NCBI GenBank assembly: GCA_029555025.1 | Contig: JAKPTZ010000017.1 | Coordinates: forward strand, 1 to 64,000 | Origin: Deltaproteobacteria bacterium | GTDB taxonomy: Bacteria; Myxococcota_A; UBA9042; DTJE01 | Direction: 5' to 3' | Length of the DNA stretch: 64,000 bases | In this document: piece after piece, positions 1 to 64,000 of the stretch | How positions within the stretch are numbered: the first letter of the stretch is position 1 | Layout: every line of letters starts with the position of its first letter | Notes under the pieces: model-generated | Seen by the model: only the letters and a program-made list of their open reading frames with translations | Told to the model about the DNA's origin: nothing | The model's database searches: none | Position numbers and translations under genes: made by a program

Positions 1-2
1 CG

Positions 3-3000
3 CCCTTCGAAGGGACGTCATGCGATGCCGACGGCAACGGGTGCACGGCCGGGGACAAGTGTGTATCGGGCAACTGCCGGGCTGGAACGGCACCGGACTG
101 CAGCGCGGCAGGCGACCAGTGCAACGTCGGACAGTGCGTAAGCACCGGTTCCGCAACTTATGACTGCACGCCGAACCCGGCGCCGCGCAACGGTTCATCC
201 TGCAACGCCGACAACGACGGCTGCACCGCCGGGGACACGTGCGCGGACGGAACATGCGTCGCGGGAACCGCGCCCGACTGCGGGGTGGCAAGCGACCAGT
301 GCAACGTCGGATTCTGTTCGTCCCTGGGCCCGCAGACGTTCGAATGCAGGAAGAATCCAGTGCCGCTTGACGGCGCCGGCTGCAATGCCGACGGCAACGG
401 CTGCACGGTCGGAGACATGTGCCAGGCCGGAACATGCACCGCCGGTCCCGCACCGGACTGCAGCAGCCTTGACGGCCCGTGCGCCAACGGAATCTGCCAG
501 TCAACGGGGGCGGCCAGCTTCAGATGCACGATTGACTGGACTCCGTTCCAGGACATGGCGTGCAACGCCGACAACAGCGGTTGCACCATCGCGGACAAGT
601 GCCGGTTCGGGACATGCGTCGCCGGCCCCGCCGCGGATTGCTCGGCATTTGCCGATCAGTGCCATGCGGGCGCCTGCGACCCTGACGGGCCAGACGGCTT
701 TACATGCCGGGCCGATGCCGCGGCAAAGGAAGGCGCGCGCTGCAACGCGGACGGAAACGGCTGCACGGTTGGCGACACCTGTGTTTCCGGCACCTGCACG
801 GTGGGCCCGGACGCCGACTGCACGGTCGCGTCGGACGCATGCAACGCCGGTTCCTGCTGGTCCAGCGGACCGAACAGCTTCATTTGCGAAAAGGATCCCG
901 CACCCAGGGAAGGCCTTCCGTGCGACGCCGACGGCGACGGATGCACGGTCGGGGACGCCTGTGTTTCAGGTTCGTGCGCGGCCGGTTCCCGACCGGACTG
1001 TTCGTCCGAATCCGACCAGTGCAACACGGGAATCTGCAAATCCACGTCGAACATGGCCTATGTCTGCATCAAGGATCCCGCCGGATACAACGGCCGGACG
1101 TGCGATGCCGACGACAACGGATGCACCACTTCCGACTACTGCCAGTCCGGGAGCTGCGTGGTCGGCAATCCTGTTGACTGCGGCTGGGCCGACGACCAGT
1201 GCAACATCGGTTACTGCCAGTCCGCCGGTCCTTACGACCACGAGTGCCTGCTTGACCCGTTGCCGCTTCACGGACTTGCATGCAACGCCGACGACGACGG
1301 ATGCACCCTTTCCGACCGTTGCGACGCCGGGGCCTGCGTGGCCGGCCTGCCGGCCGACTGTTCGGAGCTGGACGCTCCCTGCTCGGTTGGAATCTGTGAA
1401 TCGACCGGGGTGTTCTCATTCGCCTGCGTGGCCGACTTCGAACCGTTCCAGGGCGAACCATGCAACGCCGACGACGACGGCTGCACCATGTCGGACGCCT
1501 GCATCCTGGGCGAATGCGTCGAAGGACAGACGGCTGATTGCGGCGAAATGGACGATCAGTGCAACGCGGGGTACTGCCTGTCCGGCGGCCCCGACAGCTT
1601 CTCCTGTCAGAAGGACCCTCGGCCCTTCGAGGGCCTTTCCTGCAACGCGGACGACGACGGATGCACGGCCGGCGATTCGTGCCTGGACGGCGCGTGCGTC
1701 GCGGGGGACACACCGGACTGCTCGGGCGAGACAGATCAGTGCAACGTCGGCACCTGTGTCGCGGCCGGTGCGGACGATTACTTCTGCATGGCCGATCCCT
1801 CGCCACTTGAAGGTCATTCGTGCGATGCCGACACCGACGGTTGCACCATCGGCGACTTCTGCGGGGATGGAACCTGCCATGAAGGCCCGGAGGCCGACTG
1901 CACCATGCAGGACGACCAGTGCAACACCGGCATATGCGAATCCACCGGCTCCGATTCGTTCCAGTGCGTATCCAACCCGATCCCCCACGAAGGCGCGGCG
2001 TGCGACTCGGACGGAAGCGGATGCACGGTCGGCGACGCCTGCGAAGGCGGCGTGTGCGCCGCCGGGGACGTTCCGGACTGCTCTTCGATGACCGATCAGT
2101 GCAACGCCGGCGAATGCAGATCAACCGGCACCGATTCTTTTGTCTGCGTCAAGAACCCGGAACCAAGGGAAAATACCCTCTGCAACGCTGACAGCAACGG
2201 GTGCACGGAAGGTGACCGATGCGTTGCCGGCGCCTGCACGCCGGGTGCGCCGCCGGACTGCTCGGCGGTTGAAAACCAGTGCACCGCCTCAATCTGCCAG
2301 TCCAGGGGGCCAACAACCCACGCCTGCCTTGCGGACACCCAGACGCTTTCGGGAACCGCCTGCGATGACGGCGATCAGTGCTCGACCGGCGACAAGTGCC
2401 AGGTCGGTTCGTGCGTCGGCTCGCCGGTCGTCTGCGCCGATGAATTCACATGCACCACGAACCGGTGCGACGCGAATACGGGGGCCTGCACGGCAACCAC
2501 GGACGACGCAGCCTGCGACGACTCGAACCCCTGCACCGACGACACGTGTTCCGCCCTGTCCGGTTGCGAAAACGTCAACATCCCGGACTGGAGCGAATGC
2601 AGCGGGACGGATTACGCGTGTTTCGCCGGACGCTGCGAACCGACCGGCCCTGGCGACAGGTGCCCCGAACCGATCGTGCTGGAATCGGGAATTCCGATTC
2701 GCGTCAACGCCGGCATGCTCCACCAGTACCTCGTTGTCGAAAGCTCCTGCATGGATCCTGCGCCATCGGGCATCGACGCATTCCTGTCGTTTGTCGCGGA
2801 CGCCGGACACACGTTCACGCTGACGATTGAACCGGACCAGGGTGTCACGGTCGCCGTGGTATTCCGTGAGTCATGCCAGGCCGACTCGACTTGCGCCGCG
2901 GGCGCGCCACCGTCTTCGACCGCATCGACCATCGACCTGCCGCAGGATGCGTCCGGGGAAATCCTTGTCCAGGTCATCTTCACCGACTGCGGCGGCCAGT

Positions 3001-3380
3001 GCCTGCGCAAGGGCGCCGTCCTGACGATAACGGACACGACCCCGGCCGAACCGGCTCCCGAGACTTCCGAAGATACCGTGCAGCCGGATGCCATGGCGGA
3101 AATCGGCCTGGACGCGGCATCCACGGATCTCGCGGAATCCGACTCGACCCGGCCGGACGCCGGGGAACCGCAGGACACGGGCATCGATATGTCGGGAAGC
3201 GACTTTTTGTCGCTCGATGCAAACGACAGAACCGACGACGGCGGCGGAACGGGCGGTGGCGGGTGTTCAAGCTCGGGCGGGTCACACGAACCGATTGCAG
3301 TTCTGTTCTTCCTTGTCGGCTTCTTCATGATCATGTCGGGCGCCGCGAAACGAAGACGGACGAACGAAAAGACGCGATGA
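3..3380 (+). CDS. Secreted Cys-rich repeat protein with C-terminal sorting tail (5' partial)
   Basis: The frame is open from the left edge, so the N-terminus lies outside; about 1125 residues are visible. Thirteen 60-residue repeats, each with eight Cys and an Asp-rich loop such as DADGDGCTVGD, are followed by a further Cys-rich stretch (nt 2361-2640). A beta-rich domain resembling PPC/bacterial pre-peptidase domains comes next (nt 2650-3040), then an Asp/Glu-rich linker. The end has a Gly-Gly-Gly-Gly-Cys-Ser motif, one hydrophobic segment (IAVLFFLVGFFMIMSG) and AKRRR. That tail matches the general plan of MYXO-CTERM/GlyGly-CTERM sorting signals. Even Cys numbers suggest disulfides, and the Asp loops suggest Ca2+ binding as in thrombospondin type 3 repeats. 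I infer a surface-exposed protein; its ligand is unknown. Confidence 0.85.
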   Translation, partial: PFEGTSCDADGNGCTAGDKCVSGNCRAGTAPDCSAAGDQCNVGQCVSTGSATYDCTPNPAPRNGSSCNADNDGCTAGDTCADGTCVAGTAPDCGVASDQCNVGFCSSLGPQTFECRKNPVPLDGAGCNADGNGCTVGDMCQAGTCTAGPAPDCSSLDGPCANGICQSTGAASFRCTIDWTPFQDMACNADNSGCTIADKCRFGTCVAGPAADCSAFADQCHAGACDPDGPDGFTCRADAAAKEGARCNADGNGCTVGDTCVSGTCTVGPDADCTVASDACNAGSCWSSGPNSFICEKDPAPREGLPCDADGDGCTVGDACVSGSCAAGSRPDCSSESDQCNTGICKSTSNMAYVCIKDPAGYNGRTCDADDNGCTTSDYCQSGSCVVGNPVDCGWADDQCNIGYCQSAGPYDHECLLDPLPLHGLACNADDDGCTLSDRCDAGACVAGLPADCSELDAPCSVGICESTGVFSFACVADFEPFQGEPCNADDDGCTMSDACILGECVEGQTADCGEMDDQCNAGYCLSGGPDSFSCQKDPRPFEGLSCNADDDGCTAGDSCLDGACVAGDTPDCSGETDQCNVGTCVAAGADDYFCMADPSPLEGHSCDADTDGCTIGDFCGDGTCHEGPEADCTMQDDQCNTGICESTGSDSFQCVSNPIPHEGAACDSDGSGCTVGDACEGGVCAAGDVPDCSSMTDQCNAGECRSTGTDSFVCVKNPEPRENTLCNADSNGCTEGDRCVAGACTPGAPPDCSAVENQCTASICQSRGPTTHACLADTQTLSGTACDDGDQCSTGDKCQVGSCVGSPVVCADEFTCTTNRCDANTGACTATTDDAACDDSNPCTDDTCSALSGCENVNIPDWSECSGTDYACFAGRCEPTGPGDRCPEPIVLESGIPIRVNAGMLHQYLVVESSCMDPAPSGIDAFLSFVADAGHTFTLTIEPDQGVTVAVVFRESCQADSTCAAGAPPSSTASTIDLPQDASGEILVQVIFTDCGGQCLRKGAVLTITDTTPAEPAPETSEDTVQPDAMAEIGLDAASTDLAESDSTRPDAGEPQDTGIDMSGSDFLSLDANDRTDDGGGTGGGGCSSSGGSHEPIAVLFFLVGFFMIMSGAAKRRRTNEKTR
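21..2360 (+). repeat. 13 tandem 180-bp repeats inside a coding sequence
   Basis: A unit beginning with a TGC-rAy-GCx codon run recurs at 21, 201, 381, 561 and so on up to 2181, with a partial copy from 2361. Every period is exactly 180 bp (60 codons), with no insertion or deletion across 13 units. The copies differ at many silent and coding positions, so the duplication is old and its length is conserved by selection rather than by recent copying. Confidence 0.95.
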
Positions 3381-3398
3381 CGTGACCCCTGGACGCGG

Positions 3399-4379
3399 TC
3401 AGCGCTGCGGCATGCCAAGCACCATTCTGTCGATGGCGTTTTTCGGGGCCGGGTAGTACGCCCTGGCGGCATCCCAGTCGAGCCAGGCTTCGGCAATGGC
3501 AAGAACCCTGTCGGGACCGGCCTTGTGCGCGAATGCGACAAGTTCATCCTTCATGTCGCCGTTTGAAAGATCGTCCAGGGAAACCCCGGAAACGACCGCA
3601 AGCAGGTCACGCGCGACCGATTCAAGGATAAGGCGATACACGTCGCCACCGTCGCGATCGACAGGAACGCCGTCGGAAAACTGCAGCCTGACCCTGTCGG
3701 GCTGATCCACCAGCGAAAGGAATGCCTTGATGAAATCCCGCCTTTCTGCCAGCGCCTGGCTGTCGAGCAGCCGGAAGGCCTGGCCAGGACACCCGGAACA
3801 CATCGCTGCGGCACAGGCGGCCACGTCGGGCTCGATCCCTCGCGCCGACACCAGCAGTTCGATGATTGCCGAAGTTGGAACCGGCCCGAACGGGATCTGG
3901 AAGCTTCGCGAAAGAACCGTTCGCGGCAATGTGTCGGGACTTGATGTGATCAGGATGAACAGCGTTCCGGCCGGCGGTTCCTCCAGCGACTTCAGCGCGG
4001 CATTCGCCGCCTCGGTGTTCATGGCGTGGGCATCGTCGATGACAAGCACCTTCCATGGACCGATGACCGGCTGGTACTGCAGGCGTGGCATCGCGTCCCG
4101 AACCGCGTCAATCTTGATGACGCCCTTGTCGGGTTCCAGAATTTCGAGATCGACGTACCTTCCTTCGTCCATGCTGCGGCAGTTCGAACAGATTCCGCAC
4201 GAATCGCCGTCGCGACGATCCCTGCACAGCAGGTACGAAACGAATGCCATGGCCATCGTCTTCTTGCCGACGCCGTCACGGCCATGAAAGAGGATGGTCG
4301 GGGCCACGCGCCCGGTATCGACGGCGCGCCGCAGCACGTGCGCCACGCCCTCATTCCCGATTACGGAAGAAAACTTCAT
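3399..4379 (-). CDS. holB: DNA polymerase III subunit delta' (HolB)
   Basis: This is an AAA+ clamp-loader subunit of 326 residues that helps load the beta clamp (DnaN, encoded at 23116-24240). The Walker A site is GRDGVGKK (33-40). A zinc-module Cys set follows at 52, 61, 64 and 67. The SRC-like arginine motif appears as LSRSF. The frame extends upstream to 4619, but the start MKFSSVIGNE is chosen because family homology begins there, and it leaves 80 bp to speE. GTG/ATG codons at about 4403 are alternatives. A DnaX gamma/tau assignment is less likely because the protein is short and has no C-terminal tau region. Confidence 0.88.
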   Translation of the reverse strand: MKFSSVIGNEGVAHVLRRAVDTGRVAPTILFHGRDGVGKKTMAMAFVSYLLCRDRRDGDSCGICSNCRSMDEGRYVDLEILEPDKGVIKIDAVRDAMPRLQYQPVIGPWKVLVIDDAHAMNTEAANAALKSLEEPPAGTLFILITSSPDTLPRTVLSRSFQIPFGPVPTSAIIELLVSARGIEPDVAACAAAMCSGCPGQAFRLLDSQALAERRDFIKAFLSLVDQPDRVRLQFSDGVPVDRDGGDVYRLILESVARDLLAVVSGVSLDDLSNGDMKDELVAFAHKAGPDRVLAIAEAWLDWDAARAYYPAPKNAIDRMVLGMPQR

Positions 4380-4459
4380 CGAAACCCCGGGGGGAACAAC
4401 CATCGCAACGGTAATCGCTGCGGCGGCATCAGTCAATCCGGTAGTGGGCGTGCCGAGAT

Positions 4460-5305
4460 TCAGAAGCGATCGCGGGATGGATCCATCAGCCGGCTGTAAA
4501 GAAAATCCGGGAGGAAGCATCCGGAGTGGATTTCGTCGCAGTAATACCTTGTTCCGGCAACGGTCGGGCGCACCTTCGCGCGACAGCCCCGGCCCTTGTG
4601 GCCGACGGCGAAGCACCACCAGTTGCCGCCGTAGGTCGCAATCGGGGCGGTGTAAAGGTCGGCGTGACCAAAGACGTCGCGCATCGTGTTCTGGACATCC
4701 CGCACTATGGGAAAGTGGAAATGAAGCGATTCCGAAAGCGTCACGAAAAGTCCGTCATCCGTCAGCACGCGATTGACGTCGCCAAAGAACTGCTGGGAAA
4801 ACAGCACCTTCGCCATGCCGACGATGTCCGTGCTGTCAACGACCACCAGATCGGCGCGCCCGTCGAAATTTCTCAGGAACGCGGCCCCGTCCTCGTGCAG
4901 CACCCGGACCCTTGGGTCGGACAGCCCGCACGATACCCCGGGAAAGTACTCCTTCGAAAGCCTGGTGACTTCCGGATCGATGTCAACCAGCCACACGTTC
5001 TTCACGCAGTCGTGCCGCACGACCTCGCGGACCGCCCCGCCGTCGCCGCCGCCAATCACGATCACGTTTTCGGGCTGCGGCCTGGAATGCAGCGGCACGT
5101 GGGCCAGCATCTCGTGATAGAAGAATTCGTCCCTTTCGGTAAGCTGGACGACCCCGTCAAGGATCATGATGCGCCCGAAGAAGGGATTCGTGATGACCTG
5201 GTATTCCTGGAAATCGGAACGTCCGCTGCACAGGACCTGATCAACCTGGTACCCGTACTGGATCGGGGCGTAAGGATCCCTTTCGACAAACCTTCCTTCA
5301 GACAT
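4460..5305 (-). CDS. speE: Spermidine synthase (polyamine aminopropyltransferase)
   Basis: The enzyme transfers aminopropyl from decarboxylated S-adenosylmethionine to putrescine. The protein has about 281 residues, the family length. Diagnostic motifs are the N-terminal LDGVVQLTERDEFFYHEML block, the SAM-binding GGGDGGAVRE loop, the VDIDPEV strand and the catalytic VVDSTD loop, which ends in Ile rather than the usual Pro. The ATG at 5305 follows AGGTG and is preferred over the GTG at 5311. It lies 18 bp after the lspA stop and is probably co-transcribed with ileS and lspA. No speD is in the window. Confidence 0.93.
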   Translation of the reverse strand: MSEGRFVERDPYAPIQYGYQVDQVLCSGRSDFQEYQVITNPFFGRIMILDGVVQLTERDEFFYHEMLAHVPLHSRPQPENVIVIGGGDGGAVREVVRHDCVKNVWLVDIDPEVTRLSKEYFPGVSCGLSDPRVRVLHEDGAAFLRNFDGRADLVVVDSTDIVGMAKVLFSQQFFGDVNRVLTDDGLFVTLSESLHFHFPIVRDVQNTMRDVFGHADLYTAPIATYGGNWWCFAVGHKGRGCRAKVRPTVAGTRYYCDEIHSGCFLPDFLYSRLMDPSRDRF

Positions 5306-5323
5306 GGGCACACCTGCGGATGG

Positions 5324-6337
5324 TCAGGCGGAACGGGACTTCTTTGAACCGTTCGGCCAGAAAATGGAAAAGGCCAGAAGGACGATCACGCCGCCAGTGA
5401 TGCCGATATCGGCGATGTTGTATTTCGGCCAGTGATAGTCGCGCCAGTACATGTGGATGAAATCGACGACATACGTAAGCGTCACGCGGTCGCCGTAATT
5501 GCCGATCGCGCCGCCGAGCACCGCACCCAGAGCAACCGTCAGCAACCAGCTTTCCGAAGGCGGCCGGACGATCATGTAACCAAGCGCCAGGATTGCCACA
5601 ATCCCGAAAGTCAGGAAGATGGCCAGGCGCAGCTTTGCGTCAAGCCACAAAAGCATCGAGAACGCCCCGGCAGGGTTCTCGGCGTAAGAATACTCCCAGA
5701 ACCCTTCGACAACGGTCACGGTCCGTTCGGCCAGCAGGTACGTCGCCCCGGGCTCGACCGGGGAGTCAGGTTCCACCTGCACCAGCCCGGTCCTGGGCAC
5801 CACGAACAGGCCTTCCCGGATGGTGCGGTCAACGGTGCGCTTCGATTCGGCCGGGATCCGCTCAAGGATGAAATCGCGCACCGTTACCGACGACAGTTCC
5901 TGCTGAACCTGCTTCGCGACGGTCGCCGGATCGGATTCCGGGGCCGCCCGCGAAACCAGACGCTTCACGATCTGCGAGTCAAGACGTTGAACCCGGCGCG
6001 CAAAACGGCCATCCGGGTCAAATGCAAGAAAGCCTTCAACCGCGAATCCGGATTTGTTATCCAGTTCATGCACCTTGTCGGTCGGTTCGATCGCAACCTT
6101 GTCGGGAAGCTTGAAAAGGATCCCCTGGAGTCCGGCGTCCTTCATCTCGGGAAACCGCTGCCTGACCGCATCCCCGACAGTCGCCGCGCCTGCCGCCGGT
6201 TTCACCGCGAGCATGTGGCCCCAGTTCGCCAGGTTGTCTTCCGCCCATCGCTTGGTAATCACGTCGGGAATCAGGAAGGCCGCCGTCACCGCGATGATGA
6301 CAAATGCCCTGACGATTCTCTTCTGACCGGTCTTCAT
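5324..6337 (-). CDS. lspA: Lipoprotein signal peptidase with a large periplasmic insertion
   Basis: This membrane aspartyl protease cleaves diacylglyceryl-prolipoproteins. At 337 residues it is about twice the usual 150-180. TM1 (about 9-28) ends in the family's IPDVITKRW motif. Residues of about 35-208 form an extra domain between TM1 and the conserved ENPAGAFS loop (220-227). Three further TM segments follow, with GNYGDR (280-284), the catalytic Asp292 (VVDFI) and Asp310 (NIADIGI). The core is therefore intact. The start is the ATG preceded by AAGGGGAACCAG, 11 bp after ileS. The inserted domain is unrecognised; it contains no obvious second protease motif. Confidence 0.88.
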   Translation of the reverse strand: MKTGQKRIVRAFVIIAVTAAFLIPDVITKRWAEDNLANWGHMLAVKPAAGAATVGDAVRQRFPEMKDAGLQGILFKLPDKVAIEPTDKVHELDNKSGFAVEGFLAFDPDGRFARRVQRLDSQIVKRLVSRAAPESDPATVAKQVQQELSSVTVRDFILERIPAESKRTVDRTIREGLFVVPRTGLVQVEPDSPVEPGATYLLAERTVTVVEGFWEYSYAENPAGAFSMLLWLDAKLRLAIFLTFGIVAILALGYMIVRPPSESWLLTVALGAVLGGAIGNYGDRVTLTYVVDFIHMYWRDYHWPKYNIADIGITGGVIVLLAFSIFWPNGSKKSRSA

Positions 6338-6348
6338 CTGGTTCCCCT

Positions 6349-9144
6349 TCATCCAATGCTGTCGATCACGTCGGCACACCTGGTGCACAAATCCGGATGG
6401 GATTCGACCGAACCGACGGTTTCAAAGTAATTCCAGCACCTTGCGCAACGCTCGCCGACAATCGGCGTAACGACCGCCTCGGCCGCGACGTCCGGGGCGA
6501 TTGAATCGACCCTCTCAACCGTGGTTCTGGACACGACGAAAAGTTCCGGAAGAATGTCCGCGAACCTGGCCACGACCCTGTCGTGCTCTCCACCAGCCTT
6601 GACGCGAACCAGGACCGACGCCTCGAGTGGGTGTCCGATATCGCGGGCCGCCCTCTTTTCTTCCAGGTTCTTCAGAACGACATCCCTGACTTCACGCAGC
6701 AGCGCCATGTCAGCCAGCAGTTCGGCCTCCTTCGGGAAGGCGTCCGCGCAAGGCAGCCCCGACAGCAGGACCGAATCCGGTGAACCCGGCATGCGTCTGT
6801 GATGGGACCACGCTTCCTCCATAGTGAAGGAAAGCACCGGCGCCATCAGCCGAATCATCGCATCCAGCATCCTGTAGATCGCCGTCTGGGCCGATCTCCT
6901 GTCGCGACCGGCCGGGTGGGAACAGTAGAGCCTGTCCTTCGTGATATCCAGGTAGAACTGCGAAAGATCCGAAACCATGAACGCAAGGATCGTCCTGACG
7001 ACATTGTGGAACTCGTATCCGTCATACGATTCGCGAACCTTCGCGACGACTTCGCCGAACCGCGCCAGCGCCCACCGATCCTGTTCCAGAAGTTCCGAAT
7101 CCGGAATGGCGTCGGCCACGGGATCGAAATCCGAAATAACGCCGAGCATGAAGCGCGTGGTGTTGCGGATCTTGCGGTACGCCTCGACAAGCCTGGTCAG
7201 GATTTCCTGAGAAAGCCGGATGTCGTCCCGATAATCCTCGGCCGCGGTCCACAGGCGCAGCACGTCCGCGCCGTCGCGGTCGATGATCTTCGCGGGGTCG
7301 ATGTAGTTGCCCTCGGACTTCGACAGCTTGCGCCCGTTGCCGTCAACGACGAATCCGTGTGTCAGTACCGCCCTGAACGGGGCCTGCTGCCTCGTTCCAA
7401 CCGACGCCAGCAGCGAGGACTGGAACCATCCGCGGTGCTGGTCGCTGCCTTCCAGGTAAAGGTCGGTCCTGACGTTGTCGCCGTAACGTCTTTCCATGAC
7501 GGCCGCATACGAAACGCCGGAATCGAACCAGACGTCCAGGATGTCGCGAACCTTCTGCAGGTCGGTCGAACCGCACGCCGAGCACTTCCATCCCTGAGGC
7601 ACAAGGTCGGCAAGTTCCCGGTCGAACCAGGCGTCGGCGCCTTCGCTTTCGAAGATGTCGGCGACATGGTTGATGAAATCCTGAGACGTATCGACCTGGC
7701 CGCACTTGTTGCAGATGGTGCCGGCAATCGGGACGCCCCAGTGGCGCTGGCGGGAAACGCACCAGTCCGGACGGGACTTGAGCATGCCGGTGATACGGTC
7801 GCGGCCCCAGGACGGGATGAACTTCACTGACTCCAGCGAATCAAGCGCCGCCTTGCGCAGACCGGATCGGTCAACCGTGATGAACCACTGCGGCGTGGCC
7901 CTGAAAATGACGGGGTTTTTCGACCGCCAGCAATGCGGATACTGGTGCGCGTATCTGGCCTTGCCAAGCAGCATGCCCTTCGATTCCAGCAGCTTGATCA
8001 CGTCCTCGTCGCACGAAAAGACCATCCGGCCCTCGAATTCCGGGACGTCGGAAGTGAAACAGCCTCGCGCGTTGACGGGGGCGTACGGTTCCAGCCCGTA
8101 CCTGGCGCCGACGATGTAGTCGTCCTCGCCGAATCCCGGGGCCGTGTGTACGCAGCCGGTGCCGGTTTCCATGGTGACGTGCTCGCCGACAATCAGCAAC
8201 GAATCGCGATCGATGAACGGATGACGGCACGCGGCCTTTTCAAGCACGCTGCCCTCGAAGGTCGCGATGACCTCGCCCATCGGGTGCCCGGTCCTCGCAT
8301 GGAAGTCCTCGCGCAGGGCCTCGGCCATGACCCAGACGTCGCCACCGACATCCTCGGCGATGTAAGTCGCGGCCGGATCCAGCGCGATGGCCAGGTTTGA
8401 CGGCAGCGTCCATGGAGTTGTCGTCCAGATTATGACGCCGCCCGAACGCCCCTTCAGGGCCGGAATCCTTTCGCCGACACTGTCGGCAAACGGGAACTTC
8501 ACGTAAATCGATGGCGACGTGGCTTCCTTGTATTCGACTTCCGCATCGGCCAGCGCGGTTTCGCACTCGTGGCACCAGAAGACCGGCTTGTGCCCCAGGA
8601 CTACGTCGCCGCGGCCGACAAAGCGGCCGAACTCACGCAACGTCTTCGCCTCGTAATCGTGCGTCATCGTCAGGTACGGGTTTTCCCATTCGGCAAGAAC
8701 GCCTAGGCGCTTGAACTCGGCCCGCTGGGTATCGACCCACTCGCGGGCATAGTCCCTGCACCTGTGGCGCAGTTCGGACGGATTCGCCCTTGCCTTTTCG
8801 CGCCCGACGACCTTTTCGACGGCATGCTCGATCGGCAGCCCGTGGCAGTCCCATCCAGGCCTGTTTTCACACCTGTGTCCGGTCATGTTGGCCGTCTTGA
8901 CGACGATATCCTTCAAGACCTTGTTCAGGATGTGCCCATGATGGATATGCCCGTTCGCATAAGGCGGACCGTCGTGGAAAAGGAACGGTTCCGCCGAAAC
9001 GGCGCCTTCCATCATCCGTTCGTATATCCGGTTCTGCTCCCAGAATTTAAGAAATTCGGGTTCTTTCTCTTTCAGATTGGCCTTCATCGGGAAGGATGTT
9101 CCAGGAAGGCATAAGGTCGCTTTGTAGTCCTTTTCGTCGCCCAT
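6349..9144 (-). CDS. ileS: Isoleucyl-tRNA synthetase
   Basis: This class I synthetase charges tRNA-Ile and edits Val. Its 931 residues match bacterial IleRS. The HIGH signature is HIHHGH (about 65-70) and the KMSKS loop is KLSKSEGN. A C-terminal zinc knuckle is seen as CARCW and LCTRCAD. The frame starts at an ATG with GGGGGC upstream. A promoter sits in the 85-bp gap after glyA, so the ileS-lspA-speE-holB group probably has its own transcript. The ileS-lspA pairing is common in bacteria. Confidence 0.96.
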   Translation of the reverse strand: MGDEKDYKATLCLPGTSFPMKANLKEKEPEFLKFWEQNRIYERMMEGAVSAEPFLFHDGPPYANGHIHHGHILNKVLKDIVVKTANMTGHRCENRPGWDCHGLPIEHAVEKVVGREKARANPSELRHRCRDYAREWVDTQRAEFKRLGVLAEWENPYLTMTHDYEAKTLREFGRFVGRGDVVLGHKPVFWCHECETALADAEVEYKEATSPSIYVKFPFADSVGERIPALKGRSGGVIIWTTTPWTLPSNLAIALDPAATYIAEDVGGDVWVMAEALREDFHARTGHPMGEVIATFEGSVLEKAACRHPFIDRDSLLIVGEHVTMETGTGCVHTAPGFGEDDYIVGARYGLEPYAPVNARGCFTSDVPEFEGRMVFSCDEDVIKLLESKGMLLGKARYAHQYPHCWRSKNPVIFRATPQWFITVDRSGLRKAALDSLESVKFIPSWGRDRITGMLKSRPDWCVSRQRHWGVPIAGTICNKCGQVDTSQDFINHVADIFESEGADAWFDRELADLVPQGWKCSACGSTDLQKVRDILDVWFDSGVSYAAVMERRYGDNVRTDLYLEGSDQHRGWFQSSLLASVGTRQQAPFRAVLTHGFVVDGNGRKLSKSEGNYIDPAKIIDRDGADVLRLWTAAEDYRDDIRLSQEILTRLVEAYRKIRNTTRFMLGVISDFDPVADAIPDSELLEQDRWALARFGEVVAKVRESYDGYEFHNVVRTILAFMVSDLSQFYLDITKDRLYCSHPAGRDRRSAQTAIYRMLDAMIRLMAPVLSFTMEEAWSHHRRMPGSPDSVLLSGLPCADAFPKEAELLADMALLREVRDVVLKNLEEKRAARDIGHPLEASVLVRVKAGGEHDRVVARFADILPELFVVSRTTVERVDSIAPDVAAEAVVTPIVGERCARCWNYFETVGSVESHPDLCTRCADVIDSIG

Positions 9145-9193
9145 TGGCGCCCCCGTTCAATGCCCGTCGGGCATGTCAGAAAAACCGCGCAAA

Positions 9194-9221
9194 ACTCTAG
9201 CAATATCGCTGGAAAAGTCAA
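9194..9221 (-). promoter_or_regulatory. Predicted sigma-70 promoter of ileS
   Basis: Read on the minus strand: TTGACT (9216-9221), a 16-bp spacer, then TAGAGT (9194-9199). The leader then holds a short perfect inverted repeat, ATGCCC-GTC-GGGCAT (9160-9174), before the ribosome site. No T-box features are visible. Confidence 0.6.
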
Positions 9222-9229
9222 TTACGGGG

Positions 9230-10486
9230 TCAGTGCCGGGAAATTATGCCGGGGGCCGGATAAGCCGCGCAGAATTCCCTGACCTCTGCGGCGAGCCTGT
9301 CCAGGCCATCGACATCCTCCACCATTCCCGCCACCCTGTTGAAACAGTCGGCGATGAACTTCATTTCCGTTTCCTTCATTCCGCGGGAAGTGACCGCTGC
9401 CGTTCCAAGGCGAAGGCCCGATGGATCGAACGGCTTCCTCGGGTCGTCGGGAACCGTGTTGTAATTGCATTCCAGCCCGGCCCGATCAAGCGCCTGGGCG
9501 TATGACTTGCCCGTCATGCCACGCGGGGTAACATCCATGAGGATCAGGTGGTTGTCCGTTCCCCCCGAGACCAGCTTGAAACCGTGGCCGGCAAGGTGGC
9601 CGGCAAGCGCCTTCGCGTTCGCGACGACCTGCGCGGCATAAGCCTTGAAATCCGGCGTCGAAGCCTCTTTCAGGGCAACCGCGATGCCGGCAGTGGTGTG
9701 ATTGTGCGGGCCGCCCTGCAGGCCGGGAAAGACCGCCTTGTCTATCGCCTTCGCCATCGCCTCGCGGCAAAGGATCATGGCACCCCTGGGGCCGCGCAGC
9801 GTCTTGTGCGTGGTCGTAGTGACGACGTCCGCGTGCGGAATCGGGCTTGGATGCGCACCACCGGCCACGAGTCCGGCGATATGAGCCATGTCGGCAAGAA
9901 GCACGGCGCCGACTTCGTCCGCGATGGAACGGAACGCGGCAAAATCCAGGATCCTGGGATACGCCGTGGCGCCGCATATCAGCAGCTTCGGACGTTCGGC
10001 AAGGGCCAGTTCGCGAACCTTTTCATAATCAATCAGGCCGGTTGTGCCATCGACCGAATACTGGACCGAACGGAAGAAGGAACCCGTGATCGAGACCTTC
10101 CAGCCATGCGTCAGGTGACCGCCGCTTGGAAGTGCCATGCCCATCACCGTGTCGCCCGGCTTCAGTGTCGCGAAATACACCGCAAGATTTGCCGGCGACC
10201 CTGAATATGCCTGGACATTCGCGTGATCCGCGCCAAAAAGCGCCTTTGCCCTGGAAATCGCCAGTTCCTCGAGCGGATCGACGCACTGCTGGCCTTCGTA
10301 GTACCTCTTGCCCGCGTATCCTTCAGAGTATTTGTTGGTGAACACGCTGCCGGTCGCTTCAAGCACGGCCCGCGACGTGTAGTTTTCCGACGCTATCAAG
10401 CGAACCTTTTCAAACTGGCGCGACTCCTCGGATGAAACAAGGGCTGCCACTTCCGGATCTGACTGCAGCAACGTCTTCTGGTCCAT
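9230..10486 (-). CDS. glyA: Serine hydroxymethyltransferase
   Basis: This PLP enzyme interconverts serine and glycine with tetrahydrofolate, supplying one-carbon units. It has 418 residues. Visible motifs are RLIASENYTS, KYSEGYAGKRYYEG, the PLP-lysine loop TTTTHKTLRGPRGA and the C-terminal RLGTAAVTSRGM. The ATG is preceded by AGGAGG at good spacing. It lies 16 bp after thiC, so the two are probably one transcript; purine/thiamine one-carbon metabolism links them. Confidence 0.96.
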   Translation of the reverse strand: MDQKTLLQSDPEVAALVSSEESRQFEKVRLIASENYTSRAVLEATGSVFTNKYSEGYAGKRYYEGQQCVDPLEELAISRAKALFGADHANVQAYSGSPANLAVYFATLKPGDTVMGMALPSGGHLTHGWKVSITGSFFRSVQYSVDGTTGLIDYEKVRELALAERPKLLICGATAYPRILDFAAFRSIADEVGAVLLADMAHIAGLVAGGAHPSPIPHADVVTTTTHKTLRGPRGAMILCREAMAKAIDKAVFPGLQGGPHNHTTAGIAVALKEASTPDFKAYAAQVVANAKALAGHLAGHGFKLVSGGTDNHLILMDVTPRGMTGKSYAQALDRAGLECNYNTVPDDPRKPFDPSGLRLGTAAVTSRGMKETEMKFIADCFNRVAGMVEDVDGLDRLAAEVREFCAAYPAPGIISRH

Positions 10487-10502
10487 TTCCCGATTCCTCC
10501 TT

Positions 10503-11813
10503 CTACCTGTTCTTCCTGCCGGTCGCGATTGCACTGTTGCGCATCGCGCAGTACTTCTCGCCACACATCGAGCAGTACTCCGATTTCAGGTGCTCCGCGG
10601 CAGGCAAAGTCATCGCATGATACTCGCGGGCACGATCGGGATCCAGCGCAAGGCTGAACTGGGTTTCCCAGTCAAACCGGAACCTTGCATCCGACATCCG
10701 ATCATCGCGGTCGCGGGCGCCCGGGTGTCTTCTGGCAATGTCCGCCGCATGGGCGGCGATCCTGAAGGCAACCAGGCCTGTCCTGACATCTTCAAGGTCG
10801 GGAAGGCCGAGGTGTTCCTTCGGGGTCACGTAGCACAGGAAGTCCGCGCCGCAGAACGCGGCCATGGTTGCGCCGATCGCGCCGGTGATATGGTCGTACC
10901 CCGGCGCGATGTCGGTCACAAGCGGGCCCAGCACGTAGAAGGGCGCCCCGCCGCAAACCTGCTTCTGGCGCTTCATGTTCGACTCGATCTGGTCAAAAGG
11001 CACATGCCCCGGTCCCTCGATCATCACCTGAACCCCGGCGTCCCAGGCACGCCTGGTCAACTCGCCCAGCGTGTCGAGTTCGGCGAACTGAGCCTCGTCG
11101 CTGGCATCCGAAAGGCACCCCGGCCGAAGCCCGTCCCCAAGTGAAAGCGTGACGTCGTGTTCCGCCGCGATACGCAGCACCTCGTCAAAGCGCGAATAAA
11201 ACGGATTCTCGCGTTCGTGGGCCATCATCCACCGGGCCATCAGCGCGCCGCCGCGACTCACGATGCCGATTCTGCGACGACTGGCGAGCGGTATGTGCGA
11301 CCGCAGCAGACCGGCGTGGATCGTCATGAAATCGACGCCCTGGACGGCCTGCTTCGAAAGGACGCCCAGAAGATCGTCCTCGCTGAGATCCTCGAACCTC
11401 TCGACGGTCTCGGCGGCCTGATAGACGGGAACCGTTCCGACCGGCGCCGTGCTTGCCTCAAGAACCGCAAGACGCACCGAGTCGATGCCGGGACCGGTGG
11501 AAAGGTCCATGACGGCGTCGGCCCCATACCTGATGGCGCTTCTTACCTTTTCGACCTCTTCCGAAAGGCACGAACTGGTCGGCGACCTGCCAAGGTTCAC
11601 ATTGACCTTGACGGTAAGCCCGGAACCAATTCCGACCGGATCAAGGTTCCGGTGTGCCGGGTTCGCCGGAATGACTACCGTTCCGGCCGCAATCCTTTGC
11701 ATTATCACTTCCGCGGGAACCGACTCCTTCGCGGAAACCTTTTCCATCTCAGGGGTTATCTCTTGCCGACGTGCTGCCTGAAGCTGCGTTCCGAAACCAG
11801 ATCTGCGAGCCAT
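10503..11813 (-). CDS. thiC: Phosphomethylpyrimidine synthase (thiamine biosynthesis)
   Basis: This radical-SAM-type enzyme converts aminoimidazole ribotide to HMP phosphate for thiamine. It has 436 residues, the short form without the N-terminal extension of E. coli ThiC. The C-terminal cluster motif CSMCGEKYC is intact, and the [11 protein letters not shown] and DLSTGPGID motifs are clear. The ATG follows GGAGGA. I looked for a TPP riboswitch in the 159 bp upstream and found no CTGAGA/ACCTGA elements. It is the first gene before glyA. Confidence 0.95.
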
Positions 11814-11959
11814 GAAGAACAGTCCTCCGAATCCCGCCCGAACCGGGGCAATACAAACTACCGCCGTTTCGTGTCCATCGCAAGCAGACGACCGCCGAGC
11901 CGACCGGCTGCTGGTTCGACCATGCGACGATTGGCATGTCTGAAGCCGCGATATTCTGC

Positions 11960-11965
11960 TAGAAT
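11960..11965 (+). promoter_or_regulatory. -10 element placed for a leaderless tsaD transcript
   Basis: TAGAAT ends 7 bp before the tsaD ATG (11973). Transcription from this -10 would begin at or within a base of the A of ATG. No ribosome-binding site separates them. The -35 is weak (TTGGCA at 11931-11936 is off-spaced). Confidence 0.45.
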
Positions 11966-11972
11966 CCGCGCC

Positions 11973-13001
11973 ATGAAGGTTCTTGGAATAGAAAGTTCAT
12001 GTGACGAAACATCGGCCGCCGTCGTGATTGACGGCCGGCAGGTGGTTTCCAACGTCGTGTGGTCACAGATCAAGGTGCATGAACCGTTCGGCGGCGTCGT
12101 GCCCGAGCTGGCCTCGCGCAACCACCTGCGCTACATCACGCCGGTCGTTGATTCGGCACTTCGGAAGGCCGGCATCGCCCCTTCGGATCTTGACGGGCTT
12201 GCAGTCACGATCGGGCCGGGCCTGATGGGCTCCCTCCTGGTCGGCGTTCAGTTCGCCAAGGCCATGGCGGCGGCGACCGGCACGCCTCTTGTCGGCGTCA
12301 ACCACCTCGAGGGGCACCTTTCGGCGTCCTTCATGATTGACGGAATCGAGCCACCGGAGTTTCCGTACGTCGGGCTGGCCGTATCCGGCGGGCATACAAG
12401 CATCTACCTGGTCGAAGGCTGGGGACGGCTTAAGCTTCTTGGACGAACCCTGGACGACGCCGCGGGCGAGGCGTTCGACAAGGCCGCTTCCATGCTCGGC
12501 CTTTCGTACCCGGGCGGCGTGGTAATCGATCGCATCAGCCGTGGGCGGAACGTGGCCGCGGTCGGTTTTCCAAGGCCGATGCTGCGCGAATCGACCATGA
12601 ACATGAGTTTTTCCGGCCTGAAGACCGCACTGAAGAGGCACCTTGAAACGCTTCCCGCGACACCCGATGCCGACCAGACCGCGGAGATCGCCGCATCGTT
12701 CCAGGAAGCGGTCGTTGACATCCTCGTCGCACGGACGGTCGGGGCCGCCGTTTCGACAGGCGTGCGGGACGTGGTAATCGCGGGCGGGGTCGCGGCCAAC
12801 AGCCGTCTGCGCGAAAGGATGGATCTGGCCTGCCGGGCCGCCGACCGACGCCTGCTGGCAGTCCCGCTGAGCCTGTGCACCGACAACGCCGCGATGATTG
12901 CCGGCCTTGGCTACCAATACCTTTTCGGCGTGCTCAGGGACGCCGAGTGCCCCCGCGGAATCGACATGGATCCCTTCATGCGCCATGTGAGCGCCGGTTA
13001 A
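11973..13001 (+). CDS. tsaD: tRNA N6-adenosine threonylcarbamoyltransferase TsaD
   Basis: The protein transfers threonylcarbamoyl to A37 of ANN-decoding tRNAs, with TsaB/TsaE as partners (not in the window). It has 342 residues in an ASKHA fold. The opening [14 protein letters not shown], the metal site NHLEGH and the SGGHTS and CTDNAAM motifs are all present. The open frame extends far upstream to 11157, but the ATG at 11973 matches the family start exactly. A good -10 sits so close that the mRNA is probably leaderless. The upstream gene thiC is divergent. Confidence 0.96.
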
Positions 13002-13019
13002 GGCGCCCTGGAGGTTGCC

Positions 13020-14438
13020 GTGCGGACCCTGACGGCCATCCTGCTGCCATGCCTCCTGATTGCCTGCGGCCAGCAACCACGAATCATCCTGCAGGATATC
13101 GATGAGTCCGATTCCGTCGATTCCGGCGACGACACGAATGAATCCGAACTTCCGGACGACGGCCTGGAACTCGAACTGCCTTTCGACACGACCGTCGGCG
13201 ACGAATCTTCCGGTGACTCTTCCGGTGACACCGCCAGCCAGCTCTGCGCGGATTCGATGAAACCCTGGATGTGCGACGACCGGGGCTGCACGGAAGGTTT
13301 CTTCTGCAACGGCTATTTCGAGTGCGACCGGCCTCCATGCTGGGGCCCCTGGTGCGATTACGTCCCCGGGACATGCGTTCCGGCGGTTTCCGGCACCGTC
13401 TGCACCGCGCCGCGCGACTGCCGGGAAGGGCACACCTGCGTGGCCGGCACGTTTTCGATTTCGGGCATCTGCAGGGCGCTCCCCGTGCCCGGAACATGCT
13501 GGTCCAACGACGACTGCGAACCTTTCGGGATGTGCGCCGGCGAGGTTCGCTGTCATGTCGGCAATCCATGCCTGGGCCCGGAAATGCCGGGCGTCTGCGT
13601 TGAAAAGATAAACGACGGACGATGCTGGGACGACGGCATGTGCGTCAGCGGCTGGTGCCGGGGCGCGGTACTGTGCAGCCTTGATGACGACGGCTGCGAG
13701 CCGTCACCTGGCATCTGCGAAGCCGGGGACGGACTTGGTTGCCCGACGACCGACGGCGGGCTTCCGTGCTCGGCGTCCGATGACGGAAACTGGTGCGTGG
13801 GACCTGAAAACCTGAATTACTGCGCGATGCCGCCGGCCAGTCCCCAGGCGGCCGGCGAATGCTGGACCGACTCCGACTGCTTCCCGAAGGGCGGGATCCT
13901 TTGCAGATCGGCTCTTACATGCCCGCCGCGCAGTTTCTGCCGCCTGGAAGGCATGCATTCCGGAATCTGCGGACAGGCGCCCCCGGACGGTCAGGGGATC
14001 GAACTCCGGTTTGTCCAGGCGACGACGACCGGACAGCTTCAACCGGACTCCCGCACCCAGGCCGTTCTTGTCAACCGGGGGCCTGTGGCGATTTTCATCG
14101 CGCCCTGCGACACGATTTCCGTCATGGCACAACGCAACGGGGAATGGCCCGGAATCACTCTCGACTGGACCTTCTCGACCCCTGAATGCTACACGGGCAT
14201 TCCCGAATCGACGCTTCTTCGAATACCACCGGGATCGGGGGCGGTACTATCCGTATCGACCGACGACGCGATAGACCAGCAGATGGCTGGCCGGAACATC
14301 CGACTGTCCATCAGGTACCTTCTTGGCTGCGTCCCGGGCAAGGGAACGGATGACCGGATGGATTGCCTCGAGGCTTCCAACGGCCTTGCCCGGACATGGT
14401 TCGGCGACCCGGTATTCTGGCCGGCGGGGGGCACATGA
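13020..14438 (+). CDS. Cys-rich lipoprotein of unknown function
   Basis: 472 residues. A signal peptide ends in the lipobox LIAC, with Cys16 as the lipid site. An acidic low-complexity linker follows (about 20-75). The region 75-320 carries more than 35 Cys in motifs such as CWSNDDCEPFGMC and CWTDSDC, resembling disulfide-rich modules of myxobacterial and deltaproteobacterial secreted proteins. The C-terminal 150 residues look like a beta-sandwich. The GTG start has GGAGG upstream and lies 18 bp after tsaD. It shares the general style, though not the 60-residue repeat, of the protein at 3-3380. It overlaps rsmA by an ATGA. I do not recognise a specific function. Confidence 0.8.
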   Translation: MRTLTAILLPCLLIACGQQPRIILQDIDESDSVDSGDDTNESELPDDGLELELPFDTTVGDESSGDSSGDTASQLCADSMKPWMCDDRGCTEGFFCNGYFECDRPPCWGPWCDYVPGTCVPAVSGTVCTAPRDCREGHTCVAGTFSISGICRALPVPGTCWSNDDCEPFGMCAGEVRCHVGNPCLGPEMPGVCVEKINDGRCWDDGMCVSGWCRGAVLCSLDDDGCEPSPGICEAGDGLGCPTTDGGLPCSASDDGNWCVGPENLNYCAMPPASPQAAGECWTDSDCFPKGGILCRSALTCPPRSFCRLEGMHSGICGQAPPDGQGIELRFVQATTTGQLQPDSRTQAVLVNRGPVAIFIAPCDTISVMAQRNGEWPGITLDWTFSTPECYTGIPESTLLRIPPGSGAVLSVSTDDAIDQQMAGRNIRLSIRYLLGCVPGKGTDDRMDCLEASNGLARTWFGDPVFWPAGGT

Positions 14439-15259
14439 CACGACGCATGCCCGACAGCGACGGATCCGGCCTGAACATCTCCCAGCCCGCGCGCAAGAAA
14501 TCGCTTGGCCAGCATTTCCTGAACAGCGGACGCGTGGTGTCACGTATCATCGACGCCCTGGCTCCCGGCCCCGAACTTGCCGTGGTGGAAATCGGGCCCG
14601 GACGGGGCGCGCTTACAAGGGAACTTGCGGCCAGGTGTGGGCGACTGGTTCTCGTGGAACTTGATGACGGCCTGATTCCTATTCTTGGCGCGAACTTCCC
14701 GGAAGCGACCATCGTCCACCACGACGCCGCGACCCTGGACATGAGCCTCGTGGCCGGCGGGAACCGGGCCGTCGCGGTCGGGAACCTGCCGTACAACGCC
14801 GGCGGCCAGATACTTTTTAACCTGCTTGACAGGAATCCGCCGTTTGAACGCCTGGTGCTGATGTTCCAGAAGGAAGTCGCGCAAAGGCTGTGCGCGACCC
14901 CCGGCGACCGAAATCACGGGGCCGTGTCGGTGCTGGTGTCGCTTCTTTGTGAACGCAGGTATCTGTTCGACGTGCCGCCTTCAAAATTCATTCCTCCGCC
15001 GGCCGTGATGTCCGGGGTCGTGATGTTCCTGCCGCGTTTGCTTCCTGCGGACGCTTCATTCCTGCATGGAAAGGAATTCTTCCGGTTCGTTCACGGCCTG
15101 TTCGCCCAGCCGCGCAAGACCGTAGCAAACAGCATGATGGACGGGCTGCGCATCGGTCGCGACGACGCCGCGCGGATTCTTGCCGCGGCGGGCGTCGATC
15201 CGCTGTCGCGGCCGAACTGCCTTACGCCGGCGCAGGTTGTTGACATGTTCAAGGCTTGA
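14435..15259 (+). CDS. rsmA: 16S rRNA dimethyladenosine transferase
   Basis: Also called KsgA, it dimethylates A1518 and A1519 of 16S rRNA late in 30S assembly. 274 residues. The N-terminal KKSLGQHFLN, the SAM loop EIGPGRGALT and the catalytic NLPYN are all present, as is the C-terminal helical domain. The frame could begin at 14363, but the ATG at 14435 overlaps the preceding stop as ATGA, so it is translationally coupled to the lipoprotein gene. It ends 24 bp from the convergent gyrA. Confidence 0.95.
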   Translation: MTRRMPDSDGSGLNISQPARKKSLGQHFLNSGRVVSRIIDALAPGPELAVVEIGPGRGALTRELAARCGRLVLVELDDGLIPILGANFPEATIVHHDAATLDMSLVAGGNRAVAVGNLPYNAGGQILFNLLDRNPPFERLVLMFQKEVAQRLCATPGDRNHGAVSVLVSLLCERRYLFDVPPSKFIPPPAVMSGVVMFLPRLLPADASFLHGKEFFRFVHGLFAQPRKTVANSMMDGLRIGRDDAARILAAAGVDPLSRPNCLTPAQVVDMFKA

Positions 15260-15283
15260 TTGCTTCGGGCGGGCGGGAACGAA

Positions 15284-17845
15284 TCAGTCGTCATCCCCTT
15301 CGGCGGGCACTTCGCCGGACGGTTCCTCTTCTTCCTCGACCGGAAGGTCCTCGAAAAGCGTCCTGGAAGCGGTCGGCCTGGTGTCGGTAATGACGACATC
15401 GGACTCTTCATCGTCCTCGGCTTCCATCACCAGATCGATTGCAACCAGCTTGTCGTCCGGCCCCAGATCCATGATCTTCACGCCCTGGGTGACGCGGCCG
15501 ATAAGCCTGATGTCGCTGACCCTTGTCCGGATGATGGTTCCCGTGTCGGTCGTCAGGATGACTTCCTGATCCGGCGTGACCGCGCGCATTCCGATGACGA
15601 AGCCGACCTTGCGGCTGGCCTTCATGGCCAGGATGCCGGTACCGCCACGACGCTGCAGCCTGTACTCCTCGACCGGAGTGCGCTTGCCGTAGCCGCGTTC
15701 GGTGACGGCAAGGATCTCGCTGCCCGGCTGAAGGACTTCCATCCCGATGACGTGATCCGCGCCCTTGACCGACATGCCGCGAACGCCGCGGGTATCGCGT
15801 CCGATGCTGCGCAGATCGTCGATCTTGAACAGGATCGACTTGCCTTCGCTGGAGAACAGCAGAACCTGATCGGATTCGGTGGCCAGACGCACCTGGATCA
15901 GGTCGTCGTCGTCGTCGAGCTTGATGGCGATGAGGCCGGTTCGCCTGATGTTCTTGAACAGGGGCAAATCGGTCCGCTTGACGATACCCTTCTTCGTCGC
16001 GAAAACGAACGATGACGGCGTCTCGAAATCGTCAACTGGAAGAATCGCCGCGACCCTCTCGTCGGCGGCCAGGTTCAACAGGTTGACCAGCGCCCTGCCC
16101 TTGGCGGTCCTGGTACCGGCCGGTATCTGGAAGACGCGGATCCTGAACGCGCGTCCCTTGTCGGTGAAGAAGAACACATACGTGTGCGTCGATGCCACGA
16201 ACATGTCCTTGACGAAATCTTCCTCGCGCGTGCCCATGCCGCGACTGCCCTTTCCGCCGCGGCGCTGGCTGCGGTACTGGGCGGCGGGCGTGCGCTTGAT
16301 GAATCCCTGGGCCGATACGGTGACGACCATGTCCTCTTCCGGGATCAGGTCTTCCATGTTGATCTCGCCGTAATCCTCGGTGATCTCGGTTCGACGCTTG
16401 TCGATGTACTGGTCGCGTATCTCCTGGAGTTCGCCGGCGATCACGTCCATCAGGATCGCCTCGGATCCCAGGATTTCGCGAAGCCTTTCGATGCGGCGGC
16501 GGATCTCTTCCAGTTCCAGCAGGATCTTGTCCCGCTCCATCCTCGTAAGCCGTTCAAGGCGCAGATCCAGGACGGCCCGTGCCTGGATTTCGGTCAGGCC
16601 GAACTTTTCCATCAGGCTGGTGCGGGCCTCTTCCGGGTTGGAGGAACGACGAATCGTCTCGATGATTTCATCAAGGTGATCAATCGCAATCTTGTATCCG
16701 AGCAGGATGTGCTCGCGTTCCTGGGCCTTGCGAAGTTCAAACAGGCAACGCCTGGTGACCACGTCCTTGCGGTGGTTGATGAACTCGACAAGCGCGTCCT
16801 TCAGGGTCAGCAGCCTGGGACGCCCGGCCGATATCGCGAGCATGATGACGCCGAACGTGCTCTGCATCGGGGTCATCGCGTAAAGCTGGTTCAGGACGAC
16901 CTGGGGGTCGGCATCGCGCTTCAGTTCGATGACGATCCGCATGCCTTCGCGGTCTGATTCGTCACGCAGATCGGAAATGCCGTCGATCCGCTTTTCCTTG
17001 TGCAGCTCGGCGATTCTCTCGATCAGCCTGGCCTTGTTGACCAGGTAAGGGATCTCGGTAACGACGATCATGGGCTTTTCGCCCTTGCGATCGCCCTTGA
17101 CCTCGGCGCGGGCCTGCATCTTGATGGTTCCGCGGCCGGTCTCGTATGCCTCCCTGACGCCGCGCGTGCCCAGGATGAACCCGCCGGTCGGAAAGTCCGG
17201 GGCGGGTATGAATTCCATCAGATCGGACACTTCCAGATCCGGATCCCGGATCAGGGCAATCGTTCCATCGATGATCTCGCCAAGATTGTGCGGTGGAATG
17301 TTGGTTGACATGCCGACCGCGATGCCGGACGAGCCGTTGATAAGCAGGTTCGGGATGCGTGACGGAAGTACGGCCGGTTCCTTCAGGGAACCGTCGTAGT
17401 TCGGAACCATATCGACGGTTTCCTTTTCGATGTCGGCCAGCATTTCCTCGGCAAGACGCTGCATGCGGACTTCGGTGTAACGCATCGCCGCAGGCGAGTC
17501 GCCATCGACCGACCCGAAATTGCCCTGGCCGTCAACCAGCATGTAACGCATCGAAAAGTCCTGCGCCATGCGGACCATCGTGTCGTAAATCGCCGCGTCG
17601 CCGTGCGGATGGTACTTACCCATGACGTCGCCGACGATGCGGGCGCTCTTCTTGTACGGCGAATTGTGGAAGTTCTTCGTCTCGTGCATCGTGAAAAGCA
17701 CGCGGCGGTGAACAGGCTTGAATCCGTCGCGGGCATCCGGCAGGGCGCGCCCGATGATTACGCTCATCGCGTAATCGACGTACGACGAACACATCTGGTC
17801 TTCGATATTGACTGGGACCACGTTTGGTCCGATGCCGTCAGACAT
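15284..17845 (-). CDS. gyrA: DNA gyrase subunit A
   Basis: The A subunit of gyrase breaks and rejoins DNA to supercoil it. It has 853 residues. The catalytic Tyr is residue 123 (AMRYTEVRM). The GyrA-box QRRGGKG is present, which separates it from ParC. The C-terminal wrapping domain is complete and ends in a very acidic tail (about 30 residues). At the quinolone-contact position equivalent to E. coli Ser83 it has Ala84 (HGDAAIYD), while Asp88 is kept. SD is CTGGAGG. A promoter and a 14-bp palindrome lie upstream. gyrB is not in the window. Confidence 0.97.
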
Positions 17846-17869
17846 GGGGACCTCCAGAAAAGTCGAGGA

Positions 17870-17898
17870 ATTTTACTACGAATCAAGCGGCAAGGCAA
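17870..17898 (-). promoter_or_regulatory. Predicted sigma-70 promoter of gyrA
   Basis: Minus strand: TTGCCT (17893-17898), a 17-bp spacer, TAAAAT (17870-17875). The leader is about 17 nt and includes the CTGGAGG ribosome site. Confidence 0.6.
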
Positions 17899-17902
17899 CG
17901 AT

Positions 17903-17916
17903 TGAAACCGGTTTCA
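17903..17916. promoter_or_regulatory. 14-bp perfect palindrome upstream of the gyrA -35
   Basis: TGAAACCGGTTTCA lies immediately upstream of the gyrA -35 box, in the gap after the pseudokinase gene. It has the form of a LacI-family operator. There is no T-run, so it is not an intrinsic terminator. Confidence 0.5.
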
Positions 17917-17943
17917 CCGGCAGGAAAAGCCAAACAAAACCAA

Positions 17944-20034
17944 CTACTTGGCCGACTCATCCAACTTCTTCTGCCAAGCCGTGATGAACTTGTCGTCCAG
18001 CTTGTTTTCAGGATCGAGTTCCTTTGCCCTCTTGAGCAGGGAAATGGCGGCAGCATAGTCGCCATCCTTGCCGGCCTTCCTGGCCTTCGCACGCAGCCCC
18101 GCGGCCTGCGCGACGCCATCGTCAGGACTTGACGGCGCCGGCTCGGGCTTCGCGGCCGGAGCCCTTTCCGCCGCAGGCTCGGGCTGCTGCTGGGCGGGCT
18201 GTTCCGCCTGGGCCGCGCGACGCCCCTGCCTTGGCGGCGGGGGCACCCTGGCCTGATCCTGACGCTGTCCAGCCTGGACTACCGGGGCCGGCGCCACAGG
18301 GGCCGTTTCGGCGACCTTGCCCGCCTCGGGCTGGGCAGCCGGGGCCGGTTCGGCAGGGGCGGGTTCCGGCGGAGGCGCGGCCGGTTCGGCCGGCGCGGGA
18401 ACGGGCGCGGCGGCCTCCGCGGCGGGCGCGGGTTCCGGCGCCGGCGCCGGCGGAACGGAATCGACACGCGCGGCCGGCTGGGCGACCTGTTCAACCTGGG
18501 CGGCCTGTTCGGGCGCGACGGCCGTTGCCTTGCGCGACTTCATCCACAACACGCCGACGATTGCCGCGATGATCAGGATCAGGAGAACAAGTATCGCGAT
18601 AAGCGGCCCGGCACCTTTCCTGTCCGGCTTCTTCCTGACCGAGATGGTCTGGGAAGACGGAAGGGGCCCCTTGGAAACCTTTTCCACGCCGGGCAGCACC
18701 ACGGCGGACAGGCCTTCGTCTGTCACCGGGCGGGGCTTGCGCTCGATCTCGCGGGTTGCCTTGTGTCCCTTCTTCTTCTTGACCGAAGTCTGCTGCGCGA
18801 CAGGCTCGGACTGGGGCTTCGGGGCATCTTCGACTGGAAGATCGCCGACCGGGCGCAGAATTTCGGTCTTGGCTTCCTCGACGGCGACATCGATGTCGGC
18901 ACCGGCCGCGGCCTTCTCGACGACGGAAGCGATGAAGGACGCGTCGAACGCCTCGGTCTTCTGCATCGGTTCCTCGGCAGCCGCCTGTGCCGCCGCGGAA
19001 GGCTGCTCCTCCTGCGAGCGAATCATCTGGGCAACCGCATCCCCAAGACCCTCGAACGCCATCGTCTGGCCACCGCCGACAAGCTGTTCGGAAACCGAAG
19101 GCTGAACGAAAGGCGTTTCCTCGATGAAGCGACTGACCGGTTCGGGATAGTCGTTCCTGGGATCCTCAAGGACAAGCGACACGTCAAAGAAGGTGCTCTG
19201 CCGCAAGGCGGAAACGGCATCCATTACCTCGGCGGCGGTTGCCGGACGACCTGTCGGATCCTTCGCCAGAAGCCGGTTCAGCAACCCCTCATAGGCGTCA
19301 AGCTGGGGCAGGCCCGGCTTGACCAGGTGAAGCGGCAGCGGCTTTTCATAAACCTGGCGCTTGATGGTGGTGGAAGCCGTCGTCGATACGAACGGGGGCT
19401 TCTCGTAAACCATCTCGTACATCAGGCAACCGATCGCGTACAAATCCGAGGACGCGCTGCCCGGACGCCCCGAACAGACCTCGGGCGACATGTATTCCGC
19501 GGTTCCGTAATAGGGGCTGGTCTTCTTCATCGGGCTGTAGGCCGGCATGACCTGGCCCAGGCCGAACCCGTCAATCCTTACCTTCAGGGGTTCCCCCGAA
19601 CCGACGTTGCAGAAGATCGACGAAGACGAAAGGTTCAGATGCGCCAGACCAGCCGACGACGTCCTGTCCAGGACGGCGCAGACGGCATGCACGACATCAA
19701 GCGCCTCGGACGGGGAAATGCCGCCCCGCTCGGAGATAACCGCCTTCAGGGATGGCAGGTCGGGCTGCTCGAAAATCGCATAGACGGAGCCTTCAGGGGT
19801 CAGGCCGGCCTCGAGCAACGCGGGCACCTGGGAGAGACCGAGTTCTGCCACCTTGCGCGCGGATTCGACGATCTTCAATCCCTGGGCCTGCCCGATCCCG
19901 GAAGCTTCCTGGAACAGCAGCGCCTGGATCGCTGCGCCGTCCGAAAGGCGATGCCCGGCAATCCGGTGAACAAGGACATCTTCAATCCGCTGACCATCAA
20001 ACTCGAACCTGGTGGCGACATCATCCCCGAACAT
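17944..20034 (-). CDS. Membrane-anchored Ser/Thr pseudokinase with TPR-like tail
   Basis: 696 residues. Residues 1-280 have the Hanks kinase fold: the activation segment YYGTAEYMSPE and the SSDLYAIGCLMYEM motif are clear. The catalytic parts are gone, however. HRD reads HLNLSSSS (132-139), DFG reads GFG (156-158), and there is no glycine loop or VAIK lysine. A charged linker leads to a TM helix (about 477-497), then a long Pro/Ala/Glu segment and a TPR-like C-terminal helix pair (645-690). The N-terminus is predicted cytoplasmic and the tail periplasmic. It therefore likely acts as a scaffold or sensor rather than a phosphotransferase. It lies upstream of gyrA, with its own promoter region. 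A second, intact kinase is at 24435. Confidence 0.82.
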   Translation of the reverse strand: MFGDDVATRFEFDGQRIEDVLVHRIAGHRLSDGAAIQALLFQEASGIGQAQGLKIVESARKVAELGLSQVPALLEAGLTPEGSVYAIFEQPDLPSLKAVISERGGISPSEALDVVHAVCAVLDRTSSAGLAHLNLSSSSIFCNVGSGEPLKVRIDGFGLGQVMPAYSPMKKTSPYYGTAEYMSPEVCSGRPGSASSDLYAIGCLMYEMVYEKPPFVSTTASTTIKRQVYEKPLPLHLVKPGLPQLDAYEGLLNRLLAKDPTGRPATAAEVMDAVSALRQSTFFDVSLVLEDPRNDYPEPVSRFIEETPFVQPSVSEQLVGGGQTMAFEGLGDAVAQMIRSQEEQPSAAAQAAAEEPMQKTEAFDASFIASVVEKAAAGADIDVAVEEAKTEILRPVGDLPVEDAPKPQSEPVAQQTSVKKKKGHKATREIERKPRPVTDEGLSAVVLPGVEKVSKGPLPSSQTISVRKKPDRKGAGPLIAILVLLILIIAAIVGVLWMKSRKATAVAPEQAAQVEQVAQPAARVDSVPPAPAPEPAPAAEAAAPVPAPAEPAAPPPEPAPAEPAPAAQPEAGKVAETAPVAPAPVVQAGQRQDQARVPPPPRQGRRAAQAEQPAQQQPEPAAERAPAAKPEPAPSSPDDGVAQAAGLRAKARKAGKDGDYAAAISLLKRAKELDPENKLDDKFITAWQKKLDESAK

Positions 20035-20059
20035 ACCGATTCTCCCTGTAATCAGACGA

Positions 20060-20098
20060 CCTTATGCCGGGAGGGACAACCGTGCCGACCGCATAAGG
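20060..20098. repeat. Inverted repeat in the pseudokinase leader
   Basis: CCTTATGC (20060-20067) and GCATAAGG (20091-20098) are perfect inverted arms separated by 23 bp, between the pseudokinase start and the tRNA genes. It could be a leader stem-loop or a spaced operator. No T-run follows. Confidence 0.4.
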
Positions 20099-20175
20099 AA
20101 CGCCGACGAATCGTAACCTGTAAGGGTATGACAGCGCAACAGTTTATAACTGATGAAAGGCAATAATTTCAGGTC

Positions 20176-20252
20176 TGGTGCGCCCGGAGAGATTCGAACC
20201 CCCAACCGGCAGATCCGTAGTCTGCTGCTCTATCCAATTGAGCCACGGGCGC
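20176..20252 (-). tRNA. tRNA-Arg (ACG), CCA encoded
   Basis: The cloverleaf is complete: acceptor GCGCCCG pairs with CGGGCGC, the anticodon loop is CTACGGA and the T-loop is GGTTCGAATC. The discriminator A (20179) is followed by an encoded CCA (20178-20176). A34 is normally edited to inosine to read CGN codons. Confidence 0.95.
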
Positions 20253-20311
20253 AAAAAAGCGGTGCCAAATATAAGGCACCCTGAACAGGATTACAAGCGA
20301 ATCCTGCACGG

Positions 20312-20399
20312 CGGAGAGAGTGGGATTTGAACCCACGGTAGGCTTTTGACCTACACTCGCTTAGCAGGCGAGCGCCTTCGGCCACTCGGCCATCTCTCC
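20312..20399 (-). tRNA. tRNA-Ser (GCT)
   Basis: This class II tRNA has a long variable arm. Acceptor GGAGAGA pairs with TCTCTCC, and the anticodon loop is CTGCTAA. Discriminator G is followed by CCG, so CCA is not encoded and must be added. Confidence 0.95.
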
Positions 20400-20435
20400 A
20401 GGACAAAATGCGAAAAGGCCGGACAATCCTGCCGG

Positions 20436-20518
20436 CGGCGGAGGTAGGATTCGAACCCACGGAGGTTTCCCTCGACGGTTTTCAAGACCGCTGCCTTAGA
20501 CCACTCGGCCACTCCGCC
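20436..20518 (-). tRNA. tRNA-Ser (TGA)
   Basis: This is a class II tRNA with acceptor GGCGGAG/CTCCGCC, anticodon loop CTTGAAA and a variable-arm stem. Discriminator G is followed by CCG, so CCA is not encoded. It forms a cluster with the Ser(GCT) and Arg tRNAs. Confidence 0.95.
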
Positions 20519-20629
20519 AAATCAAAGAACCTCGAAAGGCGCGTAAGTATAGCACCGGGGCAAGCCCGAAATCAATACCGGTTTGGATGATCGGCCACGA
20601 CGGGCCTGACGCGCTGGACGGTCGGGCGT

Positions 20630-21916
20630 CTATTCACCTTCCCTGGTGATATTGGCGCCAAGCTGCCTCAGCGTCTCGTCGATTCGTTCATATCCGCGAT
20701 CTATCTGCCTGATATTGTTGATCACCGACCTTCCGCCGGCGCACAGGCTCGCGATCAGGAGGGCCATCCCCGCGCGGACGTCCGGACTTTCCAGCGTGGT
20801 CCCATACAGCCTGGATGGGCCGACGACCACCACGCGATGCGGGTCGCACAGAATTATCGACGCGCCCATGGCAATCAGCGAATCCACGAAAAACATGCGG
20901 CCTTCGAACATCTTTTCGAAAAACAGCAGGGTTCCGCGGCACTGGGTCGCGGTGACGATCGCAATGCTCATCAGGTCGGTCGGGAAGGCAGGCCAGGGGG
21001 CATCGTCAATCTGCGGAATCGCGCCGTGCAGATCGGTCTTGACCTCCGGCTCCTGGAAGCCGGGGACGAACACCTGATCCCCGGAAAACTCCATCGCTAT
21101 GCCCATCTTTTCGAAAACCAGCCGGATCTTGCGCATGTCGCACGGATTGACGCCCTTGATTGTCAGCCCGGCACCCATGATGGCGCCCAGACCGATCATC
21201 GAGCCCACGACCAGGTAGTCCGTCCCGATCGAATGGGTTGTGCCGTGCAGGCAATCGACACCGTCGATTTTCAGGTGGTTCGTTCCGATGCCCTCGATCC
21301 TCGCGCCCATCGAATTCAGCATCCGGCACAGTCCCTGGACATGGGGCTCGCAGGCGGCATTGAGTATCTCGGTATGGCCGGGCGCCAGGCAGGCCGCCAT
21401 GATGACGTTCTCGGTGCCCGTGACCGAAGCCTCGTCAAGGAACATCTCGGCGCCGTGAAGCCTGGATCCGTCAATCTGGTAATGCTCCCCGACCGAGATT
21501 TCGGCGCCCAGGGCGCCCAGCGCATCGAACAGCGTGTCCAAACGCCTTCGCCCGATTACGTCGCCGCCGGGCGGTGGAAGTTCAACCCTGCGACACCTTG
21601 CGGTCATCGGCCCCGAAAACAGAACCGACGCGCGAACCCGCCTGCACAGCTCCGGATCCAGCCTGTGCGTGCGGACTTCCTTCATCCGGACGGACAGCAC
21701 GTTGTGTTCAAGCCACCTGATCTCGCCGCCCAGGCTTTCAAGAACCTCAATCATCACCTCGACGTCCCGGAGCCTGGGCATGTTCCTCAGAACGACCTCC
21801 TGATCGGTCAGGAGACATGCGGCAAGCGCAGGAAGCGCCTCGTTCTTGTTGCCGGAAGGCGTCATCGTGCCGGAAATCCTGTTACCGCCCTCGATAATGA
21901 AACGTCCCATCTTCAA
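20630..21916 (-). CDS. murA: UDP-GlcNAc 1-carboxyvinyltransferase with Asp for catalytic Cys
   Basis: The enzyme makes the first committed step of peptidoglycan synthesis, adding enolpyruvate from PEP to UDP-GlcNAc. It has 428 residues. Lys24 (SGNKNEALP) is kept. The active-site loop reads PGGDVIGRRRLD, so the usual Cys115 is Asp119 here; such enzymes in Mycobacterium and Chlamydia are active but not alkylated by fosfomycin. The frame starts with TTG overlapping the recF stop; an ATG six bases further in (21910) is the alternative. The dnaN-recF-murA order implies one transcript. Confidence 0.94.
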   Translation of the reverse strand: MKMGRFIIEGGNRISGTMTPSGNKNEALPALAACLLTDQEVVLRNMPRLRDVEVMIEVLESLGGEIRWLEHNVLSVRMKEVRTHRLDPELCRRVRASVLFSGPMTARCRRVELPPPGGDVIGRRRLDTLFDALGALGAEISVGEHYQIDGSRLHGAEMFLDEASVTGTENVIMAACLAPGHTEILNAACEPHVQGLCRMLNSMGARIEGIGTNHLKIDGVDCLHGTTHSIGTDYLVVGSMIGLGAIMGAGLTIKGVNPCDMRKIRLVFEKMGIAMEFSGDQVFVPGFQEPEVKTDLHGAIPQIDDAPWPAFPTDLMSIAIVTATQCRGTLLFFEKMFEGRMFFVDSLIAMGASIILCDPHRVVVVGPSRLYGTTLESPDVRAGMALLIASLCAGGRSVINNIRQIDRGYERIDETLRQLGANITREGE

Positions 21917-23067
21917 TCAACCCCCGACACGGCATCCGGACCGAAACGGCCGGCAAGCGCAGGAATCACATTTGACCCGCAAAAAACACCCGGCTGGGCC
22001 ACGGCGCTCGTTATGAACGACTGACCACGGTATCCGAGCAGGAACTCAACTACCCCGGATTGGCGTCCCTGGTCAAGGTCAGCCAGCGCATCGTCAAGCA
22101 CCAGGATCGGTTCCGCGCCGCGCTCGGCCGCCAGTTCCGCGGCTTCCGCCGCCTTCCAGGCAAGCATCAGCACCTTCTTCTGGCCGCGACTGGCGTGTCC
22201 GCGCGCTCGCAGGCCCTGAAGCACGACATCGACGTCGTCCGTGTGCGGACCGACCGAAGTAAACCCGAGTTGCGCATCGGCCGACCGCCTGGACTTAAGC
22301 GCGCAGGAAAGTGCGCTGGCCGCCTTCGACATGAATTCCCGGCCGGAATCCAGGCCGCCGGCGACCGGACGGTCTTCAAGCCACCTGGACGAGTATCCGA
22401 CGCATACCCCCAGATCCGTTCCCGCCATCGAGGCCAGAGCCGCCGGCAGCCGCGCGCCGATTCGGAACATGGCGCCGAGCCTTGCCGAAACGCATTCCGC
22501 GCCGACCTGGGCCATGTTTGCCTCGACCGCGTCAAGCATGGCCGCATCCTGGCAGCCCCCGCGCAGCAGGGCGTTACGCTCGCGCACCAGCGAGGCATAC
22601 ATGGAAAACAGCGGCGTCCTTGACGGCTCGATCATTGCCGCAAACCTGTCCAGCAGCAGCCTTCGGCCCTCGGGACCGCCTTCCAGGATCGCCGGATCGT
22701 CCGGACTCAGACACGACACCGGCAGCAGGCTCATCGTTTCGCGCGCCGAACAGACCGGCGCCGAATCGAGTACCACCTTCCGCCAGCCGCGGCCGATTTC
22801 CGCCCTGACTTCGTGCCGCCCCGACCTGCCTTCCAGAACCGCGCCGATTAACGCGGACTTTCCGCCGCCACCCTCATCGCAGCGGATCAGGTCGGCTGAA
22901 CGCGATGTCCGGAACGATTTCAGCCACGAAAGGAACGCCACGGCCTCCACCAGGTTCGTCTTGCCCTGCCCGTTCGGGCCGAAGATGAAATTCACCCCGG
23001 GCCCGAATTCGACCTGGGCCGACCTGATGTTCCTGAAATCGGTCAATTCGATGGACAGGACTCTCAA
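21913..23067 (-). CDS. recF: DNA replication/repair protein RecF
   Basis: This SMC-like ATPase loads RecA at gaps with RecO and RecR. It has 384 residues. The Walker A site is GPNGQGKT, the ABC signature is SRGQKKVL and the Walker B region is LVLDDALADLD. The start is TTG, supported by AAGGAG nine bases upstream. It lies 48 bp after dnaN and overlaps murA. gyrB, the usual next gene, is absent here. Confidence 0.94.
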   Translation of the reverse strand: MRVLSIELTDFRNIRSAQVEFGPGVNFIFGPNGQGKTNLVEAVAFLSWLKSFRTSRSADLIRCDEGGGGKSALIGAVLEGRSGRHEVRAEIGRGWRKVVLDSAPVCSARETMSLLPVSCLSPDDPAILEGGPEGRRLLLDRFAAMIEPSRTPLFSMYASLVRERNALLRGGCQDAAMLDAVEANMAQVGAECVSARLGAMFRIGARLPAALASMAGTDLGVCVGYSSRWLEDRPVAGGLDSGREFMSKAASALSCALKSRRSADAQLGFTSVGPHTDDVDVVLQGLRARGHASRGQKKVLMLAWKAAEAAELAAERGAEPILVLDDALADLDQGRQSGVVEFLLGYRGQSFITSAVAQPGVFCGSNVIPALAGRFGPDAVSGVD

Positions 23068-23115
23068 GGCGATGGGCTCCTTATTCCGGCGGACTGGTCG
23101 GCCGGCGGGGCCACG

Positions 23116-24240
23116 TCACATGCGGACCGGCATGATGACCTGCCGGAGGCCGTCGTCTGAGGGACTGGTCAGCAGGGAAGCGCTGGCCTCGCCCTTGATG
23201 GAAAGGGTTACCGTCTGCTCCGTGACCGCCGAAAGGGCCTCGAGCAGGTAACGGTTGTTATACGCGATCTCAAATGCCTCGCCTTCAAAGGCGACATCCA
23301 TGCTCGTGTTCGCGTCGCCGCGTTCGGGATCCCTGGCCATGACGACCGCCTTTCCGGACTCGAAGCGAAGCCTGATGATCGGCGACTTGTTGTCGGACGA
23401 GATCGATGGCTGCGCCCACTTGACGGCGCTGACCAGTTCCTCGCGGTCCATGTCGACCGTGAAACGGAAGCCACTGGGGATAACCTTCCTGAATTCCGGA
23501 TATTCAAGCTCGATCTGGCGAACCAGAAGGTATCCGGTATCGATCGTGAACACGACCGCGTTGCGCAGGAAACCGACCTTCACGTCGCCCTCGACGCCGT
23601 CCAGGAATCTCTTCAGGTCGGCGACGCCCTTACGGTGAAGGATGGCGCTGACGCGCTCGACCGGAGCGGAAGTCTCGATGGGACGAGAAAGCCACGAAAG
23701 GCGGTGGCCGTCGGTCGCGACCGCATCCACCGTGGCGCCGGTCTCGGTCGGACTGATGCTGATGTTGATGCCGTTAAGGTTCGGACGGCCTTCATCGACC
23801 GACATGGCGAAGCCCACGCGATCCGCCATCTCCAGCAGCAGGGCGCGCGGAAGCATCACTTCAACCGTCGGCGACGGCGGAACGACTTCCGGCATGTTGT
23901 CCGGAAGGATTCCGGGAATGGTCGATGAACGCTGGCCGACACTGAGGTTGGCCCACTGGTTTTCCATGATGGAAAGGTTGACGGGGGCCTCGGGCAGCAT
24001 CCTGGCCCGGTCGGTAAGGCTTCGCGCGGTAAGGGCCATGCGCCCCGGGCTTGAAACATGGGCCGGGAACACGGTGACCAGCGTGACCTCGTACGACTGG
24101 GCGGTCAGGCGGACGGCATCGCTGCCAACCGATTCAAGAAGTATGTTCGCCATGACGCTGGCGAGATTCCTCTGTTCCGGGATGCCTTGTGCCTTTGCAA
24201 GTGCGGAAGCGAAGTCTTTTTTTGCTGCGGTAAATTCCAT
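23116..24240 (-). CDS. dnaN: DNA polymerase III beta sliding clamp
   Basis: The ring-shaped processivity factor has 374 residues in three clamp domains, with the C-terminal end VIMPVRM typical of the family. ATG 24240 (MEFTAAKKDF) fits the family start. ATG 24249 and the frame start at 24288 are alternatives, as no strong ribosome site distinguishes them. dnaA does not precede it: the next gene is a divergent Ser/Thr kinase. Confidence 0.94.
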   Translation of the reverse strand: MEFTAAKKDFASALAKAQGIPEQRNLASVMANILLESVGSDAVRLTAQSYEVTLVTVFPAHVSSPGRMALTARSLTDRARMLPEAPVNLSIMENQWANLSVGQRSSTIPGILPDNMPEVVPPSPTVEVMLPRALLLEMADRVGFAMSVDEGRPNLNGINISISPTETGATVDAVATDGHRLSWLSRPIETSAPVERVSAILHRKGVADLKRFLDGVEGDVKVGFLRNAVVFTIDTGYLLVRQIELEYPEFRKVIPSGFRFTVDMDREELVSAVKWAQPSISSDNKSPIIRLRFESGKAVVMARDPERGDANTSMDVAFEGEAFEIAYNNRYLLEALSAVTEQTVTLSIKGEASASLLTSPSDDGLRQVIMPVRM

Positions 24241-24334
24241 GCCAGCCACCATCAATGAAGAATTGCCGGGGATTATCGTAGCCACCAAGCGGCCGTCGCG
24301 TCAATCGGTATGGATGGCAAAATCAATCGTGCTC

Positions 24335-24363
24335 TTCAATTTCTTGTCGAATAGGTTTAGATT
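24335..24363 (+). promoter_or_regulatory. Predicted promoter of the Ser/Thr kinase gene
   Basis: TTCAAT (24335-24340), a 17-bp spacer and TAGATT (24358-24363). The start would be near 24370, just before the hairpin at 24376. Confidence 0.4.
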
Positions 24364-24375
24364 AATCGGGTTTTG

Positions 24376-24396
24376 CCGGGTTCGGGCTGAACCCGG
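24376..24396 (+). other. Stem-loop at the 5' end of the kinase mRNA
   Basis: CCGGGTTC and GAACCCGG form a perfect 8-bp stem with a 5-nt loop (GGGCT). It lies between the predicted transcription start and the ATG at 24435. No T-run follows, so it may stabilise or regulate the mRNA. Confidence 0.5.
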
Positions 24397-24434
24397 TGAC
24401 CCGACTCGATGCCGACCTGACATGCGGGGATTTC

Positions 24435-25763
24435 ATGGGCGACCGACAGCGATACAAGATTCTCGACAAGCTCGATGCCGGCGGAATGGCGGAAATCTAC
24501 AGGGCAAAGGCCATCACACTGGATGGCTTTGAAAAGTCGGTCGCGATCAAACGCATCCTTCCGCACCTGTGCGCCAACCCGAAATTCGTCAACATGTTCC
24601 TTGACGAAGCCAGGCTGGCGATGAAGCTGAACCACGCCAACATCGTTCAGGTCTTCGATGTCGGCCGGGCCCAGGACACCTACTTCATCGTGATGGAACT
24701 GGTCGAGGGCCGAAACCTGCGCAGGATTTTCCAGCGCCTTTCCGAGGTCGGGCAAAGATTTCCGGTTCCGGTCGCGGTGTTCCTGGTCACGGAAGCGCTG
24801 AAGGGCCTGGCGCACGCGCACGAAAGGCGCGACGGCGACGGCCACAGCCTCGGCATCGTCCATCGCGACGTCTCGCCGCCGAACCTGCTGATTTCCCACT
24901 CCGGCGAAGTCAAATTGACCGACTTCGGCCTTGCGAAGGCCATGACGCAGGTCGAACTGACAGACCCCGGGATCGTGAAGGGCAAATTTTCGTACCTGTC
25001 GCCGGAAGCCCTCGACGGACGGGCCGTCGATTACCGCGCCGATATCTTCTCGACCGGCATTATCCTGTGGGAACTGCTGGCGAACAGGCGCCTGTTCCTT
25101 GGAAAGAACGAAATCGATACCGCCAAGATGGTGGAAAAGGCCGAAGTTCCTTCCCTGACCCTGCTGAACGACCAGGTTCCCGAGGAACTGGACCAGATGG
25201 TTCGCAAGTCCCTGGCCCGCGACCCCCGCAAGCGGTACCACAGCGCCCAGGAAATGGGCGACGATCTCATGCAGTTCCTTTTCTCCCGCGGGCTGAAGGT
25301 GTCCTCGTACGACCTTTCCGAATTCCTGCGCAGCATCTTCGCGGCCGAGGAAGTGGCGGAAGAGGCCATCACGCAGGAAAGGATCAACGCGCTGATTTCG
25401 GAAGAAATCCTTTCGCTCTCCATGATGCGCTTCTCAGGTCGCGCGCTTCCGGTTGACGGAGCCAACCCCATCAGGCTCGAGGAGCTTACCAGGCTCGAGG
25501 AAGGCCGCATCTCCTCAAGCGACCTGAAAGGGATTGCTCCGGACGGCCTTGAGGGCGGCAGGACAAGGACGCAGGGGATTGCCCTTGTCGATATGCTGGA
25601 AGGCAGGGAGACCGTCCCGATGCAGGCGGTCAACACACCGGCGCGCCGTGGCGGAATGCCGGTCGGGGCGAAGATTGCAATCGGCATTGCCCTGGCTGGG
25701 GCCACCGGCGTCGGCGCATGGTTCCTCTGGCAGAATTTCCTGGGCTCGCTGCTCGGTTTTTGA
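24435..25763 (+). CDS. Hanks-type Ser/Thr protein kinase
   Basis: 442 residues with a complete kinase domain: glycine loop LDAGGMAEIY, VAIKR lysine, catalytic HRDVSPPN, DFGLA and SYLSPE. The HRDVSPxN form is common in myxobacterial kinases. A charged 120-residue linker leads to one C-terminal TM helix (about 415-435) with almost nothing outside. ATG 24435 is preferred, since GCGGGGA precedes it. The frame opens earlier at GTG 24396, but that lies within the hairpin. Its substrates are unknown. dxr follows after 21 bp. Confidence 0.9.
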   Translation: MGDRQRYKILDKLDAGGMAEIYRAKAITLDGFEKSVAIKRILPHLCANPKFVNMFLDEARLAMKLNHANIVQVFDVGRAQDTYFIVMELVEGRNLRRIFQRLSEVGQRFPVPVAVFLVTEALKGLAHAHERRDGDGHSLGIVHRDVSPPNLLISHSGEVKLTDFGLAKAMTQVELTDPGIVKGKFSYLSPEALDGRAVDYRADIFSTGIILWELLANRRLFLGKNEIDTAKMVEKAEVPSLTLLNDQVPEELDQMVRKSLARDPRKRYHSAQEMGDDLMQFLFSRGLKVSSYDLSEFLRSIFAAEEVAEEAITQERINALISEEILSLSMMRFSGRALPVDGANPIRLEELTRLEEGRISSSDLKGIAPDGLEGGRTRTQGIALVDMLEGRETVPMQAVNTPARRGGMPVGAKIAIGIALAGATGVGAWFLWQNFLGSLLGF

Positions 25764-25784
25764 AGTCTTACGCGGATCCATCAC

Positions 25785-26939
25785 TTGACAGACATTTTCA
25801 AGACGATCGTCAGACCAGCGGTCTTCGGGGCGACCGGTTCCCTTGGACGATGCGTCTGCCGCGTCCTTGCCCGCGAAGGAATCTCGGCCACCCACCTCGG
25901 GGGATACCGGAACCACGACCTGCTGGCGGCCCTTCTGGAACCCTCCGGCGCGACATCCGCATCCTTCATGGGAACGGCATCGCCGGCGCTGGCGAAGGTG
26001 ATGGCGGCTTCCGGAATCGGGCGGGCGTTTGACGAGCGGCGTGCATTGGACGGCTGCGGCAGCGCCATCGTGGTCTCGTCCGGCCTGGCCGGCGCCGAGC
26101 CCGCGCGGCTGGCTGCATCGATGGGCATCCCGCTCGTCCTGGGAAACAAGGAAGTGGCCGTCGGATGGGGGCGGCTCCTGGTAAACCAGTCAAGACGTTC
26201 ATCGTCCGGGTGCGCTCTTCGCCCGATCGACTCGGAACACGCGGCCGCTGCCGTGCTGCTTGCCAGGGCAGGGGAACAGGGGATCGCACGCCTTGTCATC
26301 ACGGGAACCGGCGGTGCCGTAAGGGAGATCCCGCCGGCACGCAGAATCGATCTCTCCCCGGCAAGGGTTCTCGATCACCCGGTCTGGCGGATGGGCCGAA
26401 AAATCACCGTGGATTCGGCGACCCTGATCAACAAGGCTTTCGAGGTCATCGAGGCTGCCGTCCTCTTCGACCTTCCGCCGGAAAAAATTTCCGTCAGATT
26501 CGATCGCGACGCCCGGATTCACGCGGCAATCACGACGGCGGACGGTCGGACGCTCGCCTTCGCCGGCCCGCCCGAGATGGAGACCCCGGTGAGGATCGCA
26601 TGCGGGCTGAAGATTCCAGAAACGGCCGAAGTCCTTGAAGGGGCGGCGGGCGGCGCCGCGGTCGAGTCGCTGCGAACCCCGGAAGGCCCCGACAGGCGAG
26701 CCATAGAGCTTGGCCACGCTGCAATCGAGGCCGGGGGAACCATGCCGATGGTGCTTGCCGTGGCCGACGAAATCGCCGTCACGGCCTTCCTTGAGGGAAG
26801 GATGCGCTTCGGCGACATAGTTCCATTCGTCGAATACTCGTTTGACAAATCGATCCGTGCCGCGCGCCGGGATCCGTTCGATCCGGCCGACCTGCTCGCG
26901 ACCGAAGCCGAGACGCGGCAGTCCGCTCAAATCGCCTGA
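25785..26939 (+). CDS. dxr: 1-deoxy-D-xylulose 5-phosphate reductoisomerase
   Basis: The second enzyme of the MEP isoprenoid pathway reduces and rearranges DXP with NADPH. It has 384 residues. The Rossmann loop is FGATGSLG. The metal site DSEH, the HPVWRMGRK loop with its His, VDSAT, and the NKAFEVIEA helix are intact. It diverges from most DXRs: TGSGGPFR reads TGTGGAVR, and the residues after DSEH are AAAAVL. The start is TTG with only a weak ribosome site; no better start is seen nearby. Confidence 0.88.
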   Translation: MTDIFKTIVRPAVFGATGSLGRCVCRVLAREGISATHLGGYRNHDLLAALLEPSGATSASFMGTASPALAKVMAASGIGRAFDERRALDGCGSAIVVSSGLAGAEPARLAASMGIPLVLGNKEVAVGWGRLLVNQSRRSSSGCALRPIDSEHAAAAVLLARAGEQGIARLVITGTGGAVREIPPARRIDLSPARVLDHPVWRMGRKITVDSATLINKAFEVIEAAVLFDLPPEKISVRFDRDARIHAAITTADGRTLAFAGPPEMETPVRIACGLKIPETAEVLEGAAGGAAVESLRTPEGPDRRAIELGHAAIEAGGTMPMVLAVADEIAVTAFLEGRMRFGDIVPFVEYSFDKSIRAARRDPFDPADLLATEAETRQSAQIA

Positions 26940-27016
26940 CACGCACCGCATGCGGGTCGTCTTCTTGGCACCCGCGCCCCTGCACGTTTACGATCCATGG
27001 CGGAGGTGACCAGCCG

Positions 27017-27799
27017 ATGAAACTGGCGACCAGAATCGCGCTTATTACGCTGCCGCTGCTGCTTCTGCCCCTGTCGGCGGCCTCCGCGGACAAGACCGTC
27101 CGGATCGTCGTCGATCCGGGGCACGGGGGTCATAACATGGGCGCCGTCGGCCCCTATGGCGTCCACGAGAAGTACGTCACGCTCAGCATCGCCGACAAGC
27201 TGGTCGAACTACTTTCAAAGGAAAAGGGCGTGGTCGTCTTCGTCACCCGGAAGGACGACGTTTTCGTTTCGCTCCGGGATCGGGCCGGGATGGCGAATGC
27301 CCTTGAAGCCGACATGTTCCTTTCGATCCACTGCAATGCCGCTGTCAACACGGAAGCCAGCGGCATCGAGACGTTCTATCTCGGGCCGGGAAGCGATTCG
27401 GCCGTGGAACTTGCAGGCCGGGAAAACGGAACCGAGGCCGCGGCGAGCGGCCATGCGCCGGATCAGTCGCTTTACACGCTTCTTGCCGACATGCAGTTCA
27501 ATGGAAGCCAGAACGAGTCGGCAATACTTGCCGCCGAGATCCAGAGATCGCTGGTTTCGACCTTCAGGGAAGCCAGGAACCGCGAGGTCAGGCAGGCTCC
27601 GTTCACCGTGCTTGAAACGGCCCGGATGCCTGCGGTCGTCATCGAAACCGGATTCATAACCCACAGGGATGAAGGAAAAAAGCTGCTTATGGCCGACCAC
27701 CAGGCCAGAATTGCCCGGGCGATCCACAAGGCGGTGATGGAATTCATCCGCCAGAACGACTCGAAGCCCGCGTTTGCCCGTCAAATCGAACTTGAGTAA
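27017..27799 (+). CDS. N-acetylmuramoyl-L-alanine amidase (Amidase_3)
   Basis: This zinc amidase cuts the amide between MurNAc and the stem peptide during cell separation. It has 260 residues, with a signal peptide of about 24. The zinc ligands are visible: His in DPGHGGHN, Glu in VHEKYV and His in SIHCNA. The catalytic Glu is in VIETGFITH. It has no AMIN or SPOR domain, so targeting is unclear. SD is CGGAGG. Its 3' end overlaps the convergent hflX by 19 bp. Confidence 0.93.
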   Translation: MKLATRIALITLPLLLLPLSAASADKTVRIVVDPGHGGHNMGAVGPYGVHEKYVTLSIADKLVELLSKEKGVVVFVTRKDDVFVSLRDRAGMANALEADMFLSIHCNAAVNTEASGIETFYLGPGSDSAVELAGRENGTEAAASGHAPDQSLYTLLADMQFNGSQNESAILAAEIQRSLVSTFREARNREVRQAPFTVLETARMPAVVIETGFITHRDEGKKLLMADHQARIARAIHKAVMEFIRQNDSKPAFARQIELE

Positions 27800-29427
27800 C
27801 CGCAGAGCATTTCCCCGAGCACCTTCACCAGCGGGGCAAGCCCGTCCCTTGACAGCGAACTCACCGGGATTCCGCGCGTTTCATCCGACAGGGCCGCAAG
27901 GACGGCCGGATCCCCGACAAGATCGGCCTTGTTCAACGCGAGCACCGTCGGGATTTCGCCATGGCCCATCTCGCCGAGAATGCGCCTGACCGATTGAATC
28001 TGAACCACGACGTGCGGATCCGACGCGTCGGCGACCTGAAGGATGATATCGGCGCGACCGATCTCCTCGAGGGTCGCGCTGAAAGCGCCTTCCAGTTCCT
28101 TCGGCAGGTCTCGGATGAAACCGACCGTATCGACCATCAGGCAGTTCGCGCCAGGAGGCAGCCACACGTTCCTGACGGTCGGGTCGAGCGTCGCGAACAG
28201 CTTGTCCCTGGCAACCACGTCGGCACCGCTGAGGGCGTTGAACAGCGTTGACTTGCCTGCGTTCGTGTACCCTGCGATCGCAACCAGGGGTTCCGCCTGG
28301 CGACCCCTTTTCCGGCGCCTCAGATCACGCCGACCGGCCTCCTGAAGGATCCTCTGCTCAAGCTGATGGATGCGGTCGCGCGCCCTTCTGCGTTCCATTT
28401 CGAGCTTCGTTTCGCCCGGTCCGAGCGCGCCGATGCCCCCGGACAGCCTGGACATCGCGTCGTCCCGTTCCGACAAACGCGGGAGGTTGTACCTCAGCTG
28501 GGCAAGCTCCACTTCCAGGCGACCTTCCGCGGAAGCGGCATTACGGGCGAAAATGTCCAGGATGAGCTGGTTACGGTCGAGAACCCTGACCCCGGCCACC
28601 TCGGAGATGCTGCGCTGCTGCGACGGGGTCAGAGTAACCCCGAAGATGATCAGGTCGGCCGCCCCGTGGAGGCACTTGAGGGCTACCTCCTTCAGCTTTC
28701 CGACACCGGTGACGTACCTCGGGTCGGGCTCCTGCCGTCGCTGGACAACCGTCTCGATGACGGCCACGCCGGCCGTGTAGCACAAGGCCTCCATCTCGCT
28801 TCGTTCCCATTCCAGATCGTCCTGCCTGGAGAATGATGGAATAACCACGATGGCAGCATCGCGCGCCTTCCGTCCGCCCGGGGACAGCAGGTTGTCCGAT
28901 GCCGCCCTGCGAAGCTGTGTCTCCGTGTCGCGGATCGTCGTGTCGAAGGTTTCGACGAACCGACCGGGATAGGCCGGCGCCAGAATTTCCCAGAAGGAAT
29001 CGCCGGATCCCGGGGGAAGGGGCCATGCCGGCTGCACGACCGGTGTCGTGCCGGGCTGGCCGTTTACGACCGCCACGACCGCATCGAAGGAATACAGCCG
29101 CATCGTTTCAAGGTCGTCCAATCCGAGGCCTGCCTGGAATGTCGATACAATCAGCCTGAAGCCGTTCAGACGGCCGGCCGGCATGCGACGCCTCAGATCC
29201 GCTGGAAGGTCGATCGTCGTTCCGTCCCCGACGACCACATCGAATACCCTGCCCCCCCGATCTGCCAGAACCGCAACCCTGCGGCCACAGGCGATTGAAG
29301 CGTCCTGGATCGCGACGGCAAGCGGGGCCCCGACGAAATCCTCGACCGAGGCCTGGCGCTCGAACAGCTTCTCTATCTGCCTTGTCGCGGCCTGCTTAAG
29401 GCCGACCAGGTTGCCACGCGCCTTCAC
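27781..29427 (-). CDS. hflX: Ribosome-splitting GTPase HflX, long form
   Basis: HflX binds and rescues stalled ribosomes. 548 residues is longer than the E. coli protein (426). The first 180 residues or so form an N-terminal extension seen in several deltaproteobacterial forms. The HflX domain (GVGKLKE, GPGETKLE) is followed by the G domain: GYTNAGKST (G1), DTVGFI (G3) and NKAD (G4). The GTG start overlaps the stop of the response-regulator gene as GTGA, so it is translationally coupled. Confidence 0.93.
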   Translation of the reverse strand: MKARGNLVGLKQAATRQIEKLFERQASVEDFVGAPLAVAIQDASIACGRRVAVLADRGGRVFDVVVGDGTTIDLPADLRRRMPAGRLNGFRLIVSTFQAGLGLDDLETMRLYSFDAVVAVVNGQPGTTPVVQPAWPLPPGSGDSFWEILAPAYPGRFVETFDTTIRDTETQLRRAASDNLLSPGGRKARDAAIVVIPSFSRQDDLEWERSEMEALCYTAGVAVIETVVQRRQEPDPRYVTGVGKLKEVALKCLHGAADLIIFGVTLTPSQQRSISEVAGVRVLDRNQLILDIFARNAASAEGRLEVELAQLRYNLPRLSERDDAMSRLSGGIGALGPGETKLEMERRRARDRIHQLEQRILQEAGRRDLRRRKRGRQAEPLVAIAGYTNAGKSTLFNALSGADVVARDKLFATLDPTVRNVWLPPGANCLMVDTVGFIRDLPKELEGAFSATLEEIGRADIILQVADASDPHVVVQIQSVRRILGEMGHGEIPTVLALNKADLVGDPAVLAALSDETRGIPVSSLSRDGLAPLVKVLGEMLCGYSSSI

Positions 29428-30797
29428 TCGGCCTTCCCCAGCCCGTATTCCTTGAGCTTGTAAAGCAACGCCCGGTGACTCATTTCAAGTATCCTGGCCG
29501 CGTGCGTGCGGTTTCCGCCAGTTGCTTCGAGCGCACGGCTGATAAGCGAAATTTCAAGGGCCCTCTGGTTGACCTTCAGCGAAAGCCCCTCGAGCGGAAG
29601 CGATATTGCGGGATCGCAGGGCGACAACATCCTTACCGAATCGGGGAGATCGGCCGCGGTGACCACCTGGCTGTCGCACATGACGGCAACCCGTTCGACG
29701 ATGTTCTCCAGTTCCCGGACATTGCCTGGCCACTGATGATTCATCAGCGCCCTCATTGCATCGGGAGCGAACGAGTCGGCACTGCACGAAGTCCGCTCCT
29801 TCATCCTCTGAAGGAAATGATCCGCAAGGGGCGGAATATCCTCGAGCCTGGTCCGCAGGGGCGGAATCTTTATCGGAACGACGTTGAGGCGGTAGAAAAG
29901 ATCCTCGCGGAAGCGACCTTTCGCTATTTCCTGCTCAAGGTCGCGCGACGTGGCCGCGACGACCCGCACGTCAACCTTCACCGGCTTCGTGTCGCCTACC
30001 TTGCGGACCTCGCTCTCCTGAAGGAAACGCAGCATCTTGACCTGAAGGATCGGCGGCAGTTCACCGACTTCATCTAGGAAAAGGGTGCCGCCCCCGGCGC
30101 TTTCTATCAGTCCGCGGCGATTGCCGATCGCGTCGGTGAAAGCACCCTTGACATGCCCGAAGAACTCGGACTCCATCAAGCCTTCCGGAATCGCGCCGCA
30201 GTTGACCGCGATAAACGGCTTTCGGGATCGATCCGACGCCTCGTGAATCAGGCGCGCGATGACTTCCTTGCCTGTGCCGGATTCGCCCGTGATAAGAACC
30301 GTTGACTTGAAGACGGCAATCCTGGCGGCGACCGCGACCACGCGCTTCATCGACTCGCTTCGGGCAATGACGGACGGGACGCCGGCCTGCCTGGACACCT
30401 TTGACCTGAGTTCGATGTTTTCCCGCTTCAACTGTTCGCGTTCGACCGCCTTCCGGAGGGTCAGGAGTATCTCGTCGGACTGGAACGGCTTGTTGATGTA
30501 GTCGTATGCGCCGGCCTTCATCGCGGCGATTGCGTCATCACCCGAACCGTACGCCGACATCACGATTACGGTAAGCGCAACACCCTGTGATTTCAATACG
30601 TTGAGAAAGCCCATGCCATCCATTCCCGGCATCCGGAGATCACAGAGGCACAGGTCGAACCGATTCCGCTCGAGCAACTGGAGACCCTCGACGGCGGACG
30701 TAACGGTTGTGACTGCATAGCCGGCCCTGCCCAGGACGACCTGGAGCATCTGAAGCAATCCCGGTTCGTCGTCAATCACAAGAACTTTCAGTTCCAT
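29424..30797 (-). CDS. Sigma-54-dependent NtrC-family response regulator
   Basis: 457 residues. Domains: receiver (1-120, Asp53 in CDLRMPGMDG), AAA+ sigma-54 interaction domain (about 140-380, Walker A GESGTGKE) and a Fis-type helix-turn-helix (AARILEMSHRALLYKLKE). The sigma-54 contact loop reads GAFTDA rather than GAFTGA. It is divergent from a sensor kinase at 30904, its likely partner, and coupled to hflX downstream. Its target genes are unknown. Confidence 0.93.
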   Translation of the reverse strand: MELKVLVIDDEPGLLQMLQVVLGRAGYAVTTVTSAVEGLQLLERNRFDLCLCDLRMPGMDGMGFLNVLKSQGVALTVIVMSAYGSGDDAIAAMKAGAYDYINKPFQSDEILLTLRKAVEREQLKRENIELRSKVSRQAGVPSVIARSESMKRVVAVAARIAVFKSTVLITGESGTGKEVIARLIHEASDRSRKPFIAVNCGAIPEGLMESEFFGHVKGAFTDAIGNRRGLIESAGGGTLFLDEVGELPPILQVKMLRFLQESEVRKVGDTKPVKVDVRVVAATSRDLEQEIAKGRFREDLFYRLNVVPIKIPPLRTRLEDIPPLADHFLQRMKERTSCSADSFAPDAMRALMNHQWPGNVRELENIVERVAVMCDSQVVTAADLPDSVRMLSPCDPAISLPLEGLSLKVNQRALEISLISRALEATGGNRTHAARILEMSHRALLYKLKEYGLGKAE

Positions 30798-30903
30798 ACA
30801 ACCCCGCAGGCGGCGCCGGGAACATTATAATCCGGTATGATCCCGTTCGACCGGAAAATCTGGTAAGTTAGGCCGGTCATTACTCAAGCCGGACCGGTCG
30901 CAG

Positions 30904-32388
30904 ATGCTGGGATCGACGGGAAAATTTCCGGGTACCGGGGTGCGCGGACGAATCATTCTGTCGATTCTGTTCGCTGGCGCCCTGGCCGTTTTCGGCCTGG
31001 GACCTTTCCTCCGATCCATGATTCTCCCAGTCCTTGTAAACAACGAAGGGGATCGCCTGATGGCTGCGGCCGAAATGGCCGCGGTCTCCATACCGGCCGG
31101 ACAGCCGACCCAGTGGTCGTCCCGAATCAGAAAGGCCTGGCCGGGGGTCACGGTTTTTGTAATCGATGTCGGGCCCGACCGTGACGGCGGAAACGCATCC
31201 CTGTCCGAGAGGGCCGCAAGGCACCAGACATCCCCGGAAAGACTGATCAAGGCAAGCATTGCCGGAAAACTGCTGACTTCCATCGACCCGTCCAGCCCGG
31301 ACAGGCAGGCATCCGGCCTGGATGCCGGCTGGGAAGCCCTGGTCAGGATTCCCAGCGAGTCCGGTTCGATGGCGGTGCTCGGCATGCGCCTTGGACAATT
31401 CAAGGCGGCGGAATCAAGGTTGTGGAAGCTTGTGACGCTTTACGGAATCCTGGTCACGATCCTGTCCCTGACAGGCGGCCTCATCGTCGCCTTCCTTACC
31501 ATCGTCCGCCCGATCGGCAGAAGCGCTGCCGCGGCCACCAGGCTTCTCGAAGGCGATTCCGCCGGCGCGGGCATGACCGATCTTCAACGAATCGACTCGG
31601 CGCTTTCTTCGGCGGCCAGGATCCACGTCGAGGATCGCCGGCAGATGGAGCGCCAGGACTGGGAAATCAGCAGGATGCGAAACGACCTGAAGGGCGCGCA
31701 GACGACGCTGATCCGCGCCGAAAAGCTCGCTTCGGTCGGCCAATTGGCCGCCGGTGTCGCGCACGAAATCGGCAACCCGGTCGGGATAATCCTGGGCATG
31801 TCGGACGTGCTTCGGCAGGGCGGCTCCTCTCCCGAGGAGGTTCAGCGCTTCTCCGACGAAATTCACAAGGCCACCATGAGGGTTGACCAGACGATCCGCG
31901 AACTGCTGACCTTCGCGAGGCCAGTCCGGGACGAAGGGGCGCGGGCCGACGTCAGGCAGGTCGTTGAATCGACCGTGAAACTGGTTCAGACCCACAAGTC
32001 CTTCAGGAACGTCATGGTGTGCATCGACATCGGGGAGGAGTGCCCGGTGGCCGAAATAAGACCTTCACAGCTCCAGCAGGTCCTGCTGAACCTGTTCCTT
32101 AACGCGGCGGCCGCCATGAACGGGGAAGGGCGCATCGAAGTCTCGTGCCGATGCGAGGATCGCAGGCTTTCGATTGCCGTCAGGGATTTCGGGCCCGGCA
32201 TCCCCGAGAAGGATCTTCAGCGCATCTTCGACCCGTTCTTCACCACGAAGCCCCCCGGGGAAGGCACCGGACTGGGGCTGGCGATGAGTTCCCAGATCGT
32301 CGAGATCTATGGCGGGGAGATCGAGGCCGAGAGCCGGATCGGCGAGGGGGCCGTCTTTACCGTCAAGCTCTGGATGGCCCAGACCTGA
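30904..32388 (+). CDS. Membrane sensor histidine kinase
   Basis: 494 residues. TM helices at about 16-40 and 175-200 bracket a periplasmic sensor segment of 135 residues that I do not recognise. A HAMP-like region follows, then the H-box AAGVAHEIGNPVG (His about 287) and an HATPase domain with NAAAAM, DFGPGIP, FFTTK and GTGLGLAMS. This is a NtrB-like kinase. It probably phosphorylates the divergently encoded regulator. The ATG is the first codon and lacks a strong SD; the intergenic region is only 106 bp. Confidence 0.9.
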   Translation: MLGSTGKFPGTGVRGRIILSILFAGALAVFGLGPFLRSMILPVLVNNEGDRLMAAAEMAAVSIPAGQPTQWSSRIRKAWPGVTVFVIDVGPDRDGGNASLSERAARHQTSPERLIKASIAGKLLTSIDPSSPDRQASGLDAGWEALVRIPSESGSMAVLGMRLGQFKAAESRLWKLVTLYGILVTILSLTGGLIVAFLTIVRPIGRSAAAATRLLEGDSAGAGMTDLQRIDSALSSAARIHVEDRRQMERQDWEISRMRNDLKGAQTTLIRAEKLASVGQLAAGVAHEIGNPVGIILGMSDVLRQGGSSPEEVQRFSDEIHKATMRVDQTIRELLTFARPVRDEGARADVRQVVESTVKLVQTHKSFRNVMVCIDIGEECPVAEIRPSQLQQVLLNLFLNAAAAMNGEGRIEVSCRCEDRRLSIAVRDFGPGIPEKDLQRIFDPFFTTKPPGEGTGLGLAMSSQIVEIYGGEIEAESRIGEGAVFTVKLWMAQT

Positions 32389-32418
32389 AGGACAATCCCG
32401 GGTTCCCTGATTTTGATG

Positions 32419-32446
32419 TTGACATTTCGACAATCCCGATTACAAT
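32419..32446 (+). promoter_or_regulatory. Strong sigma-70 promoter of rplU
   Basis: TTGACA (32419-32424), a 16-bp spacer, TACAAT (32441-32446). It predicts a leader of about 29 nt before the rplU ATG. Confidence 0.8.
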
Positions 32447-32481
32447 TTCCGTCCCGTTCGTTTGGATGTTTGAGGTCCAAC

Positions 32482-32796
32482 ATGTATGCAGTGATAATGA
32501 CCGGCGGAAAGCAGTACCGCGTGAACGAAGGCGACACGATCGATGTCGAGCGCCTGCCCGTTGAAGTCGGCAGCGAAGTCGTGATTGACCGTGTGCTCCT
32601 GGTTGGCGCCGAAGACAAGATCCGCCTGGGTAAGCCGGTTGTTACCGGCGCAAAGGTGACCTGCAAGGTCGTGGATAACGGTCGCGGACCGAAGGTTCTC
32701 GCCTTCAAGAAGCGTCGTCGCCAGAATTCCAAAAGAATCCGCGGCCACCGTCAGGAATTTACCCGGCTGGTCATCTCCGGAATCAAGGTGGGGTGA
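32482..32796 (+). CDS. rplU: 50S ribosomal protein L21
   Basis: 104 residues. The opening MYAVIMTGGKQYRV and the basic KKRRRQNSKR stretch are characteristic. The frame begins at 32413, but the ATG at 32482 follows TGAGGT and fits the family. It heads the usual rplU-rpmA-obgE order, with rpmA 3 bp downstream. Confidence 0.97.
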   Translation: MYAVIMTGGKQYRVNEGDTIDVERLPVEVGSEVVIDRVLLVGAEDKIRLGKPVVTGAKVTCKVVDNGRGPKVLAFKKRRRQNSKRIRGHRQEFTRLVISGIKVG

Positions 32797-32799
32797 GCC

Positions 32800-33048
32800 A
32801 TGGGAAGAAAGAAGGGTCAAAGCGGCCGTAACGGCCGTGACAGCAACGGACAGCGCCGCGGCGTGAAGCTTTACGGTGGCGAACTTGCCGTTCCGGGCAA
32901 CATCATAGTCCGTCAGCTCGGCAACAAGTTCTATCCCGGCGTCAACGTCGGCCAGGGCCGCGACTACACCCTGTTCGCGACTGCCGGTGGCAGGATTCGC
33001 TTCAGGGTCGGACGCAACCGCCAGTTCATCGATGTGGTTCCGGAATAG
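32800..33048 (+). CDS. rpmA: 50S ribosomal protein L27
   Basis: 82 residues. [15 protein letters not shown] is diagnostic. The N-terminus [15 protein letters not shown] is slightly unlike the common MAHKKGQGS but keeps the basic tail that reaches the peptidyl-transferase centre. No N-terminal prepeptide is present, unlike Firmicutes. Confidence 0.96.
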
Positions 33049-33164
33049 TCCCCGGGTCGCCTGCCCGCTTTGACGGGCCGGTTCCCGATTCCAGGCATTT
33101 TCCGCATCGGTTCATGGCGTTCACGCCGCTTCCTTCAAGCACCGGCATCACTGTTTTTTGGTGA

Positions 33165-34172
<1,008 letters not shown>

Positions 34173-34197
34173 AGGTTCAAGCGGGCGCTGAAACCTG

Positions 34198-34226
34198 TTG
34201 ACAGACAGAGCCCGTTCGAGTATAAG
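34198..34226 (+). promoter_or_regulatory. Near-consensus promoter of rpsT
   Basis: TTGACA (34198-34203), exactly 17 bp, TATAAG (34221-34226). Transcription should begin near 34233. A T-run sits just before the GGAGG ribosome site. Confidence 0.85.
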
Positions 34227-34266
34227 ACTCCGGCGTTTTTGTCCGGGCTTTTTTTGGAGGTCCCTC

Positions 34267-34518
34267 GTGGCCAATCACAAGCAGGCGCTCAAGAGACATC
34301 GGCAGAGCCTCAAGGCTCGTTCCCGCAACAGGCATTTCAAGACGATGCTTCGCAACGTCGTCAAGAAGGCTCTGGCGGCCGGCACTGAAGAAGCCGGGCA
34401 GGCATTCCGCACCGCGGAGTCGGTCGTGATGCACATCGCTTCCAAGGGAATCATTCCCAAGAAGCGCGCATCCCGCAAGGTCTCAAGGCTCGCGAAGAGG
34501 CTCCAGGCCTCCGCCTGA
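34267..34518 (+). CDS. rpsT: 30S ribosomal protein S20
   Basis: 83 residues. It starts at GTG as (M)ANHKQALKRHRQ, and GGAGG lies 7 bases upstream; the earlier frame start at 34198 is inside the promoter. The C-terminal KGIIPKKRASRKVSRL matches S20. It is transcribed alone from its own promoter. Confidence 0.96.
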   Translation: MANHKQALKRHRQSLKARSRNRHFKTMLRNVVKKALAAGTEEAGQAFRTAESVVMHIASKGIIPKKRASRKVSRLAKRLQASA

Positions 34519-34720
34519 TCCCCGGACGACCTCCCCTTCCGGCACTGTTCCCCGGGCTTGCGGCCCGGCCGACGGCCCGAACGATTCCGACCGGGTTGCC
34601 TGCACAGGGTTTCGCCATACGGTTTTCCCCAAAAAGTTTCTTTACTTTACACATTCTGTTAACATCGTCGCGATTGTACACTATGCAGTGCGGGCATCAC
34701 CATTCCGTGCGGAGCGTCAG

Positions 34721-34951
34721 ATGAAAGAACTGCTTGAAATTATTGTTAAATCGATCGTAGATAACGAGGGCGCCGTCAAGCTGTCCGTAGTGGAAAGCGA
34801 ATCGACGATTGTAATCGAGCTCAGCGTCGCCAAGGAGGACATGGGCAAGGTTATCGGCAGGGACGGTTCGATGGCCTGGGCGCTTCGGACGCTGGTTACA
34901 AACGCGGCTGCCAAGCATCGCAGGCGGGCCGTGCTGCAGATCCTGGACTGA
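34721..34951 (+). CDS. khpA: KH-domain RNA-binding protein KhpA (YlqC family)
   Basis: 76 residues, one KH domain with the GxxG loop GKVIGRDG (42-49). KhpA pairs with KhpB in other bacteria and affects division and sRNA binding; KhpB is not seen here. The ATG follows GGAGCG. The 202 bp before it contain AT-rich promoter-like sequence (TTAACA at 34659) but no second gene. Confidence 0.9.
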   Translation: MKELLEIIVKSIVDNEGAVKLSVVESESTIVIELSVAKEDMGKVIGRDGSMAWALRTLVTNAAAKHRRRAVLQILD

Positions 34952-35042
34952 GCCGTCCGCGACGCATCACAGCAATCACATCCGCGGGAATATCCGGACA
35001 TCCAATCGCGATTACAAGCTCGGTACGCGTCGTACGGGCACG

Positions 35043-35071
35043 TTTACTTTGCGGCTTTCGTGCGATAGAAT
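35043..35071 (+). promoter_or_regulatory. Predicted promoter of the foldase gene
   Basis: TTTACT (35043-35048), a 17-bp spacer, TAGAAT (35066-35071). The leader is about 31 nt, with GGAGG before the ATG. Confidence 0.65.
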
Positions 35072-35108
35072 CCGCACGGCTTTTTTCCAGACGATCGGAG
35101 GACCTGCC

Positions 35109-36266
35109 ATGAAGCGTTTGATTGCGTTTGCTGCTCTTGCGGTGCTGGTGCTGGCCGTTTCGGGATGCCAGAAGAAACAGGCGGCGGTCGAGACCGCGGC
35201 CGTCGAGCCGGCTGCAAAGCCGGATTATGTCGCGGTGGTCAACGGGGTGAAGATTCCCCGTTCGATATTTGACGAAGAGCTTGCAAAGGTTACCCAGAAC
35301 GGGGTTCGAAAGATCCCCGAGGATCGCCTGTTGAAGATCTCGGACAACATCGTGAACCGGCTGATCGAGGAAGAACTGCTTACCCAGGAGGTTCGCAAGC
35401 AGGGAGTCGTCGTGACGCCGGAAGAAACCGAGGCCCAGTACGACGAGTACAAGGCCCGGTTCAAGGGCGAAGAGCAGTTCGACAACTACCTGAAGCACGG
35501 AAAGGTCACGCCCGAAATCATCAAGGAACGCCTTACCAGGAGTTACTCGCTGACGAAGCTGCTGGACAAGCTCGGCAAGCTTTCGGTCTCGGACGAGGAC
35601 ATCCAGAACGCCTACAACGCCGGAATCAGGATGTTCACCGATCCGGAGCAGGTTCATGCCGCCCACATCCTTGTCAGGCTGAACGAAAAGGATGATGCCG
35701 AAAAGGAAAAGGAAGCAAAGGCGAAGATCGAGGGCGCCCTGAAGAAACTGAAGAAGGGCGAAGACTTCGGCGAGATCGCAAAGGCGGTTTCCGAAGACAC
35801 CACAACGGCGCCGAAGGGTGGCGATCTTGGATTCTTCAAGGCCGGCCAGATGGTTCCGGCTTTCGAAAAGGCCGCTTTCGCCCTGAAGGCGGGCGAATAC
35901 ACCAGGGAGGCGGTCCGCACCCCGTTCGGTCTTCACCTGATCAAGTCGTTCGAGAAGAAGCCCGAGCGAGTCAGGCCGCTTGACGAGGTTCGCGAAAAGG
36001 TGGCCACCAGCCTGCGCAACAAGGCCATGTTCAAGGCCCGGCGCGAGCTTGTGAAGTCGCTTCGCTCGACCGCCGAAATCGAGAAGCTTGAAGGCGACGT
36101 GAATGCGACCGGGGCCGACCCGGCGCCGGCCGCGGTTCCCGCTGCCCCCGAAGCTCCCGCCCCGGCCCCCCAGCCTGCCGTCGAGGCCGCCCCGCAGGCG
36201 CCCGCACCAGCACCGGCAAACGCGGCCGCGCCGGCCCCTGCCGCGGAGGCTCCCGCAGGCAACTGA
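35109..36266 (+). CDS. Parvulin-type peptidyl-prolyl isomerase lipoprotein (PrsA/SurA-like)
   Basis: 385 residues. The signal peptide ends at lipobox AVSGC (Cys20). A SurA-N-like helical chaperone region (about 40-180) leads to one parvulin domain (about 185-285; VHAAHILVR, GGDLGFFKAGQMVP, FGLHLIK). A Pro/Ala-rich tail of about 45 residues closes it. It likely folds proteins in the periplasm while anchored by lipid. The start is ATG with GGAGG. Confidence 0.93.
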   Translation: MKRLIAFAALAVLVLAVSGCQKKQAAVETAAVEPAAKPDYVAVVNGVKIPRSIFDEELAKVTQNGVRKIPEDRLLKISDNIVNRLIEEELLTQEVRKQGVVVTPEETEAQYDEYKARFKGEEQFDNYLKHGKVTPEIIKERLTRSYSLTKLLDKLGKLSVSDEDIQNAYNAGIRMFTDPEQVHAAHILVRLNEKDDAEKEKEAKAKIEGALKKLKKGEDFGEIAKAVSEDTTTAPKGGDLGFFKAGQMVPAFEKAAFALKAGEYTREAVRTPFGLHLIKSFEKKPERVRPLDEVREKVATSLRNKAMFKARRELVKSLRSTAEIEKLEGDVNATGADPAPAAVPAAPEAPAPAPQPAVEAAPQAPAPAPANAAAPAPAAEAPAGN

Positions 36267-36304
36267 AATGTACGTTCACTCCACCAGGAATTTTGGAGGA
36301 AAAA

Positions 36305-37789
36305 ATGGGTGCTCGTCCAGGACTCGAACTTGATGAACCGGTCATTTTTGAAAGGGGCGCCGCGGGAAGAAACGGAATGTGCATTCCGGACGCCGGACTG
36401 AAGGGGGAACCGGCCATTCCGGCGCATCTGCTGCGCACCGAGCCGGCCGCCCTGCCCGAGGTCGCAGAATACGAGGTCGTCCGGCACTTCACGCGCCTGT
36501 CCCGCATGAACTACGGCGTCGATACCGGATTCTATCCTCTCGGGTCCTGCACCATGAAGCACAACCCCAGGATATGCGAGGACACCGCCGCCCTGGAAGG
36601 ATTTGCCTGCATCCACCCGATGACGCCCTCATCGATGGCACAGGGCGCCCTGGCACTGATGTGGGAGCTTGAACAGTCCCTGAAGGAAATCCTCGGGTTC
36701 TCCGCGGTGACGCTTCTTCCGGCGGCGGGAGCCCACGGCGAGTTGACCGGCCTGAAGGTCATGAGGGCGGCCCTGACCGCCAGGGGAAACCCCAGGACGA
36801 AGGTCCTTATCCCGGACACGGCCCACGGGACCAACCCCGCGACCAGCGCCCTGACCGGCTACACGGTCGTGAAGGTCAAAAGCAACGAGTCCGGCATCCT
36901 TGACCCTGCCGAGGTCGCGGCCGTCATGGACGGCGACACCGCCGGCATCATGATCACGAACCCGAACACGCTCGGGCTTTTTGAACGCAACATCCACCAG
37001 GTTGCCGCCATCGTCCATGAAAAAGGCGGCCTGGTCTATGGCGACGGCGCGAACCTTAACGCAATCATGGGAAAATATCGCCCGGCGTGCCTTGGAATCG
37101 ACGTCATGCAGTTGAACCTGCACAAGACCTTCTCGACGCCGCACGGCGGCGGCGGCCCGGGAAGCGGTCCCGTCGGCGTGGTCGAGTCGCTGGTCGATTT
37201 CCTGCCGGTTCCGAGGGTGGTTCGTGTCGAAGACGGCAGATTCGAGTTGCGGGAGGACTTCCCGCTATCGATCGGCCGCATGCGGTCGTTCCAGGGCCAG
37301 TTCGGAGTCCTGGTGAAGGCCCTGACGTACATCAGGGCCCTTGGGGCCGATGGACTGGCCAGGGCCGCCGAGATGGCCGTCCTGAACGCCAACTACGTCC
37401 GCGTGAAGCTGCAGGACAAGTTCAACCTGCCCTATCCGGGCGTCTGCATGCACGAGGCGGTCTTCTCGGATCGCAACCAGATCAAGTCCGAGGGCAAGGT
37501 TTCGACCATGGACATGGCCAAGCGCCTGATGGATCACGGCATTCACCCGATGACCGTGTATTTCCCGCTGATTGTAAGCGGTGCCATGATGATCGAGCCG
37601 ACCGAAACGGAGAACATGGCGGATCTGGACGAGTTCATCGCCGTGATGGAAAGGATTGCCGACGAGGCCGCCAACAACCCCGAGATCGTTCATTCGGCAC
37701 CCCACCTGACATCGGTCAGGCGGCCGGACGAAGTCTCCGCGGCACGCAACCCGGTGCTGACGTGGCATGCCGGCAACCGGCAGGCCTGA
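36305..37789 (+). CDS. gcvPB: Glycine dehydrogenase (decarboxylating) subunit 2
   Basis: This is the C-terminal half of the split P-protein of the glycine cleavage system, with 494 residues. The PLP lysine lies in NLHKTFSTPHGGGGPG; GVDTGFYPLGSCTMKHNP and DTAHGTNPAT are also typical. A perfect GGAGGAAAAA precedes ATG 36305. The partner gcvPA, gcvT and gcvH are absent on either side, so the gene is separated from the rest of its system. glyA at 9230 belongs to the same one-carbon pathway. Confidence 0.94.
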   Translation: MGARPGLELDEPVIFERGAAGRNGMCIPDAGLKGEPAIPAHLLRTEPAALPEVAEYEVVRHFTRLSRMNYGVDTGFYPLGSCTMKHNPRICEDTAALEGFACIHPMTPSSMAQGALALMWELEQSLKEILGFSAVTLLPAAGAHGELTGLKVMRAALTARGNPRTKVLIPDTAHGTNPATSALTGYTVVKVKSNESGILDPAEVAAVMDGDTAGIMITNPNTLGLFERNIHQVAAIVHEKGGLVYGDGANLNAIMGKYRPACLGIDVMQLNLHKTFSTPHGGGGPGSGPVGVVESLVDFLPVPRVVRVEDGRFELREDFPLSIGRMRSFQGQFGVLVKALTYIRALGADGLARAAEMAVLNANYVRVKLQDKFNLPYPGVCMHEAVFSDRNQIKSEGKVSTMDMAKRLMDHGIHPMTVYFPLIVSGAMMIEPTETENMADLDEFIAVMERIADEAANNPEIVHSAPHLTSVRRPDEVSAARNPVLTWHAGNRQA

Positions 37790-37820
37790 CGAACGGACTT
37801 CCGACACCTTTCATTTGCGT

Positions 37821-37826
37821 TACAAT
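37821..37826 (+). promoter_or_regulatory. -10 element placed for a leaderless transcript
   Basis: TACAAT ends 6 bp before the ATG at 37833. Transcription would start at the A of the ATG. No ribosome-binding sequence is present. A poor -35, TTCCGA, sits 16 bp upstream. Confidence 0.5.
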
Positions 37827-37832
37827 CCGCCA

Positions 37833-39356
37833 ATGACAACCAGCAGCGCAACCATTGCAAACACTATCTCCCTGATGGCCACCAGGCTGGCAGCAATCGT
37901 CGCCTTCCTCCTGCTTTTCTATCAGGCCGGTTCCGGAAGCCTGCTTCCTTCGGACGACTCAGCGTATGCGCGTGCCGCCATCGAGGGAACTCGCGGCGGG
38001 AGGCTTGCCGACGTGACGTGGATGGGGCACCCGCTGTTCGAAAAGGGGCCGGTGCTGTTTTCGGCGATACAGATCGGCGGACTTGCCGGGGGGTCCGTCG
38101 AACTCCAGGCCCGCCTTCCCGGTATCGTATTCGGCCTGATGGTTCTTCTGCTCATATTCCGCATCGGCCTTGATCTGGGACTTTCCCGGCAGGCGTCCAT
38201 TCTGGCCGCCGCACTGTGTCTGGCCACCAGCGTGTTCTTCTTCAACGCCCGGCGCCCGATGACCGACATTCCCGGGTTGATGTTCGCACTTGCCGGTTTC
38301 AGGGCCATGACGATTGCAAGGTGGCGATCACAGGCATTCCTTGGCGGGGTGATGTTCGGGTTGTCATCCTTGTGCAAGCTGACCAGCCCAGTCCCCTTCA
38401 TCATTGCGGCCGTGGCGGCGAGGATTGCAGGATACCGACCGCGAGCCGATTCGGAGCCTGCCGACACGCTGTCGCCTGCCGCATGGTCCGTGCTCGGCCT
38501 TGCGGGCGGGCTAGCGGCATTCCTTCCGTGGCATGCGTGGATGGCCGTGGAACACGGCTCGCGGTTCATTGAAACGTACTTCGGATATCACCTGTTCGGA
38601 CGCATGTCGGCGGCGGTGGTTGGGACGGGAAGGGCGGAGGCATACCTGGGCTGGCTTGCTTCCCGCGACGTGGTCGGCGCCGCCCTGCTTGCAATCACCT
38701 TTCCCGTCGCCATGATACTGGCAATCCGCCGGAACAGGCCGGCATTTGTTGTGCTTCTGCTGGTGCTGCTGCCGCTTGCCCCGCTTCTTGTTTCGTCAAC
38801 CGCGCTGCCGCACTACCTGGTGCCGTGCGTCGCCGGGACATCGCTTGCCGCCGGTCTGGCGGCCGACAAACTGCTGAAACGCATTGGCGGATCCCGCTCC
38901 CGGCTGGTCGCGACGATTGCGATGGCGGCGATATGCGCCGCATCTTTCTTGAATTCAAACCTGAAGGACATGCTGAATCCGGATTATTCGCCTGCATCAA
39001 AGACGCTCTGCCAGGAGATGCTTGCCGACAGATCGGCCGCCAGGATCGCCGGGATGTTCGACCTTCACGACATGGCCGTCCCGCTTTACTGCGACATGAA
39101 CATGGATCTTTTTGTCAGCAATCCTGGATTCAGGGCCGCCGTGAAGGACATCCCGATGCTGAAGCCGATCGTCAGGGATCTGGACGCGCGCACCATTCGC
39201 GGCCTTGCCGACACCGGGGAAATACTTGTCTGCGAACATCACGGCCTGCCCGTGCTTAAGTCGATGGCCGCCGCTTCGGGACTGGATGTCAGGGTCAAAT
39301 CGGTCAAAGGGCTTTTCGCGGTTTCATTTTTCCGGCCCGGTCAGGACGGCAGCTAA
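37833..39356 (+). CDS. GT39/ArnT-like membrane glycosyltransferase
   Basis: 507 residues with about ten TM helices. The N-terminal loop has SDDSAYARAAIEG and later DIPG, resembling the acidic catalytic loop of polyprenyl-phosphate-sugar transferases (PMT/ArnT). A soluble C-terminal domain of about 130 residues follows. It probably adds sugar from a lipid carrier to a lipid or protein on the outer face of the membrane. Acceptor unknown. Its last 4 bp overlap the convergent feoB. Confidence 0.8.
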   Translation: MTTSSATIANTISLMATRLAAIVAFLLLFYQAGSGSLLPSDDSAYARAAIEGTRGGRLADVTWMGHPLFEKGPVLFSAIQIGGLAGGSVELQARLPGIVFGLMVLLLIFRIGLDLGLSRQASILAAALCLATSVFFFNARRPMTDIPGLMFALAGFRAMTIARWRSQAFLGGVMFGLSSLCKLTSPVPFIIAAVAARIAGYRPRADSEPADTLSPAAWSVLGLAGGLAAFLPWHAWMAVEHGSRFIETYFGYHLFGRMSAAVVGTGRAEAYLGWLASRDVVGAALLAITFPVAMILAIRRNRPAFVVLLLVLLPLAPLLVSSTALPHYLVPCVAGTSLAAGLAADKLLKRIGGSRSRLVATIAMAAICAASFLNSNLKDMLNPDYSPASKTLCQEMLADRSAARIAGMFDLHDMAVPLYCDMNMDLFVSNPGFRAAVKDIPMLKPIVRDLDARTIRGLADTGEILVCEHHGLPVLKSMAAASGLDVRVKSVKGLFAVSFFRPGQDGS

Positions 39357-41314
39357 CGTCCCGCAAGACTGACAAGGAAGGCCAGCACAGTCGCCACCGA
39401 CGCGGAAAGTAACACCGATATCCCTGTCCACTTCCAGCCGATTTCGCGCACCTGGGTAATGACCGTGGCGACACATGGGATGTAGAAAAGGACGAACACG
39501 ACGAAAGTCATTATCTGAACCGGGGACATTACCGAAGACACATCGGTAGTGCCAAGGGCCTGAAACAGCATCAGCAGGGTCAATTCCTTTCGAAATATCC
39601 CGAACACAAGCGTGACCCCGACGGCGGCAGGCAGGCCGAGCAAGGTGACGGTGAAGGGCTGAAGGAATGAATTGATCATGCCGTCGATGCCGGCGAATTC
39701 CAGCAGAGCCATCAGAACCGATGCCACAATCAGGGCCGGCCATGCCGACAGCAGGAACGACCTTGTGCGGAACCAGACCTTGGCGGCGACCGAACGAAAA
39801 GGTGGAATCCTGTAAGGTGGAATGTCCATGAGCAGCCCGAACGGAGTACCCGGCACGAACGACGAAATCAGCCTTCCGACCCCGGCTGCGACCAGGATGT
39901 TCAACAAATAGAATGCGATAACCCACTTCAGCCCGAAAAAGGCCCCGACCAGCGCCAGGATCACCACCGTACGCGCAGAACACGCGATGAATGGGCTTAT
40001 CAGTACCGTCAGCAGCCTGTCGCGGCGACTTTCAAGCGCCCTGGCCCCCACGATGGCCGGCACGTTGCAGCCGTAACCCATGATAAGCGGGACGGCGCTC
40101 TTTCCGTGAAGGCCGATTCGATGAAGCAGGCCGTCCATGAGGAATGCCGCCCTTGGAAGGTATCCGACGTCCTCGAGAAGGGCCATCAGGAACAAAAGTG
40201 GCAGAAGATAGGGCAGTACGATTGCAAGGCCGCCGCCAAGGCCGTCAACCAGGCCCTTGAAAACGGCTCCGACAACGCCGGGGAACCGGCCGGCCAGCGC
40301 CTCCCCGAGATGTTCGAAGGGAGCGGCCACAAGGCCGGAAAGGGCGCCCCCGACAAAGAACGACATCGCGAAGAACCCCGCAAGCGCCGCGAAAGCCGCC
40401 AGGGGGCCGAAGACAGGATGCATGGCGACCGAATCGAAACGATCCCGCTTCGACCTCACCGGCTTACGCACGACCTTTGAAACCGCCTCGGAAAGGTTCA
40501 CGGCGATGGCGTGGCGGTGCGAGGCAAAAACCCCGTCCTCGGGCCACCCGTGTTCAACGGCAAGCTCATGTCGTATGCAAAGCGCCGCCTGAAGCGCTTC
40601 CCGATTGAGCGAACCGACCCTGGCCTCCACGTCGGCATCGCCCTCCAGGACGCGAACCGCGAAGAAGCGGCGTTCCGATGGCTCCAGTCCCGCGGGCAGA
40701 AGCGCCTCGACAGACTCGATTGCCATGTCAACGTCCCGGTCATAGACCGGCCTGATGGCCTGCACCGGCCGGGAGGCAACCGCAAGGGCGCTTGAGACGA
40801 CCTGAACGACCCCGGTGCCGCGGGTCGCCACGGTCGGCACGACCGGAACGCCAAGCCGGGCCGAAAGAAGTTCCACATCAATCGAGATGCCCTTCCTGGC
40901 AGCGTCGTCCATCATGTTCAAGGCAATTGCGAAGGGCATGTCCGTCTCGGCCATCTCCAGTGCCAGTTCCAGGCTTCTGGAAAGAACCGAGGCGTCAAGG
41001 ACGAGGATGATGGCGTCGGCGCGCCTTTCGTCCAGCCAGCGCCTGGTGACCGCCTCGGCCTCGTCCGAGGGGTTGAGGGAATAGGTTCCTGGAAGGTCAA
41101 AAAGGCGCACGCGCCTGTTGCCGACCACGGCCAGGCTCTCGGTGAACTCGACGCTGGTGCCCGTGAAATTGCCCGTGTTGGCCTTGAAGCCGGCAAGGGC
41201 ATTGAAAAGGGTGCTCTTTCCGCAATTGGGCTGGCCTACGAATGCCAGGGTCGGTATGTCGGAACCGTTGGAATCGGGCAGTTCAAGAAGCGTCCCTATG
41301 TCTTTCAGTTTCAA
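39353..41314 (-). CDS. feoB: Ferrous iron transporter FeoB
   Basis: 653 residues. An N-terminal G domain (GQPNCGKST, DLPGTY, NMMD) is followed by a membrane domain with two Gate regions, including MGYGCNVPAI and the Cys in SPFIACSART. It imports Fe2+ powered by nucleotide hydrolysis. It starts at TTG, with GGAAGGA upstream, inside the 3' end of feoA (32-bp overlap). Fur control comes from the site at 41556. Confidence 0.96.
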   Translation of the reverse strand: MKLKDIGTLLELPDSNGSDIPTLAFVGQPNCGKSTLFNALAGFKANTGNFTGTSVEFTESLAVVGNRRVRLFDLPGTYSLNPSDEAEAVTRRWLDERRADAIILVLDASVLSRSLELALEMAETDMPFAIALNMMDDAARKGISIDVELLSARLGVPVVPTVATRGTGVVQVVSSALAVASRPVQAIRPVYDRDVDMAIESVEALLPAGLEPSERRFFAVRVLEGDADVEARVGSLNREALQAALCIRHELAVEHGWPEDGVFASHRHAIAVNLSEAVSKVVRKPVRSKRDRFDSVAMHPVFGPLAAFAALAGFFAMSFFVGGALSGLVAAPFEHLGEALAGRFPGVVGAVFKGLVDGLGGGLAIVLPYLLPLLFLMALLEDVGYLPRAAFLMDGLLHRIGLHGKSAVPLIMGYGCNVPAIVGARALESRRDRLLTVLISPFIACSARTVVILALVGAFFGLKWVIAFYLLNILVAAGVGRLISSFVPGTPFGLLMDIPPYRIPPFRSVAAKVWFRTRSFLLSAWPALIVASVLMALLEFAGIDGMINSFLQPFTVTLLGLPAAVGVTLVFGIFRKELTLLMLFQALGTTDVSSVMSPVQIMTFVVFVLFYIPCVATVITQVREIGWKWTGISVLLSASVATVLAFLVSLAGR

Positions 41315-41531
41315 CTGTTATCCTTCCGGCCATCTCCCGGCCGACCGCAATGTTCGCTCCAGTCGATTCAACCCGGACCAGGATGGGACCCGAAAACGGG
41401 GCGCGGCGCACGACGCTGACGATATCTCCTGCGTGAATGCCCAGGCTGGCCAGGTTGCGGGACATCCCGAGGCCGCAGCCCACGCATACGACCTTTACGG
41501 GCAACGATTCGGAAACATCTAGAAGGGTCAT
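41283..41531 (-). CDS. feoA: Ferrous iron transport protein FeoA
   Basis: 82 residues, an SH3-like protein that regulates FeoB. MSRNLASLGIHAGDIV and the C-terminal IAVGREMAGRITVE are typical. The frame extends to 41708, but the ATG at 41531 follows GAGGTGG and lies just downstream of the Fur box. It overlaps feoB. Confidence 0.93.
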   Translation of the reverse strand: MTLLDVSESLPVKVVCVGCGLGMSRNLASLGIHAGDIVSVVRRAPFSGPILVRVESTGANIAVGREMAGRITVETERHRDAS

Positions 41532-41555
41532 TCCCAGTCCACCTCGACGGCCCGC

Positions 41556-41574
41556 GCTAATGATAATCATTTTC
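41556..41574. promoter_or_regulatory. Fur box over the feoAB promoter
   Basis: The 19-mer GCTAATGATAATCATTTTC matches the Fur consensus GATAATGATAATCATTATC at 17 of 19 positions. It covers the predicted -10, TATCAT (minus strand, 41560-41565), whose -35 TTGTAT lies 16 bp upstream (41582-41587). Iron-loaded Fur would block the promoter. Confidence 0.9.
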
Positions 41575-41605
41575 AACAAAAATACAAGGATTCCGGAAGG
41601 ACGGT

Positions 41606-42622
41606 TCAGCGGCCTGATTCGACGCCGGTTACGCGCCGAAGCCATTCGGATCCGCGATCCTGCCAGCCGGGATTGGCCTCGATGAAGGCACTTTGGCAGT
41701 AGCCGCAATCCTCGCAGACCCGATCGCAGCTTTGCAGCTTTTCAAAAACATCCGGTGGTTCGCGATAGCCGCCAAGGAAGCCGGTCCAATCCGATTCCAG
41801 TGCGATGAAGCGGCCGACTTCGCCCAGGATGAACGACGTGGTCGAATCGCGGCCGGCGAGCTTGACAAGACTGACGATGCCGCGATAGCGCGGGATGGAC
41901 GCGGGAACGATCTCCGTCTGATAGTGCTCCCACGGGGCCGCAGGCTTCATGGCCGCGCACATGGCGCAGTAACGTCTGAAATCGGTGTCGTCAACCGAAT
42001 CCCTGAAGCCGATGGTCATGGCATGCTGGAACATGTATGGGCAGGCCGGCAGGCACTGTTCGTTCGGGATAATCTCGATCTGGACGCCCAGCCTGGCCAT
42101 CGCCCGCAGCACATCGGGATCCTTGTTCACCACGCGGGATGGAACGATGCGGGAAACGCCGGCCATCCTGACCCAGTGCCTGGCCCGCGTCACATGCGCA
42201 ATGTCTGCGGTGGCGGACGCAACCAGCTCGACTTCGGGACAGACGGCCCTGACATGCTCGGCAAGATGCAGATCCCCGATGGTGAATGATCTGACGCCTT
42301 CCGATGCCGCATTCGCGATGTAATCGGCAACCATCCTGTGTTCGGAAGGCGGAACGAAAGGGGAATTGACCGCCATGTTGACAGACAGCCCGATGCGGGA
42401 TGCGGCGCAAACGATGCCGGGAACCATCTTTCGATACTCGACGGGATCCGGACCGTTCCAGGCCCTGAACGTCCCGCTGACATCAAGCGGGGCCGGAATG
42501 AAGATCTCGGCAATGGAAGCGGCCATCGTCTGAAGCATCTGGATCAGCCGCGGGTCGTGATTGTATGGCACGGCCAGCCGCATTCCGAGATCGACCAGCC
42601 TGCTTGACGACTGTTCACTCAA
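41606..42622 (-). CDS. Peptidase U32-family protein with two Cys clusters
   Basis: 338 residues. The U32 fold is recognised from its central motif NEQCLPACPY and following region. Cys residues fall in two sets: CLPAC plus YCAMC (middle), and CDRVCEDCGYC (C-terminal). U32 members such as UbiU/UbiV, RlhA and TrhP carry a 4Fe-4S cluster and serve in oxygen-independent hydroxylation rather than proteolysis. I infer an Fe-S protein. The start is TTG, preceded by GAGGAAGACAAGG and overlapping the lipoprotein stop; ATG 42583 is the alternative. It ends the nitrogenase-like operon, 74 bp before feoA. Confidence 0.75.
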   Translation of the reverse strand: MSEQSSSRLVDLGMRLAVPYNHDPRLIQMLQTMAASIAEIFIPAPLDVSGTFRAWNGPDPVEYRKMVPGIVCAASRIGLSVNMAVNSPFVPPSEHRMVADYIANAASEGVRSFTIGDLHLAEHVRAVCPEVELVASATADIAHVTRARHWVRMAGVSRIVPSRVVNKDPDVLRAMARLGVQIEIIPNEQCLPACPYMFQHAMTIGFRDSVDDTDFRRYCAMCAAMKPAAPWEHYQTEIVPASIPRYRGIVSLVKLAGRDSTTSFILGEVGRFIALESDWTGFLGGYREPPDVFEKLQSCDRVCEDCGYCQSAFIEANPGWQDRGSEWLRRVTGVESGR

Positions 42623-43397
42623 CCTTGTCTTCCTCGGCCGCAGGTTCGGCCGGTTCACCGCCTTCGGCGGTTCTGCCCGGAACCGGAACGGCAACGGCGG
42701 AGGGGGCCATCCAGTCAACTCCTTCAGGATCCGAAAGCAATCCATCCGGGAGCGCCGTCCTGATAATGAACGGCCCGCTGAAATCGACCGGGCCGCCTGC
42801 CGCCGCCTCAAGTGCCTTCTCCGCCCAGCGCTCCATCTCGTCAAGCTTTCCTTCGGGCGGAAGGGTACGCCTGGGCTGGAAAACCACCATTGTCGTCTTC
42901 AACTCATCGACCGGCATGCCGGAAGGTGCCTGGGCATCGGCCGGCAGCGGAAGGCAGACCCGGACGACCTCGTTGAACAGCCATCCCGACGCGGATTCGG
43001 GGATGAACAGGAATGGCCTTCCGTGCTCGACCTTCGCCTGTTCAAGGGCGCCCTGGAGTTCACCGATGACGGCCTGCAGTTCGGGAATCGACTTCACGGT
43101 GCCGGGGGCCGCTTCCCGGAAGACGTACCGGAACCCGGAAAGGCGCCGCAATTCGCCACGGCCAACCGGGTTCGCAAGCGATCTTATCCGCATGTCGTCA
43201 GCAATGTGCTTTCGAAGCTCACGCCTCCTGGCCTCGGGATCCTCGGGCGGGGGAGGCGCGGTCGGCAACATCGTGGAAATCGGCTTGCCGTCAAGGATGA
43301 CCATCTCGGGATCAACCGGATGCGTGCGGCTGCAGCCGACGACGGAAGACAGGAAAACGAACATGGCCGCACAGACGATGACAAGTGTTATCCGCAT
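42615..43397 (-). CDS. Lipoprotein of unknown function
   Basis: 260 residues. The signal peptide ends in lipobox SVVGC (Cys22). The body is soluble and contains only one further Cys; its C-terminus is Glu/Ala-rich. I recognise no family. It lies 52 bp after the third nitrogenase-like gene and overlaps the U32 gene, so it belongs to this operon. The start is ATG with GGGGGAT; the frame extends to 43475. Confidence 0.75.
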   Translation of the reverse strand: MRITLVIVCAAMFVFLSSVVGCSRTHPVDPEMVILDGKPISTMLPTAPPPPEDPEARRRELRKHIADDMRIRSLANPVGRGELRRLSGFRYVFREAAPGTVKSIPELQAVIGELQGALEQAKVEHGRPFLFIPESASGWLFNEVVRVCLPLPADAQAPSGMPVDELKTTMVVFQPRRTLPPEGKLDEMERWAEKALEAAAGGPVDFSGPFIIRTALPDGLLSDPEGVDWMAPSAVAVPVPGRTAEGGEPAEPAAEEDKVE

Positions 43398-43449
43398 GAT
43401 ATCCCCCGCGATTCCCGTGACGTGGGCGAACGACGCCGCAATGATTATA

Positions 43450-45183
43450 TCAGAGTGCGCGACCGGCGGGCCCAAATCGGGATCCGGCCATGTACCTGCG
43501 ATAAAAAGGCAGGGAAGCCAGGCGCTGGAAACGTCGCAGCGTCCTTAACGCCCCATCGATGCCGGGCTCGAAAATGCGCGGCGAAAAGGCAGGCACTCCG
43601 GCCCTCGTCGCCCTGCGCTCGAAAAACATCTCGGAATATACGGCGGCCACGTCGTCTTCCCGCAGCAGCCCGTCCAGATCCTGCCTGCTGACGAAAGACG
43701 CGGCCTGCACCAGGTCCTCCCCGGCCGGAATCCCATTGCGGACGGTCTCAAGCGCGAGCCCTGCATCACCATCATCGCCATGAACAAGCAACCTGACAGA
43801 AAGGCCAAGCCCGCACATCATGGGGACAATCGGCAGCCCGGCCGGGCTGACCGGATCGACCAGCCTGGACGCTTCCGAAGGGTCGCAGACGAAGATGAAG
43901 GACTTCCCGACCTGTCCGGGGGCGGTCAGCCGACGGGCCCATTCCGCCCTTGCGATCGCCGCTTCGGGAACTTCAATTCCGCAATCCGCGCAGATCGCTT
44001 CAAGCCATCGAACGGTCGCGTCGATACCCCACGGAAAGGCGGGCCGGATGACTCGACGACCCGATTCGGCCGCGCCTTCGACAAGCCCGTCATACATGGC
44101 ATCGTGAAGGCGCGACGGCGCGATGACGATGGTTTCCGCGCAAAGGGTGTCCTGCAGCAACCGCCTTGTGACAAGGGGGACTATCGCGCCGCTGACGGAC
44201 AGCCCGGCAAGTTCCAGCAGTTCCTGAAGCTCCGAAAGGGCCCGTCCCGGCCTGTAGCCGACAAGCCCGACCGTTTCCGGACGCCCCGGCCGCGACAGGA
44301 TCCGGCCGCGAAGACCGGCGAAGGATTGCATGAAAATCTCGCTGGGGCTGTGGGGCGAAACCGGAGTCACATAACTGATGCCTTCGGGACACACTTCGTC
44401 CAGCCCCCGGAGCACGTTGGTCGGATCCTCGGCCACGATGACCGGCACGCAGGTCGAAATGACGACAACCGGCCCGCGGAACGTGCCGTCAAGCAGCTCG
44501 CGACGAACCTTCAGGTCAATCTTCCTTGTGGAATCCATGATGACGTCGTTGTCGTCGAGGCCGGTTATCGGGCCGACCGCCTCGTGATGGGAAAACAGGT
44601 CGAATGGATAGACGAAATGGCCCGGAAGTCTGACGCGGGCCCCCGGCGACACGAACCTGCATTCAAGATCTCCGTGGACGATGAAGGACGAATCGGAATC
44701 GAATTCAAACGCCTCGCGAAAACGCCTCTCCATGGCGGCATCGCACATGAACCTGCGCCACCCCTCCTCGGGGGCCCAGAACAGTATCGGATTGAATTCC
44801 GCAGGCTTCGCGGGGGACGCCGACTGATCGGCCGGCCCAAGTCCCGAACCGGCAAGGCGCGCCACGTCGGCCATCTTCATCGAACCGGCGCTGGCGGCCA
44901 TGCGGGCGATAAGAACGGCCCACGGCCTGGAGACATCGGCCCCGATCAGGCAGAATGACAGGTTACCGGTCGAGGCATACGATGGACGGCCGTCATCGGG
45001 GGCAACCGAAACAACCACGCTCCCGACCCCGACCCAGTCGAAAAGAAGACGGATGGAATCGGAGCCAGGCTCGACCGAAGACAGGACGCAGCCTGCCGCG
45101 GCAAACCTCTGCAGATCGAATGCATCGGTGATTGCCGGAACCGCCTCGGGCCCGACAGTGATTTTCGGCGGCCCACCGTCCAT
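43450..45183 (-). CDS. Nitrogenase component 1-like large subunit B
   Basis: 577 residues. An N-terminal beta-rich region (1-135) is unrecognised and shared with the 46551 paralogue. The rest has the nitrogenase/oxidoreductase component-1 fold: FMCDAAM, IVHGDLECRF and VISTCVPVI correspond to the three P-cluster Cys regions of NifD/BchN (Cys147, 175, 245), plus Cys265. SD is GGGGGA. No NifH-like reductase is nearby. The presence of an Fe-S cluster at the subunit interface is inferred; its substrate is unknown. It lacks the overall length and motifs of NifD or NifK. Confidence 0.78.
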   Translation of the reverse strand: MDGGPPKITVGPEAVPAITDAFDLQRFAAAGCVLSSVEPGSDSIRLLFDWVGVGSVVVSVAPDDGRPSYASTGNLSFCLIGADVSRPWAVLIARMAASAGSMKMADVARLAGSGLGPADQSASPAKPAEFNPILFWAPEEGWRRFMCDAAMERRFREAFEFDSDSSFIVHGDLECRFVSPGARVRLPGHFVYPFDLFSHHEAVGPITGLDDNDVIMDSTRKIDLKVRRELLDGTFRGPVVVISTCVPVIVAEDPTNVLRGLDEVCPEGISYVTPVSPHSPSEIFMQSFAGLRGRILSRPGRPETVGLVGYRPGRALSELQELLELAGLSVSGAIVPLVTRRLLQDTLCAETIVIAPSRLHDAMYDGLVEGAAESGRRVIRPAFPWGIDATVRWLEAICADCGIEVPEAAIARAEWARRLTAPGQVGKSFIFVCDPSEASRLVDPVSPAGLPIVPMMCGLGLSVRLLVHGDDGDAGLALETVRNGIPAGEDLVQAASFVSRQDLDGLLREDDVAAVYSEMFFERRATRAGVPAFSPRIFEPGIDGALRTLRRFQRLASLPFYRRYMAGSRFGPAGRAL

Positions 45184-45255
45184 TGATAATCCCCCGGGCC
45201 GTCCGCAGATTGACGCCCGGTCAGCCCACCCTGTTGATCCTGGCCCCGGCGCCGA

Positions 45256-46554
45256 TCAATGGTCGGGAACGACCTGATAGCTGCCGGCAAGCCGCTTCAG
45301 GTTCCACGTCCGTGAGCCGGCTATCGTGGAAAACAGGGTTCCCGCCGATACGATTCCCGACATGACGTTGACCGCGCCGGGCCAGCCCAGCGTCGGTGCA
45401 TCGAAAAAGGCGTGCGTGCCGTAGCTGGTGAAACCGAACTCATAAAACGGCCTGCCGAGCCGCAGTGCCACGTCGATGCCCCTGGTCGGGACGATCAGCA
45501 TATCGACATCAACGCCGTCCTCGACTTCCGCCAGCGTCGGCAGCCCGCAAACCGGCTTCGGATCGAACGAGGTCGATTGGGCCGCCGCGATGCTCACCCC
45601 GGCATCCTGCAGCATCCTGACCAGGCCTTCCGCCAGCCAGGGATCCGCGGCCACGATGAACTTCATCGACTCAAGCGAGGCTGCTGCCCTTTTGAACGAA
45701 TCGCCCCATTCAAGGCTTTCGGCCTTGAGGAAATCCTCGGCCCGATCCAGGCGTCCAAGCGCCGTCGCCACGGTGCGGACAAAGTCGGCCGTGCCTGCCG
45801 GTCCGAACGGAAGCGCGGCGTTAACCAGCCTTGCCCCGAGCCTGCGCGCCAGAATCCTGGCGGCGCGGGCGCCGTATGGCAGGGAAATCACGGTTCCGGC
45901 CCGCGCGACATCGCCAAGCTCCGCAACCGTGCTGTTCGAAGGCCAGATCGAGCAGACGTCAAGCCCAAGCCCGTCCTGTAGAATGCGCCGGATTTCCCGC
46001 ACATCGGCCAGCCGATCGGCCTCGGTTCTGTCAACAAGGGGCCCGACGACGGCGACCGATTCGGGATTCCCCGACCCGGCGCCCTCAAGCGGAAGCGTCC
46101 TGGCGACGGCGGCAAGAACCTGTCCGTATCCGTCCAGCCAGTCACCCTGAAGCGAACGGGCCGGCACCTCGGCAATCAGCTTGCCTGTTCTGGCGGACAG
46201 GTCGCGGGCGATCCGGTCGTACTGCGTCCCGGTGATGCTGGCCATCGGCATGGCCGTGACAAGAACCATCCCGGCGTCCGGTTCGGCCGCCAGTCGGGCG
46301 GCCAGGGCCGAAATCTGCTCCTCGCGGTCAAGAACCACGTTGTTGATATCGGCCAGCGTGTGGGCCACGCGATGGCGCCCCGTCACGTCAAGCAGGGTCG
46401 AATGAAGATCCTGGGCGCCGTGCACGAATTCGGCCTTGAAGAAGAGGCAGTCCGGACCATCCGTCAGAAGGTACAGATCCGGAATGGCGTTCGCGGCCAG
46501 ATAAACCCCGACCATGTAGGGAATCCTGAATTCGTGACGGTCAGCAATCTTCAT
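45256..46554 (-). CDS. Nitrogenase component 1-like small subunit
   Basis: 432 residues, a shorter component-1 protein without the extra N-terminal domain. TDGPDCLFF (Cys36) aligns with the HGxxxC motif; the later STCxxxIGDD motif is AMPMASITGT, so that Cys is lost. This recalls BchB/ChlB, which gives fewer ligands than BchN. The ATG overlaps the upstream stop as ATGA, with GGTGG before it. It is probably a heteromeric partner of the two large subunits. Confidence 0.75.
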   Translation of the reverse strand: MKIADRHEFRIPYMVGVYLAANAIPDLYLLTDGPDCLFFKAEFVHGAQDLHSTLLDVTGRHRVAHTLADINNVVLDREEQISALAARLAAEPDAGMVLVTAMPMASITGTQYDRIARDLSARTGKLIAEVPARSLQGDWLDGYGQVLAAVARTLPLEGAGSGNPESVAVVGPLVDRTEADRLADVREIRRILQDGLGLDVCSIWPSNSTVAELGDVARAGTVISLPYGARAARILARRLGARLVNAALPFGPAGTADFVRTVATALGRLDRAEDFLKAESLEWGDSFKRAAASLESMKFIVAADPWLAEGLVRMLQDAGVSIAAAQSTSFDPKPVCGLPTLAEVEDGVDVDMLIVPTRGIDVALRLGRPFYEFGFTSYGTHAFFDAPTLGWPGAVNVMSGIVSAGTLFSTIAGSRTWNLKRLAGSYQVVPDH

Positions 46555-48305
46555 GACTTCCACCAGTTACGGGAGCTGCCGACAGTGGCGATGAAACCGG
46601 AATACCTGTCGTAGAACGGATTTGCGGCCAGCCTGAGGAGACGTTGGGCCGTCCTCACGGCGCCCTCGAATCCCATCTCGAAGTCCCTGGCCGAAAATTG
46701 ATGCCGGCCATGTCTCGAGATGCGGGAATCGTAAAAGAATTCGGAAAATACCGCGCCGCCGCTGCCGGATGCGATGGCCGCCGCAAGCGAATCGCTGTCG
46801 GAAAACCCCTGAACCTGGACTTCGACGCCGCTGGCCGCGGCCCAGGTACCGATTCGATCGCAGAAGTCCCTGTAAAGCGCCGGAAAATCGTCGCGGGCGA
46901 GCACCCTTATCCTGTATCCGAGTTCGGCCACCGCCGGAAGCGGCGCCAGTCCGGTTGCCGAAACCGGATCGAGCAGCCGCGCCGGACTGGAAGGGTCGGC
47001 CACGAACGTCATCTCGTACTGCGCGGCCTGAAGCCGCAGCTTTTCCATGACACCGGCAATGCCGGCCAGCCTTGATTCGATGACCTGGGCCGCCCTGTCC
47101 TCCATTCCGACCGAAGCCGCGATTTCCATCAACCAACGGGCTGTCGCGGCAAGCCCGAAAGGCGGCGCGGGAAGGATTCGACGCCTTCCGCAATCGAGAA
47201 ATACCCTATCGTAAAGCTCGGTCATGAACACGTTCGGCCTGAAAACAAGCACGTCCGCCTTCATGATTCGCTCCATGAGCCTTGCGCTCGCCCTTGGAAG
47301 GATGGTTCCCTTGACCTCGATTCCAACCTCCGAAATCAAGTTTCTCAATTCACCGTGGGTGCGGCCCGCCCGGAACCCGACCAGCGCGATCGATCCGTCG
47401 TCAGGCCTTTCCTCCCTGACGGCGCGTTCCCTTGCGTCATCGAGATACTGCATCATGATTTCGGTCGGATTCTCGGTCTGCGGACTGATGTGGTACATCC
47501 CGTGGGTGCACCGGTCGCGGAATTTCTCCATGACCTTCTCGACATCGTCGCCGATGACCACCGGAACGCACGTGGAGTTTATTATCACCAGGCCACGCAC
47601 CGCCTGGTTCGAAAGCATGCCCTCGATATGATCCGAAAGACGCTGCTCGCCGCCATAAATGACATCGTGGTCGGTAAGATCCGTCAACGGATCGCGCCCC
47701 TCGGATTCGCCGAAAATCTTCCACGGGTAATTGAAGAAGCGTGGAAGAGTCGCGCGGAATCTGGGGGTGATGAACTTGCACTCGAGATCCCCGTGAACAA
47801 GGAAACACGCGTTGTCTTCAAACTGAAGGGCCTCGTAGAACTTCCTGGCCATCGCGTGGTCGCAGAAGAACTGGGACCAGGAGTCGCCGGATCCCCATGC
47901 GTTGATCGGCGAATCGGCCACGTCGGCCATGTTGTCCGGCACGCCGCCCGCCAGGACGAATATCAGGTCGTCGATGTCGGCATCGCCGGAAGAGACGGCA
48001 ATCCTGCTTAAAAGCACCTGCCAGGCCCTTCCGGCGCTTGCACCGGCCACCGACAGGGAAAGCCGCCTGGTGCTCATGAAAGCCGGCTGGTCGTCGGCCC
48101 GCCTGATAATCACCGTCTCGCTGCCGACCCCGTCCCAGTCAAGTTGAAGGATGATCCTCTCACCGGCGATGGTGACCCTGGTGATCTCCATGCCGGCCTG
48201 GATGAAACGGGCCAGGTCCAGGCGCTGGACGAACCGTTCGACCCCTTCGGCCGGCACTTCAAGATAGAGCTGCTGTCCCGGTTCCATCAAGATTACCCGA
48301 TGCAT
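46551..48305 (-). CDS. Nitrogenase component 1-like large subunit A
   Basis: 584 residues, paralogous to the 43450 protein along its whole length. Cys148 (FFCDHAM), Cys176 (VHGDLECKF), Cys246 (STCVPVVIGDD) and Cys266 occupy the same positions as in the paralogue, offset by one. STCxPxxIGDD is a hallmark of NifD/NifE-type proteins. ATG 48305 has GGAAGG upstream and fits the promoter; an earlier in-frame ATG (48341) overlaps the -10. It heads an operon of five genes. Confidence 0.78.
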   Translation of the reverse strand: MHRVILMEPGQQLYLEVPAEGVERFVQRLDLARFIQAGMEITRVTIAGERIILQLDWDGVGSETVIIRRADDQPAFMSTRRLSLSVAGASAGRAWQVLLSRIAVSSGDADIDDLIFVLAGGVPDNMADVADSPINAWGSGDSWSQFFCDHAMARKFYEALQFEDNACFLVHGDLECKFITPRFRATLPRFFNYPWKIFGESEGRDPLTDLTDHDVIYGGEQRLSDHIEGMLSNQAVRGLVIINSTCVPVVIGDDVEKVMEKFRDRCTHGMYHISPQTENPTEIMMQYLDDARERAVREERPDDGSIALVGFRAGRTHGELRNLISEVGIEVKGTILPRASARLMERIMKADVLVFRPNVFMTELYDRVFLDCGRRRILPAPPFGLAATARWLMEIAASVGMEDRAAQVIESRLAGIAGVMEKLRLQAAQYEMTFVADPSSPARLLDPVSATGLAPLPAVAELGYRIRVLARDDFPALYRDFCDRIGTWAAASGVEVQVQGFSDSDSLAAAIASGSGGAVFSEFFYDSRISRHGRHQFSARDFEMGFEGAVRTAQRLLRLAANPFYDRYSGFIATVGSSRNWWKS

Positions 48306-48332
48306 GACCGGCCGGCCTTCCGGCGGTGAACA

Positions 48333-48361
48333 ATAATCCATTTAACCGCAAGCCGCGTCAA
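48333..48361 (-). promoter_or_regulatory. Predicted promoter of the nitrogenase-like operon
   Basis: Minus strand: TTGACG (48356-48361), 17 bp, GATTAT (48333-48338). Transcription would begin near 48326, leaving about 20 nt before ATG 48305. No Fur box is seen. Confidence 0.5.
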
Positions 48362-48375
48362 CGTTTCCCCGGTAT

Positions 48376-48404
48376 TTGACTTTGAGCATGCCCGCTTCTA
48401 TTCT
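48376..48404 (+). promoter_or_regulatory. Predicted promoter of lepB
   Basis: TTGACT (48376-48381), a 17-bp spacer and TATTCT (48399-48404). The start is near 48411, with a leader of about 64 nt. It is back-to-back with the nitrogenase-like operon promoter. Confidence 0.6.
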
Positions 48405-48474
48405 TTGCCCCGGCTCGCGACGCCATGCGCCGCAACTGAAATCGAATCCGCCAAGGTGTCGTGAGGGTGTCGTG

Positions 48475-49500
48475 ATGAAGAAAAAGGAACGTGTTGCCAA
48501 CCCGGTTGTCCAGGCCAGGAAACTGCTGAAGGACGCCACCAGGATCCTGAAGTACAGGGGCGGCCGGCTTGCCCCCGCCGCAAGGGATGAATGCGGGGGC
48601 TGGCTGAAGGCGCTCGCGAAGGCGCTTGACGGCACCAGGCCTGATACGACCGACCGGGAAAGGCTGGAATCGATTCGCCAGGCGTCGGAAAGACTTTCGG
48701 CGGCGATGAAGGCCAGCGAAAAGCTTCTTTCGACCGCCACCATAAGGGAATACGTCGAATCAATCGGAACCGCCGTCGTGCTGGCCCTGCTGGTGCGGGC
48801 TTTCGTGTTCGAGGCGTTCCACATCCCGACCGGCTCGATGATACCGACCGTCAACATCGCGGATCACATGTTCGTCAACAAGTACATTTATGGTCTGCGG
48901 ATACCTTTCACGCACAAGGATATCGTCGGTGGCCGGATGCCGTCGCGCGGCGAGGTCGTGGTATTCGATTTCCCGGTGCCCGGAGAGAACTACGGGCAGG
49001 CATTCCTGAAGCGTGTAATCGGCCTGCCGGGGGATCGCGTCAGGCTTTCGGGAAACGTGCTGGAAATCAACGGCAGGCCAATCGAGGTCAAGCCGATTGT
49101 TCACGAAGGCGACTGCGGGGATGCCAACCTTGCGGCCTGCCTGTGCGCAAGACAGGTCGAACGGCTCGGCGACGTCGAATACGTCTCGCAGCACATCGCC
49201 GGCACGCGGCCGGGGCTTCCCGAAACATGCCGCAACGAGCCGGAATGGCCAGTCAACAACCCCATGTCCTTCGGGTCACCGGTTGACAACCCGGACTTCC
49301 CGTACGTCGTCGTCCCCGGGGGACACGTGCTCTGCATGGGTGACAACCGCGATAACTCAAGTGACGGCCGTTACTGGGGTTTTGTGCCGATCGACAACAT
49401 CAGGGGAAGGGCGACCTTCTTCTGGTGGCCACCGTCGAAGATGTTCAGGAAGGTCAGTCAGACCGTCCCTGAATCAGTGCCTGTGAAGGTCGTACCTTGA
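48475..49500 (+). CDS. lepB: Signal peptidase I with N-terminal helical extension
   Basis: The serine/lysine protease removes Sec and Tat signal peptides. It has 341 residues. Ser121 (IPTGSMIPT) and Lys179 (FLKRVIGLPGD) form the dyad, and GDNRDNSSDGRYWGFVP is conserved. Residues 1-90 are a charged helical extension before the single TM (about 95-112). An extra loop rich in Cys (DCGDANLAACLCA) lies in the periplasmic domain. Start ATG with GAGGGTG; the frame opens earlier at 48376. The last 27 bp overlap the convergent galactosidase gene. Confidence 0.93.
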   Translation: MKKKERVANPVVQARKLLKDATRILKYRGGRLAPAARDECGGWLKALAKALDGTRPDTTDRERLESIRQASERLSAAMKASEKLLSTATIREYVESIGTAVVLALLVRAFVFEAFHIPTGSMIPTVNIADHMFVNKYIYGLRIPFTHKDIVGGRMPSRGEVVVFDFPVPGENYGQAFLKRVIGLPGDRVRLSGNVLEINGRPIEVKPIVHEGDCGDANLAACLCARQVERLGDVEYVSQHIAGTRPGLPETCRNEPEWPVNNPMSFGSPVDNPDFPYVVVPGGHVLCMGDNRDNSSDGRYWGFVPIDNIRGRATFFWWPPSKMFRKVSQTVPESVPVKVVP

Positions 49501-51717
49501 ACCGTCGCCGTCGAACTCCCACTCGTCGATCCCCGAAGCCCGCCTGGAATGCTCGAGCTTGACCCGTACCTTTGACGTGACCTTCTCGAACTCGTTGACA
49601 CCCTTGACCAGTATCGAACGGATCACCCTGTCGGTCACCCTCACGATTCCGCAAGTCTTCGACCCGACCGAGAGATCGAGCTTCATACCATTGAATTCAA
49701 TGAATTTTTTGTGGGTGCCGTCCCTGTCGAAGTTGAAGAAGAAGACGAAATGGTCATCACCGTTGCGATAGACGAATGCACGCAGTCCAGGGCTGCACTT
49801 CAGCGACGGCTGCCAGCCCGTGACCCGCAGATTGCCCAGGAAGGCCGACTGATCGTTGAATATGTTGCCGGTCGAGTAATGTACGCCTGAAGACCCGGAC
49901 TGGATGAAATCCTTCAGCAGGGTGCACGGTTCCATGTGTCCGTCATATTCCGGAAGCTCGCCGCTGCATATGAGCGTCCCGCCGGAGCGCGCGAACTCGA
50001 CAAGCTTTTCCTGCTCGGCCCGATCCATGAAGAATGAAAGGAATACCGCCACCCGCTTCTTAGACAGCATCTGGGCAACCGTCAGGGCGGGCAGCTCCGC
50101 GAGCTCATAATTGACTCCGTTTTCGTTGCAGATGACCGTGGCTTCCTCGATTACGCCGTAACCGGCGCGGGGAATCGAATGATCCAGCGCCCAGCTTCGA
50201 CGATCCGGAACCCAGGCAGAAACGGCCGCGTATTCGGGCACGATCAGCAGGCACACGTCCATGTCCATTTCGGCCTTCAGGAAATCGGCGCCTTCACGCA
50301 CGAACCAGTCGTTAAGCAGCTTCATCGCGTCGTACATCGGGCCGGTCTCGCCATTTTCCCCAATCGGCGCGTGCGACGGGAACGTCCTGAACTGCTTTTG
50401 CGTCGTGCGATCCAGATCATCCAGCCAGTAGCCGTGGTTGACCCCGCAGAAGACCACGTAGCCGGTGCATCCGCCGGCCACGCATGCCAGTGTCTGGAAG
50501 AACGGAATCATCGGGAACTCGGAAAGCGGGTGATAAAGCTTGGCGAATCCCCAGTTTTCCTCGATGTTGATCCCGCGCCGGCGCCTTGCAGTGTTGATGT
50601 ACCGGTTGAAGACCTCGTTGCGGCCCAGTTCGCCCGGCTCGGATGAAGCGTCCTGGATGTTGTACGCGGCCACGCCAAGCCACGAAATCATTCCGTATTC
50701 ATAGACGTCCAGATCCTGGTCAACACGGTTCTGGCTGAACCACCAGTCAGGATAGAGCTTCACCATTTCCGGTGGTGTGTCCTTGGTCGCCCCCTCGGCC
50801 GCGTCCGGGACATTCTCGACGATTGGCGGGGTAATCCCGGCGTAATTGGTAAGGTACGGCAACCTGTCGATACCCAGGTAATCCTGGTAGCGGGCATAGA
50901 TGTCGCGCCGGATTCTCCACTGGAACTCGCCCCAGTCGATGACCTTGAGCAGATCCCGCCTGGTGCGCGCCACCGGAACGGCCGGTTCCAGCTTGAAGGC
51001 CGGCACGAAGCAATATGCCTTGTACTCGGTGCCGTGGATGGCGTTGTACCTCGAAATGTCTCCGTACCTGGACTCAAGGAAGCGGTGGTACGCCTGCATG
51101 TCCGGGGCGTCGTACGCGAAATGCCACGGGGCGTCGTTGGAGGTACAGTAAATCGTCTCGTCAAGAAGCTGCAGGGCGATGATGTTTCCCTTTGGCGCGC
51201 AGAACGGCTCGATTACCGCACCAACCTGCTCAAGCCAGGTCTTCGCGAGACCGTCGAAAGTCGGATCGTATGGAGACGGGAGCTGCGTGTTGTCGTACTC
51301 CCAGAAAAGCGGACGGCCGTCCCAGACCCGAACCGGCTCGATTTCAGGATTGAATGAAGGCGACGCGACGTCCGGCAATCCACCGATGTTCAGCTCGGAA
51401 TGGACGAACGGACCCGGCTTCGCCAGCATGTGAAGCCCCTTTTCCTGACAGAGCCTGATGAAAGTCCGGAGGTCGCGTGAGTCCAGCGTCCGGCCGTCGA
51501 AATCGTAGGAAATCGTCCCGTCAACGGGATCGTGGACGATATGATGCCTCCACGGCATGTAGAAGCAGATGACGTTAATCCCGCCTTCCTTAAGCTTCTC
51601 GATTCGGGACGCCCAGTTGGAACGCTTGTCGCGATAGTACTGGTACTCGGCTCCGACAAAATAGAACGGCTCGCCGTCCTTGAAAAAGCGACCGTCGCGG
51701 TATTCGAATGATGACAT
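49474..51717 (-). CDS. GH35-like beta-galactosidase, cytoplasmic
   Basis: 747 residues. The TIM-barrel start is typical of GH35: GAEYQYYR, LKEGGINVI and KPGPFVHSELNIGGLPD. The acid/base motif appears as LQLLDETIY and the nucleophile is probably in EENWGF. A C-terminal beta domain follows. There is no signal peptide, so the substrate must be imported. AAGGAG precedes ATG 51717. It is the last gene of the sugar operon, and its 3' end overlaps lepB. Specificity for galactose is inferred from family only. Confidence 0.8.
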   Translation of the reverse strand: MSSFEYRDGRFFKDGEPFYFVGAEYQYYRDKRSNWASRIEKLKEGGINVICFYMPWRHHIVHDPVDGTISYDFDGRTLDSRDLRTFIRLCQEKGLHMLAKPGPFVHSELNIGGLPDVASPSFNPEIEPVRVWDGRPLFWEYDNTQLPSPYDPTFDGLAKTWLEQVGAVIEPFCAPKGNIIALQLLDETIYCTSNDAPWHFAYDAPDMQAYHRFLESRYGDISRYNAIHGTEYKAYCFVPAFKLEPAVPVARTRRDLLKVIDWGEFQWRIRRDIYARYQDYLGIDRLPYLTNYAGITPPIVENVPDAAEGATKDTPPEMVKLYPDWWFSQNRVDQDLDVYEYGMISWLGVAAYNIQDASSEPGELGRNEVFNRYINTARRRRGINIEENWGFAKLYHPLSEFPMIPFFQTLACVAGGCTGYVVFCGVNHGYWLDDLDRTTQKQFRTFPSHAPIGENGETGPMYDAMKLLNDWFVREGADFLKAEMDMDVCLLIVPEYAAVSAWVPDRRSWALDHSIPRAGYGVIEEATVICNENGVNYELAELPALTVAQMLSKKRVAVFLSFFMDRAEQEKLVEFARSGGTLICSGELPEYDGHMEPCTLLKDFIQSGSSGVHYSTGNIFNDQSAFLGNLRVTGWQPSLKCSPGLRAFVYRNGDDHFVFFFNFDRDGTHKKFIEFNGMKLDLSVGSKTCGIVRVTDRVIRSILVKGVNEFEKVTSKVRVKLEHSRRASGIDEWEFDGDGSRYDLHRH

Positions 51718-51768
51718 TGAAAACTCCTTATATTCCGGTTTGTTCAAGCAACTGCCGTGAATTCCGGA

Positions 51769-52968
51769 TCAGATTCCCCTATACGACAGTCGCCCCATTT
51801 CAGGCAACTCCCCGACCAGCGGACGCAGGTAATCCAGGAACGCCGGGGTCACGAAGCTGTTCGCATCGTCGATGAAGTGATCCGGCATGGTCTGCTTACC
51901 CTCGTTCACCTTCAACAAGGGAACCGCCACATAGCGGCATTCGTAGGACGGGCCTGGAGCCCTTTCGAACGATACCATCAGGCCGGTGTTGCCGGCCACG
52001 GCAAGACGCACCGCGGTCACCCCGGCCATCCAGGCCTCATGCCTGTCCGTTTCGGAAACGCGATCCATCCCGGCCATCTGGAGGGACTCGACTACCTGGA
52101 ATTCGCCGCGGCAGTCCAGGTGTTCGCAAGCGAGACTCTTGACGACCATCGCGGCCGAGGCCCCGCCCATGGCCCCGAATTCGGGGTTTCCGAACTTGTC
52201 GCGCGTTTGTGTTCCGGATACCGGGGTTCCGTCCGAATAGACGATGCCTTCGCCGACGAAAATCGACACGAAGCCGAACCTGGAATAGCAGCGTTCGATG
52301 TCCGCGAAGAACTTCTCGTTGGAAAACGGCCTTTCAGGTATGTAAATCAGGTGGGGCGGGTCCTCCTCGTACTTCTTCGCAAGCGCGGACGCGGCCGCAA
52401 GCCAGCCCGCGTCCCGACCGACAGCCTGATAGACGCAGACGGGGTCGACCTTCTGCATGTCCCTTGCCAGCACGCCGCCCTGCTGCGCCGAAAGGGCCAC
52501 GTAGCGGGCCGCGGAACCGTATCCCGGGGTATGATCCGTTCCATACAGGTCGTTATCGACCGTCTTCGGGATGCCGATGCCGTAAAGCTCGTAACCCTGG
52601 GTCCGGCAGTACTCGACCACTCGGTGGGTCGTATTCTGCGAATCGTCGCCGCCGATATAGAAGAAGAACCGGATGTCGTGCCTGCGGATAACGTCGAGAA
52701 CCAGCGGAAGGTGCTCGTCCTTCAACTTCAGGCGGCACGATCCAAGCGCCGACGACGGGGTTCTGCGGACGGCCTCCAGCACATCGTCCGGCTCGGAACC
52801 GAGATCGACGAGTTCTTCCTGCAGGAAACCCTGGATACCCCAGCGCATCCCGAAGACCTTTCCGATTTCCCCGTGCCGCCGTGCTTCCTGCACCACACCG
52901 ACAAGGGACGCGTTGATTACGGCGGTCGGACCGCCTGACTGCCCGATCACAAGGTTTCCAGACTTCAT
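51769..52968 (-). CDS. pfp: Pyrophosphate-dependent phosphofructokinase
   Basis: The enzyme interconverts fructose 6-phosphate and fructose 1,6-bisphosphate. It has 399 residues. GGDDS, in place of the GGDGS of ATP enzymes, and PKTVDND mark the PPi-dependent type. The start ATG follows GGTGGAG. It sits 13 bp after the mutarotase gene. It would take the fructose 6-phosphate made by the NagB-like deaminase encoded upstream in the same operon. Confidence 0.92.
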   Translation of the reverse strand: MKSGNLVIGQSGGPTAVINASLVGVVQEARRHGEIGKVFGMRWGIQGFLQEELVDLGSEPDDVLEAVRRTPSSALGSCRLKLKDEHLPLVLDVIRRHDIRFFFYIGGDDSQNTTHRVVEYCRTQGYELYGIGIPKTVDNDLYGTDHTPGYGSAARYVALSAQQGGVLARDMQKVDPVCVYQAVGRDAGWLAAASALAKKYEEDPPHLIYIPERPFSNEKFFADIERCYSRFGFVSIFVGEGIVYSDGTPVSGTQTRDKFGNPEFGAMGGASAAMVVKSLACEHLDCRGEFQVVESLQMAGMDRVSETDRHEAWMAGVTAVRLAVAGNTGLMVSFERAPGPSYECRYVAVPLLKVNEGKQTMPDHFIDDANSFVTPAFLDYLRPLVGELPEMGRLSYRGI

Positions 52969-52981
52969 ATCTCCACCAATG

Positions 52982-53926
52982 TCAGCCAATAAGCCTTATC
53001 GAAGCCCGCCTGGTGTCACAGAGACCCGGGGCAAGCAGAACCATGCCGAACTTGAGGTCGAACGGTTCCGCGTCAACGCTGTCGTCCATGCCCTGCCACG
53101 GCTCGATGCACACGAAGGGCGCGCCGGCATCCGACCAGACGCCCAGATGCGGATAGTCCGGAAAGGCGACACGGACCGAATGCCGCCCCCGAACGTCCGA
53201 AACCAGCACGAATCGATCATCGGGCCGGACCATCGAGCAGTCGAACATGTAGGTCGCCTGCAGGCCATCTTCGGTGAACTCGAAATCCCGCGTGGTGTCG
53301 AACGGTTCGCTGCGACCCGTAAGGAAGCAGTTTTCGTCGTTGAACATCCTTGTCACCGGCCCTGCCGGGAGCCTGATGGCGCAATCCTTCCGGCCGCCGG
53401 AAACAACGGGCATGTTGATTCCAGGATGCCAGCCAAGCTGGAAAGGCATCGGGCGCGTACCCGTATTCGTGACCGTGACCGCCTGATCGACACCGTCCGG
53501 ACGAACCGTATAGACGACCGTGACGACAAAGTCCCACGGGTACATGTCACGGGTGGCATCATTCGAATCCAGCCGGTAACTCAATTCGAAACCGTCGGCG
53601 ATCGGCGTCGCGCCGACCATCTGCACGACGCTGTTCCTGAAGAAGCCGTGCAGCCCGGAAAAATGAATCGTTTCGCCGGTTGTCGCGACCGAGCGGTTTT
53701 CATGAATGCCACCGACTATCGGAAACAGGATCGGGGCGTGACGACGCCAGAATCCATCGTTCGGCGGCTGCCTGTCCATGTTGCGCCAGATGATCGGGAC
53801 AACGCTTCCGTCATCCCTTTTCCAGTTCATTCCGATAAGCTCGGCGCCAATCCTGTCTATCGCGATTTCGATCGTCGAAGCCGACACGAAATCCGTTCCG
53901 TCACGATGCTGATGATGGAAGTTCAA
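52982..53926 (-). CDS. Aldose 1-epimerase (galactose mutarotase) family protein
   Basis: 314 residues in the galactose-mutarotase-like beta sandwich. RHAPILFPIVGG, LGWHPGIN (His) and CIEPWQGM (catalytic Glu) are visible. It would interconvert alpha and beta anomers of the sugar released by the GH35-like enzyme. It begins with TTG preceded by GGGGGC. It lies 24 bp after the deaminase gene. Confidence 0.85.
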   Translation of the reverse strand: MNFHHQHRDGTDFVSASTIEIAIDRIGAELIGMNWKRDDGSVVPIIWRNMDRQPPNDGFWRRHAPILFPIVGGIHENRSVATTGETIHFSGLHGFFRNSVVQMVGATPIADGFELSYRLDSNDATRDMYPWDFVVTVVYTVRPDGVDQAVTVTNTGTRPMPFQLGWHPGINMPVVSGGRKDCAIRLPAGPVTRMFNDENCFLTGRSEPFDTTRDFEFTEDGLQATYMFDCSMVRPDDRFVLVSDVRGRHSVRVAFPDYPHLGVWSDAGAPFVCIEPWQGMDDSVDAEPFDLKFGMVLLAPGLCDTRRASIRLIG

Positions 53927-53950
53927 GACGCTGCCCCCGATGGCAAGACC

Positions 53951-54979
53951 TTAACAGAAACGGCCAGTTAAAGGATCCCGGGAAAACCGGAGATCCCTGA
54001 CCGGAACAATGGCGGATTCCGAAGACCTGTCGATGACCTGCCAGCCACGCTCCAGAAGCATGTCGCGCTGCTCGAGGATGCCCGCGCCGACGACCGCATC
54101 GACGAAGCAGACAAGCTCCCCGCCACGCGCCGAGTATTCCTGGCAGAAAGAGAGCGGCACGTCCGGCGTGACCGGGCCGAGGAGCGCCGACATGACCGGT
54201 TCCACCTTCCTGGGACCGTCGGCCAGCAGAACGACCGTCCTGGCCTGAAAGACCAGTTCGGCGCCCATGCTGACGGCGAAATGCGGACAGTCGTCGGCGC
54301 TGGCGAAATGGCCGTCCCTGACAGCGTTCGCGACCGTGTTGTCGTCAAGCCTGACAAGAAGCATCCGGCTTCCCTCGAAACCGATCCCGGCCTCGTGAAA
54401 AGCCACATGTCCCTTGCCTCCAACGCCGATGACCTGAAGATCTATACCGCCGGCCGCCGATATCTGGCGATCGTAGTCGTGAAGCACGTTGTCACGGATC
54501 CATCCAAGGTATCCGTCCGCCGATTCGGAAATCACGATGGCGCGTCCCTTGCCTGAACCGACCTCCCTCCACTCGCGATGGCACAGTTCAAGGTTCTGGT
54601 CCAGGATGGCCTGGTCGATTATGGTTCCGGCCGGAACCCTGGCTGAAGCGAACTTCCTTGCCAGAAGCCCGAAGAACTCCTGAATCATGAAGTACGAATA
54701 ACTTTCCGGATGAGTTGCCCGTTCCTGCGGGTTGCAGCCTGGAAGCCCGACGTATTCGTCGAGGTTGAAGCTTCTTACCTTCGACGGATCAAAAACGCCG
54801 GCGTTGGCCGCCTTTGCCAGGTGCTTGTACATGCCTGTCGGGCTGTTGCCGGTCGCCAGGCCCATCACGAAGCCGGACCCTTCGCCGGATCGGCCAGCCG
54901 AAATCCTGCCGGAAACAAAGCCGGCAGCCTGTTCACTTATCGCATCGAAATCACTGCAAACAACTATTTTTATGGACAT
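53951..54979 (-). CDS. nagB: NagB-like glucosamine-6-phosphate deaminase/isomerase
   Basis: The family converts glucosamine 6-phosphate to fructose 6-phosphate and ammonia. 342 residues is longer than the usual 240-270. Motifs LATGNSPTGMY, FNLDEYVGLPG and GVGGKGHVAFHEAG are clear; Asp and His of the active site are kept. An extra segment of roughly 45 residues lies between the lid and the GVGG loop. The start ATG has GGAGAGG. Whether the substrate is GlcN6P or another amino-sugar phosphate is uncertain because of that insertion and the lack of nagA. Confidence 0.85.
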   Translation of the reverse strand: MSIKIVVCSDFDAISEQAAGFVSGRISAGRSGEGSGFVMGLATGNSPTGMYKHLAKAANAGVFDPSKVRSFNLDEYVGLPGCNPQERATHPESYSYFMIQEFFGLLARKFASARVPAGTIIDQAILDQNLELCHREWREVGSGKGRAIVISESADGYLGWIRDNVLHDYDRQISAAGGIDLQVIGVGGKGHVAFHEAGIGFEGSRMLLVRLDDNTVANAVRDGHFASADDCPHFAVSMGAELVFQARTVVLLADGPRKVEPVMSALLGPVTPDVPLSFCQEYSARGGELVCFVDAVVGAGILEQRDMLLERGWQVIDRSSESAIVPVRDLRFSRDPLTGRFC

Positions 54980-55088
54980 CCTGCCTCTCCAGTTCCGCAA
55001 GCGCACGGCGAACCAGGCCGGAATTTATCATGAAGGCGCGCCGAAAGCACGGTGCAAACGGCACCCGGGCCACGGCGCAGGGCGGCGG

Positions 55089-56147
55089 TCACATCCCGGA
55101 CGCCGCAATCGACACGGCCGAACGGATGGCCGGCGTCACCGGAATGCCGGCCACATCAAAACCCATCAGGACGGCGCCGACGACCGGATGATCCGAAAGA
55201 GTCAACGGGCTGGCGTTGGGGAACATGGAACAAACCTCGCCGACGATTGCGTTACGGTATGTCGGCTCGGTAGCTTTCTGCAGCACGCTGCCGCCGAGCA
55301 CCAGCGGAAACTCCTCGCCGGGTCGGAAGCCGAGTCGGAATGCGGCCACCCTGGCGGACACGCCGAGATCGCGGCCGAAGGTCTCGAGGATGTTCCTGGC
55401 GGGGATATCACCCATGGCGGCCGCCTGGAACACGAGGGGGGCAAGAAGACCTATGAGCGGCGGGATCGGCTGCTCGATTCCGGCCGCCGCCGCGTTCTCT
55501 CCCGGAATGTCGGGACCTGGGTTGCCCGGAATCATGAAGTCCACCACATCGGCGATGTCGCTGATTCCCATGGCCGACATGTAAAGATCCGAAATGAGGG
55601 TTTTCGGCGCCCTTCCGTCCCTTGCCCTGCCGGCAGCCTTCAATCCAGCGATCGCGATATCGAAGCCTCCGCCCCCGTCGCCGAGCTCCGCCGCGATTCC
55701 ACCGATCTGGAGCCTTTCGCCACGCCGGTTCATGCCGACGCAGTTGCCCGACGTCCCGGCCGACACCGCAACACCGACGCCGTCGTCCGAACCGGCCCGC
55801 AACGAAAGGAAGGCATCGTTCTGCAACATCCTTTGGGGGCAGTGCCCGTGGCCGAAGACACCGGTCACCAGTTCCAGAGTAATCGCGTCCAGCACCTCGC
55901 GATCCCTGGGACGATCCAGCCCGGCCAGGCCAAATCCCCAGCCGAGAACGCGCGAGGATTCCGAGGCCAGAATAGATGCGTGCGGCTGCACAAGCGACCG
56001 AAGGCGGCCGAGGCAACCTTCACGGCCAAGCGTCTGGTAGTTGGACGGCCCGGTGACACCCCGAACCACGACCTCGCCCCGGGTGGTGACACATAAAAAC
56101 GCGGTCTTGGTATTTCCCGAATCTATGCCGGCAATCAGCCCGTTCAA
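55089..56147 (-). CDS. BadF/NagK-family sugar kinase
   Basis: 352 residues, an ASKHA ATPase. The phosphate loop IAGIDSGNTKT opens the protein; VSAGTSGNCVG and LGDGGGGFD follow, as in N-acetylglucosamine kinases. In this operon, a kinase for an amino sugar is the natural reading. I considered a 2-hydroxyacyl-CoA dehydratase activator and reject it. TTG is the start, with GGGGGG before it, 1 bp after the upstream stop. It precedes the NagB-like gene by 109 bp. Confidence 0.8.
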   Translation of the reverse strand: MNGLIAGIDSGNTKTAFLCVTTRGEVVVRGVTGPSNYQTLGREGCLGRLRSLVQPHASILASESSRVLGWGFGLAGLDRPRDREVLDAITLELVTGVFGHGHCPQRMLQNDAFLSLRAGSDDGVGVAVSAGTSGNCVGMNRRGERLQIGGIAAELGDGGGGFDIAIAGLKAAGRARDGRAPKTLISDLYMSAMGISDIADVVDFMIPGNPGPDIPGENAAAAGIEQPIPPLIGLLAPLVFQAAAMGDIPARNILETFGRDLGVSARVAAFRLGFRPGEEFPLVLGGSVLQKATEPTYRNAIVGEVCSMFPNASPLTLSDHPVVGAVLMGFDVAGIPVTPAIRSAVSIAASGM

Positions 56148-56148
56148 T

Positions 56149-57291
56149 TCAACCCCCCGCCGGTCCGGCCGGAATCACGAGCCCGCCGGCGCGAACCTGG
56201 CATCTGACACCGCCGCAGTCGGACTGCCGACCAGAGATTGCCGCGAGCAGACGGAAAAATGCCGGCGCGTCGGCGACCGGCGAAACAAGGGCGTCCAGGA
56301 ATGCCGATTTCAATCCACAGGCCTGGCGCTGCCATGTCGATCCGGCGGCCGCGCGTGCCCCGACGCACAGCAGAAGCGCGACGGCGGCCGGAATCGAGAA
56401 GCTGCCCGCACATGCGACGGACAGGAAAAGAACCATCAACGACAAGGGTCCCGCAAGGAGCGAGGCGGCAAGCAGGGCAAACCGACGCGAATCAAGCCGG
56501 GACAGTATCTTCAGGTGCGTGCGCGAGATGTCATCCCTTACCGGAACGGGAAACGGAAGAAGCCCGAACCGATCCGTCGCGACCTTGAAATGAAGGGCCG
56601 CTCCAAGTCCCGCGCGATTCAGCGTAAGCGGATCCGCCAGCGCCTCGACGACGAAGGCCCGGTTTGCCAGAGTCAATCCGGAAAGCACCCCGGGAGGCCC
56701 GAAAAGAAGACTTGTCACGGGCGTGAGCCGGGACACGTCCGACGAAACGGAAAACCATCCGCGGCCGGCGCGCGGCCTTGTCGGAAAGGCCGAAAAGACC
56801 ATATCGCCGGAAACACCCCGCGACATCTCGCAAAGCACGGGAGTTGACGGCATCGCCCCGGATGAAAGCGCGAGAATGGGATCGCCCGGCGACCCGGAAA
56901 GCGCGATTGCCGAAAGGGCCGTCTCCACGACATGGCGGCCGTCCGGAACCCCGGGAACGTCGTAAATCGGAAACCCTGGGAACTGGGCGTTGACTTCCTC
57001 CAGAACCACCCTGGTCGCCGAGTCGCCCGGCAGGCGACCGGCGGCAAGCCCCGAGGCACCCCTTCCGGCCGAGGCGGCAACCGCCTTCAGCACCGAACGG
57101 TCAAGCCTTGCGGAAGTTGTCGCGGCCGTAACGACAAGCGCGGACGCCGAATCCCCCGGAACCGCCGAAATCGCGCGGCGCCATCGCACCACGGCGCAGA
57201 CCGACAGCCCAAGGGACGCGGCCGAAAGCAGCAAGGCTGAGAGGGCAAAAAACAACAAAGGGATCACCAGCCGTTTCCAAGTTCGGAACAC
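56149..57291 (-). CDS. Membrane protein of unknown function
   Basis: About 380 residues. One TM near the N-terminus (about 10-36), a large central domain (about 45-265) rich in Ala, Ser and Gly, then two TM helices (about 280-330) and a short C-terminal domain. No motif is recognised. The start is uncertain: GTG 57291 is used, TTG 57330 is open in frame. It is the first gene of the sugar operon and could be part of its uptake or sensing. Confidence 0.65.
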   Translation of the reverse strand: MFRTWKRLVIPLLFFALSALLLSAASLGLSVCAVVRWRRAISAVPGDSASALVVTAATTSARLDRSVLKAVAASAGRGASGLAAGRLPGDSATRVVLEEVNAQFPGFPIYDVPGVPDGRHVVETALSAIALSGSPGDPILALSSGAMPSTPVLCEMSRGVSGDMVFSAFPTRPRAGRGWFSVSSDVSRLTPVTSLLFGPPGVLSGLTLANRAFVVEALADPLTLNRAGLGAALHFKVATDRFGLLPFPVPVRDDISRTHLKILSRLDSRRFALLAASLLAGPLSLMVLFLSVACAGSFSIPAAVALLLCVGARAAAGSTWQRQACGLKSAFLDALVSPVADAPAFFRLLAAISGRQSDCGGVRCQVRAGGLVIPAGPAGG

Positions 57292-57398
57292 CCCGGCAAA
57301 CCTGCCCGGGGCCGCAACATTACAGCACAACGGACACTGGCGCTATGATATCATTCCTGACGGTTAAACGGCGTCCGGTTCAAGACCACGGGGTTTCG

Positions 57399-58415
57399 AT
57401 GGGCAGACCCGAAGATACAGGCGATCACGACGGTTCGGCGCGCCCGCACACGACTCGATACAGAACGGTGGCCACTGCCATCGTTTTTCTTGCGCTGGCC
57501 GCGGCCGGTTACGCCGGAACCAGGATTTCCCTGGTCGAGATGAAGTTCGCAAGGATGAACCCTGTCAGGGACGCCTCGGTCGTAAATGATCTGGTTGCCG
57601 ACCGCCTTTCGCCGGAAGCGCGGGCCGCCATTTCTACGATGGGCTCCGAGGGGGGCGCCGAGACTCTCTACCTGCCGCCGGTGCTCGTGTTGAAGGTTCT
57701 GTCGGCCGGTCACCAGCCGGCGCTGGCCGATCTCCTTTTCGTGCGCGCCCACGCATGGTTCCTGTCCCATTTCTTCAGCGACCGCAGATTCGTGTGGCTG
57801 AGCAACTACTACGAAGCGATCACCGGCCTTGACCCCGACAACCCGAAAATCTACACATGGGCCGCCCAGGTAATCAAACTGGGCCAAATCATAGATGACG
57901 ACATCGTCAACAAGGCAAACGGGTTCCTGTCGGACGGCCTTGAACGATACCCGCTTGACTGGCAGATGCACCTGGATCTTGGATTCAATCTTTACTTCGA
58001 ATTCAAGGGGAATACGCCCGAAGAGAAATCGATTGCCCGGCTGAAGGCCCGGGATCACTTCGCAACCGCCGCAGGCCTGCCCGGGGCCGTCATCGACCCC
58101 AACTTCGTCGCCGAACTGTTCCAGCGCGACCAGGAAGACGGGATGGCGGTCGCGTACGCCCTGCAGAAGTACTACGAAGCCACGGAAGACCAGCGCAACC
58201 AGCTTCTGCGGCGGATATCGGTTCTCTCCGACGCGCTTGCCGACGGCATCCGCCAGGAGGAAAGGCGCTGGCGATCAAACGCCGGTTACCTTCCGGTCGC
58301 GCTTTTCGCAATACTGGACAGGCGGCCGGATTCGATGTGGAAGTCCATTTTCGGGCACGGAATGCCTGCGATCGCGGGGAAGGGCGACACGCCGGCGGTG
58401 GGGGAACCTGATTGA
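57399..58415 (+). CDS. Single-pass membrane protein, TPR-like helical body
   Basis: 338 residues. A cytoplasmic N-terminus of 25 residues precedes one TM (about 27-47); the remainder is predicted outside and mostly helical, with repeating Leu/Tyr/Trp patterns (WLSNYYEAITGLDPDNPKIY) reminiscent of TPR units. No catalytic motif. The ATG at 57399 follows GGGG; the frame opens at 57345. A -10-like TATGAT lies at 57343. It overlaps the epimerase gene, so it heads a six-gene operon. Confidence 0.7.
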   Translation: MGRPEDTGDHDGSARPHTTRYRTVATAIVFLALAAAGYAGTRISLVEMKFARMNPVRDASVVNDLVADRLSPEARAAISTMGSEGGAETLYLPPVLVLKVLSAGHQPALADLLFVRAHAWFLSHFFSDRRFVWLSNYYEAITGLDPDNPKIYTWAAQVIKLGQIIDDDIVNKANGFLSDGLERYPLDWQMHLDLGFNLYFEFKGNTPEEKSIARLKARDHFATAAGLPGAVIDPNFVAELFQRDQEDGMAVAYALQKYYEATEDQRNQLLRRISVLSDALADGIRQEERRWRSNAGYLPVALFAILDRRPDSMWKSIFGHGMPAIAGKGDTPAVGEPD

Positions 58416-59359
58416 GAAAACGAATACTTATCACTGGTGGCGCCGGATTCATCGGGTCTTCGCTGGCGCTTCGACTGAAGGACGACTTCGACGTCGTCAT
58501 CTTCGACAACCTTCACAGGAACGCGTTTGAGAAGACGCCACTTGCCGGGGCCCCCTCGGTAACGCTCGTGAAGGGCGACGTGCTTGATCTGCAGGCCGTC
58601 AGGCAGGCCGCGAAAGGTTGCAGCGTGGTCTTCCACATGGCATCGATCGCCGGTGTCGATACCGTGATGAAAAATCCGGTGCTGACGATGAAGGTCGCCC
58701 TGCAGGGAACGATGAACGTGCTCGAGGCCGTGTCCGGACTGGAATCGTTCGACCGCTTCGTCGATCTTTCCACTTCCGAGGTGTTCGGCCAGTACGCCTA
58801 CAAGGTCACCGAAGGCGACATCACCCAGCTTGGCGCCGTCGGCGAGGCCCGCTGGACATACGCTGTCAGCAAGCTTGCCACCGAGCACCTGGCACTTAAC
58901 TACCACAAGCAGTACGGGCTTCCCGCGCTTTCGATACGACCGTTCAACATCTTCGGCCCCAGGCAGGTCGGCGAGGGCGCCATCCACCACTTCATCCGCC
59001 GGGCGCTGGCGGGCGAGGACGTGGTGGTGCACAACGACGGAAGCCAGATCAGGGCCTGGTGTTACATCAACGATATCATCGATGCCCTGCTGCTCGTCAT
59101 GGAAAGGCCCGAAGCGGTCGGGGAGGCCTTCAACATCGGCAACCCGCGAAGCACCATCACGATATACAACCTTGCCAGGGAAGTAATCCGGATTGCCGGT
59201 TCCCGGTCAAGGATTGTCCAGAAGGACTGGCCTTTCGCGGACGTGGAGCTGCGCATACCGGACATATCGAAGGCTCGAAGGCTTCTGGGGTTTGAACCTT
59301 CGTGGAACCTTGAAGACGGCCTGGAAAGAACCGTCGACTGGTACCGGGAGTTTTCCTGA
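58412..59359 (+). CDS. NAD-dependent sugar-nucleotide epimerase/dehydratase
   Basis: 315 residues, an extended short-chain dehydrogenase. The NAD loop is GGAGFIGS (near residue 9), STSEVFG holds the catalytic Ser/Thr, and YAVSK is the YxxxK pair. Related families make UDP-xylose, UDP-galactose or dTDP-4-keto sugars; I cannot separate them here. The TTG start overlaps the upstream stop (TTGA). Next to a DegT-type aminotransferase it likely makes a keto-sugar for amino-sugar synthesis. Confidence 0.88.
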   Translation: MRKRILITGGAGFIGSSLALRLKDDFDVVIFDNLHRNAFEKTPLAGAPSVTLVKGDVLDLQAVRQAAKGCSVVFHMASIAGVDTVMKNPVLTMKVALQGTMNVLEAVSGLESFDRFVDLSTSEVFGQYAYKVTEGDITQLGAVGEARWTYAVSKLATEHLALNYHKQYGLPALSIRPFNIFGPRQVGEGAIHHFIRRALAGEDVVVHNDGSQIRAWCYINDIIDALLLVMERPEAVGEAFNIGNPRSTITIYNLAREVIRIAGSRSRIVQKDWPFADVELRIPDISKARRLLGFEPSWNLEDGLERTVDWYREFS

Positions 59360-60507
59360 TGGCAGACAACGGCGGAACCGACCGACGAACCGGGGCCAGA
59401 AGCCCCGTCCCGCTTGCGCGGCCCTGTTTTTCGCAACACGAACTGGGGGCCGTCAGGCGCGTGATGCAGTCCTGCCATGTGACCCAGGGGCCTGAGACGG
59501 CGGCGTTCGAAGCCGATCTGTCCGCCCTTGTGGGTGGAAGGGAAACCGTGGCGGTGTCGTCGGGCGGGGCCGCGCTACTGCTGGCCATGCACGCGATCGG
59601 GATCGGTCCGGGCGACGAGGTCGTCGTTCCGGATTTCGTCTTTCCCGCCGCGGCCATGGGTGCCATGTTCATGGGTGCGGTGCCGGTTCCGGCCGATGTC
59701 GAGACAGAAACGATGGCTATGACCCCGGAAACTGCCGCCCGCTGCATCACGCCACGAACGAAGGCCGTTGTGGCGGTTCACCCGTTCGGGATCCCCGCGG
59801 ACATCGAAGGCATCGTCCAGGCGTGCCCGGAAGGCGTTCCGGTCATCGAGGACGCCGCCTGCGCCCTTGGCGGCCTTACCGCGGGCGGCGCCGCTGCCGG
59901 TACGGTCGGAAGGATTTCCTGCTTCTCATTCCACCCGCGCAAGTCCATCACGACCGGCGAGGGAGGCTGCCTTGCGGCATCGGGATCGGACGCGGACAGG
60001 CTGCGCAGGCTGCGCGACTACGGCAGAACCGGGCGCGGCTTCGGGGATGTTTTCGGGGAGATTGGAATGAACTTCCGCATGAGCGATCTTGCGGCCGCCA
60101 TCGGCAGGGTTCAACTTGAACGTGTTCATGAATCGATCTCGACCAGACAGAAGCTTTTTTCAAGATACGCAACAAATCTGGGGGATATCGCCGGGCTTCG
60201 GATTCCGGGCGGATACCTTCGGCCAGGCAATACTTTCCAGTCGCTGGTTGCAAGGGTTCAGGTGGATGCCCGGGCCCTGGTGAGCGAACTGGCGGCACGG
60301 GGGGTGCAAAGCGGTCCCTCGGCCCATTCGCTGCGCGGGCAGACGGCCTTCGCGGCCAGGTACCCGGGGCTGGCCGGGGCCGGTGACGGCTCCGGAAGGA
60401 TGCTTGCGGAACATACCGTGGTGTTGCCGCTGTTTGATCGGATGACTTTCAAGGACGTTGATTTCGTGTGCGAAGCGGTCCGGGACGCTCTGCGGCACAT
60501 GGCCTGA
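59359..60507 (+). CDS. DegT/DnrJ/EryC1-family aminotransferase
   Basis: 382 residues. The PLP lysine is in FHPRKSITTGEGG; VVPDFVFPAAA and MNFRMSDLAAAIG are typical. The enzyme would add an amino group to a nucleotide keto-sugar, with glutamate as donor. The ATG overlaps the epimerase stop by one base (TGATG), so the two are coupled and probably act one after the other. Confidence 0.9.
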   Translation: MADNGGTDRRTGARSPVPLARPCFSQHELGAVRRVMQSCHVTQGPETAAFEADLSALVGGRETVAVSSGGAALLLAMHAIGIGPGDEVVVPDFVFPAAAMGAMFMGAVPVPADVETETMAMTPETAARCITPRTKAVVAVHPFGIPADIEGIVQACPEGVPVIEDAACALGGLTAGGAAAGTVGRISCFSFHPRKSITTGEGGCLAASGSDADRLRRLRDYGRTGRGFGDVFGEIGMNFRMSDLAAAIGRVQLERVHESISTRQKLFSRYATNLGDIAGLRIPGGYLRPGNTFQSLVARVQVDARALVSELAARGVQSGPSAHSLRGQTAFAARYPGLAGAGDGSGRMLAEHTVVLPLFDRMTFKDVDFVCEAVRDALRHMA

Positions 60508-60545
60508 TACCGTTTCTGGTGGCCGCGGGCCACCGGGAGGCAGAC

Positions 60546-61523
60546 TTGGACGAGATCATAAGGGTAGAAAACCTCAGCAAGACGTTCAGAACCCCGTTTC
60601 GCAGGAAGCGGGTCGATGCGGTGAGCAACGTCAGTTTCGTCGTCAGGCGCGGCGAGATCTTCGGATTCCTGGGACCGAACGGCGCGGGAAAGACGACCAC
60701 GATCAAGATGCTCACCGGCCTTATTCAGCCGACCGCGGGAACCGTTTCGATGCTTGGTGGCGGACCTGCCGACCTTTCGGTTCGGGCCAGGATCGGATTC
60801 CTTCCCGAACAGCCGTATTTTTATGACTACCTTACTCCGGTGGAACTGCTGGACGTTTTCGGGCGGATCTTCGGGATTCCCGCAAGGATCCGAAAGGAAA
60901 GGATCGAATCGCTGCTTACCCAGGTCGGTCTTTTCGAAGCCAGGAACCGGACTCTGCGCAAGTTTTCCAAAGGCATGCTGCAGCGTACCGGAATCGCACA
61001 GGCGCTGCTGAACGACCCGGAACTGGTCATCCTTGACGAACCTCTTTCCGGCCTCGATCCGGTCGGCCGGAAAGAGGTCAACGACCTGATTGCGACGTTG
61101 CGCCAGCAGGGCAAGACGATATTCTTTTCCTCGCATATCCTGGCCGACATCGAGCGCCTCTGCGACCGCGTCGTCATACTGGATCGCGGCGTCACGAAGG
61201 CGGCTGGCACGCTGTCGGAGCTTCTGACGTCTGACAGCGGCGAAAGGGAAATCCTGGCCGGCGGGATCACCGACGTCTCCGGGTTGAACGGACTTGACGG
61301 TGTCGTGCGGTGCGAAACCTACGGGACTGACGCCGTTAGAATCGTGTGCGAGAGCGCGGCTTCGGACAGGCTTGTCGGAACCCTTCTGAGGGCGGGCGGC
61401 ACGATCCTGGGTGTCAATGATCGCCGGATTTCCCTGGAGCAGCTTTTCGTTTCCCGAACGATCAGGGAAAAGTCGTGTCCGGCGACGGATAATGAAGGGG
61501 AAGTCCGGGGGGTGTCCGAATGA
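60546..61523 (+). CDS. ABC transporter ATP-binding protein
   Basis: 325 residues. Walker [10 protein letters not shown], signature FSKGML (atypical LSGGQ), Walker [14 protein letters not shown] and the switch His in SSHIL are all present. A C-terminal domain of about 80 residues follows, as in ABC-2 exporter ATPases. TTG start with GGAGG. It pairs with the membrane subunit at 61520, whose ATG overlaps its stop. Confidence 0.92.
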
Positions 61524-62329
61524 AAAACGGTTTTGCCGACTCCATTCGCAGAACGTTTGCGATTGCACGCAACACGGTTCTCGAGGCCATCCGCAACCGG
61601 GCATTCCTGGGCATGGGCATCGCGGCCTTCGGCCTGGTGGTTTCCTCGATCGCGCTTTCGTCCCTGGCCGTAAGGGATCAGGCCGAGCGCGTTCTCGTTG
61701 ATTTCGGACTGGCGGCCACCTCGCTGATGGAAATCGTGATCGCCATCACGATGGGCGTCATCCTGGTGTTCAAGGAAATCGACCGCAAGACGTTCTATCT
61801 TGTTCTGCCGAAGCCGATCAGGCGTTCAGAGGTCATCGCCGGCAAATTCGTCGGGCTGCTGGGGGTGCTGGGCGCGTCCCTGCTGCTGATGGCCGCCGGA
61901 TGGCTCATCTCCCTTCAGGTAAAGGGCATTTCGATTCCGGCCGGCGTTCCACAGGCGCTTCTGCTGGTTTGGGCGCAGGCGGCACTGATCACCTCGGTTG
62001 CAATCTTCTTTTCCTCTTTCGCCAGTCCGGTTCTGTCCGGGGTCTTTACCTTCGGCGTGTTCATGGTCGGCAGTTCGGTCACGGTGCTTCAGGAACTGAT
62101 GCAGGCACGGAAGGGGATGCTTGCGACCCCCGGGCCGGCCAGGCTCATCGCCGAGGGAGCGGTGGCGGTATTTCCTGATCTGTCGGTGTTCAACGTCGGC
62201 AAGGAGCTGATACTCCGCATCCCGGTAACGTGGGAATACGTCGGCGCCAGCATGCTCTATTGCGGATTTTACTGCCTGTTCTTCCTGGCCATCGGGGCCC
62301 TGGTTTTCCAGCGGAGGGACTTCTCTTGA
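61520..62329 (+). CDS. ABC-2-type permease
   Basis: 269 residues with six predicted TM helices and a short N-terminal amphipathic helix. The FKEIDRKTFYLVLPKPIRR loop resembles ABC-2 permeases of the NatB/gliding type. It overlaps the ATPase gene as ATGA. It may export a lipid or glycan component made by this operon; the substrate is unknown. Confidence 0.85.
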   Translation: MKNGFADSIRRTFAIARNTVLEAIRNRAFLGMGIAAFGLVVSSIALSSLAVRDQAERVLVDFGLAATSLMEIVIAITMGVILVFKEIDRKTFYLVLPKPIRRSEVIAGKFVGLLGVLGASLLLMAAGWLISLQVKGISIPAGVPQALLLVWAQAALITSVAIFFSSFASPVLSGVFTFGVFMVGSSVTVLQELMQARKGMLATPGPARLIAEGAVAVFPDLSVFNVGKELILRIPVTWEYVGASMLYCGFYCLFFLAIGALVFQRRDFS

Positions 62330-62955
62330 ATGGCCCGGCCCGATACATCGTCGCGGTGTGCCTGCTGATCCCGATCTCGATTGCCGTGATCAGGGTGGGC
62401 GTTTCCGGCAGCGATGATCTCAAGACTGCCGTGGCGTGCGAGAAGTCCGGCCTGACAGACACCGCCATCGACTTCTATGGCAGGGCTGCCCGATGGTATC
62501 TGCCTTTTTCGTCAACACAGGAACAGGCCCTGCAAGGCCTTTTGAACATCGCGGCAGGGTCATCAGGCCCGGAAGGCGACAAAACGGCCATAAGGGCCCT
62601 TTACGAGGCCAGGGGGGCCATCCTGGCGACAAGATGGCTGATGACACCTTCTTCCGACATGCTGAAGGAGGTTAACGACACGCTGGCCCGGCGAATCGCC
62701 CGGGGATCGAAACCTGGCGAAGACGGCGCCGACATCGACGGCAACCTGGCAATCCTGTCCAGGACCACATCACCCCGACCGGTGGTTTCGTTTCTCGCAA
62801 CGCTTCTTTTTGCGGCATGGGTCACGGTGACGATTGTCGGGGCTACGCGCTCGGTGACGTCGGACGGTCGCTTTGCCGGCCGCCGGGGACTGCCGTGGAT
62901 GGCAGTATCAGCGGCCCTTCTTTTCGGATGGCTCATCCTGCTTGCTCTTGCCTGA
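62326..62955 (+). CDS. Small membrane protein, last gene of the ABC operon
   Basis: 209 residues. One N-terminal TM (about 6-24), a helical periplasmic segment (about 30-140) and two C-terminal TM helices. It starts with TTG overlapping the permease stop, with GGAGGGA upstream. I do not recognise a family; by position it is an accessory part of the transporter. Its end overlaps the convergent parB by 48 bp. Confidence 0.7.
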   Translation: MNGPARYIVAVCLLIPISIAVIRVGVSGSDDLKTAVACEKSGLTDTAIDFYGRAARWYLPFSSTQEQALQGLLNIAAGSSGPEGDKTAIRALYEARGAILATRWLMTPSSDMLKEVNDTLARRIARGSKPGEDGADIDGNLAILSRTTSPRPVVSFLATLLFAAWVTVTIVGATRSVTSDGRFAGRRGLPWMAVSAALLFGWLILLALA

Positions 62956-63804
62956 AGATTCAACCAGAGAATCCCTCAAGGCCCTGAACTGGGCAAGATT
63001 ATTAAATGATATCGATATCTTACCACGATTTCCACGAAAGGAAATCGTGACGGGAAGGTCAAGGGCTTCCTGAATTTCCTGCCTGGCCCCGCAGAAGTAT
63101 GCCGCCATCGCGGGCTGGCGCCTTTCACGCGGGGGGCGGGCTGCCGATTGCCTGCTGGCAAGCGCCTCGACTTCCCGGGTACTGAGTCCCCTGTCCCTAA
63201 TCTGCAGGAGGAGTTGAAGCTGCCTTTCGCGATCAAGACCAATCAGCGCGCGCGCCGACCCTTCCACAATTTGCCCGTCCTCAAGGGCCTCAAGAACTTC
63301 GGGAGACAGCTTCAGCAGGCGCAGCGAGTTCGCCACGGTGGATCGCTGCCGCCCCACCCTGGAAGCGGCCTCCTCCTGAGTCATGCCGAATTCCCGTACA
63401 AGACGCTGCCACGCGCGGGCCTGCTCGACCGGATTCAAGTCCTCCCGCTGGATGTTTTCGATCAGCGCCATCAGGAACACGTCGCCCGGCGCGGCCTGAC
63501 GGACAATCACCGGAACCGCCGCAAGGCCCGCCATCCTGGCCGCCCGCAACCTCCGCTCGCCCGCGATCAGGCCGTAACGGCCGTTTCCGCTGTCGGTGAC
63601 GACGAGCGGCTGGATGATTCCGGAAACCTTGATCGATTCGGCAAGATCGCGCAGGGCTTCATCGTCGAACCTGGTGCGCGGCTGACCGTCCTGGGCGTCG
63701 ATTCGATCGACGGGACACTCGAAAAGCGGCTGTGACGCCGTGGTCACGCTGGCGGGAAACAGCGCCGACAGGCCCTTGCCAAGGGCTGGCCTCTTCTGGT
63801 TCAT
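62908..63804 (-). CDS. parB: Chromosome partitioning protein ParB
   Basis: 298 residues. The N-terminal RPALGKGLSALF is the ParA-stimulating motif. GERRLRAA is the CTP-binding/clamp motif and ENIQREDLNPVEQA follows. The HTH region and C-terminal dimer domain are complete. It loads at parS sites near the origin. It begins 17 bp after the parA stop and is presumably in one operon with it. Confidence 0.95.
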   Translation of the reverse strand: MNQKRPALGKGLSALFPASVTTASQPLFECPVDRIDAQDGQPRTRFDDEALRDLAESIKVSGIIQPLVVTDSGNGRYGLIAGERRLRAARMAGLAAVPVIVRQAAPGDVFLMALIENIQREDLNPVEQARAWQRLVREFGMTQEEAASRVGRQRSTVANSLRLLKLSPEVLEALEDGQIVEGSARALIGLDRERQLQLLLQIRDRGLSTREVEALASRQSAARPPRERRQPAMAAYFCGARQEIQEALDLPVTISFRGNRGKISISFNNLAQFRALRDSLVESSGKSKQDEPSEKKGR

Positions 63805-63821
63805 CGGAACCCCCGAAAGAC

Positions 63822-64000
63822 TCAGTTCAGTTGAAGCTTCTCGAGCAGCTCGGCGGCAAGATCCATGTGGGCTGCCGCTCCGGTTGCCCTGACGTCGAAG
63901 AGTATAACCGGTTTTCCATGTGAAGGGCTTTCCGCAAGCCTGATGTTGCGGGGAATTCTTGTGTTGAAGACCTGGCCCGGAAAGTGCCTGACCACGTCCT
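63822..64000 (-). CDS. parA: Chromosome partitioning ATPase ParA, 3' end only
   Basis: Only the last 58 or so codons are inside the window; the gene continues past 64000. TRIPRNIRLAESPSHGKP is the conserved end of the Soj/ParA fold, followed by VILFDVRATGAAAHMDLA. The stop TGA is at 63822-63824, immediately before parB. Confidence 0.9.
   Translation of the reverse strand, partial: DVVRHFPGQVFNTRIPRNIRLAESPSHGKPVILFDVRATGAAAHMDLAAELLEKLQLN

Follow-up and report, generated by a model that had tools for sequence, protein, structure and literature searches.

Most of the characterised component-1 enzymes that carry only a [4Fe-4S] cluster act on tetrapyrroles. In CfbCD, component 1 is a homodimer of CfbD without a K subunit. 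A NifH homologue is the partner of every known member of the nitrogenase superfamily (PMC11423573). Mar contains both a P-cluster and an [Fe8S9C] cluster (PMC12552129), and Isr, which is thought to be another member of the [4Fe-4S] type, acts on isethionate. Isr has also been reported from Myxococcota, and its subunits IsrD and IsrK contain one and three cysteines, respectively (PMC11423573).

The window, by which we mean the whole 64-kb stretch of DNA that was analysed, belongs to a genome of 3.49 Mb (158 contigs, 97.6% complete). It encodes two large component-1 proteins (LA and LB) and a small one (S), and a reductase of the NifH family (H) is found elsewhere in the same genome. Like BchXYZ (COR), this set combines three subunits with a NifH-like reductase, has three alpha-side cysteines and a single beta-side one in the alignment, and lacks the FeMo-cofactor cysteine. 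It differs from BchXYZ in that LA, S and LB lie outside the Bch part of the tree, S scores 27 bits against the BchZ model (cut-off 529) and H 163 bits against the BchX model (cut-off 331), an extra N-terminal domain is present and H is unlinked. With BchLNB (DPOR) the set would share a [4Fe-4S]-only component 1, predicted here from the ligand pattern. The BchN model aligns with S across 250 residues at 62.6 bits, far below the cut-off of 420, while BchB has an Asp at the position of the S cysteine and the proteins are separate in the tree.

A [4Fe-4S]-only, ATP-dependent enzyme, as predicted here, is also found in CfbCD. Yet H reaches 271 bits with the CfbC model (cut-off 402) and LA 17.4 bits with the CfbD model (cut-off 268.4), and CfbD is built from one subunit, whereas two subunit types are encoded together here. 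MarHDK has the component-1 fold in common with the window's proteins; the best fold match of S is MarD, and H is near MarH by sequence. However, as judged at the NifD/NifK positions, the proteins here lack the cofactor cysteine and most ligands of the beta side, and LA and S show only weak, partial sequence similarity to solved Mar chains. IsrBHDK likewise represents an HDK set with a radical-SAM partner, but its cysteine split is the reverse of the one found here, with three in LA and LB and one in S. The Nif, Vnf and Anf nitrogenases differ in that Cys275 and His442 of their alpha subunit are absent from LA and LB and the P-cluster set is incomplete.

On sequence grounds, the model score and subunit composition rule out Cfb, the cysteine split rules out Isr and the cluster ligands rule out Mar; the tree itself was built without Mar, Cfb, Isr and Nfa. 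A survey of titles and abstracts in the open-access literature, with subscription papers outside its scope, returned no description of this branch. LA, S and LB thus apparently form a superfamily branch undescribed in that literature and apart from Nif, Bch and a set from Sporomusa, where Mar, Cfb and Isr were compared by models, ligands and descriptions and Nfa lay outside the comparison.

Gene organization at the locus

Open reading frames and sequence place the genes on the minus strand (41606-48341) in the order LA, S, LB, lipoprotein and U32. All five genes proposed in the sequence-only reading are therefore present in the order it gave, with three PF00148 proteins and one PF01136 protein. 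LA (46551..48341, minus strand) is the large, alpha-like subunit of 596 residues. That reading had let it end at 48305, which is an in-frame ATG at codon 13 of a frame that reaches 48341, and its start is ambiguous. The ATG of the small, beta-like subunit S (45256..46554, minus) is preceded by a good ribosome-binding site and overlaps the stop codon of LA as ATGA; a GTG in the same frame, at 46563, could be an alternative start. LB (43450..45183, minus; 577 residues) and the lipoprotein gene (42615..43397, minus) follow after gaps of about 72 and 52 bases, respectively, both with good ribosome-binding sites. In the lipoprotein, the likely ATG precedes a lipobox, VVGC, read directly from the sequence, and neither Pfam nor NCBIfam gave a match. 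The U32-family gene (41606..42622, minus) starts with TTG, and its product matches PF01136 with an E-value of 2.3e-8.

A second genome of the genus (G001) carries the same five genes in the same order, flanked by lepB and feoB, with LA 59% and U32 64% identical to their counterparts in the window. Since the order is repeated, the gene run is not due to chance. A relative of the lipoprotein was seen only in this sister species, however, and the U32 gene is not co-distributed with nitrogenase-like genes in other genomes, so that neither can be counted as a core part and no role in the system is implied for either. The U32 protein as a fixed partner was rejected for want of co-occurrence with component-1 genes elsewhere. 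A role in defence was likewise dropped, as PADLOC gave no match.

Downstream on the same strand lie feoA (41283-41531; PF04023) and feoB (39353-41314; PF02421, TIGR00437), which the earlier reading did not mention. A Fur-box-like site, GAAAATGATTATCATTAGC (41556..41574, minus), stands between U32 and feoA, directly upstream of feoA-feoB. It agrees with the consensus at 16 of 19 positions, and an equally good site was found in 3 of 3000 random windows. Because of the position of this site, feoA-feoB (iron uptake) is probably a unit separate from U32 and the genes upstream.

Component-1 identity and phylogeny

LA, S and LB are component-1 proteins by sequence comparison. All three pass the PF00148 cut-off of 28.6 bits, LA with 91.8 bits (E-value 5.5e-26), S with 118.9 bits over nearly the whole profile (3.3e-34) and LB with 40.2 bits (2.6e-10), and LB is 36% identical to LA. 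None of these proteins, nor H or a further small-subunit paralogue termed S2, reaches the cut-off of any NCBIfam nitrogenase-superfamily model. Foldseek comparisons took in low-confidence models of LA and S and linked LA to NifD chains (3.4e-11) and S to chains of MarD and nitrogenase (4.8e-15). For LA, the AlphaFold model was of low quality (mean pLDDT 52, 3 sequences) and served fold recognition only. At the E-value used, no relatives of S were found on plasmids or phages.

A careful tree of 54 proteins was calculated with Nif, Bch and Sporomusa references; it included relatives of the large (L) and small (S) subunits and of N and K, a second component-1 pair described below. In this tree L and N form one group (100/99) and S, K and S2 another (100/100), both outside the references. 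LB groups with LA and with LA-type proteins of three further genomes (G002, G006 and G008) in one clade (100/99). S2 is nearest to the S proteins of the LA lineage (87/94). A quick tree of 140 proteins recovered the same L, S and K groups without joining L and N, so that this join is less certain. Should it be right, L-S and N-K would appear to have arisen by duplication of an operon. Bch is represented by one sequence per subunit on long branches, and as several reference branches are long, the deep order is unsure. The proposal of a new nitrogenase-like complex thus stands insofar as the component-1 proteins fall outside every described family that could be tested, in a tree that lacked Mar, Cfb, Isr and Nfa.

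The Sporomusa reference is a nitrogenase-like H-D-K set on plasmid pSPTER of the termite-gut bacterium Sporomusa termitida (L096:7177-11264). The genes immediately in front of it encode an iron ABC transporter, and TonB receptors are encoded close by.

Predicted cluster ligands

Cluster ligands were assigned from an alignment of the family proteins with Nif, Bch and the Sporomusa plasmid set, which also bears out LA as a large component-1 subunit. The cluster cysteines are residues 160, 188 and 258 in LA and 147, 175 and 245 in LB, and S has a single one (Cys36 counted from the ATG, Cys39 from the GTG at 46563). All of them are kept in both species of the genus. Equivalents of NifD Cys88 and Cys154 occur in all 45 L-labelled proteins, and the single cysteine in 39 of 40 S proteins. 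The cysteine in the NifD Cys62 region is kept by the LA/LB clade and absent from most other L proteins, and 3+1 ligation would therefore apply to this clade, not to the whole family. N and K also show a 3+1 cysteine pattern (all three in 19 of 19 N proteins, one in 20 of 20 K proteins) and no FeMo-cofactor cysteine. S2 has no cluster cysteine; a Glu is aligned there in 4 of 4 proteins, in a stretch where the alignment is uncertain.

LA, LB and S have Pro at the position of the FeMo-cofactor cysteine (Cys275), a feature shared with BchN, BchB and BchY. In the His442 column, LA and LB have Arg, and 35 of 40 S proteins have His. Of the three P-cluster cysteines, S keeps one. Given three cysteines in LA or LB and one in S, each LA-S or LB-S unit could bind a single [4Fe-4S] cluster through 3+1 ligation. 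The pattern is that of a [4Fe-4S]-only enzyme, and the cluster itself is predicted.

Reductase and further component-1 genes in the genome

As noted earlier from the sequence, the 64-kb window contains no NifH-like gene. The single PF00142 match of the whole genome is H, on contig C148 and unlinked to LA-S-LB; it is a candidate for the missing partner of the operon. The operon is thus without a reductase gene, but the genome is not, and of the two options put forward, a reductase encoded elsewhere or a different electron donor, the first fits. H overlaps the gene for S2 (the pair at L010:10686-12594), a short paralogue of the small subunit in which the cluster cysteine and a large portion of the first domain are gone. 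H proteins encoded beside S2 form one clade (99) among those of H-L-S operons.

The H-S2 pair also occurs in G002, G006 and G008, and in G007, where S2 is broken by a contig end and no LA-type subunit was found. Among 13 genomes of the family, LA-S and H-S2 are each present in five, four of which are common to both (p 0.03, small numbers). No H was seen in the 86% complete draft of G001. A second component-1 pair in the window's genome, N-K (L013:3-563 and L011:9784-11847), represents a separate paralogous family. The N gene lies in two parts, one at the end of contig C117 and the other at the end of C15; these ends face each other and presumably join.

Relatives, their operons and a shared N-terminal domain

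Homologue searches were centred on one phylum, which is probably Myxococcota, as a Myxococcales MAG is the only relative found under a name. Among 110 genomes, related at levels between genus and phylum, relatives of LA were found in 28, relatives of H in 32 and PF00148 proteins in 36. The L profile, to which N proteins respond as well, matched 40 of 284 genomes drawn evenly from the phylum. Some genomes are rich in copies, among them G006 with 12 LA matches and 15 PF00148 matches. The usual unit among these relatives is H-L-S, and at four loci (L081, L088, L132 and L133) no stop separates H from L, which are read in a single open frame and are apparently natural fusions. Distances between L proteins correlate with those between S proteins across operons (r 0.80, with 0 of 2000 shuffles as high), in a comparison where two loci with double operons each contributed one wrongly matched L-S pair. 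Only the two genomes of this genus showed the large-small-large arrangement. The gene order recognized from the sequence is thus real, but it is a derived duplication of the large subunit and not the basic plan of the family.

The neighbouring genes of the relatives suggest no consistent pathway. In one genus, dxr (1-deoxy-D-xylulose 5-phosphate reductoisomerase) lies directly upstream of LA-S (L076:3-755 in G008 and L077:3577-4641 in G002). A gene for a cation-efflux (CDF) transporter is found beside an H-L-S-radical-SAM operon in G002 (L078:6031-7005) and beside LA-S in G006 (L075:5573-6502).

At seven loci a radical-SAM gene follows directly downstream of S, and at five of these it encodes two radical-SAM motifs. 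LA carries an N-terminal accessory domain at about residues 27-151, and the N-terminal 125 or so residues of LA and LB matched no Pfam family. The domain recurs in most L proteins and is present twice in at least two. It was linked to the N-terminus of the partner radical-SAM proteins with an hhalign probability of 95% (E 4e-8, one comparison); two-motif proteins with the related domain are encoded at L084:7687-10635, L085:12998-16165, L089:5281-8283, L122:4130-7138 and L078:6956-9391. That two enzymes of one operon carry the same extra domain suggests that it binds a substrate or carrier common to both. The window's operon has no partner radical-SAM gene, and its genome no clear one. Candidates there were partial, with 25-29% identity over the C-terminal half, and were taken as generic radical-SAM proteins.

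Proposed function and alternative readings

On balance, we favour the view that LA, S and LB form the catalytic half of an ATP-dependent, [4Fe-4S]-only nitrogenase-like reductase of an organic substrate, fed by the unlinked H. They are probably not a nitrogen fixer. In this scheme, modelled on the protochlorophyllide and chlorophyllide reductases, H would hydrolyse ATP and reduce the cluster of LA-S or LB-S, from which the electrons would go to an organic and probably conjugated substrate sitting in the pocket itself. LA and LB would be two versions of the large subunit sharing S, and one H and one S would then serve two related reactions or substrates. By analogy with most characterised [4Fe-4S]-only enzymes, a tetrapyrrole may be named as a first guess. 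The guess is a weak one, as Isr acts on isethionate, and the gene neighbours in this genome lend it no support.

Two large subunits and one small may stand for two reactions, or for one asymmetric complex. In the latter case, LA-S-S-LB would be a single component 1 of a new branch, in which two large subunits share one kind of small subunit and one reductase, with an active site in each half and with the N-terminal domain of the L and radical-SAM proteins holding the same substrate or carrier. We regard this full picture as tentative and rather doubtful.

It is unlikely that the operon has a donor of its own unrelated to NifH, or is a relic that has stopped working with any reductase. The operon does lack H, the H-S2 pair lies on another contig, and S2 is without the cluster cysteine; but the conservation of the cluster cysteines in both species speaks against decay, H of the same genome belongs to the H clade of H-L-S operons, and no other donor gene was seen in the gene run. 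Nor do we expect LA-S-LB to be a NifEN-like scaffold or maturase that builds or carries a cofactor for N-K and reduces no free substrate. A second pair N-K with one H in the genome recalls NifDK with NifEN, the radical-SAM partners are reminiscent of NifB, and in G005 an N-K pair adjoins an H-L-S-radical-SAM operon. Yet N and K share the 3+1 cysteines and lack the FeMo-cofactor cysteine, so that no complex cofactor is expected in either pair, and in many relatives H-L-S operons were found without N-K. Finally, although full Mar, Cfb, Isr and Nfa sequences were absent from the tree, Isr is reported from Myxococcota (PMC11423573) and MarD is among the best fold matches of S, membership of LA, S and LB in one of these described Group IV families is very improbable in view of the low CfbD score of LA and the CfbD homodimer, the reversed cysteine split of Isr (PMC11423573), the incomplete set of ligands for the Mar P-cluster and [Fe8S9C] cluster (PMC12552129) and the weak, partial matches to solved Mar chains.

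Implications for the nitrogenase superfamily

Few reactions have been characterised in the nitrogenase superfamily. The branch described here looks separate and rich in paralogues, one relative having 15 PF00148 matches, and may therefore carry out chemistry new to the superfamily. With H-S2 and LA-S-LB at separate loci, nature has set up a test case for a single reductase acting with several catalytic partners. The search for the substrate could start from the N-terminal domain that the large subunits share with the radical-SAM proteins.
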